DNA from: Roseinatronobacter monicus
Lineage (GTDB): Bacteria; Pseudomonadota; Alphaproteobacteria; Rhodobacterales; Rhodobacteraceae
DNA length: 64,000 nucleotides
Assembly (NCBI RefSeq): GCF_006716865.1
Contig: NZ_VFPT01000002.1
Span: 1-64,000 of the forward strand
Direction of reading: 5' to 3'
In this document: piece after piece, positions 1 to 64,000 of the stretch
How positions within the stretch are numbered: the stretch's first letter is position 1
Layout of the letters: each line of letters begins with the position of its first letter
The notes under the pieces: generated by a model
Told to the model about the DNA's origin: nothing
The model's database searches: none
Seen by the model: only the letters and a program-made list of their open reading frames with translations
Position numbers and translations under genes: made by a program

Positions 1-141
1 TTTGAGCCCGATATGTGCGCCGACGCGCTTGACTGCAACGAATGCTCTGCTTTTGGGTACAGAGACCCGTTCACCGGCTTGGGCGAGTTGCTCAGCAACC
101 CCAAGACCCGGTGTCGGCTTGCGCCAACCTGTATGTTTCAT
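1..141 (-). CDS. repC: N-terminus of a RepC-like replication initiator, cut by window edge
   Basis: An open frame starts with ATG at 141 and runs off the left edge (47 codons seen). Near the N-terminus it reads TGWRKPTPGL, and at residues 29-47 PKSRAFVAVKRVGAHIGLK. This resembles the start of replication protein C (a G-R-R/W-R-x-x-T block, then a basic helix ending in LGL/LGI). It lies directly downstream of repA and repB on the same strand, 225 bp after repB, with an antisense RNA candidate in the gap, exactly the repABC order. RepC is the initiator of such replicons and the origin normally lies inside its gene. The family call is inferred from a short N-terminus plus context; most of the protein is outside the window. 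Confidence 0.6.
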   Translation of the reverse strand, partial: MKHTGWRKPTPGLGVAEQLAQAGERVSVPKSRAFVAVKRVGAHIGLK

Positions 142-177
142 GCCTGTATCGCACTTCCAGTTTTGTGGAGGCAAAAG

Positions 178-201
178 AAACGCGTTCGCTCAAGAGCGTT
201 T
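178..201 (-). promoter_or_regulatory. Stem-loop in the repC leader
   Basis: A 6-bp inverted repeat (AAACGC 178-183, GCGTTT 196-201) encloses a second one (CGCTC 187-191, GAGCG 194-198). It sits 37 bp upstream of the repC start in the repABC transcript. In repABC plasmids a leader hairpin can block repC translation when the antisense RNA binds, so this is a candidate for that attenuating structure. The role is inferred. Confidence 0.35.
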
Positions 202-204
202 TTG

Positions 205-233
205 TTGACAGTGAACCCTGTGCGACTTATCTT
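205..233 (+). promoter_or_regulatory. Promoter for the repB-repC antisense RNA
   Basis: A perfect -35 box TTGACA (205-210), a 17-bp spacer and a -10 box TATCTT (228-233) lie on the plus strand, opposite to repABC. This is the best sigma-70-type promoter seen in the window and it points into the repB-repC gap, as expected for the counter-transcribed RNA of repABC replicons. Confidence 0.65.
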
Positions 234-239
234 GAAGGC

Positions 240-293
240 GACCAAACCATTAAGATTAGCTCTCAGGCCACACCGCTTGGGGGCTTTTCTTTT
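240..293 (+). ncRNA. Counter-transcribed RNA (ctRNA) of the repABC replicon
   Basis: Transcription from the promoter at 205-233 would start near 240. An 8-bp stem with three G-U pairs (AGCTCTCA 258-265, TGGGGGCT 278-285) and a 12-nt loop is followed by a T-rich run (285-293), a rho-independent terminator on the plus strand. The predicted RNA is about 54 nt, antisense to the repB-repC gap of the repABC mRNA. Small antisense RNAs of this size and place set copy number and incompatibility in repABC plasmids by limiting RepC. Promoter, terminator and position are seen; the function is inferred from the family. Confidence 0.62.
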
Positions 294-366
294 GCCGTTA
301 ATTCACTTGTCGTTTCTTCTTACTCCTTGCCTCATAGTTCCAGAGAACATCACACCAACGCTGTCT

Positions 367-1389
367 TCAGTCGGTATCTTTCTCCGAGTCTTCGACGTTC
401 AAATAGCTTGCGACTAAGTCCCCAAGCTTTTCGAGACGCTCTTGGTCAATCGGCACTCCTGCAACCTTGATTGAGAGGTTTCCATCGATGGAAGTGACCG
501 AGAGATTTCGGTTGCCCACCTTCCGCTTTACGGTGAGTTTTTGGGGCTTTGTCTTTGGTTTTTGCTTGGTTTTGTTCGTCCTCTCCAAGCTTGCCAAGGC
601 CCCCTGTAAATCGCGAAAACTCATGTCGTAGACGTTCTTGAACGCGTTCAAGATTTGATCCTGCGCAGCGAATACGGACCGCGCTCGCGAGACAAGACTC
701 TCATGCACACCTATTTTTTTGGCGAAGGCCACAGCTGTCAGTTTTCCTTCGCCAGCAGCCAGAGTCTCATACATTTCGCCAATCGAAACCAATCGCTCAA
801 ATGGGCTAAGATTCTCACGTTCCTCATTCTCGCGGAATCGCAGAAACAACATCTCAAACTTGCTGTTTTCTGCGTTTCGCGCGTCAGGCGGGGCAAGGAT
901 TGCACGAAGGGGTACACCGAGCTCTGACGCGGCAGCCAGTCGGCGGCGCCCTGTAAGCATCACGAATGGAACCTCAGCGACATTCGACGGGTCCAACGGA
1001 TCCGGCTGCCAATCCGGATCCTCCGGCCACACTAGAATGGGCGTGTCTTGCCCGTTCGAGGCAATGCTGTTTACCAGAGATCTGAATGCTTCTTGGGACA
1101 TCCAATCTTGTCTGCGGTCGGTTCCCATCGGATCGGAGATTTGATCTGGCGACAGGCTTATCTCGTGGCGACCGTTGAGGATATCCGAACAAAGCTCGGC
1201 TCTGCTTCGCTCCACTGCAGCTTGCGACTGCGCAAGCGCCCCTGATTTCCAGGCACTACCGGCCCCCTTGAAGGGAGTTGAAACCGCATCTCTCGATTCT
1301 GTCCTGCCTTCGGAATCGCTCGCACGCTCCTTGGATGTATCAACATTGGTAGCCTTGCTGACCAGCGACCTTGGAATACTACGTTTCAT
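367..1389 (-). CDS. repB: Plasmid partition protein RepB (ParB family)
   Basis: A 340-residue ParB-type protein that would bind the plasmid centromere and stimulate the partner ATPase RepA. The N-terminal ParB/Srx-like fold carries the signature GRRRLAAASELG at about residues 147-158, followed by RENEERENLSPFERL at about 190, the usual ParB box II/HTH entry, and a helix-turn-helix near 222-242. The C-terminus is rich in lysine. Its ATG overlaps the repA stop by 4 bp (ATGA), so the two are translationally coupled. An 18-bp palindrome inside this gene (636-653) repeats the core of the palindrome upstream of repA. Confidence 0.88.
   Translation of the reverse strand: MKRSIPRSLVSKATNVDTSKERASDSEGRTESRDAVSTPFKGAGSAWKSGALAQSQAAVERSRAELCSDILNGRHEISLSPDQISDPMGTDRRQDWMSQEAFRSLVNSIASNGQDTPILVWPEDPDWQPDPLDPSNVAEVPFVMLTGRRRLAAASELGVPLRAILAPPDARNAENSKFEMLFLRFRENEERENLSPFERLVSIGEMYETLAAGEGKLTAVAFAKKIGVHESLVSRARSVFAAQDQILNAFKNVYDMSFRDLQGALASLERTNKTKQKPKTKPQKLTVKRKVGNRNLSVTSIDGNLSIKVAGVPIDQERLEKLGDLVASYLNVEDSEKDTD
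636..653. promoter_or_regulatory. 18-bp palindrome inside repB matching the repA upstream palindrome
   Basis: The perfect palindrome with core TTGAACGCGTTCAA lies within the repB coding sequence. The same 18 bases form the centre of the 36-bp palindrome at 2876-2911. Two copies of one palindrome in a single partition operon suggest a parS-type site bound by RepB. It does not match the published repABC parS pattern GTTNNNNGCNNNNAAC, so it would be a different specificity class. Confidence 0.5.
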
Positions 1390-2741
1390 GCTTCACCCTC
1401 GCCGTCATCGTCGTAGAATTCGTCCATCCATGTATCGGCATAGCCACGTTCGAGCCCCGGCCAGAGCCGCGATACTATGGCGTCGTTCACGGCATCGGCA
1501 TTCGTGATAAACCGGTTGATCCCCTTGCGCTTTCCCGGCGTGTCCGGCTCGTACTCGTATACGGACTGATAGACGTCTGACGCGTTCGAGATCGCGTCAG
1601 AACGCAGATAAAACACCGGAAGAATTTCTGTGGGGCAATGTTCTAGTAGGTTTCCGATGTGGTTAAGGTCCTGCGCATTGGACCGTTGGACGATCGTCGG
1701 CAACAGCATGTTCGCACCGGTTCCGATCTCGATCCTTTCATGGGCCAGGATGTGCTGAAGCATCCCTAGCAGGCCAGTCACAAAGGTCGACAACGTCGCA
1801 ATGTCGAACCCCTTCATGGTTTGCGGTATGACCAGCGAAGTCGATGCAATCACGTTATTCAACTGGAACAGTGTGAGCGCGGGTTGATAGTCGATGATGA
1901 TGACATCCAGCGTCTCCGCTAGTGCGGTGTCGAGCCGCTCTTGGTCGACCTTGCCGTCGACTACCAATTCGTTGGGTAGCGTTTTCGGTGGGTGGCCCGC
2001 TTTCCAGCGGTCGATGGCATCGCGCAGGTAGCGGTAAAAGCTCTTTCCGGCGGGGGCTTCGCGGACAAGCCGCGCAATCTGGATCTCACCCTCGGATGTT
2101 TCGCCGTGAGCTGGAAGCAGGCGCAGGCCTGGCCAGGAGGTCTTGAGAAGGAAGCTATCGAGCGTTTGCGCATCGTGGTCGGTATATGGCGCGTCTTCCG
2201 ACTGAAAGAGTCCAGCAAAGTCCACCATGGAGGCGGTGTTTTCGTCGGGCATCTGGGGAAGACCTTCCCCCCCGACAAAGTAAAGCGTTATTGTACTTTG
2301 CGGGTCAGCATCCATAACACCAACACGCATGCCGTAGTGCAAACTGAGATACTGGGCAAAATGCGCGGCGCTCAAGCTTTTGGCAGTGCCGCCTTTCTGG
2401 CTTGCAAACGAGATAACGGGCAAAGGTGCACCAGGCTTCCGCCAGGCCAGGTAATCGTACGGCCGCTTTGCCGAGGCTGCCAGAAGGGCACGCATGTGCA
2501 TCAATTCGGACAGCGTAAAAACGCGCTCTCTTCCAACATATTCGCCTGCTGGGAAGTCATCACTCGAATTTGCGAACTTCGTGAGATACTGAATACTCAC
2601 ATTAAGAAACCTTGCGCACTGGCGCATGGACCACGTGCGCTTGATGCGCTGACGCAGGGTGAGTTCCTTGTTAACTGCCACCATCGTGCGCTCAAGCCCA
2701 CGTGACAGATCCGTCAAAAACTGCTCTAAGCTACCGCTCAT
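1386..2741 (-). CDS. repA: Plasmid partition ATPase RepA (ParA family)
   Basis: A 451-residue ParA-type Walker ATPase of the RepABC kind: it segregates plasmid copies and represses its own operon. An N-terminal winged-helix region (about residues 38-75, with RQCARFLNVSIQYLTKF) precedes the deviant Walker A QKGGTAKS (about 115-122) and the Walker A' block MDADPQ; IIIDYQPAL is the Walker B region. The ATG at 2741 was chosen because AGGG lies 8 bp upstream and because the longer frame to 2900 would run into the palindrome at 2876-2911, a probable operator/centromere. The Walker A has Ala where most ParA proteins have Gly (KGGxGKS/T). Confidence 0.85.
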   Translation of the reverse strand: MSGSLEQFLTDLSRGLERTMVAVNKELTLRQRIKRTWSMRQCARFLNVSIQYLTKFANSSDDFPAGEYVGRERVFTLSELMHMRALLAASAKRPYDYLAWRKPGAPLPVISFASQKGGTAKSLSAAHFAQYLSLHYGMRVGVMDADPQSTITLYFVGGEGLPQMPDENTASMVDFAGLFQSEDAPYTDHDAQTLDSFLLKTSWPGLRLLPAHGETSEGEIQIARLVREAPAGKSFYRYLRDAIDRWKAGHPPKTLPNELVVDGKVDQERLDTALAETLDVIIIDYQPALTLFQLNNVIASTSLVIPQTMKGFDIATLSTFVTGLLGMLQHILAHERIEIGTGANMLLPTIVQRSNAQDLNHIGNLLEHCPTEILPVFYLRSDAISNASDVYQSVYEYEPDTPGKRKGINRFITNADAVNDAIVSRLWPGLERGYADTWMDEFYDDDGEGEA

Positions 2742-2875
2742 TTCTAAGCCCTGACTTCGGTTGTGTCCGAGTTCGACTCGATTCTGCCTCTTTGGTAGCA
2801 TGTTTTTGGACAAAATGTAAAGATACCGCGCGCCTATAGGCTTCAGGCGCTTTTTTTGTGGCTTAGTGGCTCCAG

Positions 2876-2911
2876 AAACTCCAATCTTGAACGCGTTCAA
2901 GATTGGAGTTT
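2876..2911. promoter_or_regulatory. 36-bp perfect palindrome upstream of repA (operator or centromere)
   Basis: Every base from 2876 to 2911 pairs across the centre at 2893/2894, with inner core TTGAACGCGTTCAA. It lies 134 bp upstream of the repA start, where RepA/RepB operators and parS sites occur. The inner 18 bp recur in repB at 636-653. A perfect 36-bp palindrome is very unlikely by chance. Confidence 0.65.
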
Positions 2912-3520
2912 ACGTCGGCTGACCGGCGCGAAGCCGCCCGATATTGCCTGATTCACGCCGCGCCTTTCGGACCCCGGGGCATAACCGTCCTAGTTCGTTG
3001 CCTTGCCTAGGTCCACGTTGAATCCGCGATTACGGACGCTTGGCGTGAATCAGCCAGTGCCGCTGTCCCTGCCTTGAATCTTCATGATGCCGTCGCGCTC
3101 GACCAGCTCGCATCGCATGATGCGGCCTCCAACGTGGTGCGTGGGGATGATCGGGTTCGAGCTTTCGACGGGTCCGGCGGCAATTTAGAGGACGGCGGTC
3201 AGGATAGAGATTGGGCAAAAGCGTTTGGTGGCTTTAATATCGACGCTTGTGAAGCTGATGCAGCCCGAAGGGCAGTTGCGTAGGTGACCAATTCTTGGCG
3301 CCGCCGAATGCGAAGCGCTGCGGAGAAGGACAGCGGAGAGATGGGAGACAGCTATTGTAGATGGGGCCGCCGCTGAGACGTGGTATCCATGAAACTGGAA
3401 CGCATCGGGAGACGTCTAGCGGTCGAGGAAAATGCCACATGGAAATGTGGCAACGTCTTGAGATCGAACAAAACAAGCAAAGTAATTTGACCTCATGCAG
3501 CGGAAAGAACCAGCGCGGCG
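2912..3520. other. Gene-free stretch between repA operator and ATPase gene
   Basis: No convincing coding frame is visible in these 609 bases. The only structure noted is a 12-bp inverted repeat, CTGATTCACGCC (2948-2959) and GGCGTGAATCAG (3042-3053), about 80 bp apart. Its meaning is unknown; it could be the trace of a lost insertion or a regulatory pair. Confidence 0.4.
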
Positions 3521-4684
3521 CTAAGGCGTCCTCAACAGCTCGATCCCTTTTTCGAGGGGCATTGCGCGAATGTCTTCGGCCACCGGGACGTCATGCTCTC
3601 CGGCATAGATCAACAGCTTTTGGTCGGCCTTGATGTCCTCCGCTCCCGTATGGAACCCGCGCGAAACCTTTGGCGCAGTCGTGCGCTTGATCTCAACGGC
3701 CCAGATGTCGCCGCCAGGCAGGCGAAGGACCAAGTCAAGTTCAGCTCCGGCAGAAGTGCGATAGAAGAAGGGTTCGGTGCCGGTTGGTGCAGCGGCAAGA
3801 AGGGCTTCGATACAGAACCCCTCCCAACTGCCGCCAACGACGGGGTGCCCGAGCAAGCCCTCGATTGTCCCAATGCTTAACAGGGCATGCACAACCCCGC
3901 TGTCGCGGACATAAACCTTTGGCGATTTCACCAAACGCTTGCCGACATTCTCATGCCAGGGCTGCAGTCGCCGCACCAGCATGAGATCAACGAGCAGATC
4001 GAGGTAGCGTCCAATCGTTTGGCCCGAGACACCCAGCCCCTCGGCGAGGGCTGCAGCGTTCAATAGACCACCTTGCACATGCGCAAGCATTGTCCAGAAG
4101 CGCCGCAAGGTTGCGGCTGGAATACGCGGTCCAAGGGCAGGGATGTCACGTTCCAGATAAGTACGCAGAAAATCCAGACGCCAATCCATGCTGGTTTGAT
4201 CGCTTGAAGCCATGAAGCTGTCAGGAAAGCCACCACGCAGCCAGAGCGCATTCAACTGATCAGCCCCCACCTCGGTAAGCTGTAGAGGGGGCATTTCGAT
4301 ATACCTGACACGTCCAGCGAGGGATTCTGCCGACTGTTGGAGCAGGACGTTGGAGGCTGATCCCAAGAGCAGAAACTGGCCCGCTCGAAAACCGGCCCGC
4401 CTGCGCTGGTCGATTTGACCACGCAGGCTCTTGAAGAGGCCAGGCATCTGCTGCACCTCATCGAGGATGACGAGTTTTCCCGCCTGTTCATCCAGATATA
4501 GATCCGGTTCGGTCAGGATCTGCCTGTCCGCATCTCGCTCTAGATCAAGGTATACCGATGGTTGCTTTGAGGCGATGTCGAGAGCAAGCGTGGTTTTCCC
4601 AACCTGCCGGGGGCCAAGGAGGACAACAGCGGCTTGGCTCTCGAGCGCGGATTGCACAAAGTGATGAGTTTGGCGCTTATACAT
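3521..4684 (-). CDS. AAA+ ATPase with C-terminal DUF4143 domain
   Basis: A 387-residue protein with Walker A GPRQVGKTT about 28 residues from the start, Walker B LVILDEVQ, and sensor-like LLLGSASN. The C-terminal half (LVKSPKVYVRDSGVVHALL, then a nuclease-like block with GAELDLVL and WAVEIKR) is the DUF4143 domain, related to restriction-endonuclease folds. The family is widespread, often on mobile DNA, and its cellular role is not well established. ATG at 4684 is used; TTG at 4693 is an alternative, better spaced from a GGAG box. It stands alone, not in a clear operon. Confidence 0.75.
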   Translation of the reverse strand: MYKRQTHHFVQSALESQAAVVLLGPRQVGKTTLALDIASKQPSVYLDLERDADRQILTEPDLYLDEQAGKLVILDEVQQMPGLFKSLRGQIDQRRRAGFRAGQFLLLGSASNVLLQQSAESLAGRVRYIEMPPLQLTEVGADQLNALWLRGGFPDSFMASSDQTSMDWRLDFLRTYLERDIPALGPRIPAATLRRFWTMLAHVQGGLLNAAALAEGLGVSGQTIGRYLDLLVDLMLVRRLQPWHENVGKRLVKSPKVYVRDSGVVHALLSIGTIEGLLGHPVVGGSWEGFCIEALLAAAPTGTEPFFYRTSAGAELDLVLRLPGGDIWAVEIKRTTAPKVSRGFHTGAEDIKADQKLLIYAGEHDVPVAEDIRAMPLEKGIELLRTP

Positions 4685-4803
4685 ACCTTGCAATTACTCC
4701 ACACGATGGAATATTTGCAAGGATAAACTGCTTAGCGGGTAAAGTTGCCACTCAATTGGAGATGTCGCCAGATGTGACGAACAGGCTTAGCGTCAAAACT
4801 CAC

Positions 4804-5688
4804 TCATAGCATCCCAAGCCGCTTCGCCCGCTCCAGCAACATCTTCACTGATGATGGTTGCCAGCTTGTCCGCCCACGTGGTGTGCGCTCGCGCATCGCT
4901 TCCAGCCGGGTGCAGATGGCTTGCAGCGTGATGTCTGGATCAGCGCCCTTGATGCCCGCCACGATGGCCGGCAGGCGATCATCTCGCGCACGTGGGCCCG
5001 CGCGATCAAGCACGGTCGCGGGGAGGAACCCATCGCGGACATAGGCGTTCACAGCGCGCAGCAGACGGCTTTGCGTCCAGCGCCGGGCCTCGGGCAGGGG
5101 GCCGTTGATGATACGCACCATATCTTCCCAAGCCAGGTCGGGGCGCAAGCGGCGCACATGCGGCACCCAGTCCTGCGCGGTTTCATTCAGGCGTTCCATG
5201 TAGCCGTCCTGTCGTGCAAGCCGCACCTTGCGTAGCGCAGCCGGATCCCGCGCGCGCAGGCCAGGGTTTCCGCCGACCCGCCCCTTGGTGCGCGCGCTGG
5301 CAAGCCCAGCTTTGGTGCGTTCGCGGATCAGGGCGCGCTCGAATTCGGCGGCTGCACCCAGAACCTGCAGCGTAAACTTGCCCTGCGGGGATGCGGTGTC
5401 GATCGGGTCCTGGATCGAGCGGAAGAAAGCACCCTTGGCCTCCAGCCGCTCAATCACCTCCAGCAAATGCGACAGTGACCGCGCCAACCGGTCGATACGC
5501 ACAACTACCAGCGTGTCGCCCTTGCCAACGCGCTCCAGCACCCGCGCCAGCACCGGCCGCGCACGATCACCGCCAGAAGCCTGTTCCTCATGGATTTCGA
5601 CACAGCCCGCTGATTTCAGGGCCTGCGACTGGGGCAGGGGGGTCTGATCCTCAGTAGATACACGCGCGTAGCCTATCAGGGGCATCAA
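4804..5688 (-). CDS. Serine recombinase (resolvase/invertase family)
   Basis: A 294-residue site-specific recombinase. The catalytic domain begins with IGYARVSTEDQ, whose Ser is the nucleophile, continues with the Arg-bearing block VVVRIDRLARSLSHL and ends with AAAEFERALIRERTKAGL, the long E helix of resolvases. The DNA-binding part is longer than in Tn3 resolvases (about 140 residues after the E helix), closer to Pin/Tn-type plasmid resolvases with an extended C-terminus. Likely role: plasmid multimer resolution or leftover of a transposon. ATG at 5685 is an alternative start. Confidence 0.85.
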   Translation of the reverse strand: MMPLIGYARVSTEDQTPLPQSQALKSAGCVEIHEEQASGGDRARPVLARVLERVGKGDTLVVVRIDRLARSLSHLLEVIERLEAKGAFFRSIQDPIDTASPQGKFTLQVLGAAAEFERALIRERTKAGLASARTKGRVGGNPGLRARDPAALRKVRLARQDGYMERLNETAQDWVPHVRRLRPDLAWEDMVRIINGPLPEARRWTQSRLLRAVNAYVRDGFLPATVLDRAGPRARDDRLPAIVAGIKGADPDITLQAICTRLEAMRERTPRGRTSWQPSSVKMLLERAKRLGML

Positions 5689-5836
5689 AACCTGCCTTTT
5701 GCAGCTTCATGTACGACCAATAAACGACCCATTGCGCCCGTGTGGAAGGCTCCCCTATTCCTCCGAACGCCTTATCATGCAGACGTCTATGAAGTGGGAC
5801 TGTTCAAACGCCATCGGGCGATCCTGAACTTGAATT

Positions 5837-5856
5837 AGGTGCTACCAGGTGCTACC
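5837..5856. promoter_or_regulatory. Tandem decamer repeat upstream of parD
   Basis: AGGTGCTACC occurs twice in direct tandem (5837-5846 and 5847-5856), 22 bp before the parD start. Ribbon-helix-helix antitoxins of the ParD type bind short repeats in their own promoter, so this is a candidate autoregulatory operator. Confidence 0.45.
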
Positions 5857-5878
5857 CTTTGAGCAAAGGAGCCTTGGC

Positions 5879-6099
5879 ATGACCGTAAAATCTTCGATTT
5901 CCCTGACAGACCCGCAAGCACGCTTTGCCCGAACCCTCGTAGAGTCGGGGCAGTATTCCAGCGTCAGTTCCGTGCTACAGCAGGGTCTGGAACTGCTTCG
6001 GCAAAAGAATGAGGCTGAAGAGTTAGAGCTGGCTGCGTTGCGGCAACTCGTGGACCGACGCATGTCCGGGTCGATAATCTCTGCCGGTGAAATGGATGC
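5879..6099 (+). pseudogene. parD: parD antitoxin, 5' part, split by an IS21-family element
   Basis: The frame starts at ATG 5879 after a good AAAGGAG box and encodes 73 residues of a ParD-type antitoxin: a ribbon-helix-helix region (KSSISLTDPQARFARTLVESG, read as two segments around residue 10) and the helix SSVLQQGLELL. It is interrupted after GEMDA by the element at 6100-8687. Removing the element and one copy of the 6-bp duplication restores GEMDAQIEQMIARK, a normal ParD C-terminus. As it stands, translation continues into the element and adds about 29 foreign residues. The DNA-binding part is intact, but the toxin-binding tail is lost. Confidence 0.85.
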
Positions 6100-6183
6100 T
6101 GTAGCGCGTCAACCACCTTGTCCGGTGCCGACAACCACCTTGGCCGGTTATAGCGGCCGCCGGGGTTGTGTTTTTTACTGTCT

Positions 6184-7005
6184 TTAGGTCAGGTTTTTTC
6201 CTTCTTCTTGGTTGTCGTTTTTGGTTGTCGCTGAGGCTTCGTTTTGCATTTTCATGTTGGCCGCAGCGCTTCTTTGGCGAAAGCTTTGCGCATTCATCTC
6301 AAGAATGCTAGCATGGTGGACAAGTCGGTCGATGGCCGCGACGGTCATGGCTTTGTCGGGAAAGATTTGATCCCATCCACTGAACGGCTGATTGGCCGCG
6401 ATGGCGATGCTGCGATATTCGTATCGCCGGGCAATCAGTTCGAAGAGCACCCCGGTTTCGGCCTGATCCTTGTGGGCATAGGTAATGTCATCAAGGATGA
6501 TCAGGTCAAATTTGTCGAGCTTGGCCAAAGCTGCTTCGAGCACCAGATCCCGACGTGCGGCTTGCAGTCTTTGGACAAGATCGCTGGTCCGGGTATAGAA
6601 GACCCTATGGCCTGCTTCGATCAGGGCATGGCCAATGGCACAGAGAATGTGGGTCTTGCCCGTGCCGGAGTTGCCAATGGCGATCAGGTTTGCGCCGCCG
6701 TCCAACCAATCTCCCGCAGCCAGAGCTTCGACCCGGGCGCGTGGTAAGGTAGGCAGAGCTTTGAAATCGAAGGTTGCCAAAGTCTTTCCAGCTGGGAGCT
6801 GGGATTCATTCAGATGACGGCGCATGCGGCGCATGTCCCGCTCGGCGAGTTCGTATTCGGCCAGCACGGCCAGGAAGCGCGCAGCCGGCCAGCCTTCGGT
6901 ATCGGCTCGTGTGGCGATTTCCTGCCATAGCTTGTGGAAGCTGGGTAAGCGCAGGGCGCTCAGCATGCTGGGCAGCGTGTGGATGTCGATCTCCCGGGAG
7001 GTCAT
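6184..7005 (-). CDS. istB: IS21-family helper ATPase IstB
   Basis: A 273-residue DnaA/DnaC-like AAA+ ATPase that helps the IstA transposase choose and capture target DNA. The Walker A GNSGTGKTHI lies near residue 110, Walker B LIILDDITY near 170, and the conserved helix IAANQPFSGWDQIFPDK follows. It overlaps the istA stop by 4 bp (7002-7005), so the pair is translationally coupled, the usual IS21 arrangement. Length is normal for the family. Confidence 0.92.
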   Translation of the reverse strand: MTSREIDIHTLPSMLSALRLPSFHKLWQEIATRADTEGWPAARFLAVLAEYELAERDMRRMRRHLNESQLPAGKTLATFDFKALPTLPRARVEALAAGDWLDGGANLIAIGNSGTGKTHILCAIGHALIEAGHRVFYTRTSDLVQRLQAARRDLVLEAALAKLDKFDLIILDDITYAHKDQAETGVLFELIARRYEYRSIAIAANQPFSGWDQIFPDKAMTVAAIDRLVHHASILEMNAQSFRQRSAAANMKMQNEASATTKNDNQEEGKNLT

Positions 7006-8468
7006 GCGCGTACCTCCAGCAGCGCATCGAAGCTGTCCAGCGACGGATGAGAAACCACAACATCCTTTGGCAGCACCGCGTGTTTAGGGGTGAGCTGTGT
7101 CGCGAGCGTCTTTGGGTCCGGTATCAAACCAGAGCCGAGATCGTCAGCAAGAAGACGTGCCAATTCCGCTTCGCAGGCTTGATCGTGGGCAATAAAGAGC
7201 AGAGCGACCATGCGGCGGCAGGCGTCGCGTCGCGGCAGGCTGTGCTGTAGCACTTCCCAGGCCTGCGCGTATTCGGTGCGGGGGAAGAGGCTATCGCGGT
7301 AGATCGAGCTCCAAAGAGCCTGTGGTTTGCGCTTCAAGGCATGGATAACGTGGTGGTAATTGATGACATGGACACGATGGCCATCGTTACGGCCTCGGCC
7401 ACGGGGATGCGTTGCGACAAGGGTGCTGCCCAAGAATGCGTCGAGGCGGTCATCATATAGATGGATGCGCAAACGCTGCCCGATGAGCTGTGACGGCGCG
7501 CTGTAAAAGATGCTTTTGACCCTGAAGCCGCCCATTCTTGTGACCGGCACGATAACTTCCGTATAGTCTGTGGTGCGCCGCGGCGGCAAAGGTTTAAGAT
7601 GCAGCTGTTCTACCTCAACCGCTTCCATACGCTGTCGATTGCGCCGCGCCACCAGCATATCAATGAAACGACGATACTCGGCCACAGATGCAAAATCACG
7701 GCTGCCGCGCAGGATCAGTGCCTGTGCGATGGCCTTCTTCAAGTGACGGTTCTGCGATTCCACGGCGCCATTCTCATGGGCTTCACCACGGTTGTTGCGA
7801 CTGGCATCCATACCATAATGACCGACGAACGCTTCATAGCGCTTGGTAATATCCTCACACTCGTCACGCGTCAGATTTCGAAATGCGGCTGAAAGACTAT
7901 CCGTACGATGGTTTTGTGGAACACCCCCCAAGGCCCACAACGCCTGCTGGAGGTTCTCGGCCAAGGCCGTAAAGCTCTCCCCGCCCAAGACAACACCAAC
8001 ATGTTCCCAGCGGCTATAGACCATTGCGAAATGATAAAGCAGGTGCGGGAATGGTGCGCCTGCAATGGTCACTTCCAGCTCGGCTGCATGGGTGAAGTCG
8101 GACTGTGCCATATAGCCTGGCTCTGGTGTCTGGCGAAAAATGATGTCGCGCTCCGGGCCTTTAAGCGCGCGCCACTGCCGGACCCTTCGCTCCAGGGTTC
8201 GGCGGATGCGATCATCTGGAAAAGCCAAAGGATGTAGACCCTGGAGGTGACGCAACAACGTCACGGCCTGCAGGGCATTGTCGTTCTCCAGAACAGGAAG
8301 GATGTCATTCTCCCAATACCCTTCAAGAGGATCGGATACTGTACGCCCGTGAACAATCTTGCGCTGTGAAGGGGGCGTTGGATCTGCATCAAATCGCCGA
8401 GCGGTTCTTTCGCTGAACCCGGCACGGGCGGCTGATGTGCATTGGCTGTGATTTTTGAGGTCGGTCAT
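7002..8468 (-). CDS. istA: IS21-family transposase IstA
   Basis: A DDE transposase of about 488 residues from ATG 8468 (an upstream frame to 8552 exists but lacks support). An N-terminal helix-turn-helix (SQCTSAARAGFSERTARRF) is followed by the RNase H-like catalytic core with MAQSDFTHAAEL (first Asp), a second Asp in the region RTDSLSAAF and the Glu in NGAVESQNRHLKKAI. It appears intact, so the element may be active. Confidence 0.9.
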   Translation of the reverse strand: MTDLKNHSQCTSAARAGFSERTARRFDADPTPPSQRKIVHGRTVSDPLEGYWENDILPVLENDNALQAVTLLRHLQGLHPLAFPDDRIRRTLERRVRQWRALKGPERDIIFRQTPEPGYMAQSDFTHAAELEVTIAGAPFPHLLYHFAMVYSRWEHVGVVLGGESFTALAENLQQALWALGGVPQNHRTDSLSAAFRNLTRDECEDITKRYEAFVGHYGMDASRNNRGEAHENGAVESQNRHLKKAIAQALILRGSRDFASVAEYRRFIDMLVARRNRQRMEAVEVEQLHLKPLPPRRTTDYTEVIVPVTRMGGFRVKSIFYSAPSQLIGQRLRIHLYDDRLDAFLGSTLVATHPRGRGRNDGHRVHVINYHHVIHALKRKPQALWSSIYRDSLFPRTEYAQAWEVLQHSLPRRDACRRMVALLFIAHDQACEAELARLLADDLGSGLIPDPKTLATQLTPKHAVLPKDVVVSHPSLDSFDALLEVRA

Positions 8469-8687
8469 GTATAATCTCAATTGCTGGTCGGTGATGGATT
8501 GATAGGCCAACCGGGGTCCTCCGTTGGAACGTAGAGGCTTCCGGCTTATCAACCCGCAGCGACCAGCACCTAACCCAAAATCATCTTGGCCGGTGGCGCT
8601 GACCTCCAGGCGGGCAAGCCCGCCCTCCGATCAGCGCCACCGGCCAAGATGGTTGTCGCTACCGGCCAAGGTGGTTGTCGCTCAACA

Positions 8688-8748
8688 GGATGCCCAGATC
8701 GAGCAAATGATTGCCCGCAAACAAAAGTCGGGCAATGTGGGAGCTTGA
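8688..8748 (+). pseudogene. parD: parD antitoxin, 3' part
   Basis: These bases encode DAQIEQMIARKQKSGNVGA, the missing tail of the parD gene at 5879-6099, in the right order and strand. They overlap the parE start by 14 bp. The fragment has no start codon of its own that would yield a functional antitoxin. Confidence 0.82.
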
Positions 8749-9088
8749 ATTTTCGGCGGAAGCGGAATGGGACTTCGAGCTGATTTTCGATCATCTCGCG
8801 CGGTCATATGTCGACTTGGGCGAAGGTCCGGATGAGGCGCTCAAACGGGCAGCTGCGCGGGTCCGAGGTATCCGGTCTTCAATAGATACGCTGGCGAAGT
8901 CGCCCTTCATCGGAACGCTACGTCCTGACATCAGGGCAAATCTTCGTTTCGTTCGACTTGAGAAGACGGCGATCTGGTTTCTGCCAGACCAAGATCGGGC
9001 CTGTGTTGTCGTGATCGCGGTTTTCTTCGGGGCGCAGGATCATATTCGCCACATGCTGGCGCGCTTGCTTTCGGGTCCGACAGAGTAG
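8735..9088 (+). CDS. parE: ParE-family toxin, intact but separated from its promoter
   Basis: A 117-residue RelE/ParE-type toxin starting MWELEFSAEAEWDFELIF, with the conserved C-terminal strand segment FVRLEKTAIWFLPDQ and IAVFFGAQDHIRHML. ParE toxins block DNA gyrase and are held in check by ParD. ATG 8735 is chosen because ParE proteins begin just before the WxLEFSxxAExD motif; an in-frame ATG at 8711 would add eight residues. The IS21 element sits between this gene and the parD promoter, so expression may be very low or may depend on the element. Confidence 0.85.
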   Translation: MWELEFSAEAEWDFELIFDHLARSYVDLGEGPDEALKRAAARVRGIRSSIDTLAKSPFIGTLRPDIRANLRFVRLEKTAIWFLPDQDRACVVVIAVFFGAQDHIRHMLARLLSGPTE

Positions 9089-9097
9089 GGCAGGGGG

Positions 9098-9276
9098 CTA
9101 CAGTCCCGCCGCCTTTGTCAAATTCACGCGGAACCTGTCGCGCCTGCGCTGATAGCGGCGGGTCATCTCGGCGCTGGCATGGCCCAGTTGTTTCTGGACA
9201 TAGCGTTCATCGATCTCGACGCTGCCGGCCAGACCTGCGCCCGATCTCGCGCCAGGCGGTCTTGCGCAGAACTGGA
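9098..9276 (-). pseudogene. Remnant of a tyrosine recombinase 3' end
   Basis: Read on the minus strand, this encodes VDERYVQKQLGHASAEMTRR-type sequence (here with Ile for Val), ending KAAGL and stop. It is nearly the same as the C-terminus of the integrase at 10510-11619, with the second His and the catalytic Tyr. Just upstream the match jumps to an earlier part of that integrase (9240-9276 resembles 10888-10930), so about 210 bp were deleted internally. It is a decayed partial duplicate. Confidence 0.8.
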
Positions 9277-9353
9277 TCAGATAATGAGAATAGCGTCGTT
9301 AATCCTATCATAAAGCGCTAGATTATGAGGGGAATAGCTGGCATATTCCCCTC

Positions 9354-10427
9354 ATGGATATCTGGCAAACACCATCCTGGCCCAACTTTCGACATGATGC
9401 AGCGGCGACCGAAGGCCCGCTGGCAGATTTCTCCGCACGTCTCGGGTCCATCAAAGGGTTGCAGATGGCTTTGAGCGCGGAAGAGCGGCGCGAAACCTTT
9501 ATGCGGGCCGTAACCAACGAAGCTGTAGCCAGTTTCGCAATCGAGGGGGCGATCCTTCGTGCAGAGGATATCGAAGCATCCGTCGTAGCGTCACTGGCCC
9601 ATCGGGGCGCGGAGCCCCAACGACGTACAGACGCCATTGCAACTTTGATGCTGGAAGCCAGAGAAGGGCAGGGGGCTTTATCCGAGGATCGCTTGTTCCA
9701 CTGGCACCAACTTTTGTTTCACGGTGTCGATCTGGAAGATAAAGGACGGTGGCGGAGCTTCCCGATCGTGATCGTGCGTGGTGCGAATCTCGGCAAGGAA
9801 GAGGTTCTTTACTCAGCACCACCGCATGACCGCGTGCCTGCTATGATGCAAGAATTTTTGACCAACCTGCAAACTGACCGTCGTCCAGTGCCTGTCCGTG
9901 CGGCCCTCGCTCACCTTTGGTTTGAGTCGATTCACCCTTTCAGCGACGGGAATGGGCGGATTGGCCGGGCCCTTATTGAATATATCTTTGCGCAAGACGC
10001 TGCCTTGCCGTTTTCTCTGTCGCGCCAGATTGAGTCTGATAAACAAGGTTACTACCGGGCGCTTCAGGCTGGGCGAATGGTGTCTGGGGATCATATTGAC
10101 GCAACTCCATTCGTCTTGTGGTTCCTCGAGCGCCTGACGGCCGGGATCGTTGAGGCAGAGGCAGAGGCCAGGTTCTTGGTTATGCGCAACGCATATTTCA
10201 TGCGCTTTTCCAACCTTTCACAGCGGGGTGAGAAGGTGTTGCGCCGCCTCTTCGCTGAAGGACCTCGGCGTGTATCCGAGGGTATCAGCGCGGGTCCATA
10301 TTCGAAGATAGCAGGCGTCTCTCTTGCCACTGCAACACGCGACCTGGCTGAACTGGAAGCAGTCGGAGCAGTTTTCAAAGGGGCCGAAGGCGGCAGATCA
10401 ACGCGGTATCTTCTGAGTGTTTCTTGA
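9354..10427 (+). CDS. fic: Fic-family protein with N-terminal DUF4172 and C-terminal winged helix
   Basis: A 357-residue Fic protein, probably an AMP-transferase acting on cytoplasmic protein hydroxyls. The catalytic loop HPFSDGNGRIGR (residues 194-205) has every key residue, including the His and the GNGR phosphate anchor. The inhibitory motif S/TxxxE(G/N) appears as SFAIEG (60-65) before the Fic core, which marks an autoinhibited class II enzyme. The start fits DUF4172 (DIWQTPSWPNF), and the end carries a helix-turn-helix (SKIAGVSLATATRDLAELEA). It is flanked by two copies of one integrase 3' end, so it was probably acquired or shuffled with that integrase. Confidence 0.9.
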   Translation: MDIWQTPSWPNFRHDAAATEGPLADFSARLGSIKGLQMALSAEERRETFMRAVTNEAVASFAIEGAILRAEDIEASVVASLAHRGAEPQRRTDAIATLMLEAREGQGALSEDRLFHWHQLLFHGVDLEDKGRWRSFPIVIVRGANLGKEEVLYSAPPHDRVPAMMQEFLTNLQTDRRPVPVRAALAHLWFESIHPFSDGNGRIGRALIEYIFAQDAALPFSLSRQIESDKQGYYRALQAGRMVSGDHIDATPFVLWFLERLTAGIVEAEAEARFLVMRNAYFMRFSNLSQRGEKVLRRLFAEGPRRVSEGISAGPYSKIAGVSLATATRDLAELEAVGAVFKGAEGGRSTRYLLSVS

Positions 10428-10509
10428 AACCCGGCTCCTGATCAAGGAATATCTCGACCTGTTTCCATGTGGCAGATAGCGTCCGCATGTCGGACCCGAA
10501 GGCAAATAG

Positions 10510-11619
10510 TCACAAACCCGCCGCCTTGGTGAGATTGACGCGGAACCTGTCACGCCTGCGCTGATAGCGGCGGGTCATCTCTGCGCTGGCATGGCCCAGT
10601 TGTTTCTGCACATAGCGCTCATCCACCTCGGCGCTGCTGGCCAGACCCGCGCGTAGGGAATGGCCGGAATAGAGCTTCACGCGCTCCGCATCAGGCAGAT
10701 CGGGGCGCAGACCTGCATCCAGCACGCAGGCCTTGATCAGCCGGGCGATATGCTTGTCATTCAACCGAGTTTCCCGCGCGCGCTTGCCATCGCGGGTGAC
10801 GCCGGTGAAGATCGGCCCAAAATCGATCCGCCCGTAATGAAGCCACTGCTCCAGCGCATGAACAGGGCAGGTCTGGTCGGATGACCCGCGCCCGATTTCG
10901 ACTTCGCGCCAGCCGGTCTTGCCGCGCAGGGTGATCAACGCGCCGCCGTCGAGAACGTCGATCCAGCCGCCGCTATCAAGCGTGTCATCCTTGTGCCGGT
11001 CGAGGCTGACGATCTCTGATCGCCGCAACCCGCCGGTAAACCCGATCAGCAAAATGGCGCGGTCACGCAAGCCGCGCAGATCATGGGGCAGGGTGGCGAC
11101 CATGGCGCGAATGTCGTCGGCCAAGATGGCCTCTTTCTGCACTGGCGGCCGGGCATGTCTACGCCTGATACCGGCCAGCACGGTGGCGATATGGCGGTTC
11201 TTACGGTCCAGCGGCAGCCCGCGCTGCGCATAGCCCCAACCCAGCCCCGACAGGCGTCGCTCGATTGACGCGACCGACAGGGCAGGGGGCTTGGTTGACC
11301 CTTGTCCCTGGGGCGCGGCCAGATCCGCAATATAGAGGCCCACAAGTTCCGGCGACGGGGGCAGGGGGTCCGCGCCGCGCATCCGGCACCAGCGGGCGAA
11401 ATGCGCCCAATCCTTGGCATAGGCGGATCGTGTATTGTCAGACGCCGCAGCGCTTGCATAGTCCCGCGCGGTATCCACAAGGCGATCGAGCACGCCAGAG
11501 CCCGCAACATGCGCGGGCAGTGCAATGCCATCACTTCCTTCTTGCGCGCTCTCGTCGAGCTGAGTACTCTCAACCGTGTTCATGGACGCTGAGATCGATT
11601 TCTCGTGTTCTGGCGACAT
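10510..11619 (-). CDS. Tyrosine-type site-specific recombinase
   Basis: A 369-residue integrase from ATG 11619, which follows a GGGGGA box; an upstream ATG at 11715 is less supported. An N-terminal SAM-like core-binding domain (DNTRSAYAKDWAHFARWC) precedes the catalytic domain: Arg in FTGGLRRSEIVSL, the HSLRAGL box, the second His in LGHASAEM and the Tyr in TRRYQRRR. Such enzymes on Rhodobacteraceae plasmids resolve or integrate replicons. Part of its 3' end is duplicated at 9098-9276. Confidence 0.88.
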   Translation of the reverse strand: MSPEHEKSISASMNTVESTQLDESAQEGSDGIALPAHVAGSGVLDRLVDTARDYASAAASDNTRSAYAKDWAHFARWCRMRGADPLPPSPELVGLYIADLAAPQGQGSTKPPALSVASIERRLSGLGWGYAQRGLPLDRKNRHIATVLAGIRRRHARPPVQKEAILADDIRAMVATLPHDLRGLRDRAILLIGFTGGLRRSEIVSLDRHKDDTLDSGGWIDVLDGGALITLRGKTGWREVEIGRGSSDQTCPVHALEQWLHYGRIDFGPIFTGVTRDGKRARETRLNDKHIARLIKACVLDAGLRPDLPDAERVKLYSGHSLRAGLASSAEVDERYVQKQLGHASAEMTRRYQRRRDRFRVNLTKAAGL

Positions 11620-11776
11620 TTTTCCCCCGAAAATCCGTTGATTTTGAGACTGTGCTGCAGCATGTCCCATATTGTCCGATAATGCAATCTTACTGGACAT
11701 AGGTAGATCGTGCAAGGCAGGGCGGTTTATTCACTCTTTTATAGATCTAAGCGCCGCTGCAATGTAGGCTGTCTGC

Positions 11777-12661
11777 ATGACTTTTGCCCGCAACACCCCC
11801 GCCAACCTCCCAGTAACAATACCCCGGATGCCGCCTTGGGTCATCGCGGGCCGTGCAGAAGCCCCTGAAAATGTGGCGTTTCTGTCGGGGGCCGCGCTTG
11901 CTCACCTGCATCTGGTGTTAGGGCAGGCGGAGGTCCCCCATGCTTTGTTGCGGGAGCGGCTGGCGCTGTGGTCGGCGGAGGCTTGCGTCGCCTTCACGGG
12001 ACGCCCTGAGCGCGCAGCAGAGCTGCGCGATGCGGTGCATCTCTTGCGACCCGGCGACCTGCCGGGACCAGCAGGAGAAACCTTTCTGGCCTGGCGGCGG
12101 GCTGTGGAGCGACCGGTTACAATCAAGGCGCTTTGTCGGGCGTTACCGGAACTTCAGACCGAACAGATCGCGCGCTGGCTCGGTGCGGGGTCTGGCGCGC
12201 CAGTCACGCGGGCAGCCGCGGTGCTGGAGGTGGTTCTTGAGGCGGCCCCGCGTGCGGAGGTCCCAGCCCTGATCCTCGCAGATGCCGCGCTGGCGCAGGC
12301 GCTTGGTTGGGATCACGCAGTGCCACTCTTGGCAGCAGGTTTGAAACGGGCCGACCTGCGTAAGCGTGGTGAAGGCTTGGCGCTGGCCTGTCATCGTGCC
12401 GTCATTGCTTCGGTGATCGAGGCCGGGCGCACCGCGATCGATCTCGCGCGTCGGGCCGCGCATTTGAAAGCGGTCGCGCCGAAGCTCCGTGCCAAAGGGG
12501 CGGGGCAGGCGGTCGAGATGTTCCTGACCTGTGATGCGGTTGCGCCCTCTGCTTTGCCTTTGCCGGACCGCGCGGCGCGCCGTCTCTGCGACCGACTGGT
12601 CGCACTCGATGCCATCCGCGAGTTGACTGGGCGTGACACCTTCCGCCTCTACGGGGTGTAG
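11777..12661 (+). CDS. DUF1403-family protein
   Basis: A 294-residue alanine- and arginine-rich, mostly helical protein typical of DUF1403, found in Rhodobacteraceae and Rhizobiales, often on plasmids. No catalytic motif is visible. It begins with a proline-rich stretch (PPWVIAGR) and has repeated helices such as ALIDA-like AEVPALILADAALAQALGWD. It lies 2 bp upstream of a ScpB-like gene, suggesting a shared transcript and perhaps a role near chromosome or plasmid structure. That role is inferred only from the neighbour. Confidence 0.72.
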   Translation: MTFARNTPANLPVTIPRMPPWVIAGRAEAPENVAFLSGAALAHLHLVLGQAEVPHALLRERLALWSAEACVAFTGRPERAAELRDAVHLLRPGDLPGPAGETFLAWRRAVERPVTIKALCRALPELQTEQIARWLGAGSGAPVTRAAAVLEVVLEAAPRAEVPALILADAALAQALGWDHAVPLLAAGLKRADLRKRGEGLALACHRAVIASVIEAGRTAIDLARRAAHLKAVAPKLRAKGAGQAVEMFLTCDAVAPSALPLPDRAARRLCDRLVALDAIRELTGRDTFRLYGV

Positions 12662-12663
12662 CG

Positions 12664-13254
12664 ATGGCCAAGGATAAATGCGAGCAGGACCTCGACCGCG
12701 ATCTGGCTGACCTGCCGCCGGAGCTGCGCTGGCGGGAATGGATGCGCAGGATCGAGGCGGTATTGTTTGCCAGCGCCGCGCCGGTGTCGCGGGAGGATTT
12801 GTCGCGGGTCGTGGGGCAGGGGGCCTCGGTCGACCTACTGGTCGAGGACTTGTTCGCTGATCTGGAAGGGCGGGCGTTTGAAATAGCCAAGGTGGCTAGC
12901 GGCTGGATGTTTCGGACGCGACCCGCCTACGCGCCGGCGATCCGCGCCGCGGCAGATGTTGGGGATCAGCTGCTCGACCTAAGCGAATTCGACGTCGCGG
13001 TGTTGTCGGCCGTCGCCTACCACCAGCCAATTACGCGCGATGGGCTCAAGGACATCTTCGGCAAGGAGATCAGCCGTGACCTGATCGGTCGGCTGCATGC
13101 CCGCGAGCTGATCGGGACCGGGCCAAGGTCCCCTAGACGCGGCGCGCCCTATACTTTCGTCACCACCGAGCAGTTCCTGATCACCTTCGGATTGGAGAGC
13201 CTGCAAGATCTTCCGGACACCGAGCAGCTGACTGATGCAGGGTTGTCCGACTGA
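12664..13254 (+). CDS. scpB: ScpB-like SMC-complex winged-helix protein
   Basis: A 196-residue protein similar to segregation and condensation protein B, which binds kleisin ScpA and SMC. The first winged helix has WREWMRRIEAVLFASAAPVS, the typical ScpB opening (IEAxLFxxxxPvs). The second has DVAVLSAVAYHQPITRDGLKDIFG, the conserved LxxIAYxQPITR motif. The end is GAPYTFVTTEQFLITFGL, like the ScpB C-terminus. It is paired with DUF1403 here rather than with ScpA, as on many alphaproteobacterial plasmids. Confidence 0.8.
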   Translation: MAKDKCEQDLDRDLADLPPELRWREWMRRIEAVLFASAAPVSREDLSRVVGQGASVDLLVEDLFADLEGRAFEIAKVASGWMFRTRPAYAPAIRAAADVGDQLLDLSEFDVAVLSAVAYHQPITRDGLKDIFGKEISRDLIGRLHARELIGTGPRSPRRGAPYTFVTTEQFLITFGLESLQDLPDTEQLTDAGLSD

Positions 13255-13350
13255 CCGGCAGGGTCTTGTCTGACAAAGCCGCCTCGACTTTAGAGGTGAA
13301 TGTCGCACCGAAGAGCAATTGGAACTGTCGCACAAGCCGTAAACGCGAAA

Positions 13351-13385
13351 CAGCAAGCAGCCGAGATGCACAAGGCTGCTTGCTG
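13351..13385. terminator. Strong stem-loop between scpB and the HU gene
   Basis: A perfect 12-bp stem (CAGCAAGCAGCC 13351-13362 with GGCTGCTTGCTG 13374-13385) and an 11-nt loop lie between the converging scpB-like and HU genes. It has no long T-run, but its position fits a bidirectional terminator. Confidence 0.55.
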
Positions 13386-13434
13386 AAATAGGCCGCGCAT
13401 CGAAACAATCATGTTGATGATTTAATGATGCGGA

Positions 13435-13725
13435 TCAAGCGCCGTTGACGCTGTCTTTGAGGTGCTTCGCAACAGTGAATTTGACGACTTTATCGGCCGG
13501 CTTGTCGATGATTGCGCCGGTTGCGGGGCTACGCACTTGGCGCGCGGCGCGATCGCGCACCGAAAGCTTGCCGATATTGGGCAGTGTGACAGCGTCGCCC
13601 CCGGCGACAGTTTTCCCCACGACATCGCAGACGGCATCGAGGGCAGCGGCAGCTGATGCCTTATCAGAACCGAGCGCGGTAGCGATTGCGGCCACAAGAT
13701 CGGACTTAGCGATTGGTTTGTTCAT
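13435..13725 (-). CDS. hup: HU-family DNA-binding protein
   Basis: A 96-residue nucleoid-associated protein. It opens NKPIAKSDLVAAIATALG, carries the HU core GDAVTLPNIGKLSVRDRAAR and the DNA-binding arm region RQVRSPATGAIID, and ends KVVKFTVAKHLKDSVNGA. HU bends DNA and helps recombination, replication and packaging. A clear AAGGAG box precedes the ATG. It is transcribed away from a nearby integrase, which may use HU as an accessory factor. Confidence 0.92.
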   Translation of the reverse strand: MNKPIAKSDLVAAIATALGSDKASAAAALDAVCDVVGKTVAGGDAVTLPNIGKLSVRDRAARQVRSPATGAIIDKPADKVVKFTVAKHLKDSVNGA

Positions 13726-13926
13726 ATACTCACTCCTTGAATGTAAGCGCTTTGATATTGTTGTTCTGTTGCTTCACCTGATTGGCAAATCCGGCTGGAA
13801 TATTCAATCGACATCCAGCGTGGACGGATTGTTCACGGAAGTTCAACAGGAAAGATGCGGTCGATGTTAAACTGCCTTGTCGGCCTAGCCGAGGACGTGG
13901 CGGGTTTGGAGGACAGGAGAGAAGCC

Positions 13927-14559
13927 ATGTCCATCGAAACCTTACCCGCCCTTCGTCCCGCGCGTGCCCCCTGGAACAAGGGGCGCATCATTGGCCAGAA
14001 GCGCCCACTTTTACCGAAACATGTCTGGTCCATCCGTGTGCGGCTGGAAATGGCGGAGAACAGGCGCGATCTCGCGCTGTTCAATATGGCTGTCGACAGC
14101 AAACTCCGGGGTTCCGATCTGGTCTGCCTGAGGGTGAACGATGTTTACGCTGCAGGCCGTGTCAAGGAACGTGCTTCAGTCACGCAAAGCAAGACGCGCA
14201 AGCCTGTGCGCTTCGAGATCACCGAAACCACGCGCCTTTCATTGGAACGATGGATCAAGGATCCTGAAATGGTCGGCTGTGAGTATCTCTGGCCAAGCCG
14301 TCTCCATGCCAGCCCGCACCTGTCCACGCGGCAATATGCGCGGATCATGCGCGACTGGGTGCTCTCGATCGGGTTGGAACCAAGCGCTTACGGCACCCAT
14401 TCTATGCGGCGCACCAAGGTTGCCCAGATTTACAAGAAGACCGGCAACTTGCGCGCCGTTCAACTGCTGCTTGGCCACACGAAGATGGACAGCACTGTGC
14501 GTTATCTCGGCGTTGATCTGGACGATGCGCTGTCCTTGTCGGAAGGGATCGACCTTTAA
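13927..14559 (+). CDS. Small tyrosine recombinase
   Basis: A 210-residue integrase of the short type, consisting mostly of the catalytic domain. ATG 13927 follows AGGAGAGA at good spacing. Visible residues are the first Arg in DSKLRGSDLVCL, the HSMRRTK box, the second His in LLGHTKMDST and the Tyr in VRYLGVD. It lacks the usual N-terminal arm and core-binding domains, so it may work with help or on short sites. A perfect 10-bp hairpin follows its stop. Confidence 0.85.
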   Translation: MSIETLPALRPARAPWNKGRIIGQKRPLLPKHVWSIRVRLEMAENRRDLALFNMAVDSKLRGSDLVCLRVNDVYAAGRVKERASVTQSKTRKPVRFEITETTRLSLERWIKDPEMVGCEYLWPSRLHASPHLSTRQYARIMRDWVLSIGLEPSAYGTHSMRRTKVAQIYKKTGNLRAVQLLLGHTKMDSTVRYLGVDLDDALSLSEGIDL

Positions 14560-14564
14560 GCTGT

Positions 14565-14590
14565 GCCTGGCCGGATTACACCGGCCAGGC
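14565..14590. terminator. Perfect hairpin after the small integrase
   Basis: GCCTGGCCGG (14565-14574) and CCGGCCAGGC (14581-14590) form a 10-bp stem with loop ATTACA, five bases after the integrase stop. There is no T-run, so it may be a terminator, an mRNA-stabilising hairpin, or a recombination site used by the integrase. Confidence 0.5.
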
Positions 14591-14648
14591 ATGTCGCCAA
14601 AAGCGACATTTCCTTGACTTTGCGCCGCGCGTCGCCTAAAGCTACATC

Positions 14649-14900
14649 ATGAAGCAGATCAGCTATACGAAAGCCGCCATCAAGGCATTGCGACGGATGC
14701 CTGCAAACACGGCCACGCTGATCCGCACCAAGATCGAGGCTTATGCGCAGGATCCAGGCGCGCAGGCCCATAACGTGAAATCCCTGAAAGGCCGAGAGGG
14801 GATCAGACTTCGGGTCGGGGATTGGCGGGTGATCATGGATGATCAGGGCAATGTCCTGGCCGTTCTGGACATCGGCCCTCGGGGCGGCATCTATGACTGA
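14649..14900 (+). CDS. RelE/ParE-type toxin
   Basis: An 83-residue toxin-like protein with the RelE fold: KQISYTKAAIKALRRMP at the start, the central VKSLKGREGIRLRVGDWRVIM and the end VLAVLDIGPRGGIYD. RelE members cut mRNA on the ribosome. Here the family residues KxLxGxxGxRLRxGDWR are all present. The gene lies 11 bp before an XRE antitoxin gene on the same strand, a toxin-first pair. An inverted repeat TGTCGC/GCGACA (14592-14608) lies upstream and could be the operator. Confidence 0.85.
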   Translation: MKQISYTKAAIKALRRMPANTATLIRTKIEAYAQDPGAQAHNVKSLKGREGIRLRVGDWRVIMDDQGNVLAVLDIGPRGGIYD

Positions 14901-14911
14901 AGGGGCATGAC

Positions 14912-15256
14912 ATGAACGAGATGGTGACGATTTCACGCGAAGAATATGATCGCCTGCGGGCCGCGGCTGAAGATCTGGCCGACCTACAGACCTATGACCG
15001 CGCAAAGGCCGCACTTGCGGCAGGCGAGGATGAACTGATCCCCGCGGACTACGTGAACCGGCTGCTGAACGGCGAAAACGCTTTACGCGTCTACCGCGAC
15101 CTGCGCGCGATGACGCAAGCTGCCCTTGCCGAAAAAGCGGGGGTGAACCGCGTGACCGTGGCCGAGATCGAGACCGGTCGCAAGCAGGGCTCGGTCGCGA
15201 CCCTTCGGGCCTTGGCCAATGCGCTCGGCGTAAGCTTGGATGATCTGGCCGACTAA
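14912..15256 (+). CDS. XRE-family antitoxin
   Basis: A 114-residue protein with an N-terminal antitoxin-like segment (MVTISREEYDRLRAAAEDLADL) and a C-terminal XRE helix-turn-helix (MTQAALAEKAGVNRVTVAEIE, followed by LRALANALGVSLDDL). It would neutralise the RelE-type toxin just upstream and repress the pair. The order toxin then XRE antitoxin is common for HigBA-like and RelE/XRE pairs. Confidence 0.85.
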   Translation: MNEMVTISREEYDRLRAAAEDLADLQTYDRAKAALAAGEDELIPADYVNRLLNGENALRVYRDLRAMTQAALAEKAGVNRVTVAEIETGRKQGSVATLRALANALGVSLDDLAD

Positions 15257-15288
15257 GGTCGCCAAAAGGGTCCTGTCGAGCTGTTCAA

Positions 15289-16074
15289 TTATATCTTGGT
15301 TTCTTTGCGCCGGGTTTTTTTCTTTACGGCCGGGGCGATTTTCGGAATCGGCTCCTTTACGGGTGCAGCCTCTTCCATATCCAGGCCAAACAAGGCGGCC
15401 ATATCATCGGTCTTCAAAATATTATCTGGTGACGGAGAAGGTTTCGCAAGCGGCGTTTTAAGGTCGATATTAGCGATTAAATCCTGATGGTTGACCCCGC
15501 GTAGAACAAAGAGAAGTTCGGGTTGTTGATCAAGACGCGCACCAATGCCGTAGATAGTCGCAGCAACATGTTTGCACATGGACGCCCAATCAGGACAGGT
15601 ACAGGAAAGCTTGATCTCTGAAGGCTTAGGAAACAGCCCCGTACCTGGCTGACATAATCGCTCCATAACTGGTTTTGACAATTTGCCTTGCAGCAGATCG
15701 ACCAAAGAGTCGATGCCATTGGCGCAGTCGTCGCGCAGAGCTTTCCAATGGTCTTTTGGCAGCGGCTCAATTGTTATTTTAACTGTATAAAGCGAGGAAC
15801 CAGCGACGTTCGCGGTTACTTGTCCAGAGGTGATCTGTAGGTCGACGACCGAGCCGTTACGCACATAGGTACGACCGCGTGGCAGGCGGCTGTTATAATC
15901 GCCAAAACTCTCCATGGTGCTGCACCATGCCTTGCCCCAGGCTGTGGTTGCGATCGTACGACCAGAGATAGCAACAGGTGAAACAGGGTGCCCCGCCTTG
16001 CGCAGTTTGGCCATTGCCCGTTCAGCTTTTCTTCTGCGTTCAGCCACTGGCACATATCGACCCCACTGCGACAT
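15289..16074 (-). CDS. SWIM zinc-finger protein
   Basis: A 261-residue protein with the SWIM signature CxCxnCxH as CTCPDWASMCKH in the middle, preceded by VADLQITSGQ-type sequence. SWIM-finger proteins often sit beside SNF2-type helicases and are thought to bind DNA or protein partners. The neighbour upstream (16080-16303) is the C-terminal remnant of exactly such a helicase, so this protein has probably lost its partner. The C-terminus is lysine-rich. Confidence 0.8.
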   Translation of the reverse strand: MSQWGRYVPVAERRRKAERAMAKLRKAGHPVSPVAISGRTIATTAWGKAWCSTMESFGDYNSRLPRGRTYVRNGSVVDLQITSGQVTANVAGSSLYTVKITIEPLPKDHWKALRDDCANGIDSLVDLLQGKLSKPVMERLCQPGTGLFPKPSEIKLSCTCPDWASMCKHVAATIYGIGARLDQQPELLFVLRGVNHQDLIANIDLKTPLAKPSPSPDNILKTDDMAALFGLDMEEAAPVKEPIPKIAPAVKKKTRRKETKI

Positions 16075-16079
16075 GGAAC

Positions 16080-16303
16080 TTACTCCTTTGAGACCGATGC
16101 AAGATCAAGGGCGACGAGGCGCAGCAAAGCGTCATCGGTCATTTCGGTCAAGTTCATTTCGGCTGATCCCCCCAGCACTTCCTCTGACAAGGATTTCTTT
16201 GACTCGATCATAGCATCAATTTTTTCCTCGACGGTTCCGGCGCAGACAAACTTATGAACCAATACGTTGCGCTTCTGTCCGATGCGGAAAGCGCGGTCTG
16301 TGG
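16080..16303 (-). pseudogene. C-terminal stump of an SNF2-family helicase
   Basis: The minus-strand frame reads TDRAFRIGQKRNVLVHKFVC then GTVEEKIDAMIESKKSL, the motif VI region and tail of SNF2/RapA-type ATPases (QxxDRxxRIGQ). Everything upstream is replaced by the IS element ending at 16304; the other side of that element carries no helicase sequence. The loss therefore involved a deletion or rearrangement and not a simple insertion. The frame at 16080-16403 begins with IS-derived residues. Confidence 0.85.
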
Positions 16304-17403
16304 GGCGTTGTTGCATGGATCCTACGGTTTCTGTTAGGAGGCCGTTTCCCTGATCGATTGGATAGCGTTGATGCCGCATAAATTCAATGACGGCCGCCGG
16401 CACAAGTTCGAGAAGAAGCGGTACCGCATTACGAACTGGGCTGGCTATAACGAAAGCCTGCGTCGGCGGGGCGATGTAACAATTTGGCTAAGCCCCGAGG
16501 TTGAAGCTGCATGGCGTGCAGAGCGCCGCAAGACACGGGGTGGCCAGCCAGTTTATTCTGACCTGTCTATTGTGACCTGCCTGACACTTGGCATCGTTTA
16601 CAACCAGCCGCTGCGCCAGACCGAAGGGTTTGTAGGCAGCCTTGTGAAGCTCATGGGGCTGGATTTGCTGGTGCCCGACTACTCGACCCTGTCACGTCGC
16701 GGGGCCGGTTTGATCTTGCCGATGAAAGCGCGCGCGTCGACGGATGGCCCGATTCATCTTGTCGTAGATAGCACGGGCCTGAAGATATTTGGCGAAGGCG
16801 AGTGGCTGGAAAACAAGCACAAAACAAAGGCCAAACGCAAATCCTGGCGCAAGCTGCATCTTGGGCTGGACCTTGTCACCGGCGAAATTGCCTGCTCTGA
16901 ACTGACCACCGATGATGTGGGTGATCCGACCGCCTTGCCAGAGCTTCTGGATCAGATTGACGGGGACGTGACACGCTTCATCGCCGACGGCGCCTATGAC
17001 GGCGACCCGACCAGCGACTTGCTCGTGAAGCTGTTTGGGGTTGATGTCGAGATCACTATTCCGCCTCCCAAGACTGCAGTTCTCAGCGCCGAGGCTGTGG
17101 GCAATCCAACGCTGCGCGACCAGCGCATTGCCGCAATACGCACAGGCGGGCGTATGGCCTGGCAGGTGAGCAGCGGATACAATCAGCGCAGCCGCGGTGA
17201 AACACAAATGGGTCGCTGGAAGATGGTCATCGGCCCCAAACTGAAAGCGCGCAGCTTTCCCAACCAGAAAACAGAAGCCAAGATCGGCACCCACATTCTG
17301 AACAAGATGACCGAACTTGGCCGTGCCAAGTTCGAAGTCGTCGCTTGACCAAATGAGCGGGTAAGGGCAAACTCAAACCATCGTAGGTCCGTGCAACAAG
17401 GCC
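16304..17403 (+). mobile_element. IS5/IS903-type insertion sequence, copy 1 (1100 bp)
   Basis: The ends GGCGTTGTTGCATGGA and (reversed) GGCCTTGTTGCACGGA are imperfect inverted repeats resembling IS903 ends (GGCTTTGTTG). The transposase fills most of the element. A second copy of the same length with an identical transposase lies inverted at 38783-39882. No matching 9-bp flanks are found (GGTCTGTGG on the left, GTACGCTGA on the right), so the original insertion has been rearranged. Confidence 0.85.
16368..17348 (+). CDS. IS5-family (IS903 group) transposase, copy 1
   Basis: A 326-residue DDE transposase with HLVVDSTGLKIFGEGEW (first Asp), RFIADGAYDGDPT (second Asp) and RSRGETQMGRWKMVIG (Glu). 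It is intact and has the same predicted sequence as the copy at 38838-39818, so the two copies are recent relatives. A long antisense frame inside it is a shadow. Confidence 0.9.
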   Translation: MMPHKFNDGRRHKFEKKRYRITNWAGYNESLRRRGDVTIWLSPEVEAAWRAERRKTRGGQPVYSDLSIVTCLTLGIVYNQPLRQTEGFVGSLVKLMGLDLLVPDYSTLSRRGAGLILPMKARASTDGPIHLVVDSTGLKIFGEGEWLENKHKTKAKRKSWRKLHLGLDLVTGEIACSELTTDDVGDPTALPELLDQIDGDVTRFIADGAYDGDPTSDLLVKLFGVDVEITIPPPKTAVLSAEAVGNPTLRDQRIAAIRTGGRMAWQVSSGYNQRSRGETQMGRWKMVIGPKLKARSFPNQKTEAKIGTHILNKMTELGRAKFEVVA

Positions 17404-17500
17404 GTACGCTGAGGCGCGTGTGATCTAAAATTTAGGCCACGCGATTTAGCTGGCGTTATCGAAAATCTAGAACCTAAACGAAGAAGCAAGGAATAAGTGG

Positions 17501-18805
17501 GTGAATTTTTTCTTGGATAAACTGGCCGAACGCTCCCTGACCGTCGGAGTTTTCGGATTAGGATATGTTGGTATTCCATTGTCTCTTGCTATTTCTGAAG
17601 TGGGGTTAACGGTGCTTGGGTTCGATGTCAGCCGGCAGCGAGTCGATGAGCTGAACGCGGGGAAGAGCCCGATCCGACACATACCTGCTGAAGACATCAT
17701 CCGGATGCGGACGCAGGGGTTCGCGGCAACGACTGACATGTCGCGAGCCGCAGAGTGTGATGTGCTGATAATTTGCGTACCAACGCCGCTGAACCGTCAG
17801 CGTGAACCCGACTTGAGCTTCGTGACTGCCACTATGGACGCCATCGCCCCATATCTGCGTAAAGGTCAGTTGGTCGCGTTGGAGAGCACCACTTGGCCCG
17901 GCACCACCGACGAGATATTGGCCCCCTATTTTGACCGTGCCGGCCTGACCCTGGGGAGAGATGCATTTCTGGTATATTCCCCAGAACGCGAAGATCCAGG
18001 AAATGTACATTTTGTGACATATTCTATTCCCAAAGTGCTGGGCGGAGTAACAGATTCCTGCAGGATCGTGGGGCAGGCATTCTATGAAGTCTTTATCGAG
18101 CGCGTTGTGCCTGTAAGCTCTGCCAAAGCGGCAGAATTGGTCAAGCTACTTGAGAACATCCACCGATCAGTCAATATCGGGCTGATGAACGAGATGAAAG
18201 TCCTTACCGACCGTATGGGAGTCGATATCTTCGAGATCGTGGATGCTGCCGCAACTAAGCCTTTTGGCTTTACACCCTATTACCCCGGCCCCGGGATCGG
18301 CGGGCATTGCATTCCGATCGACCCGTTTTACCTGACCTGGAAGGCGCGCGAGTATGGGCTTCATACCCGCTTCATCGAATTGGCTGGGGAAATCAATGCC
18401 AGCATGCCAGAATATGTTGTGAGCCGGCTGATCGCCGCGCTGAACGAAAGTGGAAAAGCCCTCAAGGGTTCACGGGTGCTTGCTTTGGGCATCGCCTATA
18501 AGCGCAATGTCGACGACATGCGCGAAAGCCCCTCGGTCTTTGTCATGGAACGGTTGCGGGCTTGGGGGGCCGAAGTGGCCTACAGCGATCCGCATGTCCC
18601 GAACTTCCCGCAAATGCGGGAACATGATTTCGACCTGTCTTCGGTTGATTTGACGCCGGATGTTCTGGCAGATTTCGATGCTGTGGTGGTGCTGACTGAT
18701 CACAATGATATCGACTATCCGATGATCCTGGAACATGCACCATTGCTTCTGGATACGCGTGGCAGATATCGCGGGCAAACCGCCCCCAATCTTTACAGAG
18801 CCTGA
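17501..18805 (+). CDS. wbpA: UDP-N-acetylglucosamine 6-dehydrogenase, WbpA type
   Basis: A 434-residue nucleotide-sugar dehydrogenase, which oxidises UDP-GlcNAc at C6 to the uronic acid with two NAD+. The Rossmann motif GLGYVG is at residues 19-24, and the catalytic Cys is C270 in [13 protein letters not shown]. The C-terminal UDP-binding domain has [16 protein letters not shown]. The gene opens with GTG after AAGGAA. With wbpB, E, D and I downstream it forms the pathway to UDP-2,3-diacetamido-2,3-dideoxymannuronate. It is the first gene of the plus-strand polysaccharide operon. Confidence 0.87.
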
Positions 18806-18844
18806 TACCAGGTTTTCCGATCAGCCAACAAACGGATACCCAAG

Positions 18845-20785
18845 ATGAGCGAACCCAAAAGGATCCTTGCTTTTGTGCCGAACGGTGCCTCGACAGACAA
18901 CAGGGTTGTTCGCGAGGCAGAAAGCCTGAAGGCGGCGGGCCATGATGTGCTGCTGGTTGGCCTGCGCCTGCCAAATCTGCCGGGATCCGAGGCATTCTCA
19001 CCTAAAGGCGTGCGGATACAGAGAATTGACTGGCAGTATCGTGCCTTTTCGCAGATTGCGATGGTTTATGCTGCTATATTGTTACCGTTGCTGGCAATCG
19101 TCACGTTGGTTGCGGTTGCTCTTGGGTGGTATGTTTACAATGGCTTGCTCGCCCCGCTGGCCGGCGCGCTTTTTAATGCGGCAAGCGATCTGTTAAGACT
19201 GCTGGGCAACTGGTTTCATGGGCTGATCAGTTCATCGCAGGCCCTGCTGTTTGCAACAGGATACAGCATCGAGGATATCGCCGCCGCGCATCCGATGGCT
19301 TATCACGTTGTTGTAGTGATTATTCTTTACTTGATCTACCTCGTATTGCGACGGCCTTTTAACCGGTTTGGCAGCGCTATTGGGCATCTGTATAAGCAAG
19401 TCATCAACAACCCGGCGATTTCGGTTGTGCGGCAAAAGGTGCGCTACGCCCGCAATTACGGCGAAAACGAGAATGTTCAGCAATACACATTGCTGGAATC
19501 GTTGCTGGCACCCACCAACACTGCACAAGGTGGATTTCATGAACGGATTTCACATCATTTTGTCGCGAAATCACGCATCAACGGCTTCGTCGAAACAGGC
19601 CGTGTGTTTCGCCCCGATATCATCCATTGCCATGAAATCGGTCCCCTTCCGGCAGCCATCGCGTTGAAAAAGGAGTTGGGGTGCAAGGTAATCTACGAGG
19701 CACATGAGATATATGACGATCTGGCCAATGCATCTTTGCGCATGTCGGCGGCCCATCAGGCAATTCACAAAGAATGTTTGCCTCATGTCGATGGTTTCGT
19801 AACCGTTAACGAGGCCATTGCAGATTATTACGCCCGCACATATCCGGCGCTGCCCAGTCCCGTCGTGATGCCGAATTCCGTGTATCCGAAATCCGTCACC
19901 TATGACGGGCGGTTGCACGAAGCCGCCAAGCTGCCCCCAGAGGCAAAGATCATCCTGTATCAGGGCGGGTTTTCACCCCACCGCGGTCTGCCAATCCTGC
20001 TCGAAGCGGCCTTCAGCCTGCCTGAAGACTGGTATGTGGTCTTCATGGGGCGCGGCCCGCTGGAAGACCAGCTTCGGGATGCGGCAATCGCATTTCAGGC
20101 AGAAACCCTTACCAGACTGCGCAATGGGCTGACGCTTGAGGCTTTGGCAGGTAACGATGATTTTGAAAGGCTCACAGCCCTGGCGCAGGTGTCTGTTGGC
20201 GAGAATGGCACGCCCGTCATGCGGGAAGTTCCGCTTGAGGAATTCGCCCTGTCCCGGGCGTTGGGAGCCATGACAGAAGAAGATACCATCAAGGAAACAA
20301 TCGGGAAAACAGTTGCCGAATTGCGCGACGCTGAGTATCAGATTTCCGCCGAGCGGAAAATACGCCGCGTTATCGACGGCGTACGTTTTTCCCGCAAGTT
20401 CGAGAAGGCGCGCTTTGTGCCCATGGCGCCCCATTCTGAATTGGTGGAATGGACTTCGGGCGGAACGATCGGCATCATCCCCTATGAAAATATCGGCCTT
20501 AATCACTGGCATTGTTCGCCCAACAAGATCTGGGAATATCCCAATGCCGGGGTTCCGATTCTGGCTTCGCGTTTGAATTATCTGACCCAGACGATCCAGA
20601 AATGGAATATCGGTTGGACCCTTGCATCCGATCCAACAGTTGCCGAAATCGTTGCGGCCGTTCGGGCGATCACAGATGAGGAGCTAGAAGAGAAGCGTGC
20701 AGCTTGCAAACGTTTTATTGAATCTGACAATTATACACTTCACGAAAAACGCTTGCTTACCCTTGTAGACGAGGTTGCTGCATGA
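18845..20785 (+). CDS. Glycosyltransferase (group 4) with internal membrane segments
   Basis: A 646-residue protein. The N-terminus RILAFVPNGASTDNRVVREAESL is a GT4 donor-fold opening, and the C-terminal part has LYQGGFSPHRGLPILLEAA and SPNKIWEYPNAGVPILAS, the nucleotide-sugar binding end. Between them, about residues 70-185, are hydrophobic segments (IAMVYAAILLPLLAIVTLVA, VVVVIILYLIYLVL), and there is another insert of about 110 residues near 420-530. Standard GT4 enzymes are about 380 residues. It is probably a membrane-bound transferase of the repeat-unit assembly; donor and acceptor are unknown. Confidence 0.75.
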   Translation: MSEPKRILAFVPNGASTDNRVVREAESLKAAGHDVLLVGLRLPNLPGSEAFSPKGVRIQRIDWQYRAFSQIAMVYAAILLPLLAIVTLVAVALGWYVYNGLLAPLAGALFNAASDLLRLLGNWFHGLISSSQALLFATGYSIEDIAAAHPMAYHVVVVIILYLIYLVLRRPFNRFGSAIGHLYKQVINNPAISVVRQKVRYARNYGENENVQQYTLLESLLAPTNTAQGGFHERISHHFVAKSRINGFVETGRVFRPDIIHCHEIGPLPAAIALKKELGCKVIYEAHEIYDDLANASLRMSAAHQAIHKECLPHVDGFVTVNEAIADYYARTYPALPSPVVMPNSVYPKSVTYDGRLHEAAKLPPEAKIILYQGGFSPHRGLPILLEAAFSLPEDWYVVFMGRGPLEDQLRDAAIAFQAETLTRLRNGLTLEALAGNDDFERLTALAQVSVGENGTPVMREVPLEEFALSRALGAMTEEDTIKETIGKTVAELRDAEYQISAERKIRRVIDGVRFSRKFEKARFVPMAPHSELVEWTSGGTIGIIPYENIGLNHWHCSPNKIWEYPNAGVPILASRLNYLTQTIQKWNIGWTLASDPTVAEIVAAVRAITDEELEEKRAACKRFIESDNYTLHEKRLLTLVDEVAA

Positions 20786-20826
20786 CCTTCAGACGCGCAG
20801 ATGATGTTATATGAGGAGAACTGTTC

Positions 20827-21783
20827 GTGACTAATCAGACCCGCTATGCCCTGATCGGCGCCGCCGGTTATATTGCGCCGCGCCATCTGAAAGCCATCCG
20901 CGAGACCGGCGGCACGCTGGTATCGGCCTATGATATCAATGACAGCGTGGGGATCATGGACAGCCATTTCCCCGATGCGGCCTTCCATACCGAATTCGAG
21001 CAGTTTGAAAGCCATATCCACGGCCTGCGCCAGATGCGTGCGGGGGTGGATTATGTCGCGATTTGCAGCCCGAACTACCTGCACAAGGCCCATTCGGCCT
21101 TTGCCTTGCGCGCGGGGACCGATGCGATCTGCGAAAAACCGCTGGTTCTGCATGCTGCCGATCTGGATACGCTGGCTGAAATCGAGGCCGAGACCGGCAA
21201 GCGGGTCTATTCGATCCTGCAATTGCGCCTGCACCCGGCCATCATCGCGCTGCGCGAAAAGATCCGGGCGGCCCCCGCAGGCAAGGTTTTCGATGTCGAT
21301 CTGAGTTATATCACCTCGCGCGGGGCGTGGTATCATGCCAGCTGGAAGGGGTTTGAGCACAAGTCAGGCGGGATCGCCACAAATATCGGCGTGCATTTCT
21401 ATGACATGCTGCATTTCCTGTTTGGGGCGAATACGGAAAATCTGGTCCATCATCGCAGCACTGACACGGCCGCCGGATATCTGGAATTCGAACGTGCGCG
21501 GGTGCGTTGGATGCTGTCGATCAATCGCGCCAATCTGCCGCCGCAGACACCTGCAGGGCAGACCACCTATCGTTCCATCACTGTTGATGGCGAAGAGATC
21601 GAGTTCTCTGGCGGGTTCACTGATCTGCACACGCTCAGCTATCGGCATGTTCTGGAGGGCAATGGCTTTGGCCTGTCGGATGTCCGCCCGGCCATCGGGA
21701 TGGTCGAGCATATCCGCCACGTGCCCCTGCAACCGGACCAGGGTGCGGCGCATCCCGCACTGGCCGGACTGGTCGCAGCATGA
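20827..21783 (+). CDS. wbpB: UDP-2-acetamido-2-deoxyglucuronate 3-dehydrogenase, WbpB type
   Basis: A 318-residue Gfo/Idh/MocA oxidoreductase, which oxidises C3 of UDP-GlcNAcA to the 3-keto sugar. The N-terminal NAD fold is RYALIGAAGYIAPRHLKAI, followed by ICSPNYLHKAHS and CEKPLVL, the conserved EKP motif. The sugar-binding part has SGGIATNIGVHFYDMLHFLFG. It opens with GTG after GAGGAG and overlaps the next gene by 4 bp. WlbA/WbpB are close matches in architecture. Confidence 0.88.
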   Translation: MTNQTRYALIGAAGYIAPRHLKAIRETGGTLVSAYDINDSVGIMDSHFPDAAFHTEFEQFESHIHGLRQMRAGVDYVAICSPNYLHKAHSAFALRAGTDAICEKPLVLHAADLDTLAEIEAETGKRVYSILQLRLHPAIIALREKIRAAPAGKVFDVDLSYITSRGAWYHASWKGFEHKSGGIATNIGVHFYDMLHFLFGANTENLVHHRSTDTAAGYLEFERARVRWMLSINRANLPPQTPAGQTTYRSITVDGEEIEFSGGFTDLHTLSYRHVLEGNGFGLSDVRPAIGMVEHIRHVPLQPDQGAAHPALAGLVAA

Positions 21784-22373
21784 GTGTGCATGGTGACGTC
21801 GCGCCGGGGGCTTTCGTGCATGAAAGCGCCTGGATCGATGCGGGCGCGCGTGTCGGCACAGGCAGCCGGATCTGGCATTTTGTCCATATCCTGCCGGGCA
21901 CGGTGATCGGAGAAAACTGCATTCTGGGTCAGAATGTCATGGCCGGGCCGGAAGTGACCATCGGCGATGGCTGCAAAATCCAGAACAATGTGGCCCTCTA
22001 TCGTGGGGTGACACTGGAAGATCATGTATTCTGCGGCCCGTCCTGTGTCTTCACTAATGTTCTGACCCCTCGCGCCCATGTCGAGCGCAAGGAGGAATTT
22101 GCCCTTACTCTGGTACGCAAGGGCGCGACTATCGGGGCCAATGCCACCATTGTCTGCGGCAACACGCTTGGCGCTTATTGCATGGTCGCTGCCGGTGCCG
22201 TGGTTACGAAAGACGTGCCCGATTTTGCGCTGATGGCAGGCATACCCGCCCGCCGCATTGGCTGGGTCAGCCACGCCGGCGAGCGGTTGGGCGATGATCT
22301 GACATGCCCGCGCACGGGCGCGCGTTACCGTCTGGACGGCGAAACCCTGATTCCCGAGGAGAATGCAGCGTGA
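21780..22373 (+). CDS. wbpD: UDP-3-amino-GlcNAcA N-acetyltransferase, WbpD type
   Basis: A 197-residue left-handed beta-helix acetyltransferase. Hexapeptide repeats run through the first 140 residues (GTGSRIWHFVHILPGTVIG, GATIGANATIVCGNTLG), ending with the usual KDVPDFALMAGIPARRIGW. It transfers acetyl to the 3-amino group made by the WbpE-type aminotransferase downstream. It overlaps wbpB by 4 bp and shares one base with the next gene, so the set is translationally coupled. Confidence 0.88.
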   Translation: MSVHGDVAPGAFVHESAWIDAGARVGTGSRIWHFVHILPGTVIGENCILGQNVMAGPEVTIGDGCKIQNNVALYRGVTLEDHVFCGPSCVFTNVLTPRAHVERKEEFALTLVRKGATIGANATIVCGNTLGAYCMVAAGAVVTKDVPDFALMAGIPARRIGWVSHAGERLGDDLTCPRTGARYRLDGETLIPEENAA

Positions 22374-23527
22374 TGCAGTTCATTGATCTTGCCGCGCAGC
22401 AGGCCCGCATCAAGGACCGGATCGACGCCCGCATCCAGGCGGTGCTGGCGCATGGCGGCTATATCATGGGTCCGGAAGTCGCCGCGTTCGAGGATGCGCT
22501 GGCCGAATTCTGCGGGGCGCGTCATGTGATCACCTGCGCCAACGGAACCGATGCACTGGAACTGGCGATGGTGGTGCTGGGGGTGGGGCCGGGGGATGCC
22601 GTTTTCTGTCCCTCCTTCACCTTTGCCGCCACGGCCGAAGTGGTGCCCGCGACCGGTGCTGTCCCGGTGATGTGCGACATCGACCCCGTTACCTTTAACC
22701 TGTGTCCTGAAAGCCTTGCGCGGGCTGTGGCCCATGCCCGCGATCTGGGCCTGCGCCCGGCAGTCGTCAACGCTGTGGACCTGTTCGGCCTGCCGGCCGG
22801 TTACGATGCCATTAAGGCGATCTGCGCCGCGCATGGGATGAAGCTGGTCGCAGACAGCGCGCAGGGTTTCGGGTCAAACTATAAGGGCCGGGCCAGTGGT
22901 ACGATTGGCGATATCGCCACCACCTCGTTTTTTCCGGCCAAGCCATTGGGCTGCTATGGTGATGGCGGCGCGATTTTCACCGATGATGACGAAACCGCCG
23001 GGATCCTGCGCTCGCTCAGGGTTCATGGCAAGGGGTCGGACAAATATGACAATGTCCGCATTGGCCGGAATTCCCGTCTAGACACGATTCAGGCCGCAAT
23101 CCTGCTGGAAAAGCTGGCGATCTTTGGCGATGAACTGGAACGCCGGCAGGCCGTGGCCGCGCGCTACACGACTGCGCTGTCGGGGCTGATTGACACGCCG
23201 GTCGTGCCCGAAGGGCTGCGTTCGGCCTGGGCGCAATACACGCTGCGCACCCGCCCCGGCCAGGACCGTGCCGCGCTGATGGACGCCCTGAAACGCGCCG
23301 GAGTGCCGAGCGTTGTCTATTACCCCCGCCCGCTGCATATGCAGAGCGCCTATGCCGGTTTCCCGCACGACCCTGCCGGTCTGCCCGCATCTGAATCCGC
23401 CGCCGCGCAGGTCTTCAGCCTGCCGATGCATCCCTATCTGGGTGCCGAAGAACAGGACCGGGTTATTGTTGCGGTGCAACAGGCCCTTGCAGATCAGCAC
23501 AACCTGACACCCACAGTATCCGGATAA
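22373..23527 (+). CDS. wbpE: UDP-3-keto-GlcNAcA aminotransferase, WbpE type
   Basis: A 384-residue DegT/DnrJ/EryC1 PLP aminotransferase. The PLP lysine is K190 in FFPAKPLG, with GCYGDGGAI after it and ITCANGTDALELAM near the N-terminus. The ATG at 22373 shares its A with the stop of wbpD (TGATG); a longer frame from 22304 lies within wbpD and is not used. It aminates the 3-keto sugar made by the WbpB-type enzyme. Confidence 0.88.
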   Translation: MQFIDLAAQQARIKDRIDARIQAVLAHGGYIMGPEVAAFEDALAEFCGARHVITCANGTDALELAMVVLGVGPGDAVFCPSFTFAATAEVVPATGAVPVMCDIDPVTFNLCPESLARAVAHARDLGLRPAVVNAVDLFGLPAGYDAIKAICAAHGMKLVADSAQGFGSNYKGRASGTIGDIATTSFFPAKPLGCYGDGGAIFTDDDETAGILRSLRVHGKGSDKYDNVRIGRNSRLDTIQAAILLEKLAIFGDELERRQAVAARYTTALSGLIDTPVVPEGLRSAWAQYTLRTRPGQDRAALMDALKRAGVPSVVYYPRPLHMQSAYAGFPHDPAGLPASESAAAQVFSLPMHPYLGAEEQDRVIVAVQQALADQHNLTPTVSG

Positions 23528-23531
23528 ATTC

Positions 23532-24575
23532 ATGCCTTTCAGAATCCTGACCGTCGTTGGTGCCCGCCCGCAATTCGTCAAATGCGCCGCCCTGCGCAAG
23601 GTGATCGATGCCTCGGATCAGGTGGATGAAATTCTGGTCCATACCGGTCAGCATTATGATTTCGCCATGTCTCAGGTCTTCTTCGACCAGCTGGGCATCC
23701 GCGCGCCCGAACATGCGCTGGGGATCAACGGCAAAAGCCACGGTGCCATGACGGGCGAGATGCTGGCCGCGATTGAATCGCTGATCCTGTCGGAACGCCC
23801 CGATGCCGTGCTGGTCTATGGCGACACCAATTCAACACTGGCGGGAGCCTTAGCGGCGGCCAAGCTGCATGTGCCCGTGATCCATGTCGAGGCGGGCCTG
23901 CGGTCCTTCAACAAACGCATGCCCGAAGAAATCAACCGGATCATGACCGACCATGTCAGCGATCTCTTGTTCTGCTCCACCTCTGAGAGTGTGACCAATC
24001 TGGCGAATGAGGGCATCCGCAAGGGCGTGCATCATGTGGGCGATATCATGTATGACGTGACCCGCGCGGTGCTGGGGCTGGTCCGACCCGACCGCGCGCG
24101 CGAAACCTATGGCCAGCCGGGCAAGAAGCTGGCCATGAGCACCATCCACCGCGCCGAGAACACTGCCGATCCTGCGCGCCTGCAACAGGTGGTGGAGTAT
24201 GTGCGCGGGTTTGCGGGCAGTCATGCCATTGTCCTGCCCCTGCACCCCGGCACCCGCGCGCGCATGAGTGCGGCAGAAATTGACCTGAGCGGGCTTACCG
24301 TCATCGACCCGCTGCCCTATCTGGAAACCCAGGAATTGCTGGCGGCCTGTGACCTGATCCTGACGGATTCCGGCGGCATGCAGAAAGAGGCCTATTTCCA
24401 CGGCGTCGATTGCATTACCCTGCGCGATGAAACCGAATGGGTTGAAACGATCGCTTGCGGCTGGAACCGGTTATGGACAGTGGAGGATTATAAACCACGT
24501 CAGCCCATTGCAGAGTATGGGGACGGGGATAGTGCGGAGCGGATACTGGGGATTATTGAAAAGCTCCGCACATGA
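23532..24575 (+). CDS. wbpI: UDP-diacetamido-glucuronate 2-epimerase, WbpI type
   Basis: A 347-residue UDP-GlcNAc 2-epimerase-family enzyme. It opens ILTVVGARPQFVKCAALRKV, has HTGQHYDFAMSQVFFDQL, HVEAGLRSFNKRMPEEINR and LTDSGGMQKEAYFHGVDCIT, all typical. In this gene set it should invert C2 of UDP-2,3-diacetamido-2,3-dideoxyglucuronate to the manno form. It starts 4 bp after the wbpE stop, completing the five-enzyme pathway. Confidence 0.86.
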   Translation: MPFRILTVVGARPQFVKCAALRKVIDASDQVDEILVHTGQHYDFAMSQVFFDQLGIRAPEHALGINGKSHGAMTGEMLAAIESLILSERPDAVLVYGDTNSTLAGALAAAKLHVPVIHVEAGLRSFNKRMPEEINRIMTDHVSDLLFCSTSESVTNLANEGIRKGVHHVGDIMYDVTRAVLGLVRPDRARETYGQPGKKLAMSTIHRAENTADPARLQQVVEYVRGFAGSHAIVLPLHPGTRARMSAAEIDLSGLTVIDPLPYLETQELLAACDLILTDSGGMQKEAYFHGVDCITLRDETEWVETIACGWNRLWTVEDYKPRQPIAEYGDGDSAERILGIIEKLRT

Positions 24576-24607
24576 CCGTCCCAGCGTATCGTATGAGGAT
24601 TAGATAG

Positions 24608-25126
24608 ATGAACTACGGTATTGTCATTTGCTTAAAAAGTGGTGCTTTCGCCAAGGAAAGAACCGATTTTATTGCGCGATTGTGTTCGCAGGCATCTCCA
24701 TTATATCAGTATGAGCGTGACGCAACCTTTGGTCTCTCTGAAAATGGCTCGATATTTTACTATTTTTCGACAAACGAAAATGAGGTCCATGCGCTTATTC
24801 AAACATCCAATACTCCCGCCCAGGGTAAGGTATTAAACTTTTATTATGGTGATGTGGCTCCTGGCCATGACGAAGTTATTGCGCCAAGCGTTGATTTTCA
24901 TAGGAGAGTAAACGCGATGAATGGGCGGTTTTCTGTTCTTTCACTTAGCATTGATGACAACATACTTTCCGCAGCGACAACCATAACGCGAATGGAGCCA
25001 GTATACAAATTTGAGAACTCGGATCTGATTGTCGTCAGCACATGGGCATATTCAATCAACGAAGTTATCAGTGCATTGGGTCTTAACCCGCATTCCCCAA
25101 GTAAATCTATGATTTTGCTGTCCTAA
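24608..25126 (+). pseudogene. 5' half of an asparagine-synthase-like gene
   Basis: The frame (172 residues) matches the N-terminal part of asparagine-synthase-like proteins lacking the catalytic Cys2: it ends FENSDLIVVSTWAYSINEVISALGLNPHSPSKS and then runs into the IS1380 element. Its C-terminal half continues at about 26785. It is AT-richer than the upstream operon. In polysaccharide clusters such proteins are thought to amidate uronic acids, which would suit the uronate pathway here. Confidence 0.72.
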
Positions 25127-26780
25127 CCATGGTATTTCTTATATAAATCATGGTGTTGATGGATGCAGGGGGCGAGTTTTATGGATCACCCAGAGGGTGC
25201 GGGCTTGCAGCGAGCAGATCGGGTGGATTTCGACCCTCGCGTGCGACTGGAATTTCGCGGCACTCAGCTCAGCTCCGACGGTGGCCTTCTGGTGATGCGC
25301 GAGCTGGATGACGCGCTCGGGCTGTCTGGCCTCGCGTCTGCGGCGCTGTGCGACAACCGCACCGGCAAGAACACCGTCCATCGGCTCGACGGGCTGTTCC
25401 GGCAGTCAGTGTTCGGGCGGCTGGCCGGATACGAGGACGTCAACGATGCCGACCGTCTCGCGCTCGATCCCGTGATGCGTCAGGTTGTTGGTGGTCGGGC
25501 TGTCGATGCGCAAGCGGCCTCGGCCTCACAGATGGGGCGGTTCGAGACCGAGACGCTGGCCTTGCCCGAGAACCGGGCGGCACTGGCCGACCTGAACGGC
25601 CAGTGGATCGACCGGTTTCATGACCGCAACGGGCTGAAGTTCATCGTGCTGGACATGGACAGCTCGGTCAGCCCCACCCACGGCGATCAGGAAGGTTCCG
25701 CCTGGAACGGGCATTTCGACTGCACCTGCTATCATCCGAACTTTCTGTTCAACCAGTTCGGGATGCTGGAACGCTGCGCCCTACGCAATGGCAACGTCCA
25801 TAGTGCTGATGGCTGGCGGGACGTCCTCGACCCCGTCATCGCCCGATATGCCAAGCGCGACATCATGCGCTTATTCCGCGCCGATGCCGCCTATGCGAAC
25901 CCCGCGATCTATGCGCGGCTGGAAGAAGTAGGCTATTTCTACGCCATCCGACTACCCGCCAACAGCGTCCTGCGCGAGAAGATCGCGCATCGGCTGAACC
26001 GGCCCGTAGGGCGGCCTTCGCTGACCAAGGTGAAGCGGTTCTTTGAGGATTTCCACTATCAGGCCGCGTCCTGGGACAAGGAGCGCCGCGTGATTGCCAA
26101 GATCGAATGGCACCCAGGCGAGCTGTTCCCGCGTGTTGGCTTCATCGTCACCAACTTGCCGATGGAACCGGATTGGGTGGTTCGGTTCTACAACCAGCGC
26201 GGCACGGCCGAGCAGCATATCAAGGAGGGCAAATACGCCTTCCACTGGACGCGGCTGTCATGCCGGAAGTTCCGCGACAACGAGGTGCGGCTGCAATTGC
26301 ACGCGCTGGCTTACAATCTGGCAACCTTCCTGCGCTGCATCGAGCTGCCCGAGGCCATGGCCGACTGGTCATTGACCAGCCTGCAACTGAAGCTGATCAA
26401 GATCGGGGCGCGTGTCGTCCGCCACGCCCGCGCCATCACCTTCCAACTGGCCGAGGTCGCGGTGACTGGCCCAATGGTGCGCGCCATCCTTGCCGCCATC
26501 CGCCGATTGCGAGCGCCACCGCTATGCGCATGACCGCGATCCGGACCCAAACTGAACGAAAGCGGCAGGACAGGTCCGTCCACCGCGCTGAAAAACGTCG
26601 CCGCCGAGCCGGGATGCTGCGGGCTCCTGGCCCGATCCGCCCAACTCCAGGCGTTTGCGCGACCGCAGACGCCGCTCGGGACGAAAAACGCTTGATCAAC
26701 TGGCGCAATCAGGCGATCTTGACGTCAGACGGCAGGCCACTTGGGAAATGTCGGCTTAATGCTTCGGAAACTCCAGACAT
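25127..26780 (+). mobile_element. IS1380-family insertion sequence (ends approximate)
   Basis: The element holds one transposase gene and splits an asparagine-synthase-like gene. The left end lies between about 25112 and 25160 and the right end between about 26690 and 26790. I could not pin the terminal repeats or a target duplication, so the coordinates are estimates. Confidence 0.7.
25163..26533 (+). CDS. IS1380-family transposase
   Basis: A 456-residue DDE transposase. The first Asp is in FIVLDMDSSVSPTHGDQEGS, the second in LFRADAAYANPAIY and the Glu in QRGTAEQHIKEGK; LSSDGGLLVMRELDD near the N-terminus is typical of the family. It appears intact. An ATG at 25181 (MDHPEG) is an alternative start. 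Confidence 0.88.
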   Translation: MQGASFMDHPEGAGLQRADRVDFDPRVRLEFRGTQLSSDGGLLVMRELDDALGLSGLASAALCDNRTGKNTVHRLDGLFRQSVFGRLAGYEDVNDADRLALDPVMRQVVGGRAVDAQAASASQMGRFETETLALPENRAALADLNGQWIDRFHDRNGLKFIVLDMDSSVSPTHGDQEGSAWNGHFDCTCYHPNFLFNQFGMLERCALRNGNVHSADGWRDVLDPVIARYAKRDIMRLFRADAAYANPAIYARLEEVGYFYAIRLPANSVLREKIAHRLNRPVGRPSLTKVKRFFEDFHYQAASWDKERRVIAKIEWHPGELFPRVGFIVTNLPMEPDWVVRFYNQRGTAEQHIKEGKYAFHWTRLSCRKFRDNEVRLQLHALAYNLATFLRCIELPEAMADWSLTSLQLKLIKIGARVVRHARAITFQLAEVAVTGPMVRAILAAIRRLRAPPLCA

Positions 26781-26784
26781 ATAC

Positions 26785-28122
26785 TCATTCATGAATGCTG
26801 GATTTTTTGGAAACGATGAAACTTTTTATCCGAGGGTAACTGCTATCCCTCCTTATGCAACTTTGCATGTATCAGGTGGTCGCTCTCAAGAGAAATGCGA
26901 ATTCTCAGAGCTTTTGAGCGGGAAGCTGGGTGGCGATGATAAAGATTACGATTCCAGCAAGTACTTTGATTCGATCACAGACCGATTCATAAGCGGTTTC
27001 AGCGCTCTGAAAGGGGCTTCCAGTGTTGAAATTCAACTTAGCGGTGGGAAGGATAGCAGGCTCGTTTTGGCAGGTATGACAGCTTCAGGAATGAACGTGG
27101 TTGCGAAAACGACGGACGGTGGCTCTCATAATTTTACAGATGTGTACTGTGCCAAATTGGTAGCCGACGCGCTGAAGGTCGAACATATTATTACAAAGAC
27201 TGCACAGCGCTCTGTTGAGGCTACTATCTCTCCAGACGATTTTTATACTCGAACCGTTGACACACTTAAGGCAACCGATTTTGGTTTGATTTCTTTCGGA
27301 AATCTAGGGTTTAATCGTAGTTTTCGAGATGTCCGTGTGTTCAATGGGTTGGGTGGTGAATTGCTTCGAGGAGGTTACTCAAAGGGCCTTACTAAGCAGA
27401 AAGTAAAATATAACTCTCACTCTCTTCTGATATCAAAGTGGGGCCGTTTTTCAACGTTTTTTAAAAAAGAATCCTCTGAGAGGTACGGGAATTATATAAC
27501 TGACTGGTTGGAAGAGAACGAACTTTCCGAAAACATGCCGCTGGCCGCTGATGCTGCATATCTTTATTGTAGGATGGGGCGGTGGGCGGCGGCTCTAGCC
27601 CGCAGTGGTTCGATGGCGCGAATACCTACTTATCCTTTGTTGGATAACTCATTTATGGAGGCGGTTTACTCTGCTCCGGTCGAATATAGAAGCAATGACC
27701 GTCTATTGTACGAGGTTCTCAGAAGGGTTAATCGGGATCTTGTGGATATCCCCCTTGCCAATGATTATTGGGCGTTCTGGGATTCAGAGCAGATCGAAAA
27801 ATTCAAGCTGAAATGGCCTGATGCTTTCAGATCGAGAGGTGATCAGCGGTCAGGGGCCAACCTTGATTGGCGGGCCAACTGGGTCGATGTTATCGGAGAG
27901 CACCTTTTCGACTTTATCCTATCAAGCCCCAGCTCGGTGGTTTTCGATTTTGTAGATCGTGATCGGTTGGAGTCCCTCAGGGCAACTGGGGTAAATTATG
28001 GTCATCGCTTCCTACTTTTCGGAATATATTCTGCTGTCATTGCGTCATCAAATGAATTTCAGCGAGGTGTTTATTCGAACGTACGATTCAGTCTAGATGA
28101 TCTCAGAACGACAAGGACGTAA
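26785..28122 (+). pseudogene. 3' half of the asparagine-synthase-like gene
   Basis: The frame carries SFMNAGFFGNDETFYPRV and then the ATP-pyrophosphatase domain with VEIQLSGGKDSRLVLAGM, the PP-loop of asparagine synthases (SGGxDS). It resumes where the fragment at 24608 breaks off. The annotated open frame continues upstream into the IS1380 element, but those residues are not part of the original gene. Whether the fragment is translated is unknown. Confidence 0.75.
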
Positions 28123-28128
28123 AGTTTA

Positions 28129-29496
28129 GTGATCAGTTTACCGCAAGATGAATCATTGAATACCCGCGCCAGTTCGGGGCACTCGCTACTAGCGTTGCTT
28201 CCAGTTGCTCGTAAGGAAATGTACTTGAACTACTACAACCTCTGCTTCGACGCGCAGGGTTGTCCGATGAAGCAGCTTGGGACAAGACAAGTTTTTCACC
28301 CGATCCTCGCAGCCTATCTGATTTTCGACCTCGTCCGTGCGTATGAGGGCTGTGGCAACCCTGAGGCGCTTCGGGCCGCCGAGGCGGTGGCGCTGCAAAC
28401 GCTGAAACGGGGCACGGAATTTCAGGACGCTCTGGTTTTTTATTATTCCGAGGAAGATGGCCTGTCTTCCGTCCCCGGCAGGTTCTATTCTGCGCTAACC
28501 CAGTCGTGGTTTGTTCGGGCCTTCTGCCGTCTGAGCCGCCATAACCCCGCTCATGCCCAGATTGTCCGGCTTCTGTTTCGGAGCCTGATGATTCCGAAAT
28601 CCGAGGGTGGTGTGCTGGTCAGGAAATCCTTTGGCTGGATTGTCGAGGAATATCCTCATGAGCCGACATTCTATACGCTCAATGGCTGGTTGACCGTCGT
28701 AAGATGGATCATCGAAAGCGTTGACGACCTGAAGCGATGCGATGTGGCGGTGGGTGAATTTCTGGATCGGAACATCGACGCCGCCGCCACTATGCTGCCC
28801 CTCTATGATGCGGAATTCTGTCTGAACAGCCGTTATCAGTTGACTGGCTTCACGCGATTGCAGGTAATCGTGGATCGCGAGGCCGGTTTTCAGGCCGAGT
28901 CCTTCGCCATCGAGATTCCCGACGAGGGGTATTTTCCTGGGAGCCTGGAACCCCAGGACTCGCGCTGGAAGAACTATTTGGAGCGCGCCGAGGGGCGGCT
29001 GCATCAATTCAATGTTGTCATGTCACTTATTTCGGCACCACAGCCCAATTTACTGCATCTTTCCTTCACCTGCACAGCCCCCTGCACGCTGAGATTGCGG
29101 GTAGCACAGGGGAACTATCGTCCAGACAGCACCGGTATGCCAACCGAGCGCTGGAACGACTTCGCCCGGATTGCCACATCCACGCCCGGAGCGAACACGA
29201 TCCACTGCCAGATCCCGTTCGATGCGCAAAACATGTTTGCCTATCCGACGAACTTCAAGAAGAAGATTGGCGACAGATTTTTCAACGGCTATCATTTCGT
29301 ACACATCATCGATTGCGCCGAGATTTTTCGGTTCAGCGGGCGGACGATCTTTCGTGATTACGCGCTGCGCTTCCTTGGTTATCAGGAGCGATGGTCGGAG
29401 CTTGGATTTTCCGACGTCTATGCCTTGACGCCGCATCTCGACTATCCCGTTGGTTTCTCTCAGTTTGTTACTGCTATGCTTAATGAAAAGGAATGA
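28129..29496 (+). CDS. Glucuronyl C5-epimerase-like protein
   Basis: A 455-residue protein, GTG start, 6 bp after the previous stop. The segment VPGRFYSALTQSWFVRAFCRLSR and the following VRKSFGWIVEEYPHEPTFYTLNGW resemble the C-terminal domain of D-glucuronyl C5-epimerases (AQG/LL-type helix, then EYPxxPxxxxLNG). These enzymes convert glucuronate to iduronate in heparin-like chains. In a cluster that makes an acetylated mannuronate, the natural substrate may be this uronate. Domain identity is a moderate-confidence reading; no signal peptide is seen. Confidence 0.55.
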   Translation: MISLPQDESLNTRASSGHSLLALLPVARKEMYLNYYNLCFDAQGCPMKQLGTRQVFHPILAAYLIFDLVRAYEGCGNPEALRAAEAVALQTLKRGTEFQDALVFYYSEEDGLSSVPGRFYSALTQSWFVRAFCRLSRHNPAHAQIVRLLFRSLMIPKSEGGVLVRKSFGWIVEEYPHEPTFYTLNGWLTVVRWIIESVDDLKRCDVAVGEFLDRNIDAAATMLPLYDAEFCLNSRYQLTGFTRLQVIVDREAGFQAESFAIEIPDEGYFPGSLEPQDSRWKNYLERAEGRLHQFNVVMSLISAPQPNLLHLSFTCTAPCTLRLRVAQGNYRPDSTGMPTERWNDFARIATSTPGANTIHCQIPFDAQNMFAYPTNFKKKIGDRFFNGYHFVHIIDCAEIFRFSGRTIFRDYALRFLGYQERWSELGFSDVYALTPHLDYPVGFSQFVTAMLNEKE

Positions 29497-30788
29497 CGAT
29501 GAAAGCTTGGTCTCTGCGCACAAGGCTTGCCCGCACTTTGGGTTTCGACATTCCACGCCTGAATGCCCGCCTCACCTCCGCAGGGCAGGAATCTGCGCGG
29601 ATGGCCGCGCGGATCGAGGCACTCGAACTTGAAAATGCGCGCCTGCGGGCTGCGCCCGCGCCGGTGTCGGCCCCGCTATCCCCGGCTGTTCCCACGGCCA
29701 CCCGTCTGCGCGATCTGCTGAGTGCGCTGCTCGACACCTATGAGAGCACGCGCGGGATCAGTTGTGATGCGTATTGCGACACCCCGCAATGGCACGCCAT
29801 GGCCGAAGCGCAATATCTGGAAGCTGTGGTCATCGCGCATCAGGCGGGCCTGTTGTCAGACGCACAGGCTCGCCTGCGCGCGAAGGCCAGCGTCGCGCGG
29901 CTGCAATCGGGTGCCCTGCACCGCGAAACAGGCGTATCCGCGCAATGGGGGCTGGGGTTCCGCTGGCAGGATTTCCCGTCTGATGAGCCTTTTCTGGTCA
30001 CCACGGCGCTGGTCACACGCGCGCTGGCGGCAGCGGATGGTCTCATCCCGTGTGCCGGACTGGTGCAGGAAGGGTTTCGGGGTCTTGCCCGCCTGCCTCG
30101 TCGAGAGGTTGTAATCAATGACAAGGCAGTCGCGTTGCCCGTCTATGCTCCCGCTCTACCTGAAGTGGTGGAAAATACGATCGCACTTTGGGCGCAGGTA
30201 GTTCTCGATAACCCCGAGTTGTCCGAATCAGGATCAGCGACGCTGCGTGAAGCTGAGCAGGCGCTGGAGTGGCTTAATGGGAGCTTCATGCCCGGTCTGG
30301 GCTGGACTTATTCCAAGACGCGGCCAGTCTTCGACTTGATGCATCAGGTATATATTCTAGAGGGGCTGCTCTGCTGCCGCAGCATAAACGACCCAGAACA
30401 ACTAGCCATCGAGACCTTTGCTTCTTTTCGCTCCGGAGTAGGATATATCGATAGTATGACGCTGAGTGATCGCGCCAAAGCAATAGAGTCAGTAGGGCGG
30501 TCAGGCAAGAATTATATCGTATTCCGGGGAGATCGGGTGCTAACTGCCCGAGCTGATCCTGCAAGGGTATGGTCGCTCGGCGGAATGCTGGGCAGCTTCG
30601 GGTTGTTCGCTGTCGAAGGAAAGCAGCCTGATTACTGGCTCAGTCAGATCCGACGTTTTCCGGTGCAGATGCTTCCTGAACATTTCGGCGCAGACTTCCG
30701 TCAGGAGATGCATCTTGCTCGAGGCGCAGCACTGGCACTTAAGGCCTTGCGCCGGAAGGCCAGCGATACCGGCCTATCAGTCGAGTGA
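29493..30788 (+). CDS. Unrecognised protein of the polysaccharide cluster
   Basis: A 431-residue protein overlapping its neighbours by 4 bp on both sides, so it belongs to one transcription-translation unit with the epimerase-like and glycosyltransferase genes. An N-terminal coiled-coil stretch (RMAARIEALELENARLRA) is followed by a Pro/Ala linker and a mostly helical domain with WGLGFRWQDFPSDEPFLVTTALVTRAL and FDLMHQVYILEGLLC, which may be an alpha/alpha toroid as in polysaccharide lyases or epimerases. I do not recognise the family and propose no reaction. Confidence 0.5.
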   Translation: MTMKAWSLRTRLARTLGFDIPRLNARLTSAGQESARMAARIEALELENARLRAAPAPVSAPLSPAVPTATRLRDLLSALLDTYESTRGISCDAYCDTPQWHAMAEAQYLEAVVIAHQAGLLSDAQARLRAKASVARLQSGALHRETGVSAQWGLGFRWQDFPSDEPFLVTTALVTRALAAADGLIPCAGLVQEGFRGLARLPRREVVINDKAVALPVYAPALPEVVENTIALWAQVVLDNPELSESGSATLREAEQALEWLNGSFMPGLGWTYSKTRPVFDLMHQVYILEGLLCCRSINDPEQLAIETFASFRSGVGYIDSMTLSDRAKAIESVGRSGKNYIVFRGDRVLTARADPARVWSLGGMLGSFGLFAVEGKQPDYWLSQIRRFPVQMLPEHFGADFRQEMHLARGAALALKALRRKASDTGLSVE

Positions 30789-32044
30789 AGGTCGGCGGAG
30801 TAACATTGGCTCCATACGGGACGAGCCTATCGCGTGGACGAATTGCGATGATCGTGTGGAATACATTCGACTCCGATGCGCGTGTTCAAAAGGAAATCGC
30901 AACTCTGAACAAGGCCGGTTACACGGTTCATGTCTTTTGCCGCCGTGCCGACCCGGACGGACCTGCAAGAGAGCAGCGCGGGCCCGAACTGATTGTCGAG
31001 CGGTTTCCTCGCAAAGCTGGACGTGACACCCTGGGGGCTGCTGGATTTGTTGCTACCCCTCAGCGCCGTAGCGGGGTGAGACAGCTGCTTCATATGGCAC
31101 GGCAGCTACTGATACAGCAGCAAATGGTCCGTGCAATGGTGGCGATGCGTCCTAGCGTGATACATGCCCATGACCTAAACACGCTGATCCCGGCGCTGCA
31201 GGCCGCGCGTCTTGCTCGGGTACCATTGATCTATGATGCGCATGAGTTCAATATGGACCGTATTGATCAGAACAACTGGCTGCGCCCAGTATTTCGACAG
31301 ATCGAGGGGTTTGCGCTTACACGCGCGGCGAGAGTGATTGTGCCGTCACCAGGGATCGCCAAGGCGCTAGCGCGGTTCTATAGTGTTAGGAGGCCAACAG
31401 TGTTAGCTAACTGGCCAGTTCTGGATACGGGTTTAAGCCCTGCGATACCAGATCTGCGCGCTCGATTAGGAATAGAACCCAGCAGGCCAGTGGCGTTATA
31501 TCAGGGCGGCCTACAACCACATCGCGGTCTTGAGCTTCTTGTTGCGGCGATGCCCGAAGTGCCCGATCTAGACCTTGTGCTGATGGGTGATGGGCGGTTG
31601 CGCGAAGCGCTCAAAAAACAGATTGCGGAGTTGGGACTGTTGGGACGGGTCCATCTGGTGCCACCCGAGCCGCTGGAGCGACTCTTGCCGACTTCCATGA
31701 CTGCCGACTTTGGGGTTCATCCACTCGAGGCAGGGTGCCTGAATCATGCCCATGCTAGCCCCAACAAGCTGTTCGAATATTTGCATGCGAGACTACCGGT
31801 GGTGGTAAGCAACCTGCCGGGAATGTGTCATGCCTTGAGGCAAGCGCCGGGGGGGAATCCGGGCTTGATGTTCGCATCTGGTGACCGAGAAGAGTTGACG
31901 CGAGTTTTGCGCAGAATGACCGCTGACCCAGCGCTACGCGCTGTGCTGTCTAGTCGCGCTCGCGCCGCGAGTGAAGCTTATTGCTGGCAAGCACAAGAAC
32001 ATTCACTCTCTGACGTATATGAAGAGTTGTTGGAGAAAATGTGA
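30785..32044 (+). CDS. Glycosyltransferase, group 4
   Basis: A 419-residue GT4/GT-B enzyme with GTG start. The N-terminal domain has IVWNTFDSDARVQKEIATLNKAGYTVHVFCRR, the acceptor side DAHEFNMDRI, and the C-terminal side ALYQGGLQPHRGLELLVAAMP, VLMGDGRLREALK and SPNKLFEYLHARLPVVVSNL with the EX7E-type glutamates. It would add a sugar to the repeat unit at the cytoplasmic face. It overlaps the previous gene by 4 bp and converges on the flippase gene. Confidence 0.83.
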   Translation: MKVGGVTLAPYGTSLSRGRIAMIVWNTFDSDARVQKEIATLNKAGYTVHVFCRRADPDGPAREQRGPELIVERFPRKAGRDTLGAAGFVATPQRRSGVRQLLHMARQLLIQQQMVRAMVAMRPSVIHAHDLNTLIPALQAARLARVPLIYDAHEFNMDRIDQNNWLRPVFRQIEGFALTRAARVIVPSPGIAKALARFYSVRRPTVLANWPVLDTGLSPAIPDLRARLGIEPSRPVALYQGGLQPHRGLELLVAAMPEVPDLDLVLMGDGRLREALKKQIAELGLLGRVHLVPPEPLERLLPTSMTADFGVHPLEAGCLNHAHASPNKLFEYLHARLPVVVSNLPGMCHALRQAPGGNPGLMFASGDREELTRVLRRMTADPALRAVLSSRARAASEAYCWQAQEHSLSDVYEELLEKM

Positions 32045-32059
32045 AGCTCGAGATCTGCC

Positions 32060-33340
32060 TCACCCGCTCGTCGATCCTCCATGCAATCGGGGTGGGAGCT
32101 TGGAAGCTCGATAAAAAACTATGGAACTTGCTATAAAAAATATAGCGGATGCTACTGCGTAAGCTTCAAGAATAATAGAAGAAAAGAGATGGCTTGCTAT
32201 TACAACAACCGCTATACGAGCCACTGCTCCAAATACTGATATATAAAGCATCTCTTTTTGATACCCTATCAAGGACATCACCATCGAAACAGGGGAGCTG
32301 ATTAACTGGGCCAGCATCCAAGGAGCTATCCACGCCGCGATTTGACCCGCGCGTTGCCATTCGGTCCCAAAAATAAAAGTAAATACCATTGGGCCAAATA
32401 AGATCACCAATATCATTGGTAACAATCCGGTGAAAAACAAACGGCGCATCATCATTGCAGTAAACTTATGAAGTGTTGCATTGGTTTGCTCCGCGGCAGC
32501 ACGTGATGCGTAAACCTGAGCGAAAGAGGCCCCCATTAAAGTCATAGGTATAGCTACTACTTGCATAGACAAATAAAGTTGTCCGGCTTCTGCACCAGAG
32601 TGTGCTGCGAAAATAAGTATTGGGATCTGTACGCTTATGACATTAGTAAACGCCTCGGGCGTAGAGAATATCATGAAACGACGATACTTAACGAGAGTTT
32701 CTCTGATGCGCTTACGGTTAATCTTGGCAAATTTTCTTTGGTCATTCTTCCAAGTCTGTATAGAGAGCAAAAAACCACCAGCGCTCAATGTTAAGAGATT
32801 TCCAATAAGCAACCCAAGCGGTGCGATCCCAAACCATCCTAACCCTAGCATGCTACCAGCTCCAGTAGCCGACTGGCTAATCCGCGTGCGGGCGATCAGG
32901 CCAAACCGATGCATGCGCGTTGCCCAATACTGAAGCGCCGTGTAACCTGCACCCAAAAAAATGCCCAGCGAGATCAACCAGAAATAGGGTTCAATTCCTG
33001 GTGTACCAATTGATAATGCCAGCGCTTCTGGCGAGATCATCGACAATACAAATATCAATATAGAGCTGATCGCGGCTGCGATTAGAGAAATGGCCAACAA
33101 ATTAGTTGCATCGTCATCATTCTCTGCTAATGGGATTGCAACATCCATGCGCAGGCAAGAAACGACAGAGATCGAACTTATTAGCGCAATAAACACAGCG
33201 AGAAGCTTGAAGTCATCCGGCTCGTATAACCGTGTGAGGAACGGTAGGGCCACCAGGAGGATTAATCTTCCACCCAGTGTTCCAGTTAAGAGTTGGATTG
33301 CATCACGGAAAATACCCCTGCTAGATGATTTGCGTGTCAT
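32060..33340 (-). CDS. Wzx-type polysaccharide flippase
   Basis: A 426-residue inner-membrane protein with about twelve hydrophobic segments (for example LLAISLIAAAISSILIFVLS, RLFFTGLLPMILVILFG) and a positively charged start (MTRKSSSRG). The pattern fits oligosaccharide flippases of the MOP superfamily, which move lipid-linked repeat units across the inner membrane. It is transcribed toward the glycosyltransferases. It is AT-rich compared with the wbp genes, suggesting a separate origin. Confidence 0.8.
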   Translation of the reverse strand: MTRKSSSRGIFRDAIQLLTGTLGGRLILLVALPFLTRLYEPDDFKLLAVFIALISSISVVSCLRMDVAIPLAENDDDATNLLAISLIAAAISSILIFVLSMISPEALALSIGTPGIEPYFWLISLGIFLGAGYTALQYWATRMHRFGLIARTRISQSATGAGSMLGLGWFGIAPLGLLIGNLLTLSAGGFLLSIQTWKNDQRKFAKINRKRIRETLVKYRRFMIFSTPEAFTNVISVQIPILIFAAHSGAEAGQLYLSMQVVAIPMTLMGASFAQVYASRAAAEQTNATLHKFTAMMMRRLFFTGLLPMILVILFGPMVFTFIFGTEWQRAGQIAAWIAPWMLAQLISSPVSMVMSLIGYQKEMLYISVFGAVARIAVVVIASHLFSSIILEAYAVASAIFFIASSIVFYRASKLPPRLHGGSTSG

Positions 33341-33470
33341 TTACAATTGAGCCTGTTATGATTTTAGTGAGATTTTCCGTTTCCCCGCTGCACAGAGCTT
33401 TTTGGCGACTTATTTTGATCATGAAGCAAACATTTAGTTCCAATAAAGTTCCTGTGCCTCGCCTCTGTAG

Positions 33471-33733
33471 CTACGCCTCGACGCAACAGATTTGCTGAGC
33501 AGCTTGCAGACTAAGGGCTATTTCTCCACTTTCACATTGTAATGCATTGGTCACTCCATTGTGGTCCATCGATTCAAGGCGCTGACGCAGTAAGAGTCGT
33601 TCTTTGTCAAAATACAATATCATTGCACTGATATGACCAACCCTCGCCCGCATCTTTGGGCCATGGTGGGTCTTTGAGGATCCATACAGGAGGGCGGTCA
33701 CATCATCAATGCCTATCATACCGCACTGCATCG
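33471..33733 (-). pseudogene. Unrecognised small reading frame cut by ISAs1 insertion
   Basis: On the minus strand the frame MQCGMIGIDDVTALLYGS continues to CCVEA and stop. Its first codons lie in the 10-bp duplication, so removing the ISAs1 element joins it to the stretch after the KpsT-like gene. A possible start of another gene, MKILYLTITDLARFRG then stop, lies just after kpsT. I recognise neither; the region 33341-33723 holds nothing else I can name. Confidence 0.3.
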
Positions 33734-34951
33734 CAGGAGAATGGCTTTTGGACATGACTGCGTCATTGAGTGGGTTGCGCTTGTTGACGTGATGGATTCT
33801 GGATGGTGGCGTCATCATTTTGGAGCCTCCGGTCATGCAGATTTTCCTCGACGCCTTTGGCAATATTCCCGACCCGCGGGCCAGCAATGCCCGTCATGAC
33901 CTTGGCGAGTTGCTTGTGATTGCGTTTGTTTCAGTGCTCTGCGGCTCCAGTTCCTGCGCGGAGATGGCAGAGTTCGGGCGTGCAAAAGAGAACGTTTTCA
34001 GAGACTTCCTGAAGCTCAAGCACGCCATACCCTCGCATGACACGTTTTCAGATGTGTTCGCGATGATCGACCCCAAGGCGCTGGATGCGACCTTCGGCAA
34101 GGTGTTGGCCGAGGTCGCGGCACTGTTGCAAGACGGTGATGTGATCGCCATCGACGGCAAGGCATTGCGCGGCGCCGGGGGCAAAACCGAGAATGCGAAA
34201 ACGCGGATGATGGTCTCAGCCTGCGCCTCACGCCTGCGCCTGACGCTGGCCACGGTGCCCGCTGATCGGGGCGCGGAGTTGGAGGCCGCGATCGAAGCCC
34301 TCGGACTGATCGCGCTGAAGGGCAAGGTGGTGACGGGCGATGCGCTCCATTGCAACCGCCGCACCGTGGCCGCAATCAACGCCCAAGGTGGCGATTGGTG
34401 CCTGGCGCTCAAGGGTAATCAGGAGTCACTCTTGTCGGATGCGCGGGGCTGCTTTTCTGAGCCGCCCGAAGGTCACCCAGAAGCTATCACGGATGAGATG
34501 AACCATGGTCGCCGGGAGATCCGAAAGGCTGTCGTAGTATCAGCCAAGTCATTGGCAGAACATCATGAATTCCCTGGCCTCAAGGGCTTCGGTCGCATCG
34601 AGGCTACCCGCGAAGTAGACGGCAAGGTGACCTCAGAGACGCGCTTCTTCGCCCTGTCCTGGCTGCCCACGCCCGAGGTTTTGCTAGCCACGGTCCGCGC
34701 CCACTGGGCCATCGAGAACGCCCTACATTGGCAACTCGACGTGTCGTTTCGCGAGGATGACGCGCGTAACCGCAAGGACAATGGGCCAGCCAACATCGCC
34801 GTGCTCCGACGCCGCGCCCTTGACGTTGTCCGCCGCGATACATCCAAAACGTCGCTGTCCCTCAAACTCAAACGAGCAGGCTGGGATGAAGCCTTCCTGC
34901 GCAAACTCCTCACAAATATCTCAACGGCTTAGGCCAAAAGCGATTGCCCTG
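33734..34951 (+). mobile_element. ISAs1-family insertion sequence, 1218 bp with 10-bp target duplication
   Basis: The terminal inverted repeats start CAGGAGAATGGCTTTTGG on the left and, reversed, CAGGGCAATCGCTTTTGG on the right. The flanking direct repeat CACTGCATCG (33724-33733 and 34952-34961) is a clean 10-bp target duplication, as expected for ISAs1. The insertion is therefore a simple and probably recent transposition. Confidence 0.93.
33820..34932 (+). CDS. ISAs1-family transposase
   Basis: A 370-residue DDE transposase of the ISAs1/H-repeat type: IPDPRASNARHDLGELLVIA at the start, VIAIDGKALRGAGGK with the first Asp, VVTGDALHCNRRT with the second and RAHWAIENALHWQLDVSFREDD with the Glu. 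It appears complete. ATG 33835 (MQIFLDAF) is an alternative start. Confidence 0.92.
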   Translation: MEPPVMQIFLDAFGNIPDPRASNARHDLGELLVIAFVSVLCGSSSCAEMAEFGRAKENVFRDFLKLKHAIPSHDTFSDVFAMIDPKALDATFGKVLAEVAALLQDGDVIAIDGKALRGAGGKTENAKTRMMVSACASRLRLTLATVPADRGAELEAAIEALGLIALKGKVVTGDALHCNRRTVAAINAQGGDWCLALKGNQESLLSDARGCFSEPPEGHPEAITDEMNHGRREIRKAVVVSAKSLAEHHEFPGLKGFGRIEATREVDGKVTSETRFFALSWLPTPEVLLATVRAHWAIENALHWQLDVSFREDDARNRKDNGPANIAVLRRRALDVVRRDTSKTSLSLKLKRAGWDEAFLRKLLTNISTA

Positions 34952-35023
34952 CACTGCATCGGGGTGCGGATGTTGATCAACCCCTGAATCTGGCGAGGTC
35001 CGTAATAGTCAAATAAAGGATTT

Positions 35024-35701
35024 TCATCGTATTTTTTTCCTTTTCATATCCTCTAATAAATTCTCATGACGCTCAATAGCATTTTCGATTTTATCAAAAA
35101 ATTCTAATTCGCCGTTATGTAGCACGAGGCCACTATCACAAAAGTTTCGCATTTCTGACATAGAGTGGCTGATCATAATAGCATCCGCATTATTCATACG
35201 GGCCCTGAATAGAGATTTACTTTTCTCTTTGAAGCTTGCATCTCCCGCGCCAGTGACCTCATCGATCAAATAGGTATCAAAAGGGATTCCCATCGCCACG
35301 CCGAATGAAAGACGCGATTTCATCCCTGAAGAGTAAGTCCGCAACGGCATATAAAAATGCTTCCCTATATCTGCAAAATCTTCAACAAAACTGGCCAAAG
35401 AGTCGCTATCAATCCCGTATATTCTTGCCAAGAAGCGTGTATTTTGCAGTCCCGTCATCTCGGGGTGAAAGCTGCTCGCTGCACCAATTGGCCATGATAT
35501 CATGCCTTTGCGAATAACACGTCCTGTCGTAGGTTGCATCGTCCCAGCAATAATCTGAAGTAAAGTCGACTTGCCCGCACCATTACGTCCAAGCAGCCCG
35601 AGAGACCGTCCAGGCGGAAGGCTCAATGAGAGCCCCTTAAATACCGTGTGGTCGCCAGTATGTGTAAAAAAAACCTTGCTGAGATTCTCAAGTTGGATCA
35701 T
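35024..35701 (-). CDS. kpsT: ABC transporter ATPase, KpsT type
   Basis: A 225-residue ATPase for capsule export: Walker A GRNGAGKST, signature TYSSGMKSRLSFGVAMG, Walker B FDTYLIDEVTGAGD, and the switch His in ISHSMSEM. The start MIQLENLSKVF at 35701 matches the usual KpsT/Wzt opening; a GTG at 35731 would overlap kpsE by 14 bp. It follows the KpsE-like gene on the minus strand and pairs with the divergent KpsM-like permease. Confidence 0.88.
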   Translation of the reverse strand: MIQLENLSKVFFTHTGDHTVFKGLSLSLPPGRSLGLLGRNGAGKSTLLQIIAGTMQPTTGRVIRKGMISWPIGAASSFHPEMTGLQNTRFLARIYGIDSDSLASFVEDFADIGKHFYMPLRTYSSGMKSRLSFGVAMGIPFDTYLIDEVTGAGDASFKEKSKSLFRARMNNADAIMISHSMSEMRNFCDSGLVLHNGELEFFDKIENAIERHENLLEDMKRKKIR

Positions 35702-35717
35702 ATTTTCAGTTTCTTGT

Positions 35718-36911
35718 TTAACCCCGATCACGTAGGCTATAGTAGACTAGCGCACCCACTGACCAGAACATTAGAGCAAAGAATGCGGTTAGTCCGACAA
35801 TGAGAGCCTTCTTCGGATACTCGGCTGTTTCTGCAATAGTCGGTGCAATGAACGTGGCTAGATAAACCTGCTTTCTCTCCGCATTCGTGCGTGCTTGGCT
35901 GAGAGCGGTTAGAGCCGCGCGATAATTCTCTTCGGCAAACTGTACATCGAGCCGAAGCCTTTCATACTGCCCCAGTAGGGTTGGAAAATCGGTATTGTCC
36001 ACAGTCACATCAGATTCGGTGCTGCTTCGACGCTCGATCGCAATACGCTCGTTTATCGTAGAAATACGCAGGTCAAGTTGTCTTACCCGCGGATCGTTCA
36101 TACTGGCGGATTGTATCAGAAGATCATAATCGACCAATGCCTGAGCCAACTGCTGCTGTAAGCTCGCAACGACACCCATGCGGCCTTGGATATCAGCTTG
36201 TGGATCCAAAATTTGTGTGCGCGCCTGAAAAGCGATGAGCGCTTCACGGGCCAAACGCAAACTCTGCGCCGCTTCTTCTAAGTCGCCTTGTGCGTTGGCC
36301 ATACTATCGCGCCGGGCTGTAGCATTCAACATATTGACCATATTCTCACTCTGGAAAATAATTTCTCGCGAAATATTATACGCCATGTCTGGACTTCGAG
36401 CGCGGACTTCGACCATGATTACGCCCGAAGATTTGTCGTAGGTTATGCGCACCATACGTCGCCAAAATCTGAGTAAGGTTTCTATCGTGGCTTCCGGATG
36501 AACAGAGAATATTGGGTCGAGGGGCCAAGTTTGAGAGTAATGGGAAAGGATGTCTAGTTCACTCTGAACGCCCGAGACCAAACTCTGGCTCTGGATGAAC
36601 TCAAACAATAAGTCGGAATTTCCCGCTGTTTGCGCTCCCAAAATCTGGCTTAGCCCACCTAGCATGGCGCTCGCTGAGGCACCCTCTTCCTGACGTACGA
36701 CAAAACCAGAATTTGACGCATATTGCGGCTGGGCAAATACTGTTAGATATGCGATGGCCGCTAACGTCGGTAGTACAACCAGAAGACCGAGACTCGACGC
36801 AAGTTTAAGGTGGCGCGGCTTCTTTTGTGCTTTTTTCGCTGTGCGGCTAGCTAAGTCTGGTCCTGATTCCGGGAGTGACTGGGCCTTCTGCGCTTGGGTT
36901 AGTGTGTTCAC
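35718..36911 (-). CDS. kpsE: Capsule export inner-membrane protein, KpsE type
   Basis: A 397-residue protein of the polysaccharide co-polymerase/KpsE-CtrB family. There is a cytoplasmic N-terminus rich in Lys, a first membrane segment (LGLLVVLPTLAAIAYLTVFA), a long periplasmic coiled-coil region (SLRLAREALIAFQARTQIL, LLGQYERLRLDVQFAEENYRAAL) and a C-terminal membrane segment (ALIVGLTAFFALMFWSVGAL). It would link KpsMT to the outer-membrane polysaccharide exporter. The start is GTG and the ribosome site is weak. Confidence 0.85.
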   Translation of the reverse strand: MNTLTQAQKAQSLPESGPDLASRTAKKAQKKPRHLKLASSLGLLVVLPTLAAIAYLTVFAQPQYASNSGFVVRQEEGASASAMLGGLSQILGAQTAGNSDLLFEFIQSQSLVSGVQSELDILSHYSQTWPLDPIFSVHPEATIETLLRFWRRMVRITYDKSSGVIMVEVRARSPDMAYNISREIIFQSENMVNMLNATARRDSMANAQGDLEEAAQSLRLAREALIAFQARTQILDPQADIQGRMGVVASLQQQLAQALVDYDLLIQSASMNDPRVRQLDLRISTINERIAIERRSSTESDVTVDNTDFPTLLGQYERLRLDVQFAEENYRAALTALSQARTNAERKQVYLATFIAPTIAETAEYPKKALIVGLTAFFALMFWSVGALVYYSLRDRG

Positions 36912-36998
36912 GGGGATATGTCCGGGCTAAATTGTCGGTTGATGCTCTGCTCCATCGTTGACATATTGTGGCTAGAGAAGCCAGCGGAGAGAGTGCGC

Positions 36999-37814
36999 AT
37001 GTCTACCGTCGAACGATCTACGACCCGCTCGCCTCGACATACCGAGTCTTATATGGTTTCGGCCATCCGTTGTATCGCAGCTTTGGTGCTCAGAGAGATG
37101 GGCACACGTTATGGTCGTCAGCCCGGTGGTTATGTTTGGGCATTGGTCCAACCCTTGGGCATGATCATCTTGCTTAGCTTCGCTTTCTCCCTTCTGGCGA
37201 GGTCACCGGCTCTTGGAACTAGTTTTTTGCTGTTCAAAGCGACGGGTATGCTAATACTGCAGTTGTTCAACAACGTAGGTGGAAGCGTAGGTCAATCGAT
37301 GTCGTACTCAAAATCACTTTTGTTTTACCCCCGAGTTACGTGGCTTGATGCAGTTGTTGCACGGTTTTTGTTAAATGGTCTTGTGACATTAGTGGTTACA
37401 TTTATTATTTTGACTGGTATCATAATTTACGATGATGTTCGTACCGTGCTGGACTGGTCCAAAATTTTTCTTGGACTTTTCTTAACTTTAGTGTTTGGAT
37501 TGGGTGTGGGAAGTTTAAATTGCTTTTTATTCATGCGTTTTCCGGTTTGGCAAAACATATGGGCCATACTGACAGCTCCTCTTTTCATTATATCCGGTGT
37601 GATATTTTTGTATGAAGACTTGCCAACTCTTGCTCAACAAATCTTGTGGTGGAATCCCCTGATTCATATCACCGGAGTTATGCGTGATGGTTTTTATCCA
37701 ACATACTCACCGAGGTATATTTCAATATTGTATGTATTAGCGTGCGCACTCATCCCTATGGTGGTTGGATTGATGTTGATGCGTCAATTTCATCGCGACC
37801 TCCTTAATCGTTAG
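36999..37814 (+). CDS. kpsM: ABC-2 permease, KpsM type
   Basis: A 271-residue membrane protein, ATG 36999 (GGAGAG upstream). Six hydrophobic segments are visible, beginning with YVWALVQPLGMIILLSFAFS, and LREMGTRYGRQPGGYVWALVQPL is the typical ABC-2 entry. It forms the channel for KpsT-driven capsule export. It is divergent from kpsE and kpsT, with only about 87 bp between starts, so the two directions may share a regulatory region. The last third is AT-rich. Confidence 0.88.
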   Translation: MSTVERSTTRSPRHTESYMVSAIRCIAALVLREMGTRYGRQPGGYVWALVQPLGMIILLSFAFSLLARSPALGTSFLLFKATGMLILQLFNNVGGSVGQSMSYSKSLLFYPRVTWLDAVVARFLLNGLVTLVVTFIILTGIIIYDDVRTVLDWSKIFLGLFLTLVFGLGVGSLNCFLFMRFPVWQNIWAILTAPLFIISGVIFLYEDLPTLAQQILWWNPLIHITGVMRDGFYPTYSPRYISILYVLACALIPMVVGLMLMRQFHRDLLNR

Positions 37815-37815
37815 T

Positions 37816-37929
37816 ATGGAACAGATACCCATATTTTCCGTTATAATCCCCTTTTATAATGCGGAAACCACACTTGCGGAAACGCTGGCCTCGCTCGGAA
37901 GGTGCAGAGAAATTCACGCTTACCTTTAA
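37816..37929 (+). pseudogene. 5' remnant of a family 2 glycosyltransferase
   Basis: Just after kpsM a frame opens MEQIPIFSVIIPFYNAETTL, the standard start of a GT2 enzyme, but only about 28 residues are GT2-like before unrelated codons and a stop. The rest of the gene is missing. The break lies near 37900. Confidence 0.75.
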
Positions 37930-37970
37930 TCTGCGTTAGAGATTTGTGAGCAATGCGGGTACAGTGTTCT

Positions 37971-38738
37971 TCAGCCCCGAAATATCCGGCGCAAAAGATG
38001 AGTGGAAAGACAATATGCTGCCTCATGGCGGGGCATCTGCAGATGTTCGCGGTAGATCTCCCAAGTCCCCTTGGCAGAGCGCCAAGCGTTTGAAGACAGT
38101 GAGTATTCTTGCCGGTGATAAATCGCTAGCGGCCGGTCGACACCCACCGCAGGCCCCCGTTCGAGAAGATCGAGCCAAAGCGCGTAATCATGCGACAATG
38201 CGAAATCAGGCATCGGCATCTTGCCCAATACTGCGCTGTCATAAATGGCGGTCAAACAGCCAATAACATTGCCATGAAGCAACTGATCTCGCGTCACCTG
38301 CTGTGGCACCTTGATGCGGCGGCGCTGGCTGCCAATGACGCGCCAAAACCCACTATAACCAAAGCTTGCGCCAGTTTTGTGCAAATGTGCTAACTGCGCT
38401 TCTAGCTTTTCGGGCAGCCACTCATCATCCGCATCGATAAAGGCGATATATCGCCCGCGAGCATGCTCCAATCCTAAGTTCCGTGCAGCGGCTGCACCCA
38501 TGTTTCGCTGCGAAGAATATACCGCGATGCGTGCATCTTTCACTGACTCTGCCTGGGCCAATCCAGCAGTGCCATCCGCTGATCCATCATCAACAATCAA
38601 AAGCTCCCAGTCGGGAAAGCTTTGGTCGCGGACAGAGCGAATGGCGCGCCCCAAAAATGCCTCTGCATTGTAAGCCGGCAGCAGAACCGAAACCTGGGGG
38701 AGCGGGTCGCAAGGTTGATTGGAACGGCAAAGCGTCAT
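37971..38738 (-). CDS. Glycosyltransferase, family 2
   Basis: A 255-residue GT2 (GT-A) enzyme: QVSVLLPAYNAEAFLGRAIRSV, LLIVDDGSADGT and YIAFIDADDEW, the DxD metal site. ATG 38738 was chosen as the first Met before the GT-A fold; the upstream frame to 38795 has no support. It faces the truncated GT2 remnant at 37816, and lies just inside the right IS copy. Confidence 0.83.
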   Translation of the reverse strand: MTLCRSNQPCDPLPQVSVLLPAYNAEAFLGRAIRSVRDQSFPDWELLIVDDGSADGTAGLAQAESVKDARIAVYSSQRNMGAAAARNLGLEHARGRYIAFIDADDEWLPEKLEAQLAHLHKTGASFGYSGFWRVIGSQRRRIKVPQQVTRDQLLHGNVIGCLTAIYDSAVLGKMPMPDFALSHDYALWLDLLERGPAVGVDRPLAIYHRQEYSLSSNAWRSAKGTWEIYREHLQMPRHEAAYCLSTHLLRRIFRG

Positions 38739-38782
38739 TGAGATGGTTCTAGTTGTCTGAACAGATGTGTGGCGTTCATTAG

Positions 38783-39882
38783 GGCCTTGTTGCACGGACC
38801 TACGATGGTTTGAGTTTGCCCTTACCCGCTCATTTGGTCAAGCGACGACTTCGAACTTGGCACGGCCAAGTTCGGTCATCTTGTTCAGAATGTGGGTGCC
38901 GATCTTGGCTTCTGTTTTCTGGTTGGGAAAGCTGCGCGCTTTCAGTTTGGGGCCGATGACCATCTTCCAGCGACCCATTTGTGTTTCACCGCGGCTGCGC
39001 TGATTGTATCCGCTGCTCACCTGCCAGGCCATACGCCCGCCTGTGCGTATTGCGGCAATGCGCTGGTCGCGCAGCGTTGGATTGCCCACAGCCTCGGCGC
39101 TGAGAACTGCAGTCTTGGGAGGCGGAATAGTGATCTCGACATCAACCCCAAACAGCTTCACGAGCAAGTCGCTGGTCGGGTCGCCGTCATAGGCGCCGTC
39201 GGCGATGAAGCGTGTCACGTCCCCGTCAATCTGATCCAGAAGCTCTGGCAAGGCGGTCGGATCACCCACATCATCGGTGGTCAGTTCAGAGCAGGCAATT
39301 TCGCCGGTGACAAGGTCCAGCCCAAGATGCAGCTTGCGCCAGGATTTGCGTTTGGCCTTTGTTTTGTGCTTGTTTTCCAGCCACTCGCCTTCGCCAAATA
39401 TCTTCAGGCCCGTGCTATCTACGACAAGATGAATCGGGCCATCCGTCGACGCGCGCGCTTTCATCGGCAAGATCAAACCGGCCCCGCGACGTGACAGGGT
39501 CGAGTAGTCGGGCACCAGCAAATCCAGCCCCATGAGCTTCACAAGGCTGCCTACAAACCCTTCGGTCTGGCGCAGCGGCTGGTTGTAAACGATGCCAAGT
39601 GTCAGGCAGGTCACAATAGACAGGTCAGAATAAACTGGCTGGCCACCCCGTGTCTTGCGGCGCTCTGCACGCCATGCAGCTTCAACCTCGGGGCTTAGCC
39701 AAATTGTTACATCGCCCCGCCGACGCAGGCTTTCGTTATAGCCAGCCCAGTTCGTAATGCGGTACCGCTTCTTCTCGAACTTGTGCCGGCGGCCGTCATT
39801 GAATTTATGCGGCATCAACGCTATCCAATCGATCAGGGAAACGGCCTCCTAACAGAAACCGTAGGATCCATGCAACAACGCC
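38783..39882 (-). mobile_element. IS5/IS903-type insertion sequence, copy 2 (1100 bp, inverted)
   Basis: Same length, ends and transposase as the element at 16304-17403, but in the opposite orientation. The flanks GTTCATTAG and TCTGGCGCC do not match each other, nor do they match the flanks of copy 1 in any pairing. It ends 18 bp before the stop of the integrase at 39900. Confidence 0.85.
38838..39818 (-). CDS. IS5-family (IS903 group) transposase, copy 2
   Basis: Its 326-residue product is the same as that of copy 1, with HLVVDSTGLKIFGEGEW, RFIADGAYDGD and RGETQMGRWK. Identity of both copies means they can recombine and invert the 21-kb segment between them. Confidence 0.9.
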   Translation of the reverse strand: MMPHKFNDGRRHKFEKKRYRITNWAGYNESLRRRGDVTIWLSPEVEAAWRAERRKTRGGQPVYSDLSIVTCLTLGIVYNQPLRQTEGFVGSLVKLMGLDLLVPDYSTLSRRGAGLILPMKARASTDGPIHLVVDSTGLKIFGEGEWLENKHKTKAKRKSWRKLHLGLDLVTGEIACSELTTDDVGDPTALPELLDQIDGDVTRFIADGAYDGDPTSDLLVKLFGVDVEITIPPPKTAVLSAEAVGNPTLRDQRIAAIRTGGRMAWQVSSGYNQRSRGETQMGRWKMVIGPKLKARSFPNQKTEAKIGTHILNKMTELGRAKFEVVA

Positions 39883-39899
39883 TCTGGCGCCCTTCTCCT

Positions 39900-41156
39900 T
39901 CAGGCGCCTTTGTGCAGCTGATCGGCGTTATGCACCAGCTGTGGGCGGGGGCGGAACACACTGGCCACAGCACTGAGCCCTTCGCGCAGCGGTGAATCCA
40001 TCAGATGCGCATAGCGCTGGGTTGTCTGCATCTGGCTATGGCCCAGCAGCTTGCCGATCATCTCGAGCGAGGCCCCGCCGCTGACCAGAAGCGACGCAAA
40101 CGTGTGGCGCAGATCATGCACGCGCACGCCGGGGAGATCAGCCTCTTTCTGGATCGCCAGCCAGAAACGGCGGATTTCGCGGACGGGCTTGCCGGGCACG
40201 TCGCCGGGAAAGAGCCATGGATTGCCACGCGGCACGACCAACTGGCGCTGGCGCACGATCGCGGCGACTTCTGACGATATCGGGATCCGGTGAACCTTGC
40301 GCTGTTTGGTGGCCGCTGCGGGCTTGGACCAGGTCCCGAGTTCCAGATTGAACTGCTCAAACCGCGCATTCTGCACCTCGCCCACGCGCGCGCCGGTCAG
40401 CATGCAGAGCCGGATGATCCCGGCCGCGCGCTGGTCCTCGGCGGTATCCAGCGCCTGTGCCAGTCGGCCGATCTCCTCATGGGTCAGGAACCGCTCGCGC
40501 GCGGTCTCGATCCGGCGGCGAAAGCCACTCGCTGGATTATCCTCGCGCCATCCCCATTCCACAGCGAGGCCAAACATCTTGCGCAGAACTTCGCCCACGC
40601 GATTGGCGCGCACTGGCGTGGGCTTTGGCCCCTGCAGCTTGCGCGCGCGGTTGTTGGGCTTGGTCTTGGACGGGCGCGCGCGCCCTGCGGCAACCTTGTT
40701 CAGCAGTTTATCCACATCGGATTTGGTGATGTCACGCACGAGACGGTTGCCCCAGTCCGGTGCCACCATCTTGTGCATGATCGTATGCTGATCTGCAGCA
40801 TTGCGCGGGGCCAGATGGGGGGTGTGCTCTTCCAGATAGCGCGTGATCATGTCTGATACGCGCGGGGCTTCGCGCGCCGACTGACGTTCGGCCAGCGGGT
40901 CGGTCCCCTCATCGATGCTGCGCCGCATTTCCTTGGCGCGCTCGCGCGCGGCCACCGTCGTCCATTCCGGCCAACGCCCGATCACCATGCGCCGCTGGCG
41001 ACCGGAAGTCCGGTAATCGAGTGTGAAAGCACGATTGCCGGACGGATAGACCGAGAGCGAGAACCCGCGCACATCGGTGTCGAAGATCTGGTAGACGCGC
41101 ACAGCGCGCTCGGCCTCGCGCACGGATTTCTCATTCAGTTTCAGCCTCTTGATCAT
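39900..41156 (-). CDS. P4-type tyrosine integrase
   Basis: A 418-residue integrase with an N-terminal arm domain (DTDVRGFSLSVYPSGNRAFT, then YRTSGRQRRMVIGRWPEW, DUF4102 type). The core domain includes PASGFRRRIETARERFL, and the catalytic domain has the Arg in LTGARVGEVQNARF, HDLRHTFASLL, LGHSQMQTTQRYAHL with second His and Tyr. P4-type integrases insert islands into tRNA genes; the initiator-tRNA fragment at 46507 could be its relic attachment site. Downstream lie the OLD nuclease pair, HipBA and helicase. Confidence 0.9.
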   Translation of the reverse strand: MIKRLKLNEKSVREAERAVRVYQIFDTDVRGFSLSVYPSGNRAFTLDYRTSGRQRRMVIGRWPEWTTVAARERAKEMRRSIDEGTDPLAERQSAREAPRVSDMITRYLEEHTPHLAPRNAADQHTIMHKMVAPDWGNRLVRDITKSDVDKLLNKVAAGRARPSKTKPNNRARKLQGPKPTPVRANRVGEVLRKMFGLAVEWGWREDNPASGFRRRIETARERFLTHEEIGRLAQALDTAEDQRAAGIIRLCMLTGARVGEVQNARFEQFNLELGTWSKPAAATKQRKVHRIPISSEVAAIVRQRQLVVPRGNPWLFPGDVPGKPVREIRRFWLAIQKEADLPGVRVHDLRHTFASLLVSGGASLEMIGKLLGHSQMQTTQRYAHLMDSPLREGLSAVASVFRPRPQLVHNADQLHKGA

Positions 41157-41514
41157 GCAATACTCCCCTGCAGCTCGTCCGACATGAGGCGTGGATTCGC
41201 GCCCATATCAAGCAAAGCATGGCCAGGGGACCGGAATGCAGGCAGTGACCGGAATTGGGGTGGGGAGGGGCGTTCCGGTGGGGTCGACGTGAAGGGCAGG
41301 AAGCATTGGTTCGCTGCGTCTTGGACGAACGGTCGAGATACATAGAAGGCGCATGCTTCGGCTGGCGTAAACGCCATTGGCGCATATCAATGGCATCAGA
41401 GATAGTGTGCGCGTCGCCTCCCAATTGGTGTAATTTCAGTGCTTATACGTCGAAACCAAAAGCGAAATTTTTCCAAATTCAGAAGAGCTTCGGTAAATGC
41501 GGGTTCAACGGCCA

Positions 41515-41534
41515 CGCCACCTTGCAAGGTGGCG
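41515..41534. promoter_or_regulatory. 20-bp perfect palindrome upstream of the OLD nuclease gene
   Basis: CGCCACCTTG and its exact complement meet at 41524/41525, 70 bp before the chosen start at 41604. The 447-bp gap 41157-41603 has no gene I can support. The palindrome may be an operator or a hairpin in the leader. Confidence 0.5.
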
Positions 41535-41603
41535 GTCCGGATGTTTTTAATTGTGTTGGTTTCATATCGATCAAAATTGAAGATTCGGGATACTGGGGTA
41601 CCA

Positions 41604-43631
41604 ATGCAGCTTGAACGCGCGCGCATCAAAAATTTTCGGTCGCTTCGAGATATCGAAGTCAGCTTTGGCGCGCATACCGCGCTTATCGGCGGCAACGGCG
41701 CGGGCAAGTCTTCGATACTGAAAGCGATTGAGAAATTCTACTCAACATCCAAAAGCTGCGATGCCGACGACTTCTTCGGGCGCGATCAAGGGCAGCCGAT
41801 CGAGATAGAACTTACCTTTCATCAGCTAAGCGATCAGGAAGCTGCGTCGTTTGAGGGGCGTGTTCGCGAAGGCAAGCTGGTCGTAACCCGTGTTTTCGAT
41901 GATAGCGCCTCAAGCGGTCGATATCATGGTGTAGTTCCCCAGATCCCTGACTTCGTCGCAATCCGATCCGAATCCGCAGCGAGGGCGAAACGCGAGGCCT
42001 ACAACGCCCTGCGCGAAGGCAATCCGCTCTACGCAGGCCTGCCCACCGCTGGTAACGCCGCCGCGGTTGAAGAGGCACTGTTGGCTTGGGAGGCAGACCA
42101 TCCGGAGCAATTAGTCCTGTTGCCTGACGATGGGCAGTTCTTCGGTTTCCAGAACAACAGCCGTGGCAAGCTCCAGAGGCACACGAGTTTCATGTTCATT
42201 CCAGCCGTTCGCGAAGCGTCGGCCGATGCCGCCGATGGCAAGACGAGCGTTATTGGCAAGCTGCTAGAGTTGCTTGTACGTAGCCAAATCTTGCAACGGC
42301 CTGACGTCCAAGCCTTCAAAGCGCAGATGACGGATGCCTATCAGACGTTGGTATCGGCTGAAAACATGCCTGAGCTTGGTACATTGGCGGGTGCGCTCAC
42401 CGCCGATCTGCGAGGTCTGTACCAAGATGCGGAGGTCACCCTGAACTGGCGGGATGTCGGGGAGATGCCAATCCCGTTGCCGATGGCAGACGTCTTTCTA
42501 AAGGACGACGGTTTCGGTGGTCCGGTCGACAGGCAGGGTCACGGTCTGCAACGCGCCTTCATCTTCACGCTGCTCCAACATCTGGCGCGCACGACTGCCC
42601 CGGAAGTTGACGATGAAGGTGCTGGGAATGCGGGTGGCGACGCTCTAGGTGATAATGCTGTCGCCGCACAAGCGCCAACACTGATACTCGCCATCGAAGA
42701 GCCTGAGCTCTATCAGCATCCGACCAAGCAGCGGCATTTCGCAGAGGTGCTTCGCGGTCTAAGCAGCGGCACACTTCCAGGCGCCCGAGGGCATACCCAG
42801 ATCATCTTTGGCTCGCACTCGCCGATGTTTATTTCGATGGGCAAAGCTGATGAGATCCGGCTCACCCGCCGCTCTGCCTGCGATGATAGCGAGTTCAAGC
42901 AGTGTAGCTTACAGGCCCTTGACCTCGGCATTGTGGCGCAGGAGCTCGAACGCGGCTGGGACAAACCTGCTGGCTCGTACAACGCGCAAACCTTGATGCC
43001 GCGGCTCCATATTCTTGGGGCCGAACTAGCTGAAGGTTTCTTCGCGAATGGAGTCATCCTAGTCGAGGGCCGCAGCGACAAGGCTGCGCTCACGGCGACC
43101 GCACGGATGCTCGGCGTCAACTTTGAGGCCGCAGGGATTGCCATCCTGTCGGCCGAGGGCAAGTCAAACCTCGACCGTCCGTTTGTCATTTTCCGCGAGC
43201 TGGGCATTCCGACTTTCCTGCTCTGGGATTGCGATCACCATCTCCCTGCGGCCAAGCGCAAGCCCGCAACCGACCTTGCCTTGAGTAAGCTCGCAAAGCC
43301 AGACCACGAATTCGATGCCGCCCCGACCGATGACCATGTCAGCGATTGCTATGCGCATTTCGGCGATTCGCTGGAACACCGCCTCAAGCAAGATATCACC
43401 CCGGAACTTCACGCCGAGTGCCTTGCTGCTGCCTGCGATCCATTCGGTGTGGAGCCGAACAATGACACCCAGAAGATCCCCGAGGTCGTTTATCAAACCT
43501 TGCAGCGCGCACAGGAGCAAGGGCGCGAGAGTGATATGTTGAAGAACGTCGTTCGCGCAATGTGGCGATTTTTCCACGATGAGGACCTGCCTGATCCGCC
43601 ACAGGCGCAACCGCCGGTCCTAGTCGCATGA
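41604..43631 (+). CDS. OLD-family ATPase with TOPRIM nuclease domain
   Basis: A 675-residue protein from ATG 41604 (GGGG upstream at workable distance). An ABC-type head opens LERARIKNFRSLRDIEVSF with Walker A GGNGAGKS (29-36), and the lid region has FGGPVDRQGHGLQRAFIFTLL, the ABC-like signature, and LILAIEEPELYQHP (Walker B). The C-terminal TOPRIM domain carries Glu488 in VILVEGRSD and the DCD pair at 542-544. OLD nucleases cut DNA under ATP control, as GajA of Gabija does. Here its stop overlaps the next gene by 4 bp, and that partner is not a UvrD helicase. Confidence 0.87.
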   Translation: MQLERARIKNFRSLRDIEVSFGAHTALIGGNGAGKSSILKAIEKFYSTSKSCDADDFFGRDQGQPIEIELTFHQLSDQEAASFEGRVREGKLVVTRVFDDSASSGRYHGVVPQIPDFVAIRSESAARAKREAYNALREGNPLYAGLPTAGNAAAVEEALLAWEADHPEQLVLLPDDGQFFGFQNNSRGKLQRHTSFMFIPAVREASADAADGKTSVIGKLLELLVRSQILQRPDVQAFKAQMTDAYQTLVSAENMPELGTLAGALTADLRGLYQDAEVTLNWRDVGEMPIPLPMADVFLKDDGFGGPVDRQGHGLQRAFIFTLLQHLARTTAPEVDDEGAGNAGGDALGDNAVAAQAPTLILAIEEPELYQHPTKQRHFAEVLRGLSSGTLPGARGHTQIIFGSHSPMFISMGKADEIRLTRRSACDDSEFKQCSLQALDLGIVAQELERGWDKPAGSYNAQTLMPRLHILGAELAEGFFANGVILVEGRSDKAALTATARMLGVNFEAAGIAILSAEGKSNLDRPFVIFRELGIPTFLLWDCDHHLPAAKRKPATDLALSKLAKPDHEFDAAPTDDHVSDCYAHFGDSLEHRLKQDITPELHAECLAAACDPFGVEPNNDTQKIPEVVYQTLQRAQEQGRESDMLKNVVRAMWRFFHDEDLPDPPQAQPPVLVA

Positions 43632-45934
43632 ATGTCGACGACGGGATGGGCGAGGTTGTGCCAGCCCGAAATCGCCGCGCGCACGGCCCTTGGAGCGACC
43701 TCGCGCTGCATACGATTGGTTGGCGGGCATTCCAAGATCTCTGCTCGCAAGTCTGCGAGGTGGTGCTCAGTCGTCCGGTCGAGATTTTCCGGGAAGCTCA
43801 GGATGGCGGCCAGGACGCGGTATTTCTGATACCGTCGGGATCGGATGCGCCCGCCATTGGCACAATTCAGTGCAAGCACACCTCAGAGGCGGGCAAGGCG
43901 CTGAAGGCGGGCGAACTATCGGGCGAGATCGAAAACGTCAAGGAACTGGTCAAGGCTGGTCTGGCTGACACTTACGTCTTCATGACTAATATGAGCATCG
44001 ATGCGCCTGTAGCCGTCAAGATGCGCGCACGCTTGCGCGAGCTCGGGGTGCGTAAGCCGCATATCCTAGGCAGCCAGTATATCGTCAGGGTCATTAGGAG
44101 CAGCGCTCGTCTGCGCGCGCTGGTGCCACAGGTCTACGGTCTTGGCGATTTGACTTCGATCGTAGACGAGCGGCTCAGTGAACAAAGTCGGGCGCTCCTC
44201 GATAGTTGGATCCCGAAGCTGCGGACTTATGTACCCACCAAGGCCCATCGCGACGCCGTGAACGCCATTTCGGATCATGGAGTTGTGCTCCTGCTCGGCA
44301 ATCCATCGAGCGGGAAATCGGCGATCGGCGCGATCATTTCCACAATAGCATCCGAGAATCCGGACAGCACCGTTCTCGCTCTCACAAGTCCGCGGGATTT
44401 CGAAGCGGGCTGGAATCCAAACGATCCCGGCCGATTTTTCTGGATCGACGACGCATTCGGTTCGAATGTGCTTCGCGACGATTATGTCCAAGACTGGGCC
44501 TCAGCGTTTACGAAATTGCGTGCGGCGATCAGGCACGGCAATCGCTTTTTGCTGACATCGCGCAAGCACATCTATGAGGGTGCGCGGCGGCAACTTGGCC
44601 AGCGCAATCTCACGCAATTCACAGACGGAAGCTCCGTGGTGGACGTGGGCGATCTGACTTTTGATGAAAAAGCCCAGATCCTTTATAACCACATCAATTT
44701 CGGTGAACAGAGTCAGAGCTGGCGATCTATCGTAAAACCGCACCTTGCCGCCGTTGCCGCAGTCGAGAATTTTCTTCCCGGCATTGCTGAACGGCTTGGG
44801 GACCCGAACTTCACCAAAGGGCTCACGCCGCGCAAGCCATCGCTCGTCCGCTTCATGGAAGAGCCGACCGAGCACCTTATCGACACCGTCAACGCCTTGG
44901 ACGAGCAGCTGAAGGCGGCGCTTATTCTGGTTTATGTCCATCAGGCCGGTTTTGATCCTGGCAACCATGATCCGCTGGCTGCGAAGGCAGTCGCAGAACT
45001 TACCGGTTATTCGGTCACCAAGATTCAGGATTGCTTCATGGAGCTAGAGGGGTCGTTCCTTAAGCTCTCCGGACCCAGATGGACCTTCGCACACCCGACC
45101 ATATCGGACGCCCTGACTGAGGTCATGCGGCAGAAGCCGCACATGATGGCCGCGTTGATCCGCGGGGCGCCTATCGACACCATTCTCGGAAGCTTCACGT
45201 GCGAAGGATCTCCAATCATACGAGACGCGCTGGTCATACCATCTGCACTGGACGACGCTTTGGTCGCCCGCCTCGGTCGTACCCCAGACGAACGCCATCG
45301 AAATCGAATGTTGTTCCATTTTCTATACTATCGCGCGAGCGAGGTGGTTTTCTCCAAAGTTGTTCAGCAGTATCCGGACTTGTTGGAGCGATCGTCTTGG
45401 CGGAGCGATCCCGTTGTTGACGACCCGAAGCTTGTAACCTACGGTCGAGCAAATCGCCTGGGACTGTTGCCCGACTATCTGCGCGAGGAAGCAGCAGAAA
45501 GGCTTGTGTCGGCGGCGCAAGATGAGCTTGATGCTTCTTTCTTCGACGAAGAGGACATGTTGGGCCTATTGTCGCCGTTACGTTTGGTCAGCATGGGTAT
45601 GGGCTTGCGGACCACGGTCTTACCATCCCTAGAAAATCGGATAGACGAGATTGTGGAAAATGCCGATCTCGACGATGAACCCGATAGCCATTTCGTCAAA
45701 TTGCTCGACCTTCTGGATCGTGTGGAGGCGATTGGCGTAGATGCCGACGCCGCCGCTTTAATCGAAGAAGTACGTGATCAGGTCGGACGCTCGGTTGAGG
45801 AGATCGAAGAGCGCAAGCGCGATGAGGAGGACGAAAACAATACCGACTGGACCCATATCGTGACGCAAAAAAAGGAAGAAGCACCCGTGCCGCCTGCGGC
45901 GATGCGATCGACATTCGACGACATCGACACATAG
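43628..45934 (+). CDS. Mrr-like nuclease fused to STAND-type NTPase
   Basis: A 768-residue protein. Residues 1-130 form a restriction-endonuclease-like domain: GWRAFQDLCSQVCEVVLSRP, then GGQDAVF with Asp63 and IQCKH with Gln81-x-Lys83, the PD-(D/E)xK pattern of Mrr-like enzymes. From about 190, a P-loop NTPase of the nSTAND3 kind has Walker A GNPSSGKS (224-231) and RFFWIDDAFG (Walker B with the DD-x-x-G motif). The long C-terminal helical part (about 450-768) has no recognised repeats and could sense a phage product. It is translationally coupled to the OLD nuclease. Confidence 0.82.
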   Translation: MNVDDGMGEVVPARNRRAHGPWSDLALHTIGWRAFQDLCSQVCEVVLSRPVEIFREAQDGGQDAVFLIPSGSDAPAIGTIQCKHTSEAGKALKAGELSGEIENVKELVKAGLADTYVFMTNMSIDAPVAVKMRARLRELGVRKPHILGSQYIVRVIRSSARLRALVPQVYGLGDLTSIVDERLSEQSRALLDSWIPKLRTYVPTKAHRDAVNAISDHGVVLLLGNPSSGKSAIGAIISTIASENPDSTVLALTSPRDFEAGWNPNDPGRFFWIDDAFGSNVLRDDYVQDWASAFTKLRAAIRHGNRFLLTSRKHIYEGARRQLGQRNLTQFTDGSSVVDVGDLTFDEKAQILYNHINFGEQSQSWRSIVKPHLAAVAAVENFLPGIAERLGDPNFTKGLTPRKPSLVRFMEEPTEHLIDTVNALDEQLKAALILVYVHQAGFDPGNHDPLAAKAVAELTGYSVTKIQDCFMELEGSFLKLSGPRWTFAHPTISDALTEVMRQKPHMMAALIRGAPIDTILGSFTCEGSPIIRDALVIPSALDDALVARLGRTPDERHRNRMLFHFLYYRASEVVFSKVVQQYPDLLERSSWRSDPVVDDPKLVTYGRANRLGLLPDYLREEAAERLVSAAQDELDASFFDEEDMLGLLSPLRLVSMGMGLRTTVLPSLENRIDEIVENADLDDEPDSHFVKLLDLLDRVEAIGVDADAAALIEEVRDQVGRSVEEIEERKRDEEDENNTDWTHIVTQKKEEAPVPPAAMRSTFDDIDT

Positions 45935-46506
45935 AAACGATCGGACTTAAGTGTGGGGCGAGCCAATGCTATCTGCGTGACTAGCCGCAGGCTTCTTCCG
46001 GAGATATGAACCTGCTAAAGCACAATCCAATCGGGCAGACCAAGTCAGCTGGGTTTCTTTTCGGCATCGACCAAGTTGCAGTGCGCCACCGCAAGTGCGG
46101 CTCGTGTGCGATACAGCGACCAATCACACCTAGCTCTTCGAATCGACTCATGGTCGAATGCCGCGCCGCACACCAACAGCTCGTGAAGCTGCACTGCAGC
46201 GCTCGACTATGAAGCCAATGGCAGGTTTGGGCAGGGTGCGCCAAGTTAGGGTGGCTCTGGGCCGACAGGAGGAGGCGGGCGATGCCTCCATTACTGGCCT
46301 GATCTGCGATCGTTGTTCAGGGATCTACGAGTGCCTTGACTCAACGCCACCTCAACCCGCGTACGCGGTTTTGGCGCGATTTGTTCAGACGAACACCGCT
46401 GAAATCCGCCCTTGGCCACCGAACGACAGCAATCAAGTTTCGTGATTTCAAAGGCTTGAAATTTAAGCTACTGAATTGATTCAATTAGTGAAAATCTGGC
46501 TGGGAA
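45935..46506. other. Gene-free stretch beside the tRNA fragment
   Basis: No coding frame with recognisable content is seen in these 572 bases; several short frames are low-complexity shadows. It is probably the distal edge of the integrated island, running up to the initiator-tRNA fragment. Confidence 0.4.
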
Positions 46507-46553
46507 GGCTCATAACCTGAAGGTCACAGGTTCAAATCCTGTCCCCGCAACCA
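46507..46553 (+). repeat. 3' part of an initiator tRNA(fMet) gene, probable attachment-site relic
   Basis: These 47 bases carry the anticodon arm GGCTCATAACCTGAAGG (anticodon CAT), the TPsiC arm ACAGGTTCAAATCCTGT and the acceptor strand CCCCGCAACCA. The A before ACCA gives the C1-A72 mismatch expected in initiator tRNA. No 5' half lies upstream, so it is not a working gene. Such a fragment is what an island that integrates at a tRNA 3' end leaves as attL or attR. The P4-type integrase at 39900-41156 is the natural candidate. Confidence 0.82.
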
Positions 46554-46802
46554 GATTATCTCGATATTACAAATGCTTAGCCTGATGTATATTTATACCA
46601 CAGGCCATTTCGCGTTTTACATCAACGCCACATCAACACCATAACAGAAAAACCGCAGTCGCGTGCATTCGCCCGCACTGGCGTGCACGCGGCGGCATTA
46701 ACGCGTAATCGAACCCAATAAAATGTCCGTTGACGCCTCCTTTGCGATTTACCTTATTCGATAAGGGCGGGCCGCGATGCTGCCCTGTAAAGTCGAAATT
46801 AC

Positions 46803-46854
46803 CGGTAAAGATAAATTTCCTTGAGCGCAGCCCAGTTCGCCGCTATCTTTACCG
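46803..46854. promoter_or_regulatory. Paired inverted repeats upstream of hipB
   Basis: CGGTAAAGATA (46803-46813) and its exact complement TATCTTTACCG (46844-46854) lie just upstream of hipB, as expected for the operator bound by HipB dimers. They end 20 bp before the chosen hipB start, which supports ATG 46875 over the longer frame at 46821. Confidence 0.55.
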
Positions 46855-46874
46855 AAAAGGGTAAGGTTGCGAAG

Positions 46875-47165
46875 ATGGTCGATAATGCCGAGAAGAAGCT
46901 GCTGGCGGATGCCGGCCATCGGATCCGCGAGACCCGGGTCGCGCAGGGTTTGAGCCTGGAACAGCTGGCCCGGCTGACTGGAATCAGCGCGCCTGCCTTG
47001 TCCGTGATAGAAAACGGAAAACGCGATCCGCGGCTGACGACGCTCAACCGGATCGCTGATGCGCTACGTGTGCCCCTCGCGGCTTTGATCGCGGACAGCT
47101 CTTGCGCCGTCGAGCGCAGTGCTCCGTCGCCATCAGAGGGCTATGATCTTGGAGACTACCAGTGA
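46875..47165 (+). CDS. hipB: HipB-type XRE antitoxin
   Basis: A 96-residue DNA-binding antitoxin. The XRE domain is GHRIRETRVAQGLSLEQLAR, then LTGISAPALSVIENGKRDPR and LNRIADALRVPLAAL. It would sequester HipA and repress the pair through the inverted repeats at 46803-46854. It overlaps hipA by 4 bp. Confidence 0.86.
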   Translation: MVDNAEKKLLADAGHRIRETRVAQGLSLEQLARLTGISAPALSVIENGKRDPRLTTLNRIADALRVPLAALIADSSCAVERSAPSPSEGYDLGDYQ

Positions 47166-48469
47166 CGGTGTCCGTGCCCATCTGGTTTGATGGCCTCGCG
47201 GTGGGGCAGGTCGACGTTGCTGCCGATGGGTCTCTCTCTTTGCGGTATGAAGAGCTGTGGCTGCAGACGGCCGGGGCGTTCCCCCTGTCTGTCACCATGC
47301 CGCTGCGCGCCGATCCCTATCCCTCCGATGTCATCTCTCCCTGGCTCGCGAACCTCTTGCCAGAGGAAGAGCAACTTCAGGTTCTGACCCGGTCACTCGG
47401 CCTCGACCAGGCGGACGTTCTGGCTGTGCTCGCAGAGATCGGGGGTGACACCGCCGGCGCTCTGTCCTTCGGCGCGGCTGCGGATCGTGCGCATTGGGCC
47501 TATGCGCCACTCACGACCTTCTATGACACGGCCGATCCGCATCAGGCGCTCGAGCGGCACTTTGAGGATCTTGGTCGCAGGCCGTTTCTGGTTGGCGAGG
47601 AGGGCGTGCGCCAGTCGCTCGCGGGTGGCCAGATGAAGACGGCGCTGGCCGTGCTGGGCCCGGACGGAGCGCCTGTTCTTCGTCTGCCACAAGATGACGA
47701 CGTTCTTGCCATCCCTCTCAATGGCGCCCCCTCCACCTTGATCGTGAAGCCCGACAATTCCAACCTTCCCGGCATCACCGAAAACGAGGTCTGGTGTCTG
47801 CGTATGGCGCAGGCGATCGGTATGGATGCTGCACAAGTGACGATCCTCCAGTCGTCAAAACGGACAGCGATCGGTGTGCTGCGCTATGATCGCAGGATCG
47901 GGCGCAGCGGCCAGCTTTTGCGTCTGCACCAGGAAGACTTCGCGCAGGCCAATGGCCTGCCTCCGGGGCGGAAGTATGAGCGCGGCACGCTGCGGGGGCT
48001 CGACCTCAAAACCCTGCTGGAAACCGGTCGCCATGTCAGCGCAACCGATGCACTTGCGCTGCTCGATCAGGTCATCTTCAACATCCTCGTCGCCAACACC
48101 GACGCGCATGCGAAGAACTATTCCCTGATCCTGCCGGTGGGCGGTGGCCCGCGTCTCGCGCCGCTTTATGATGTCTCGACGGTGCTGTCCTGGCCCCATG
48201 TCGTAAAGACCTACGCTCAATCCATCGACGGCAAGAAGCGACGCCCGGATACGATTTCTGGGCGGCACTGGGAAGCCCTCGCGCGGGAGGTTGGATATCG
48301 TCCAACCGATGTGAAGCACCGTGTCCAGCAGATCGTCGATGCACTGGTGGCGAACAGGGCGAAGATCACAAACGAGGTGGCAGCCCTGCCCGGCGCGAGT
48401 GAAGGCTATGTCGTGCAGACCGCGGAAGCTGTCGAGGGGAATGCCCTGCGCATGGCGGGGAGGCTTTGA
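47162..48469 (+). CDS. hipA: HipA-type kinase toxin
   Basis: A 435-residue Ser/Thr kinase toxin with GTG start. An N-terminal HipA domain (WFDGLAVGQV, GEL-type GDTAGALSF) precedes the kinase core: STLIVKPDNSNLPGITENE with the ATP-binding Lys, HQEDFAQANG, NILVANTDAHAKNYSLI (catalytic Asp, about residue 308) and PLYDVSTVL. HipA phosphorylates glutamyl-tRNA synthetase in E. coli and slows translation; the target here is unknown. All catalytic blocks are present, so it is likely active. Confidence 0.9.
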   Translation: MTVSVPIWFDGLAVGQVDVAADGSLSLRYEELWLQTAGAFPLSVTMPLRADPYPSDVISPWLANLLPEEEQLQVLTRSLGLDQADVLAVLAEIGGDTAGALSFGAAADRAHWAYAPLTTFYDTADPHQALERHFEDLGRRPFLVGEEGVRQSLAGGQMKTALAVLGPDGAPVLRLPQDDDVLAIPLNGAPSTLIVKPDNSNLPGITENEVWCLRMAQAIGMDAAQVTILQSSKRTAIGVLRYDRRIGRSGQLLRLHQEDFAQANGLPPGRKYERGTLRGLDLKTLLETGRHVSATDALALLDQVIFNILVANTDAHAKNYSLILPVGGGPRLAPLYDVSTVLSWPHVVKTYAQSIDGKKRRPDTISGRHWEALAREVGYRPTDVKHRVQQIVDALVANRAKITNEVAALPGASEGYVVQTAEAVEGNALRMAGRL

Positions 48470-48609
48470 TGCGTACGCCGCGCGCCTCACGAGGCCCCCC
48501 CACCGGTGCTCGCGCGATCGGTGGAGCGCGGCCTTGAGGGTGCGCGATCCCTGATCGGATCAGCCACGCTTGACCCAATGCGCTGCGACGGATCAAATGG
48601 ACTTATAAT

Positions 48610-51600
48610 TTGAATAACATCACCGGTAGCACCCTGTCAGAGATCGTCCAACAGCCCGACCCGTTCTTGAAGACCTGTGTGTCTGTTGACATCGAGGTCG
48701 ATCCCAAGACAGCGCGTGTGTTCGACCTGGCCGCTGTCCACTTCTTGAAGGCTGAGCCAATTCGCGGCCAGAAGGGCGGCGTGGAATCCGCGCTGGATAG
48801 GCTGGAGGCCGCTCTGGGAGATGCACGGCATCTGATCGGCCACAACATTCTGCGCCATGACCTGCCGCATCTGGCCTCTCTGCGTCCGCGGCTGGCGAAG
48901 CTGGCGAAGGCGCCCATTGACACGCTCTGGCTCAATCCGCTCGCTTTTCCGCGCAACCCTTACCACCATCTGGTCAAGCACTACCACGACGGGCGGTTGC
49001 TGTCGGGCCATGTCAACGACCCCGAAGCGGATGCGCGTCTTGTCTTTGATGTGCTGAGCAACCAGCTGGGCGCCTTTCGTGCCCTGAATGCGCAGTCACC
49101 CGATGCCGTTGCCGCCTATCACTTCCTCACATCGCGTGGGGAAAATGACACCGGCTTCGGCGCGCTGTTTCGGTATGTGCGCGGGGCTGATGTGCCATCC
49201 TCCGAGCAGGCGCGGCAAGCGATCAGGCGGCTGCTTGACGGGCAGACCTGTGCCCCGGCGCTCGAAGCAGTTCTGGATGAAATAGCGTCCACCACCATGG
49301 GTTGGCCACTCGCCTTTGCGCTGTCATGGATATCTGTTGCAGGCGGCGATTCTGTCATGCCGCCCTGGGTGCGGATGCAGTTTCCGGGTGCCGCGCGCAT
49401 GGTGAAGCGCCTGCGTGACACGGGCTGCGATGCGCCGGACTGCGCCTGGTGCCGCGAGAAGGGCGACCCGGTCAAAGCGTTGTCGCGGTGGTTCGGCTTT
49501 GACGCCTTTCGCCCTGTGCCGGTGGATGCTGACGGGCGCCCCTTGCAGGAACGCATCGTCGACGAGGGGATGCGCGGCAAGAGTATACTTGGCATCCTGC
49601 CCACCGGGACGGGGAAATCCGTCTGCTACCAGATCCCGGCGCTGGCCAAGTTTGATCGGACCGGTGCGCTGAGCGTCGTCATCTCGCCGCTTGTCGCCCT
49701 GATGGCCGACCAGGTGGCGGGCATGGAGCGCTCGGGTATTTCATCTGCCGTCACGGTGAACGGGATGCTCTCATTGCCCGAGAGGCAGGACGCACTGGAA
49801 AAGGTGCGCATGGGCGAGGCGGCGATGCTGCTGATCTCACCCGAGCAGTTGCGCAGCGTCGGTGTGCGATCCGTGCTCTCGCAGCGCGAGATCGGCCTCT
49901 GGGTGCTGGACGAGGCGCATTGCGTCTCGAAATGGGGGCATGATTTCAGGCCCGACTATCGCTACATCGCGCGGTTCATCAAGGAAACCGCAGGCGATGC
50001 GGCCCCCGCCCCCGTGATCTGTCTGACCGCGACTGCGAAGCCCGAGGTCGTGCGCGATATCCGTGACCATTTCCAGCAGCGGCTCGGGATGGAGCTGTTG
50101 TTGCTAGACGGGGGTGCATCTCGGACAAATCTGAGATTCGAGGTGCGTGAAACGGGGAAGCGCACCAAGCTGGCTGACATTCTTGAGGTCATCGAACAGC
50201 GCTTGCCGCCAGAGGGCGTCTCTGGCGCCGTGGTCTATTGCGCGACACGCAAGGCGACCGAGGATGTGGCGCAGTTCCTGCAAGGGCAGGGCCTTTCGGC
50301 GGAACGCTACCATGCCGGGCTGACGCCCGACGAGAAGAAGACCATTCAGGAAAGGTTCCGGATCGGTGAGTTACGGGTGATCGCGGCGACCAATGCGTTC
50401 GGGATGGGGATCGACAAGCCGGATATCCGGCTGGTCGTGCATGGCGACATTCCCGGCTCGCTCGAGAACTACCTGCAGGAGGCAGGCCGCGCCGGTCGCG
50501 ACCGGGACCATGCAAATTGCGTTCTTCTGTTTGCGGCCGATGATGTTGAACGACAGTTCCAGCTTTCTGCGCGCTCGCGCCTCGCCCGGCACGAGATCGG
50601 TGCCATCCTGAAGGCTGTGCGGCGCATGGATGCGAGGTCGCGCAGCACAGGCACTGTGGTTGCGACCGCAGGTGAAATCGTGCGCAACGAGCAGGATCGC
50701 GAGTTTCAGCGTGAAAGCGCCACGGATGATACGCGGGTCAAGACAGCGCTGTCCTGGCTGGAAGAAGCGAAACTGCTGACCCGAGAGGAAAACCGCGTGC
50801 AGGTTTTCCCGTCCTCACTGCGGGTGCGCAGCATCGATGAGGCCAAGGTTCTGCTGGACAAGGCGCAGATCACGGGCATGCGGCGCACACAGTTGATGGA
50901 CATAGTCCGCCACTTGATCAACGCGCCGCCCGATGAGGGTATCTCCACGGACGAGTTGACCGGGATCAGCGGGCTGACCGGTGGACAGCTGACCAAGGCG
51001 CTGGCCGATCTTGAATCGCTGGGGATTGCGCGCAACGACACTGCTGTGACTGTGTTTGTGCATAATTCCGTGCAGGACAGTTCGGTCAATCGGTTAGGGG
51101 TGGCCACACGGCTTGAAAGTGACCTGATCGCGCTCATGCGGGAGGAGGCACCTGACGCCGACGATCACGCGACCACACCGTTGAACTTACAACTGGCCAG
51201 CCAGAAACTGCGCGACGGCGGGCATAGCCATGTACGCCCCGATATCGTTGAGAAGCTTTTGCGCGGCATGGCACGCGATGGCCGGGATCTTGATGGTGGA
51301 AAGGGCAATCTGCGCCTGCGCAAACCGTCGCGGCATACGCTCTCGGTGGCGTTGCAACGGTCATGGCGGGTGATCGAACAGTCAGCTGCCCTGCGCCAGC
51401 AAGCAGGGGAAGCGTTGGTCGGGCATCTTCTGGGGCGTTTGGAGAAAGGTCAGCGCGGCAAGGATTTGCAGGTCGAAACCACGCTGGGCGACCTGCTCGC
51501 AAGCCTGTCCGGCGATGCGTTTCTGCGCGGACAGGTCAAGGAAATGACGCGGCTGATGGATCGCGCGCTCATGTGGCTCCACGAACAAGATGTCGTAACG

Positions 51601-53739
51601 CTGGGCAAGGGTTTGACCGTGTTTCGGCCTGCAATGACAGTGCAGCTTGCACCCGGTAAGGCGCGGTTTGTAGACGAAGATTTCGCGCCCCTGCTCGAGC
51701 ATTACGAGGAACAGACTGTCCAGACCCATGTCATGGCCGCTTATGCTGAAACAGGGCTGAATTCCATGCCCGATGCGATGCGCCTGTCAGAGGATTACTT
51801 CACTCTCGATCAACAGGCCTTCATGGGCCGCTGGATGAAAGGCAGAAGCACAGAGGTCAAGCGCCAGACAACCGGCAAGTCATGGGCCGCCGTTGTCGAG
51901 GCATTGGGCAACCCGGTTCAACAGAAGATCGTGGCCGACAAACGAGATAGCACCAATGTGCTAGTCCTGGCCGGGCCGGGGTCGGGCAAGACGCGGGTGC
52001 TGGTGCATCGCATCGCCTATCTGATTCGGGTCCGGCGTGAGGATCCGCGCAGCATACTTGTGCTCAGCTATAACCGTCACGCCGCAGTCGAAATCCGGGC
52101 GCGGCTCAGGCATCTCGTGGGCGACGAGGCTTACGGCGTGACGGTGTCCACCTGCCATGCGCTGGCTATGCGGCTTGTGGGCGCGAGCTTCGCGGGTACG
52201 CGTGCTGAGAGCGATGATTTCAAGAACGTCGTTGCAGAAGCCGTGCGCCAGTTGAACGGCGAGGGTCTGAGCAAGACCGAGGCCGAAGCCCAGCGCGAGA
52301 CGCTGATTCAGGGCTATCGGTGGATCCTTGTGGATGAGTATCAGGATGTTGGGCCCCAGGAGTATGCGCTGATAGCAGCAGTAGCCGGGCGGACGATTGA
52401 GGATGAAGACCTTCGGCTGAGCCTTTTTGCTGTCGGGGACGACGATCAGAACATCTATGCCTTTTCCGGGGCGTCGATCCGCTACATTCGTCAGTTTGAA
52501 CAGGATTACCGGGCGAAGCCGGAATACCTGGTCGAGAACTACCGGTCGACCCGGCATATCATCGAAGCGTCGAATATCGTGATCTCCAGGGCCGCAGGCC
52601 GGATGAAGCTGGGCCATGATATCACGATCGACCGCAAGCGCCGTCGTGACCCGGGAGGTGGCGTGATGGCACAACCCGATCCGGTCGGGCAGGGGCGTGT
52701 TCAACTGCTGCATTGCCCGCCGGGTGACCGGGCGCAGGCTGTAGCAGCGATCGGCGAGTTGCAGCGTCTGGCCGCGCTGGAAGAGGGGTGGAACTGGTCG
52801 CGCACGGCGATCATCGCGCGCAACTGGCGGCAGCTGGTCCCGGGGCGCGCCTATGCCGAGGCGCAGGGCATCCCGGTCGAAATGGCCAATGAAAACACGC
52901 CGAGTCTCTGGCGCATGCGAGAAATGCGCCTGTTCATCGAGGCGATTTGTCGTGACCGGACCCGCCTGCTGAACGTGACCGATCTGTTGGAGATTGCGAA
53001 TACACTGCCGCGCAACCGTTGGTCTGATCTGGTGGCCGAGGGCATTGCCGCGCTCGCGCAGGAGATCGGAGTGGGCGCGGCATCGGTTCCCGGCCTGATC
53101 GAATGGTTTGGCGAATGGGCGCGCGATGCGCGAGGCGAACAGCGCGGGCTGCTTTTGATGACGGCACACCGCGCCAAGGGTCTCGAATTCGATGATGTGG
53201 TGATCCTGAACGGCGGATGGGACCACCCATCAGATAACGAGGATGTCGACGCGCCCCGACGGCTTTTTTATGTTGCGATGACCCGCGCCCGCCGTAGCCT
53301 TGCTGTGATGACGCAAGGCGGGCATGCCTTTGTTCCTGCCAATGGGGTCAACATCCTGCGGCGCGAAGCAGCGGTTCTGGACCTGCGCGATCTGCCGCCG
53401 GAACGGCACTATATCCTGCCCGAGCTTGGACAGGTGTTCATTGATTGGGCCGGGCGATTGCCTGCGCGCGACCGCAGTGTCCAAGCGATCGAGCAAGTGC
53501 AGGTCGGTGCCCCTGTGACCATCTCGCAAATGCACGGGCGCTGGTTTGTGACGGACAGACAGGGGCGGCGATTGTCTGCAATGCGGGGTGATTGGGCTGT
53601 GCCATCAGGACGACGGATCGTTTCTGCTCGGGTCGGAGCAATAGTGACGCGCCACGCGCATGAGAGTGGCGAGGAACATCGCACAAAGCTCAACCGAGAA
53701 CTTTGGGAAGTCGTTTTACCCGAGATTGTACTGGAGTAA
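48610..53739 (+). CDS. Giant fusion: exonuclease-like domain, RecQ helicase, UvrD-type helicase
   Basis: A 1709-residue protein with TTG start. Residues about 20-160 look like a DnaQ-type exonuclease (VSVDIEVDPKTARVFDLA; later LIGHNILRHDLPHL). The RecQ part has Walker A PTGTGKSVCYQ near 335, LDEAHCVSKWGHDFRPDY near 433, TATAKP, and NAFGMGIDKPDIRLVVH with QEAGRAGRD. After a winged-helix region, a UvrD/Rep module begins with LAGPGSGKTRVL near 1120, VDEYQDVGPQE near 1240, AVGDDDQNIYAFSGAS, and TAHRAKGLEFDDVV plus FYVAMTRARRSL at the end. Two motors in one chain are rare; it probably remodels and degrades DNA, perhaps in defence. Confidence 0.85.
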   Translation: MNNITGSTLSEIVQQPDPFLKTCVSVDIEVDPKTARVFDLAAVHFLKAEPIRGQKGGVESALDRLEAALGDARHLIGHNILRHDLPHLASLRPRLAKLAKAPIDTLWLNPLAFPRNPYHHLVKHYHDGRLLSGHVNDPEADARLVFDVLSNQLGAFRALNAQSPDAVAAYHFLTSRGENDTGFGALFRYVRGADVPSSEQARQAIRRLLDGQTCAPALEAVLDEIASTTMGWPLAFALSWISVAGGDSVMPPWVRMQFPGAARMVKRLRDTGCDAPDCAWCREKGDPVKALSRWFGFDAFRPVPVDADGRPLQERIVDEGMRGKSILGILPTGTGKSVCYQIPALAKFDRTGALSVVISPLVALMADQVAGMERSGISSAVTVNGMLSLPERQDALEKVRMGEAAMLLISPEQLRSVGVRSVLSQREIGLWVLDEAHCVSKWGHDFRPDYRYIARFIKETAGDAAPAPVICLTATAKPEVVRDIRDHFQQRLGMELLLLDGGASRTNLRFEVRETGKRTKLADILEVIEQRLPPEGVSGAVVYCATRKATEDVAQFLQGQGLSAERYHAGLTPDEKKTIQERFRIGELRVIAATNAFGMGIDKPDIRLVVHGDIPGSLENYLQEAGRAGRDRDHANCVLLFAADDVERQFQLSARSRLARHEIGAILKAVRRMDARSRSTGTVVATAGEIVRNEQDREFQRESATDDTRVKTALSWLEEAKLLTREENRVQVFPSSLRVRSIDEAKVLLDKAQITGMRRTQLMDIVRHLINAPPDEGISTDELTGISGLTGGQLTKALADLESLGIARNDTAVTVFVHNSVQDSSVNRLGVATRLESDLIALMREEAPDADDHATTPLNLQLASQKLRDGGHSHVRPDIVEKLLRGMARDGRDLDGGKGNLRLRKPSRHTLSVALQRSWRVIEQSAALRQQAGEALVGHLLGRLEKGQRGKDLQVETTLGDLLASLSGDAFLRGQVKEMTRLMDRALMWLHEQDVVTLGKGLTVFRPAMTVQLAPGKARFVDEDFAPLLEHYEEQTVQTHVMAAYAETGLNSMPDAMRLSEDYFTLDQQAFMGRWMKGRSTEVKRQTTGKSWAAVVEALGNPVQQKIVADKRDSTNVLVLAGPGSGKTRVLVHRIAYLIRVRREDPRSILVLSYNRHAAVEIRARLRHLVGDEAYGVTVSTCHALAMRLVGASFAGTRAESDDFKNVVAEAVRQLNGEGLSKTEAEAQRETLIQGYRWILVDEYQDVGPQEYALIAAVAGRTIEDEDLRLSLFAVGDDDQNIYAFSGASIRYIRQFEQDYRAKPEYLVENYRSTRHIIEASNIVISRAAGRMKLGHDITIDRKRRRDPGGGVMAQPDPVGQGRVQLLHCPPGDRAQAVAAIGELQRLAALEEGWNWSRTAIIARNWRQLVPGRAYAEAQGIPVEMANENTPSLWRMREMRLFIEAICRDRTRLLNVTDLLEIANTLPRNRWSDLVAEGIAALAQEIGVGAASVPGLIEWFGEWARDARGEQRGLLLMTAHRAKGLEFDDVVILNGGWDHPSDNEDVDAPRRLFYVAMTRARRSLAVMTQGGHAFVPANGVNILRREAAVLDLRDLPPERHYILPELGQVFIDWAGRLPARDRSVQAIEQVQVGAPVTISQMHGRWFVTDRQGRRLSAMRGDWAVPSGRRIVSARVGAIVTRHAHESGEEHRTKLNRELWEVVLPEIVLE

Positions 53740-53803
53740 ACAACATTGCCTCAAAGGTATTCTTTGCCTCGGAATTTGTTTTGATGCGAGCTATGCTGAT
53801 TTC

Positions 53804-53870
53804 ATGAATTTCGCGTTCTACGACCTTGAAACAACCGGCATCTCACCCGCTGTCGCGTTGCCGTTAAATC
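53804..53870 (+). pseudogene. 5' remnant of an exonuclease I-like gene
   Basis: The frame MNFAFYDLETTGISPA matches the start of exonuclease I (SbcB; FYDxETTG with the catalytic Asp and Glu) or another DEDD nuclease. It breaks off where an ISL3-like sequence begins. Only about 17 codons remain, so the exact family is uncertain. Confidence 0.6.
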
Positions 53871-54229
53871 GGCTCTGCCTCACTTTGTGTGGCGCAACTA
53901 TCCTGAAACTGGAAAATTCAGGAGGGATAGTCGTGAGTTCGAAGAAGCACTGGTCGCCCGGGAGCGATGTTGCCGTTCAAAGCGTTGAGCGAAGTGAATC
54001 CGGCGGGTGGATTGTATCTGGCGTCTTGGCACCCAACGGCATTTGCCCAGACTGTGGATTGCATTCACGACGACGTCACGGCTGGCGGCGTCGGCGACTG
54101 CAGGATTATCCCGCCCATGGAGATGGGGTTACGGTTGATCTCGCGGTTTGCCGTTGGCGATGTTTGGCGTCCGCTTGCCCGGAGTCATTTCTACCAAAGA
54201 ATCTCACGGACCAACCTTCACTATTTTAG
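53871..54229 (+). pseudogene. Truncated ISL3-family transposase and left IS end
   Basis: From GGCTCTGCCTCACTTTG the sequence resembles an ISL3 left end. A GTG start at 53933 after AGGAGGG opens a frame with CPDCGLHSRRRHGWRRRRLQDYP and CRWRCLASACPESF, the zinc-binding N-terminus of ISL3 transposases. The frame ends after about 98 residues; the DDE core is missing. From 54230 to 54403 nothing is recognised. Confidence 0.75.
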
Positions 54230-54403
54230 GGCCTTAGGCCATGGCACAGCCGGACAGCGCCAGGATAGCCGCTACGGGTCATATTTTCACTGACATCATT
54301 GGGTCCTTTTTAGATGTATTCTGCGGGCGACAAAGTCAGTGATGCTGACGTACTTAATACTGATTACAGACTGTTCAGATGTAGAGCAGGGAAACGTCCC
54401 GAT

Positions 54404-55144
54404 TTACTCAACCCTCTGTGCCGCTTGCTCGATTTTCTCAACGAAAGCGTCCGCGCGAATAAGCCCCGCAACTATGTCATTGCGAAAGACAAAAGCCGGC
54501 GTCCCGTTGATCCCCAAGGCAACACCAAGCTGACGGTTTGCACGCAGTTCTGCCGATATATCGGGATTCTGGCCGTGCTCTTTCAACGCCCCAAAGTCGA
54601 AACCAAGCTCGTCGATTACGCTTTCAACCAAATCCTCATCTAGCCGTTCGGGATGCAACATCAGAGCTCTGTGATAGCTGACATAGGCTTCATCGCCTTC
54701 ACTCTGCCTCAATGCCATACCGACCCTTGCAGCCAGTTCAGACGCAGCACCAAGAATGGGAAACTCTTTGAGAACCACGGTAATGTCATCACGGCCATCC
54801 AGAGCGCGATCTACCTCACCGAGAGCCTGCTTGCAGAAACCACAAGCGTAATCAAAAAATTCGACCGCAACATAATCACCATTGGGAGACCCAATGCGTG
54901 GCGCTTGGCTATTGAACAGTTCAGAGGCGTACTGCTCGATCATCGCCTGCTTAGCCGCTTCCGCCTCTTGTTCTTCCAACTCCTGGATCCTCGCAAAAAC
55001 CTCCAGAAACACATTCGGGTTATCCAGAAGATAGGCTCTGACCGCCGCTCCAAACTCTTCGGAGTAAGGCTTAGGCTCGGCCTGCGCCGCAGGTCCTACC
55101 AATGCGACACAAGCCGCAAAGCAAAAGAATTTTCCGTATTTCAT
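54404..55144 (-). CDS. DsbA-family periplasmic thiol-disulfide protein
   Basis: A 246-residue secreted protein. The signal peptide is KYGKFFCFAACVALVGPAAQAEP (cut after AQA). After a helical N-terminal extension (about 60 residues, coiled-coil-like QELEEQEAEAAKQAMIEQ), the thioredoxin fold has the redox site CGFC and the cis-Pro strand NGTPAFVF. It may fold disulfide-bearing transfer proteins, as DsbC-like TrbB does in other plasmids. It is divergent from the coupling-protein gene. Confidence 0.85.
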   Translation of the reverse strand: MKYGKFFCFAACVALVGPAAQAEPKPYSEEFGAAVRAYLLDNPNVFLEVFARIQELEEQEAEAAKQAMIEQYASELFNSQAPRIGSPNGDYVAVEFFDYACGFCKQALGEVDRALDGRDDITVVLKEFPILGAASELAARVGMALRQSEGDEAYVSYHRALMLHPERLDEDLVESVIDELGFDFGALKEHGQNPDISAELRANRQLGVALGINGTPAFVFRNDIVAGLIRADAFVEKIEQAAQRVE

Positions 55145-55169
55145 GAACCGCCACCAAAAGTAAGAATTG

Positions 55170-55186
55170 AAGCGATAAATTCGCTT
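55170..55186. promoter_or_regulatory. Inverted repeat in the dsbA-traD divergent gap
   Basis: AAGCGA (55170-55175) and TCGCTT (55181-55186), 5 bp apart, sit midway between the divergent starts. It could be an operator for both directions; there is no other support. Confidence 0.35.
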
Positions 55187-55256
55187 ACGATGCCCTCCAC
55201 ACCTAGCACAAGCAAATTCGATGGGCTACAAAAAGAGAACAAAAAAAGGGCAGGCC

Positions 55257-57608
55257 ATGGCAAATTCCGCAAAAAATCGTTCGACGCAATTCGTTCGCGG
55301 CGGACAGACGACCCAGCATTGGGTCAGAATGGCCACGCAGGTTCTGCGCTCGTCGTTGTTCGTGACCCTGGCAGTCTTTATCGTCATTTACGCGGCACTC
55401 GTATACCGGAATTACGAAATCAAGCACGTGCGCGAAACCGCCGCTACATGGGTGGCAGACTTTAACATTAAGCTCGGCCGAGGTGACAAGATTGTCAGCT
55501 ACCTCGACCACAAAAACCATCGCCAGGTTCGCACATCCTCGGAGATCGCAGAAGACCCGCGTCTAAGCGCGCTATCACAACGCTACAACGATAACGCTGT
55601 CCGCTTTGCGGTCATAGCAGGTGTGCTGGCCCTGCTTGGGTTCGCAGTCTCCCTGTTTGTATTCATCTTCGTCGGGAACTCCCTGGCACAGAAGGAACAT
55701 GTTCGAGGTACTCGGCTCATAGACCGCGACGACCTTGTGAAATGGTCGAAGCACAAGTGGAAAACCTATTTCAAGAATTTTGGCCGTGATGCCAAAACAG
55801 GGCCCCAATACACAATCGGCGGCATCCCCTTTCCCCCGAACGCAGTCGAAGCACAGACGGGTATTTTCGGGACGGTGGGCGTCGGCAAAACCAACGCCAT
55901 GAAAGAACTGCTAAAGACGATCCGAGCCAACAATGGACGCGCCATCATCTACGACCGCATGGGCTCGTTGGTGCGCGACTTCTATGATCCCGAAACTGAC
56001 ATCATCATCAACCCTTTTGATGAGCGATCCAAAATCTGGTCGCCCTTTTTCGAGGCCAAAGACCCCGCCGCGATTGCCCAGCTGGCAGAGGTCCTGATAC
56101 CACAACGCCCTGGCAGCAACGATCCGTTCTGGTCGCAGACAGCGCGGCTTGTCTTCGAATACGCCGCACGCTCTTTGATCAAGCGCAAAACCCAGACCAA
56201 CGCGCAGCTGCGCCGCGCGATCATGACCATGTCGGCGCAAGAGCTGTCCAACCTGATCGCAGGGACACCAGGTGGCCACTTCTTCGGCGAGCATGTCGAA
56301 AAGACCTCCGCCTCGATCCGCGCCAATATGATTGCCGAGCTGCGCTTTTTGGAATTCTTGCGCGATGACGGCGACCCCGTCTCGATCAAGGATTGGGTTA
56401 TCAGCGACAAGCCCGGCTTTGTGTTCCTAAGCGGGGATGCCGAACATTCGGCCGCCACCCGCAACATCATCAGTGCGTGTCTGGAAGTGGCGGCCAATGC
56501 GCTGATGACCTGCGAGGAACAGCGCGACCCTTCGCTGTGGTTTTTCATCGACGAAGTCCCGACGCTCAACAAGCTTCCCTTTCTGACTGCAAAGCTTGCC
56601 GAAATCCGGCAATTCGGCGGAGCCTTCGTTCTGGGCTATCAGGTGTTTTCACAGCTCGAAGACATCTATGGAGAGAAAGGCGCCCAAACGATTGCGGGCA
56701 ATCTCAACAACCGCATCGTCTTCAACACCCCTGATGCGCGCACAGCCAAGCTATTTTCGGAAAGCCTTGGCTTTGAAGATGTCATCGAGCACCGAGAGAA
56801 CCTCAGCTTTGGTGCGCATGAAACCCGAGACGGTGTCAATGTCGTCAGCCAGCGTGTGGAACGCCCGATCGTCACCGCCTCCGAGATCCAGTCTTTGCCC
56901 CAGTTCGAAGCCTATATCCGCTTTGCCTATGACAGCCCGACTGCCCAGATTACTTTCGGGCCAATCGATGTGGAGCCATGCGCGGAGAAATTCATCAAAT
57001 ATACTGGCACCGGCTTTGATCTCGACAGCATGGATGCGAACGCGCCTGTGCCAGAGGGCGAAATGCAATCAATAGCGCAACAAAACGCGCCGGAATTGCT
57101 CGACACCATCAAGCAAGAAAATAAGCGTAAGTTTGCGACATGGACACCGCGCGAGCAATTGACGGCATTTGAAGAGTGGTGGGCCGAAGGCCGCAAGCTG
57201 CAATTCGATCCCCAACAGATGAAGTTTGTCCCACAGATTGACGCTGAAAAAGACGACTACATGCTCTGGGAGCATTACTATCGACAACGCCTGCATGGCA
57301 ATGACATGCCAAGTTATGTCGTCCTTACCTATTATGCTGAAGATATGATGAGCAACACGCCCCGCCCGAAAAACAAGCCTCGGGTGCATATCCCTAAATT
57401 AAGAGAGATACGCGAATTGGCGAAAAGGGATATTCCGGCATGCGACGACAATGCCGGCGCTCCCCCTGCCTTTCCCTCGAGCGACGCTGAACAGACGGCG
57501 GCAAAGCAGCCCAAAAGCCAGCTCAAGGGTGCCGGCGACCGGGCAGATGCCGCCCCGGAACTCGGGGGCATGCGCGATATGATTCAAGCTGCCGCGCCCA
57601 GCAAGTAA
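55257..57608 (+). CDS. traD: Conjugative coupling protein, TraD/VirD4 type
   Basis: A 783-residue inner-membrane ATPase that hands the relaxase-DNA complex to the secretion channel. Two membrane segments (VLRSSLFVTLAVFIVIYAALV and FAVIAGVLALLGFAVSLFVFIFVG) precede the AAA domain with Walker A GTVGVGKT (about residue 203), IIYDRMGSLVRDFYDP and Walker B LWFFIDEVPTL; the end has the QYQF-like block AFVLGYQVFSQLEDIYG. ATG 55257 has AGG upstream; 55221 is an alternative. It is followed by the relaxase gene. Confidence 0.88.
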   Translation: MANSAKNRSTQFVRGGQTTQHWVRMATQVLRSSLFVTLAVFIVIYAALVYRNYEIKHVRETAATWVADFNIKLGRGDKIVSYLDHKNHRQVRTSSEIAEDPRLSALSQRYNDNAVRFAVIAGVLALLGFAVSLFVFIFVGNSLAQKEHVRGTRLIDRDDLVKWSKHKWKTYFKNFGRDAKTGPQYTIGGIPFPPNAVEAQTGIFGTVGVGKTNAMKELLKTIRANNGRAIIYDRMGSLVRDFYDPETDIIINPFDERSKIWSPFFEAKDPAAIAQLAEVLIPQRPGSNDPFWSQTARLVFEYAARSLIKRKTQTNAQLRRAIMTMSAQELSNLIAGTPGGHFFGEHVEKTSASIRANMIAELRFLEFLRDDGDPVSIKDWVISDKPGFVFLSGDAEHSAATRNIISACLEVAANALMTCEEQRDPSLWFFIDEVPTLNKLPFLTAKLAEIRQFGGAFVLGYQVFSQLEDIYGEKGAQTIAGNLNNRIVFNTPDARTAKLFSESLGFEDVIEHRENLSFGAHETRDGVNVVSQRVERPIVTASEIQSLPQFEAYIRFAYDSPTAQITFGPIDVEPCAEKFIKYTGTGFDLDSMDANAPVPEGEMQSIAQQNAPELLDTIKQENKRKFATWTPREQLTAFEEWWAEGRKLQFDPQQMKFVPQIDAEKDDYMLWEHYYRQRLHGNDMPSYVVLTYYAEDMMSNTPRPKNKPRVHIPKLREIRELAKRDIPACDDNAGAPPAFPSSDAEQTAAKQPKSQLKGAGDRADAAPELGGMRDMIQAAAPSK

Positions 57609-57655
57609 CCCAGCCATTCGAAATTCAAACAGTCCACAAGCAAAGGTGCCTCCTT

Positions 57656-60600
57656 ATGCTGTCAGTCAGCAATGTCTCCGCTGGTGCCGCTGCCAGCGGC
57701 TATTACAAAGCCGAAGGGTATTATATCGCGGGCAGTCCCGAAGCCGAGGCGGCCGCCAGCTGGTTTGGCAAAGCCGCCGAAACATTGGCTGAGAAAGGCC
57801 AGAGTGTTTTCGGGGGGCGCGTCGATGACCCCACATTCGCCGAAATGCTTGAAGGCCATGCCCCGCCCGCACAGAAGGATATCTCTGGCGCCTGGCGCGA
57901 GGGCCAGACCATGGGGCGCTATGTGGATGGAGAACGGCAGCATCGACCCGGCATTGATCTGACGTTCTCGGCGCCGAAGACTGTCTCGATCATGGCACTG
58001 GTCGCCGGCGATGAACGTGTCGTGGCCGCGCATGATGCGGCGGTGAAAGAAGCGATGTCGATTGTCGAAACGCGCTTCGTCTATACCCGCCGTGAAGAGA
58101 ATGGCGAGATCGTCCACAAAAAGGGCGAGATGATCGCGGGGCTGTTTCGCCATGACACGTCGCGCGCGATGGACCCGCAATTGCACACGCATGCCGTGAT
58201 CCAGAACATGGTTCTCGGATCTGATGGGAAATGGACCGCGCTGACCAACGAAGAGATCTACAACAACAAGATGCTGATTGGCGCGCTCTATCGCAGTGCT
58301 TTGGCCGAGAACCTGATCGAGCTTGGCTATGAGGTATCGCGCAACGGCAAACATGCGATCCCCGAAATTTCCGCTGTGCCCGAGCACGCTGTCGCCGCGT
58401 GGTCGAAGCGGCGCGAAGAGATTGAACAAGCTCTGTCCGCACGCGGCAAGGAGACACCCGATGCTATCGACAGCGCTCTGGCCACATTGGCCACGCGGCG
58501 CAACAAGCAGAGCGGTGTTGATCGTGACGAGTTGAAACAGGCCTGGCTTGATGAAGCCGGGAAGATGGGCTTTGGAAAAGACCAGCTTGATCGGATCGTT
58601 CAGGCCGCGTCGCGTGACAAGGCGCTAAGGCTGCCGGGGCAAACGCGAGACGGGCAAGTGATCGAAAGCCCCGATCAGCGTGCGCTGGCTGCCGTCGAAT
58701 TTGCGATCAAACATATCAGCGAGCGCGATGCGGTTTACTCACGAGACGATATCATCCGCACAGCGCTCGGCCGCAATGGCGCGGCTCCGCTGCCGGCCTT
58801 GGAAAAAGCGATCGCCGCGAAGGAGAAGGAAGGCAGGCTTGTACCTGTCGATGTCGAAATTCGCGATCACAAGCATCAAGCAGAATCGTTCCGGCCTGGC
58901 GACGGCTTTACCGGGCGGCTGATCGGCCATGGCGAGTTGCCTTATGAATACAAGCCAGGCAACCGCATGAGCTATTACGTCACGATCCAGAACAGCTCGG
59001 GAACGCATACCTTGTGGGGTGCGGGCCTGAAGCAGGAAATGCAACGCACGATGTATCGGTCTGGCACAATGGTACATCTGGCCGTGACAGGCTCCCGGGA
59101 GGTCACGATCACCGACGACAGTACTGGCGTAACCAGAACAGTGCAGCGCAATCTGTGGTCCGCCAATCAGGTCGATGCCACGCCTGCCCAAGGTAAAGGC
59201 TTTGCGACCAAAACGGTGCGAATGTATTCTGACGACACGACGATCGCAAACGAGAAGGCCGTGCTGACAGCGTTTCAGCAAGGCAAGCGGCAGGGTGGCG
59301 TTAATCTTCGTGCGAGATATAGTGTCACTGGTGTAGTTAAGGCATCACCGGAAGCATATCTCGAACATACCCTTAGAAAAACCAGTTTGACCGACGGCCA
59401 GAAAGAAGCTGTGAAGCTGGGCCTGTCTGAGAAGGGTCGATACGTTGGCGTGCAGGGCTATGCGGGGACGGGCAAAACCTACATGCTGGCCACATTGGCG
59501 CGCTATGCCGAGAAATCCGGCTATACGGTTGAAGGCGCCGCGCCCACCAACAAAGCCGCCCAAGAGTTGCAAGAGGCCATTCCCAATGCGAGCACAGTCG
59601 CCCGCCGCTTGATGATGATGGAAGACCCGCAAGCCCGCAGGCAGAGCAAGGCAAAAACCATCCTCGTGGTCGATGAGGCTGGCATGATGTCCACGCAAGA
59701 TATGAAAGCATTGATGACCCACGCCAATAAGGCAGGCTATGCGCGCGTGGTCATGGTGGGCGACATCAAACAGCTCGACGCAGTCGCCGCAGGCAGCCCC
59801 TTTGCCCAGCTCCAAAAGGCCGGCATGCCAACGGCTGTCATGGCCGACATCCAACGCCAACGCGACACCCCTGCGCTACACGCCGCGGTTCTGCACTCCA
59901 TTCGCGGCGAAATCCACCAGGCCTTTACCAAGCTGCAAGGCATTGAGACACCCGACCGCGAGTACAAAGAAAGCGTAGCCGACACTCTCGCCAGAAAATG
60001 GCTGGCACATTCGCCGGACGAGCGTGAGCAGACCGGGATCGTTGTGCTGACCAATAGAATGCGCGCTGCGGTCAATACAAAGATCAGAGCAACGCTCAAG
60101 GCCGAGGGAGGGTTAGGTCAGCAAGATGTTGAGGCGCGCGGCCTCAGCCCGCTCAATCTCAGTGATGCGGAAAAACGCGACGCCCAAAGCTATACCCGCG
60201 GCGATATTATCGTCCCCTTCGCAAAGGCCGGCGTGCTTGAACTCAACAGGCCTTATGTCGTCACTGATACCCACCAGCGCTATAATACGTTGACACTGAC
60301 CCCCGAGCAGGGCGGTGACGCCGTGACCGTCCGGCTGGGGCATGGCAAGAACATCATCAAAAACACCGCAGCCTATGAGACGGAGCCGCGCGAATTCGCT
60401 ACGGGTGATAAAGTCAAAGCCACCATCGCCGATAAGGAAACCGGCATCATCAACGGCGCTCGAATGAGCGTCAAAAGGATTGGCAGAGACGAAATCGAGC
60501 TGCAAGCGGAGGGCCGGGAGCCTGTCCGGCTGCCCATAGATAGCCCCGCCGCGCGCGGATTGCAGCATATCTACGCGGCCACAGCGCATGATTTCCAGGG

Positions 60601-61012
60601 TGCTACGGTCAACAATATCCTCGTCGGCATGACGGCAAACGAACGCCTGAGCGACCAGAAATCCTTTTATGTGGACATCTCACGGGCTCGAAATAGCGCG
60701 ATTCTGGTTACAGATGACCCCGCCAAACTGGCTGACAGGATCGAAAAAAACACCGGTGAGCGCTCAACGGCGCTCGATGCATTGAAGCTCAGGATGGATA
60801 ATGACGACAAGGATAAGGCGCTTGAGCAAGGCAAACAGCACGATCAGCACAAGCAATACGACATAAGTGGACACACCAAAGACCCCGAATTTGAAAACTT
60901 CGCCAAGCAGCTGAAGATCAAACAGGATCGGTTTGACGCCGAATTGCAGCGGATCCAAGACCGCATAAACGATAACCAGAAACAGAAAATCAAGGAAGGT
61001 CCCACCAGATGA
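57656..61012 (+). CDS. traI: MobF-family relaxase with helicase domain
   Basis: An 1118-residue TraI/TrwC-like relaxase that nicks oriT and unwinds the transferred strand. The catalytic Tyr pairs are in GYYKAEGYYIAG (Tyr16-17 and 22-23), and the metal-binding His triad is in DPQLHTHAVIQN near residue 180. The RecD-like helicase part has Walker A GYAGTGKTYML near 601, VVDEAGMMSTQDM and VGDIKQLDAV, and ends with YVDISRARNSAILVTDD. The start follows AAAGGTG. The C-terminus is charged and coiled-coil-like. Its stop overlaps the next gene. Confidence 0.92.
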   Translation: MLSVSNVSAGAAASGYYKAEGYYIAGSPEAEAAASWFGKAAETLAEKGQSVFGGRVDDPTFAEMLEGHAPPAQKDISGAWREGQTMGRYVDGERQHRPGIDLTFSAPKTVSIMALVAGDERVVAAHDAAVKEAMSIVETRFVYTRREENGEIVHKKGEMIAGLFRHDTSRAMDPQLHTHAVIQNMVLGSDGKWTALTNEEIYNNKMLIGALYRSALAENLIELGYEVSRNGKHAIPEISAVPEHAVAAWSKRREEIEQALSARGKETPDAIDSALATLATRRNKQSGVDRDELKQAWLDEAGKMGFGKDQLDRIVQAASRDKALRLPGQTRDGQVIESPDQRALAAVEFAIKHISERDAVYSRDDIIRTALGRNGAAPLPALEKAIAAKEKEGRLVPVDVEIRDHKHQAESFRPGDGFTGRLIGHGELPYEYKPGNRMSYYVTIQNSSGTHTLWGAGLKQEMQRTMYRSGTMVHLAVTGSREVTITDDSTGVTRTVQRNLWSANQVDATPAQGKGFATKTVRMYSDDTTIANEKAVLTAFQQGKRQGGVNLRARYSVTGVVKASPEAYLEHTLRKTSLTDGQKEAVKLGLSEKGRYVGVQGYAGTGKTYMLATLARYAEKSGYTVEGAAPTNKAAQELQEAIPNASTVARRLMMMEDPQARRQSKAKTILVVDEAGMMSTQDMKALMTHANKAGYARVVMVGDIKQLDAVAAGSPFAQLQKAGMPTAVMADIQRQRDTPALHAAVLHSIRGEIHQAFTKLQGIETPDREYKESVADTLARKWLAHSPDEREQTGIVVLTNRMRAAVNTKIRATLKAEGGLGQQDVEARGLSPLNLSDAEKRDAQSYTRGDIIVPFAKAGVLELNRPYVVTDTHQRYNTLTLTPEQGGDAVTVRLGHGKNIIKNTAAYETEPREFATGDKVKATIADKETGIINGARMSVKRIGRDEIELQAEGREPVRLPIDSPAARGLQHIYAATAHDFQGATVNNILVGMTANERLSDQKSFYVDISRARNSAILVTDDPAKLADRIEKNTGERSTALDALKLRMDNDDKDKALEQGKQHDQHKQYDISGHTKDPEFENFAKQLKIKQDRFDAELQRIQDRINDNQKQKIKEGPTR

Positions 61013-61581
61013 GAAGTGCCAATGTCGATACTGAGCGCCCTAGAATGGTCCTCGGGGATGACGCGATCGAGCTTGCAAAGTCAGCCGGTGACGCGCAAGC
61101 AGGCATCACATCACGGGATTTGGATCGTGGAATTGTTGCGCTCAAGACAGAGCTCAGAGAGACGAAAGCGGCGCTGAAGCAGGCGCAAGACACCCTCTCG
61201 GAGCTGTTGCATCGTTTCGACAAAACCGAAGAATTGCGTGTCCGAAGTGACTGTGGCCACCTGATGTTGCATGGTCAAATCCATCGAGAACTGAAGGGAA
61301 TTCTTGGGTTAGTCGGGCTTTTGGTTTCAGCAAAAAGCTCCGATGAAATGCGCGAAGGTGACTTCGATGCCGCGATGAGAGTGGTCGAGGATCTTGTCGC
61401 CGAGACGCGCAACACACTCGCCTTTTGGCGTGCCCGTGAGGGGTTGGAGATGCCCGAATATGACCGCCAGAAGATGCAAGAGGAACATGAGAGACTGCTC
61501 GCCGAGGCACGCATGATCAATGCCCGCGCCCTTGCCCAGCAGCAGCAAAAAGAGTCAAGACAGCAGGAAATGGAACGGTGA
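61009..61581 (+). CDS. Small coiled-coil protein coupled to the relaxase
   Basis: A 190-residue protein of unknown family. It overlaps the relaxase gene by 4 bp. Heptad-rich segments (ALKTELRETKAALKQAQDTLSEL; MQEEHERLLAEARMINARALAQ) suggest a coiled coil. No catalytic motif or signal peptide is seen. The position suggests a relaxosome or transfer accessory role. Confidence 0.6.
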   Translation: MRSANVDTERPRMVLGDDAIELAKSAGDAQAGITSRDLDRGIVALKTELRETKAALKQAQDTLSELLHRFDKTEELRVRSDCGHLMLHGQIHRELKGILGLVGLLVSAKSSDEMREGDFDAAMRVVEDLVAETRNTLAFWRAREGLEMPEYDRQKMQEEHERLLAEARMINARALAQQQQKESRQQEMER

Positions 61582-61593
61582 TGCGGCGCGACA

Positions 61594-61613
61594 ACATACT
61601 ATATATAGTATGT
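61594..61613. promoter_or_regulatory. 20-bp perfect AT palindrome before the muramidase gene
   Basis: The bases from 61594 to 61613 (ACATACTATA and its complement) form a perfect palindrome just after the relaxase operon. The 235 bases up to 61818 are AT-rich and hold no gene I can support. It may be an operator or a promoter element for the muramidase gene or part of a transfer control region. Confidence 0.5.
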
Positions 61614-61818
61614 CAGGCTGTGCCATTTTATGGCTTTCGCCAGCCACAAAGTGGCACGGACATCTCGCGGACAAGATAACACTATGAAATATAATCTAAA
61701 ATATAATATCTCAGCGATATTGGCTTACAATTGTTTAAAAAGCATTGCAAAGCAATGCCTTACCAACGTTTGCAGCTTGCTGCGTCAGGTGTGCTCCCTC
61801 TCAGGAGCAAGAAACAAT

Positions 61819-62631
61819 ATGTTGATTTGCTCCTCTCGCGCCATAGGCCGCGTCTCGCTCGCCAACGCAGGCGGATGCCTGCTCATTATCTCCCTCACCC
61901 TGAGCCCCCAAAAGGGCGAAGCCACTTCCTCGACATGGTCCCAAACCAGCTCACCCTGGAATGCCGCGCGCCCTTCCCCAAATCCACCCGCAACACGCCG
62001 GGCCCCGCCAGCAGGATCTTCGTTCCAAACATCGACCATGTCCACATTCGACACCCCGGCCCCGGCAAACCCGCAAAAGGCGCGGTCTTCTATCAACCTC
62101 CCCCCAAACGCTTCACAGCTTGCCCAGCTGCGCGCCCTCATCGCAGCCGCCGAAGCCGGATCCGCAGACTATAACGCTGTCCAGTATCAAGCCCGCTTCC
62201 TACCCCCCAAAAAACCCACACAGATGACCATCGCCGAAATCTTCGCATGGATTGAGGCAACCCCAGGCCAGCATCACGCAATCGGGCGCTATCAGATCAT
62301 CCCCGCGACCCTCGCTGGCCTTGTCCGAAATAGCGGCATCAGCAGCACTACTCCCTTCACTCCCGACACACAGGACCTATTCGCCAATATGCTGATCGAA
62401 GAGGCCGGATATCATCGCTTCCGTAGAGGCCAGATCAGCCGCGCAGCCTTCATGGATAATCTCGCCGCAATCTGGGCCGGCTTCCCCCTGCCCAACGGCC
62501 AAAGCCGCTATCAAGGCATTGCAGGCAACAAGGCCACAATCACAAGAGAAGCCTTCGAGAATGCAATGGAAAAGATATTCCCCACGCAGCAGGCCCAAAA
62601 TACCCCTGAAAGCCCCTCAGCTCCCCACTGA
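61819..62631 (+). CDS. Muramidase-like lytic protein (VirB1 analogue)
   Basis: A 270-residue protein from ATG 61819, which follows AGGAGC; the longer frame from 61630 has no ribosome site. A signal-like start (RVSLANAGGCLLIISLTLSP) and a Pro/Ser linker precede a lysozyme-like domain: MTIAEIFAWIEATPGQHHAIGRYQIIPATLAGLV and LFANMLIEEAGYHRFRRGQIS, with the GKYQI/GRYQI block of phage-type muramidases. In conjugation it would open peptidoglycan for the secretion channel. It is separated from the relaxase by the AT palindrome region. Confidence 0.7.
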   Translation: MLICSSRAIGRVSLANAGGCLLIISLTLSPQKGEATSSTWSQTSSPWNAARPSPNPPATRRAPPAGSSFQTSTMSTFDTPAPANPQKARSSINLPPNASQLAQLRALIAAAEAGSADYNAVQYQARFLPPKKPTQMTIAEIFAWIEATPGQHHAIGRYQIIPATLAGLVRNSGISSTTPFTPDTQDLFANMLIEEAGYHRFRRGQISRAAFMDNLAAIWAGFPLPNGQSRYQGIAGNKATITREAFENAMEKIFPTQQAQNTPESPSAPH

Positions 62632-62851
62632 GGGGCCAGGTCTCCCCCGCAGGGCTGCGCCTCCTGCAGCGCCCCAATAGTTACCCTCTATCGCGCCTGA
62701 AGAAACCACGCGCGCACAGATAGGCACCGCCAGCCCCCCGAATGCCCCCGCAGAGCGCAGAAGGCGCGCTCACACTGCCAGGTCGCGCAAAATCGCACCT
62801 GGACACAAGGCAGAGCAGAAGGGCGCGCTCAGCGGTCCGTTTTGGCAGCCG

Positions 62852-63227
62852 TCCAATCACCCAACAAACCAACCCTCCGACGTTCCTATGCTCCGACGTT
62901 CCTATGCTCCGACGTTCCAATGCTCCAACGGCCCTATCTTCCATGGGTTCAACTATCCGACTGCCCAATGTTCCAACGGACCGACACTCCAATTGCCCAA
63001 TCTACCTACTGTCCAACGGCCCATCCCCCCCACTCTCCACTGTTCCGACCTTTCAACTAACCAATAACCCAATGGTCCTATCTTCCTATCATCCAATCCA
63101 CCGACGTACCGATTTTCCACAGGTCCAATCCTCCTATGTCCTTATGCTCCGACGTCCCGCCTTTCCGATATTCCGAGTCTCCAATGCTCCATTTGTACAA
63201 TCTTCCAATCTTCCGACTTTCCAATTG
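62852..63227. repeat. Array of 47 octanucleotide units in perfect phase
   Basis: The 376 bases divide into exactly 47 units of 8 bp with no slippage. Consensus is roughly NCC(R/T)AYNN, commonest forms TCCGACGT, TCCAATGC, TCCTATGC, TCCAACGG. C at position 2 is missing in only three units and C at position 3 in only one. The first part has true tandem 16-bp repeats (62876-62915). One more unit in phase (TCCGTTTT, 62836-62843) may precede it. Frames read through it are low-complexity shadows. It lies between the muramidase gene and a ParA-type gene. Confidence 0.85.
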
Positions 63228-63287
63228 ACTTGCCCGCCAAGACAGCCCTATCTCCCCACATACATAGAGACAGGGACACATAACCCC

Positions 63288-64000
63288 ATGAAATTGATAA
63301 CCGCCTACAGCCACAAAGGCGGAACAGGCAAAACGACCGCCCTTATGATGCTCGCCTCGGCTATAGATGCACAGGGCAAATCCGCGCTCTTGATTGACAG
63401 CGACCCCCACCAATCATTTGCAGCCTACCGAAACCACAGTGTTTGCGCACTAACGCGAGCGTGGAGCGAACGCTTTGATGTGGTTTACTATCCCTATGAC
63501 AAAGTTGATGCTTTGACGCTTGAAGGCAATCTTCTCAACGCCAATGATACCGGCAGGTATGATTACTGCCTGATCAACCTCCCGGGTGTCGATCACCCTT
63601 TCAACCGCTGCGCCTTACAATACGCGGAGGTTACTCTCATTCCTTTTGCCCCATCCGCCCTGGATTTGATGGAAGTGCCCCCCGCCTTGGACGTGATCCG
63701 CCAGCTCTCCAAAGAGGGAAGGGTGGGCGAAGCCAGAGTTTTATTTACGCGCATGAAATCTGAGACCAGGCGAACAGCAGCCAATAACAGGGATATTGAC
63801 GCCGTTCTTCAAAACTTCCCGGTGCTTCAGACGCAAATCAAAGACACTGCCATCATCGCGGATCTTGTCATGCGCGGCCTACTTGGGCGAACGCTGGCTT
63901 ATTATGAGGATCATGCTGTCGGCTTGGAAAAGGCTGAAATCCCCAGGTTAAAGACAGCGCTACAAGATTGCCGCGATCTACTTACCGAGATCAATGCTAT
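63288..64000 (+). CDS. ParA-type ATPase, cut by window edge
   Basis: The first 237 codons of a ParA/MinD/VirC1-like Walker ATPase. The start MKLITAYSHKGGTGKTTALMML carries the canonical deviant Walker A KGGTGKTT, followed by LIDSDPHQSF and YCLINLPGVDHP (Walker B). It may partition the plasmid, place the transfer apparatus as VirC1 does, or be part of a second segregation system. The octanucleotide array just upstream (62852-63227) is a candidate binding site. GACAGGGACA lies before the ATG. Confidence 0.8.
   Translation, partial: MKLITAYSHKGGTGKTTALMMLASAIDAQGKSALLIDSDPHQSFAAYRNHSVCALTRAWSERFDVVYYPYDKVDALTLEGNLLNANDTGRYDYCLINLPGVDHPFNRCALQYAEVTLIPFAPSALDLMEVPPALDVIRQLSKEGRVGEARVLFTRMKSETRRTAANNRDIDAVLQNFPVLQTQIKDTAIIADLVMRGLLGRTLAYYEDHAVGLEKAEIPRLKTALQDCRDLLTEINA

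Follow-up and report, generated by a model that had tools for sequence, protein, structure and literature searches.

A phase-locked array of 47 octamers beside a VirC1-like gene in Roseinatronobacter monicus, a probable aid to plasmid transfer

Described systems and the locus

In Agrobacterium, according to the cited portions of two accounts, VirC1 binds the overdrive, stimulates nicking and delivers the transfer complex to the secretion channel (PMC4285021, PMC4949242); a third puts the length of the overdrive in vectors at 24 nt (PMC5030305). For plasmid R388, the source describes ten 9-bp repeats near oriT, arranged at the stb promoter as two sets of five with a spacing of 2; the ParA-like stbB is required for transfer but dispensable for stability, while stbA affects both (PMC3098194, as excerpted). 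The parS array of pSM19035 is made of 7-bp units read by a ribbon-helix-helix (RHH) protein, and full stimulation of its ParA requires an unbroken run of at least four heptads (PMC9499535, in the sections cited). In NAH7, the relevant passages report that Par proteins act at the oriT region and raise conjugation (PMC12421886).

The locus described here lies in a window of 64,000 bp, the whole stretch of DNA that was analysed, which is part of a 244,353-bp contig (C2). Its features are:

55221..57608, forward strand: TraD-type coupling protein (family search)
57656..61012, forward strand: TrwC/MOBF relaxase-helicase (family search)
61009..61581, forward strand: 190-aa ORF in the interval between relaxase and array (ORF reading)
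61961..62631, forward strand: 3' part of an ORF immediately 5' of the array, longest frame from 61630 (ORF reading)
62852..63227, forward strand: octamer array, 47 ungapped units of TCC(A/G/T)A(T/C)NN (unit alignment, shuffles)
63228..63287, forward strand: 60-bp leader from the array to the VirC1-like start codon (sequence)
63288..64000, running on to contig position 64022, forward strand: VirC1-like ParA-type ATPase with Walker A motif KGGTGKT (Pfam, relatives)
Contig 64019-64564, beyond the window, forward strand: second gene, 181 aa, overlapping the end of the VirC1-like gene by 4 bp
367..1389, reverse strand: repB-like gene, ParB/RepB (NCBIfam, under cut-offs)
1386..2900, reverse strand: repA-like gene, the ParA of a repABC-type operon and a separate partition ATPase (NCBIfam)
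Contig 243214-244344: repC, across the contig end if the contig is circular (NCBIfam RepC, 334 bits, cut-off 150)

The locus resembles the Agrobacterium VirC1/VirC2 system and its overdrive in that its ATPase is of the VirC1 family, the gene behind it is a candidate VirC2 relative and repeats stand near a relaxase gene, and the likeness extends to two true VirC1 relatives (L073, L114) that have 8-bp arrays, one of them with a Pfam VirC2 behind it. The overdrive, however, is short and stands beside the T-DNA borders, whereas the array in the window runs to 47 octamers and has a MOBF relaxase gene as its neighbour. In 1992, Hansen reportedly described an enhancer made of octamer repeats on an Ri plasmid. 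As in the stbABC operon of R388 with its stbDRs, so far as the source presents them, a ParA-like gene and directly repeated short units lie next to transfer genes on a MOBF plasmid. R388 has ten 9-bp repeats spaced by 2 and a DNA-binding gene before the ATPase gene; in contrast, the octamers in the window are contiguous, and the ORF before the array has no assigned family. The cited accounts of type Ib partition systems (pSM19035 with an RHH ParB; TP228 with parH and ParG) likewise describe a ParA-type ATPase, an RHH protein and an upstream array of short units, and a ParA-type ATPase with a tandem array upstream is what the window contains. In pSM19035, a native array comprises seven heptads, which occur in both orientations, whereas the 47 units here share one orientation, and the locus further differs from type Ib systems in its 181-aa second protein, its relaxase neighbours and its separate repABC genes. 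NAH7 is similar in that partition-type proteins acting at oriT raise transfer; it differs in its inverted-repeat parS sites and KorA-like ParR, and the passages cited mention no tandem octamers.

The component parts are of known kinds. As far as the open-access literature shows, the new elements are how long and how strict the array is, its location on a MOBF plasmid, and the finding that relaxase-linked VirC1-type genes are accompanied by arrays, mostly of 7-9 bp; within that literature, to which the search was confined, we found no description of such arrays at VirC1 genes outside Agrobacterium. The array probably serves as a landing platform for a protein involved in moving the plasmid between cells. 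Our preferred reading, to which we assign a probability of roughly 0.6, is that it would be the DNA component of a transfer cassette of VirC1/VirC2-like type, as a greatly extended enhancer of the overdrive type and a platform for a VirC2-like protein.

The array and its surrounding genes

A preliminary description, made by direct reading, had split the sequence into 47 consecutive octamers around NCC(R/T)AYNN. Splitting the whole array bears this out: the 376 bp at 62852-63227 amount to exactly 47 octamers with 0 insertions or deletions, and the pattern sharpens to TCC(A/G/T)A(T/C)NN. T occupies column 1 in 32/47 units, C columns 2 and 3 in 44/47 and 46/47, and A column 5 in 41/47; column 4 is divided A25/G13/T8/C1 and column 6 T24/C20/G2/A1, while columns 7-8 are mixed. 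The information per unit is 6.94 bits, against a mean of 1.23 and a maximum of 1.57 in 200 mononucleotide shuffles. Self-identity reaches 0.55, 0.56, 0.53 and 0.58 at lags 8, 16, 24 and 32, and lies between 0.16 and 0.33 at the remaining lags up to 32. Over the 800 bp 5' of the ATPase gene, the period score of 0.595 (z 14.5) exceeds all of 1000 dinucleotide-preserving shuffles (maximum 0.429), and the runner-up place for period 8 across the 64-kb window scores 0.357. The autocorrelation and position profile proposed as checks are therefore in agreement with the first reading, and sequences of equal composition do not give runs of this kind, both the bits and the period score standing above every shuffle.

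Phase and the CC are kept while the rest has diverged, as had also been proposed: 37 of the 47 units are distinct, and the hypothesis that all eight columns are equally conserved is rejected (chi2 84.9, p 1.4e-15), indicating that a core is held while other bases drift. The octamers flanking the array are out of phase. Together, the differing units, the unequal columns and the flanks show that the array is no fresh product of slippage, consistent with the earlier suggestion, and its core looks to be under constraint. A closer repeat of 16/32 bp near the 5' end (62875-62937) suggests that units have also been copied in groups. The preliminary description considered an 8-bp period to fit neither codons nor a helical turn; the period is indeed out of codon phase, but it is not odd in this context, given the 7-bp array of pSM19035. 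The sites of MetJ and TP228 have an 8-bp spacing. Among 72,556 plasmids, a search for the same sequence gave a single weak match of 40 bp, and within the genome the three-unit pattern, with up to 2 mismatches, clusters only at the array and is found at a few single places elsewhere.

An open frame does run from 62742 through the array into the ATPase, and a Cereibacter ParA is annotated from inside its array, as would be expected if the repeats were a coding N-terminal extension of the ATPase. We regard this, and likewise a neutral microsatellite, as the least probable of the explanations weighed, since the columns are unequal, 8 bp is out of codon phase, and relatives have other words at the same pitch and share the start at 63288. 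The unequal columns and this common start led us to reject the coding reading of the ORF from 62742. As to a neutral microsatellite, the comparison was with seven viral contigs that carry five exact TCCRAY octamers; in the stretches compared, their units are nearly identical to one another and no ParA-type Walker motif occurs, in contrast to the array. Three viral contigs (L143, L144, L149) contain near-perfect runs of TCCRAY octamers, with no ParA-type Walker motif in the stretch examined.

The start of the ATPase gene was set at 63288 because MK(L/V)ITAYSHKGG is a start common to its relatives. The protein matches Pfam PF07015 (VirC1) with 72.7 bits (cut-off 24) and falls below the NCBIfam cut-offs of both VirC1 (76 of 313) and ParA_partition (80.7 of 180). 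From the end of the MOBF relaxase gene to the array is a distance of 1.8 kb, and no oriT or nic-like site was identified within the window. An ORF at the position of the 190-aa ORF is also present in Cereibacter and Celeribacter; the ORF preceding the array has a similar counterpart in Celeribacter (L016) and a positional equivalent in Cereibacter (L009). Neither of the two matched a Pfam family at 0.001. For the repA-like and repB-like genes, the best NCBIfam families are RepA and RepB, both under their equivalog cut-offs, and over the 800 bp upstream of the repA-like gene shuffle scoring detected no significant array. With repABC on the contig, partition is likely already provided.

The start codon of the ATPase follows the end of the array by 60 bp, and the RHH partition protein ParG is also a repressor of its operon according to the section cited (PMC7308502); the array might accordingly be no more than an operator through which the second protein represses its own operon. 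The 47 units far exceed the need for this, relaxase-linked relatives have 10-57 units, and we consider an operator alone very improbable.

VirC1-type loci and their arrays

The ATPases of Cereibacter plasmids are 55-60% identical to that of the window, and in the nearest relatives the order is MobF, two or three ORFs, array, ATPase and second gene. Two Cereibacter plasmids (L009, L010) have a period of 8 with a different word, CCGCAYNN; in Celeribacter (L016), the unit is 26 bp, which by eye reads as 9+9+8. Plasmid pORIO2 (L017) and L015 (genome G051) have the word CCGGCAAN at mixed 8/9 spacing; most of their array stands some 1 kb from the ATPase gene, which in L017 counts against the preferred reading. 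Other repeats occupy the gap, and by eye also a short run of the same word. The nearest relatives roughly keep the place of the array and a pitch of 8-9, but not the word. Whether homologous plasmids hold the segment in phase, which the preliminary description had raised as a point of possible refutation, thus has a divided answer: period 8 is kept in L009 and L010, while the spacing is mixed 8/9 in Celeribacter and pORIO2 and the words differ. In the two loci with a distant array, a second, longer repeat with copies of very roughly 180 bp (by eye) stands between the 8/9-bp array and the ATPase (L017 5100-5870; L015 240-1370). The Cereibacter ParA annotated as starting inside its array is found at L009 5740-6732, and the array in the window is likewise open in the ParA frame (62742-63998); arrays poor in stops can therefore lead gene callers to add false N-terminal extensions.

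We searched 292 genomes of the order with PF07015 and hand-picked 60 regions, mostly from the top of the matches listed and with up to about 6 kb on either side; four loci of the R. monicus genome bring the total to 64. An array was called before the ATPase gene at z >= 4.5 and above all 100 shuffles. Relaxases were sought within about 6 kb with two models (TrwC and a VirD2-like profile), so that other relaxase types are missed. Arrays are present in 37/37 TrwC- or VirD2-linked loci and 9/27 others (Fisher p 1.3e-9), where the 37 form 18 clusters at 60% identity and are not all independent, and 7 of the 27 have less than 4 kb before the gene, so that a relaxase could lie outside. These counts include as linked, by hand, the window's own locus L011, because its stretch starts past the relaxase gene, and as unlinked L094, which a contig end truncates, despite the MobF gene of its relative pORIO2. 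At z >= 5, the counts are 35/37 and 8/27. Among control windows of 800 bp from the same loci, 22/672 pass z 5 at any period and 3/672 at period 7-9, all three at 9.

The best period in the 37 linked loci is 7 in 25, 8 in nine, 9 in one and 13 in two, the last being L068, with a Celeribacter-like 26-bp unit, and L100; by greedy count, the relaxase-linked arrays have 10-57 units. Pitch follows the VirC1 tree: it requires 2 changes, against 9.5 with shuffled labels (0/500 as low), a count favoured by near copies and obtained with L068 hand-labelled 9 and L100 left out. Both true VirC1 relatives, L073 (318 bits) and L114 (264 bits), have 8-bp arrays; the latter, a later locus also extracted as L141, is from another family and has a VirD2-like relaxase (z 7.0). 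Another later locus with a relaxase, L156, has a 7-bp array at z 23.1.

Of 22 further VirC1-type loci that were scored, 17 are without a significant array; arrays occur in L114 (8 bp), L126 (7 bp, with a 101-aa second gene), L118 (9 bp) and L117 (11 bp), and L124 gives a marginal signal. Ten later loci, nine of them without a relaxase, include 7-bp arrays in L155 and L162 and 11-bp arrays in L159 and L161. Weak period-5 and -6 signals appear in L157 and L160, neither with a detected relaxase, and no array was found in three later loci lacking a detected relaxase, L153 (identical to L028), L154 and L158. Arrays of 10 or 11 bp stand upstream of ParA in L090, L092, L117, L159 and L161, with no detected relaxase (L117 lay outside the relaxase search); their second genes, where confidently recognised, encode about 100-125 aa, and these arrays are perhaps further pitch classes of partition centromeres.

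Transfer, partition and the candidate reader protein

A VirD2-like relaxase gene lies upstream on the other strand in 34/34 VirD2-linked loci, its far end 2.5-4.5 kb from the ATPase start, and the array therefore sits between the relaxase and ATPase genes. Beyond the array on the relaxase side, a TTCCTG(C/T)CA or ATATCCTGC site occurs in 23/34 of these loci, a count that omits L061 (site inside the array) and L067, L072 and L081 (other flanks, about 1150 bp away) and includes L050 and L077, where the site is beyond the array by the greedy unit count and is covered by a looser array span. A loose nic pattern is matched in 27/34, against 10.3 in shuffles. As the MOBP nick consensus is given as (C/T)ATCCTG(C/T) in the passage cited (PMC3772185) and most sites carry TTCCTG, we term them nic-like only; they were seen in the VirD2-linked relatives only.

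Arrays of this kind are not confined to such surroundings. ParA loci with a second gene of 97-99 aa and no detected relaxase have 7-bp arrays, of 10-13 heptads where the second gene encodes 97 aa, which fit type Ib centromeres, so that an array alone does not prove transfer. The array in the window could by the same token be the parS centromere of a type Ib partition system, its ATPase and second protein segregating the plasmid without a part in transfer. Type Ib systems are laid out, according to the portion cited, as ATPase gene, gene for a small DNA-binding protein and upstream array (PMC5016525), the NCBIfam ParA_partition score is about that of VirC1 (80.7 versus 76), and two more loci (L155, L162) resemble the heptad-bearing ParA genes with a 97-aa second gene. 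A centromere is nonetheless unlikely in our estimate: the contig already has repA, repB and repC, the arrays track TrwC- and VirD2-type relaxases (37/37 versus 9/27), and the second gene is of the longer type, at 181 aa against the roughly 100 aa of the single-RHH partners in type Ib systems. Moreover, no array precedes ParA in two Rhizobiaceae loci whose second gene is short (L151, L150; about 30% identity), and in a Methylobacterium ParA locus with a short second gene the leading signal, at a distance of 513 bp, is of period 12, period 8 being the runner-up. A relaxase annotated as Ti-type TraA is encoded 3.5 kb from the ParA of L151, and L150 has a mobilization gene nearby; the association is therefore limited to VirC2-like cassettes and the two relaxase types tested.

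A further possibility is dual use as in the stb operon of R388, with the array and its binding protein positioning the plasmid for inheritance and the ATPase switching it to transfer. In the source's description, StbA-bound repeats lie by oriT and stbA acts on both stability and transfer (PMC3098194). In R388, however, the DNA-binding gene precedes the ATPase gene and the repeats number ten, and repABC makes a second stability system less needed in our plasmid; a dual role in stability and transfer, for which the Par proteins of NAH7 offer a further precedent, is in our view somewhat less probable again than a centromere. Transfer is favoured over a centromere because the ParA is VirC1-like, the arrays accompany relaxase genes and the contig has repABC. 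Among the functions first suggested, a scaffold linked with the ParA-type gene has gained from the arrays of relatives at the same place and nearly the same pitch, while the centromere is now less favoured.

The transfer cassette would need a reader of the array, for which the 181-aa second protein is the candidate. It has no Pfam or NCBIfam match, and a sequence comparison of the protein and its families with solved structures gave no relevant match; judged by eye, the C-terminal 110 residues may form two strand-helix-helix units. A profile of 33 second proteins from VirD2-linked loci, run against the 375 ORFs of four TrwC-linked loci, returned as its best four the four TrwC-linked second proteins (E values 1e-5, 1e-5, 7e-5 and 0.015; next ORF 0.065). 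The best three of 459 ORFs for a profile of 16 were the window's 181-aa protein (7e-5), an L141 ORF that contains the gene behind VirC1 (9e-5) and the Pfam VirC2 of L073 (4e-4); this profile misses the TrwC-linked second proteins of L068 (0.29) and L093 (7.9). With a profile of 37, the L073 VirC2 comes second (E 0.043), behind an opposite-strand ORF, and that of L141 is missed (E 1.2), and the profile of the four TrwC-linked second proteins clearly finds only the L056 second protein (3e-4). In hhalign, the TrwC-linked family aligns with the main 7-bp second-protein family (probability 92.6, E 4.6e-7), and two 7-bp families align with VirC2 (E 2e-4 and 5e-4), while the TrwC-linked family (0.16) and three other families give no significant alignment to VirC2. 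Such profiles suggest a tie of the second protein to VirC2-like proteins, though not in every test.

By the transfer reading, the second protein would be a VirC2-like RHH protein, one molecule of which would bind each octamer, the bound molecules forming a continuous row. Gaps would not be tolerated, since neighbouring molecules would have to touch; the need of the pSM19035 RHH protein for contiguous heptads would thereby explain the unbroken phase of the array. The row would recruit the VirC1-like ATPase, which could then help to build the relaxosome at oriT and dock the complex onto the secretion channel, a role modelled on VirC1 with overdrive and at a larger scale; it may also repress the operon. 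Protein contact would hold the CC..A core while the remaining bases drift, and units would be gained or lost as whole octamers or groups of octamers.

More tentatively, and at slightly under even odds, the overdrive may be one small example within a widespread class of arrays that enhance transfer: lengthy runs of 7-, 8- or 9-bp words kept in phase, placed between relaxosome genes and a VirC1/VirC2-like cassette and read on each plasmid by a VirC2-like protein of its own; pitch would follow the protein family, and the word would change fast, keeping co-resident plasmids apart. If true, this would explain why VirC1, a ParA relative, works with VirC2 at a repeat beside the transfer origin, and would make the pair an array-reading device common to many conjugative plasmids. 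The arrays could serve as a search signature for transfer regions in plasmids of unknown oriT, and as a natural series (7, 8 and 9 bp; many words) for studying how DNA is read and how plasmids avoid cross-talk.

Three differing arrays occur in this one genome, whose contigs C2, C3 and C6 each bear a relaxase-linked cassette: TCCRAYNN on C2, a GT-rich array with best period 8 on C3, and an ATGCYA-like array of period 7 on C6. The two on the other contigs are:

L050 2779-2915: GT-rich, octamer-like array of a VirC1-like cassette
L052 4150-4480: ATGCYA heptad array of a VirC1-like cassette

The relaxases of the genome belong to two families and occur with VirC1-like cassettes. On C5, the VirC1-like gene has no array of period 7-9 and the contig no match to the two relaxase families searched; a period-12 signal lies 686 bp from the gene. 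C4 gave no VirC1 match at 1e-12 and no match to the same two relaxase families. By reading, three adjacent recombinase-like ORFs follow the predicted VirC2-like gene of C2 (L011 4981-8437), and the translation of the first recurs about 1.1 kb from the VirC2-like genes of C6 (L052 172-1170).
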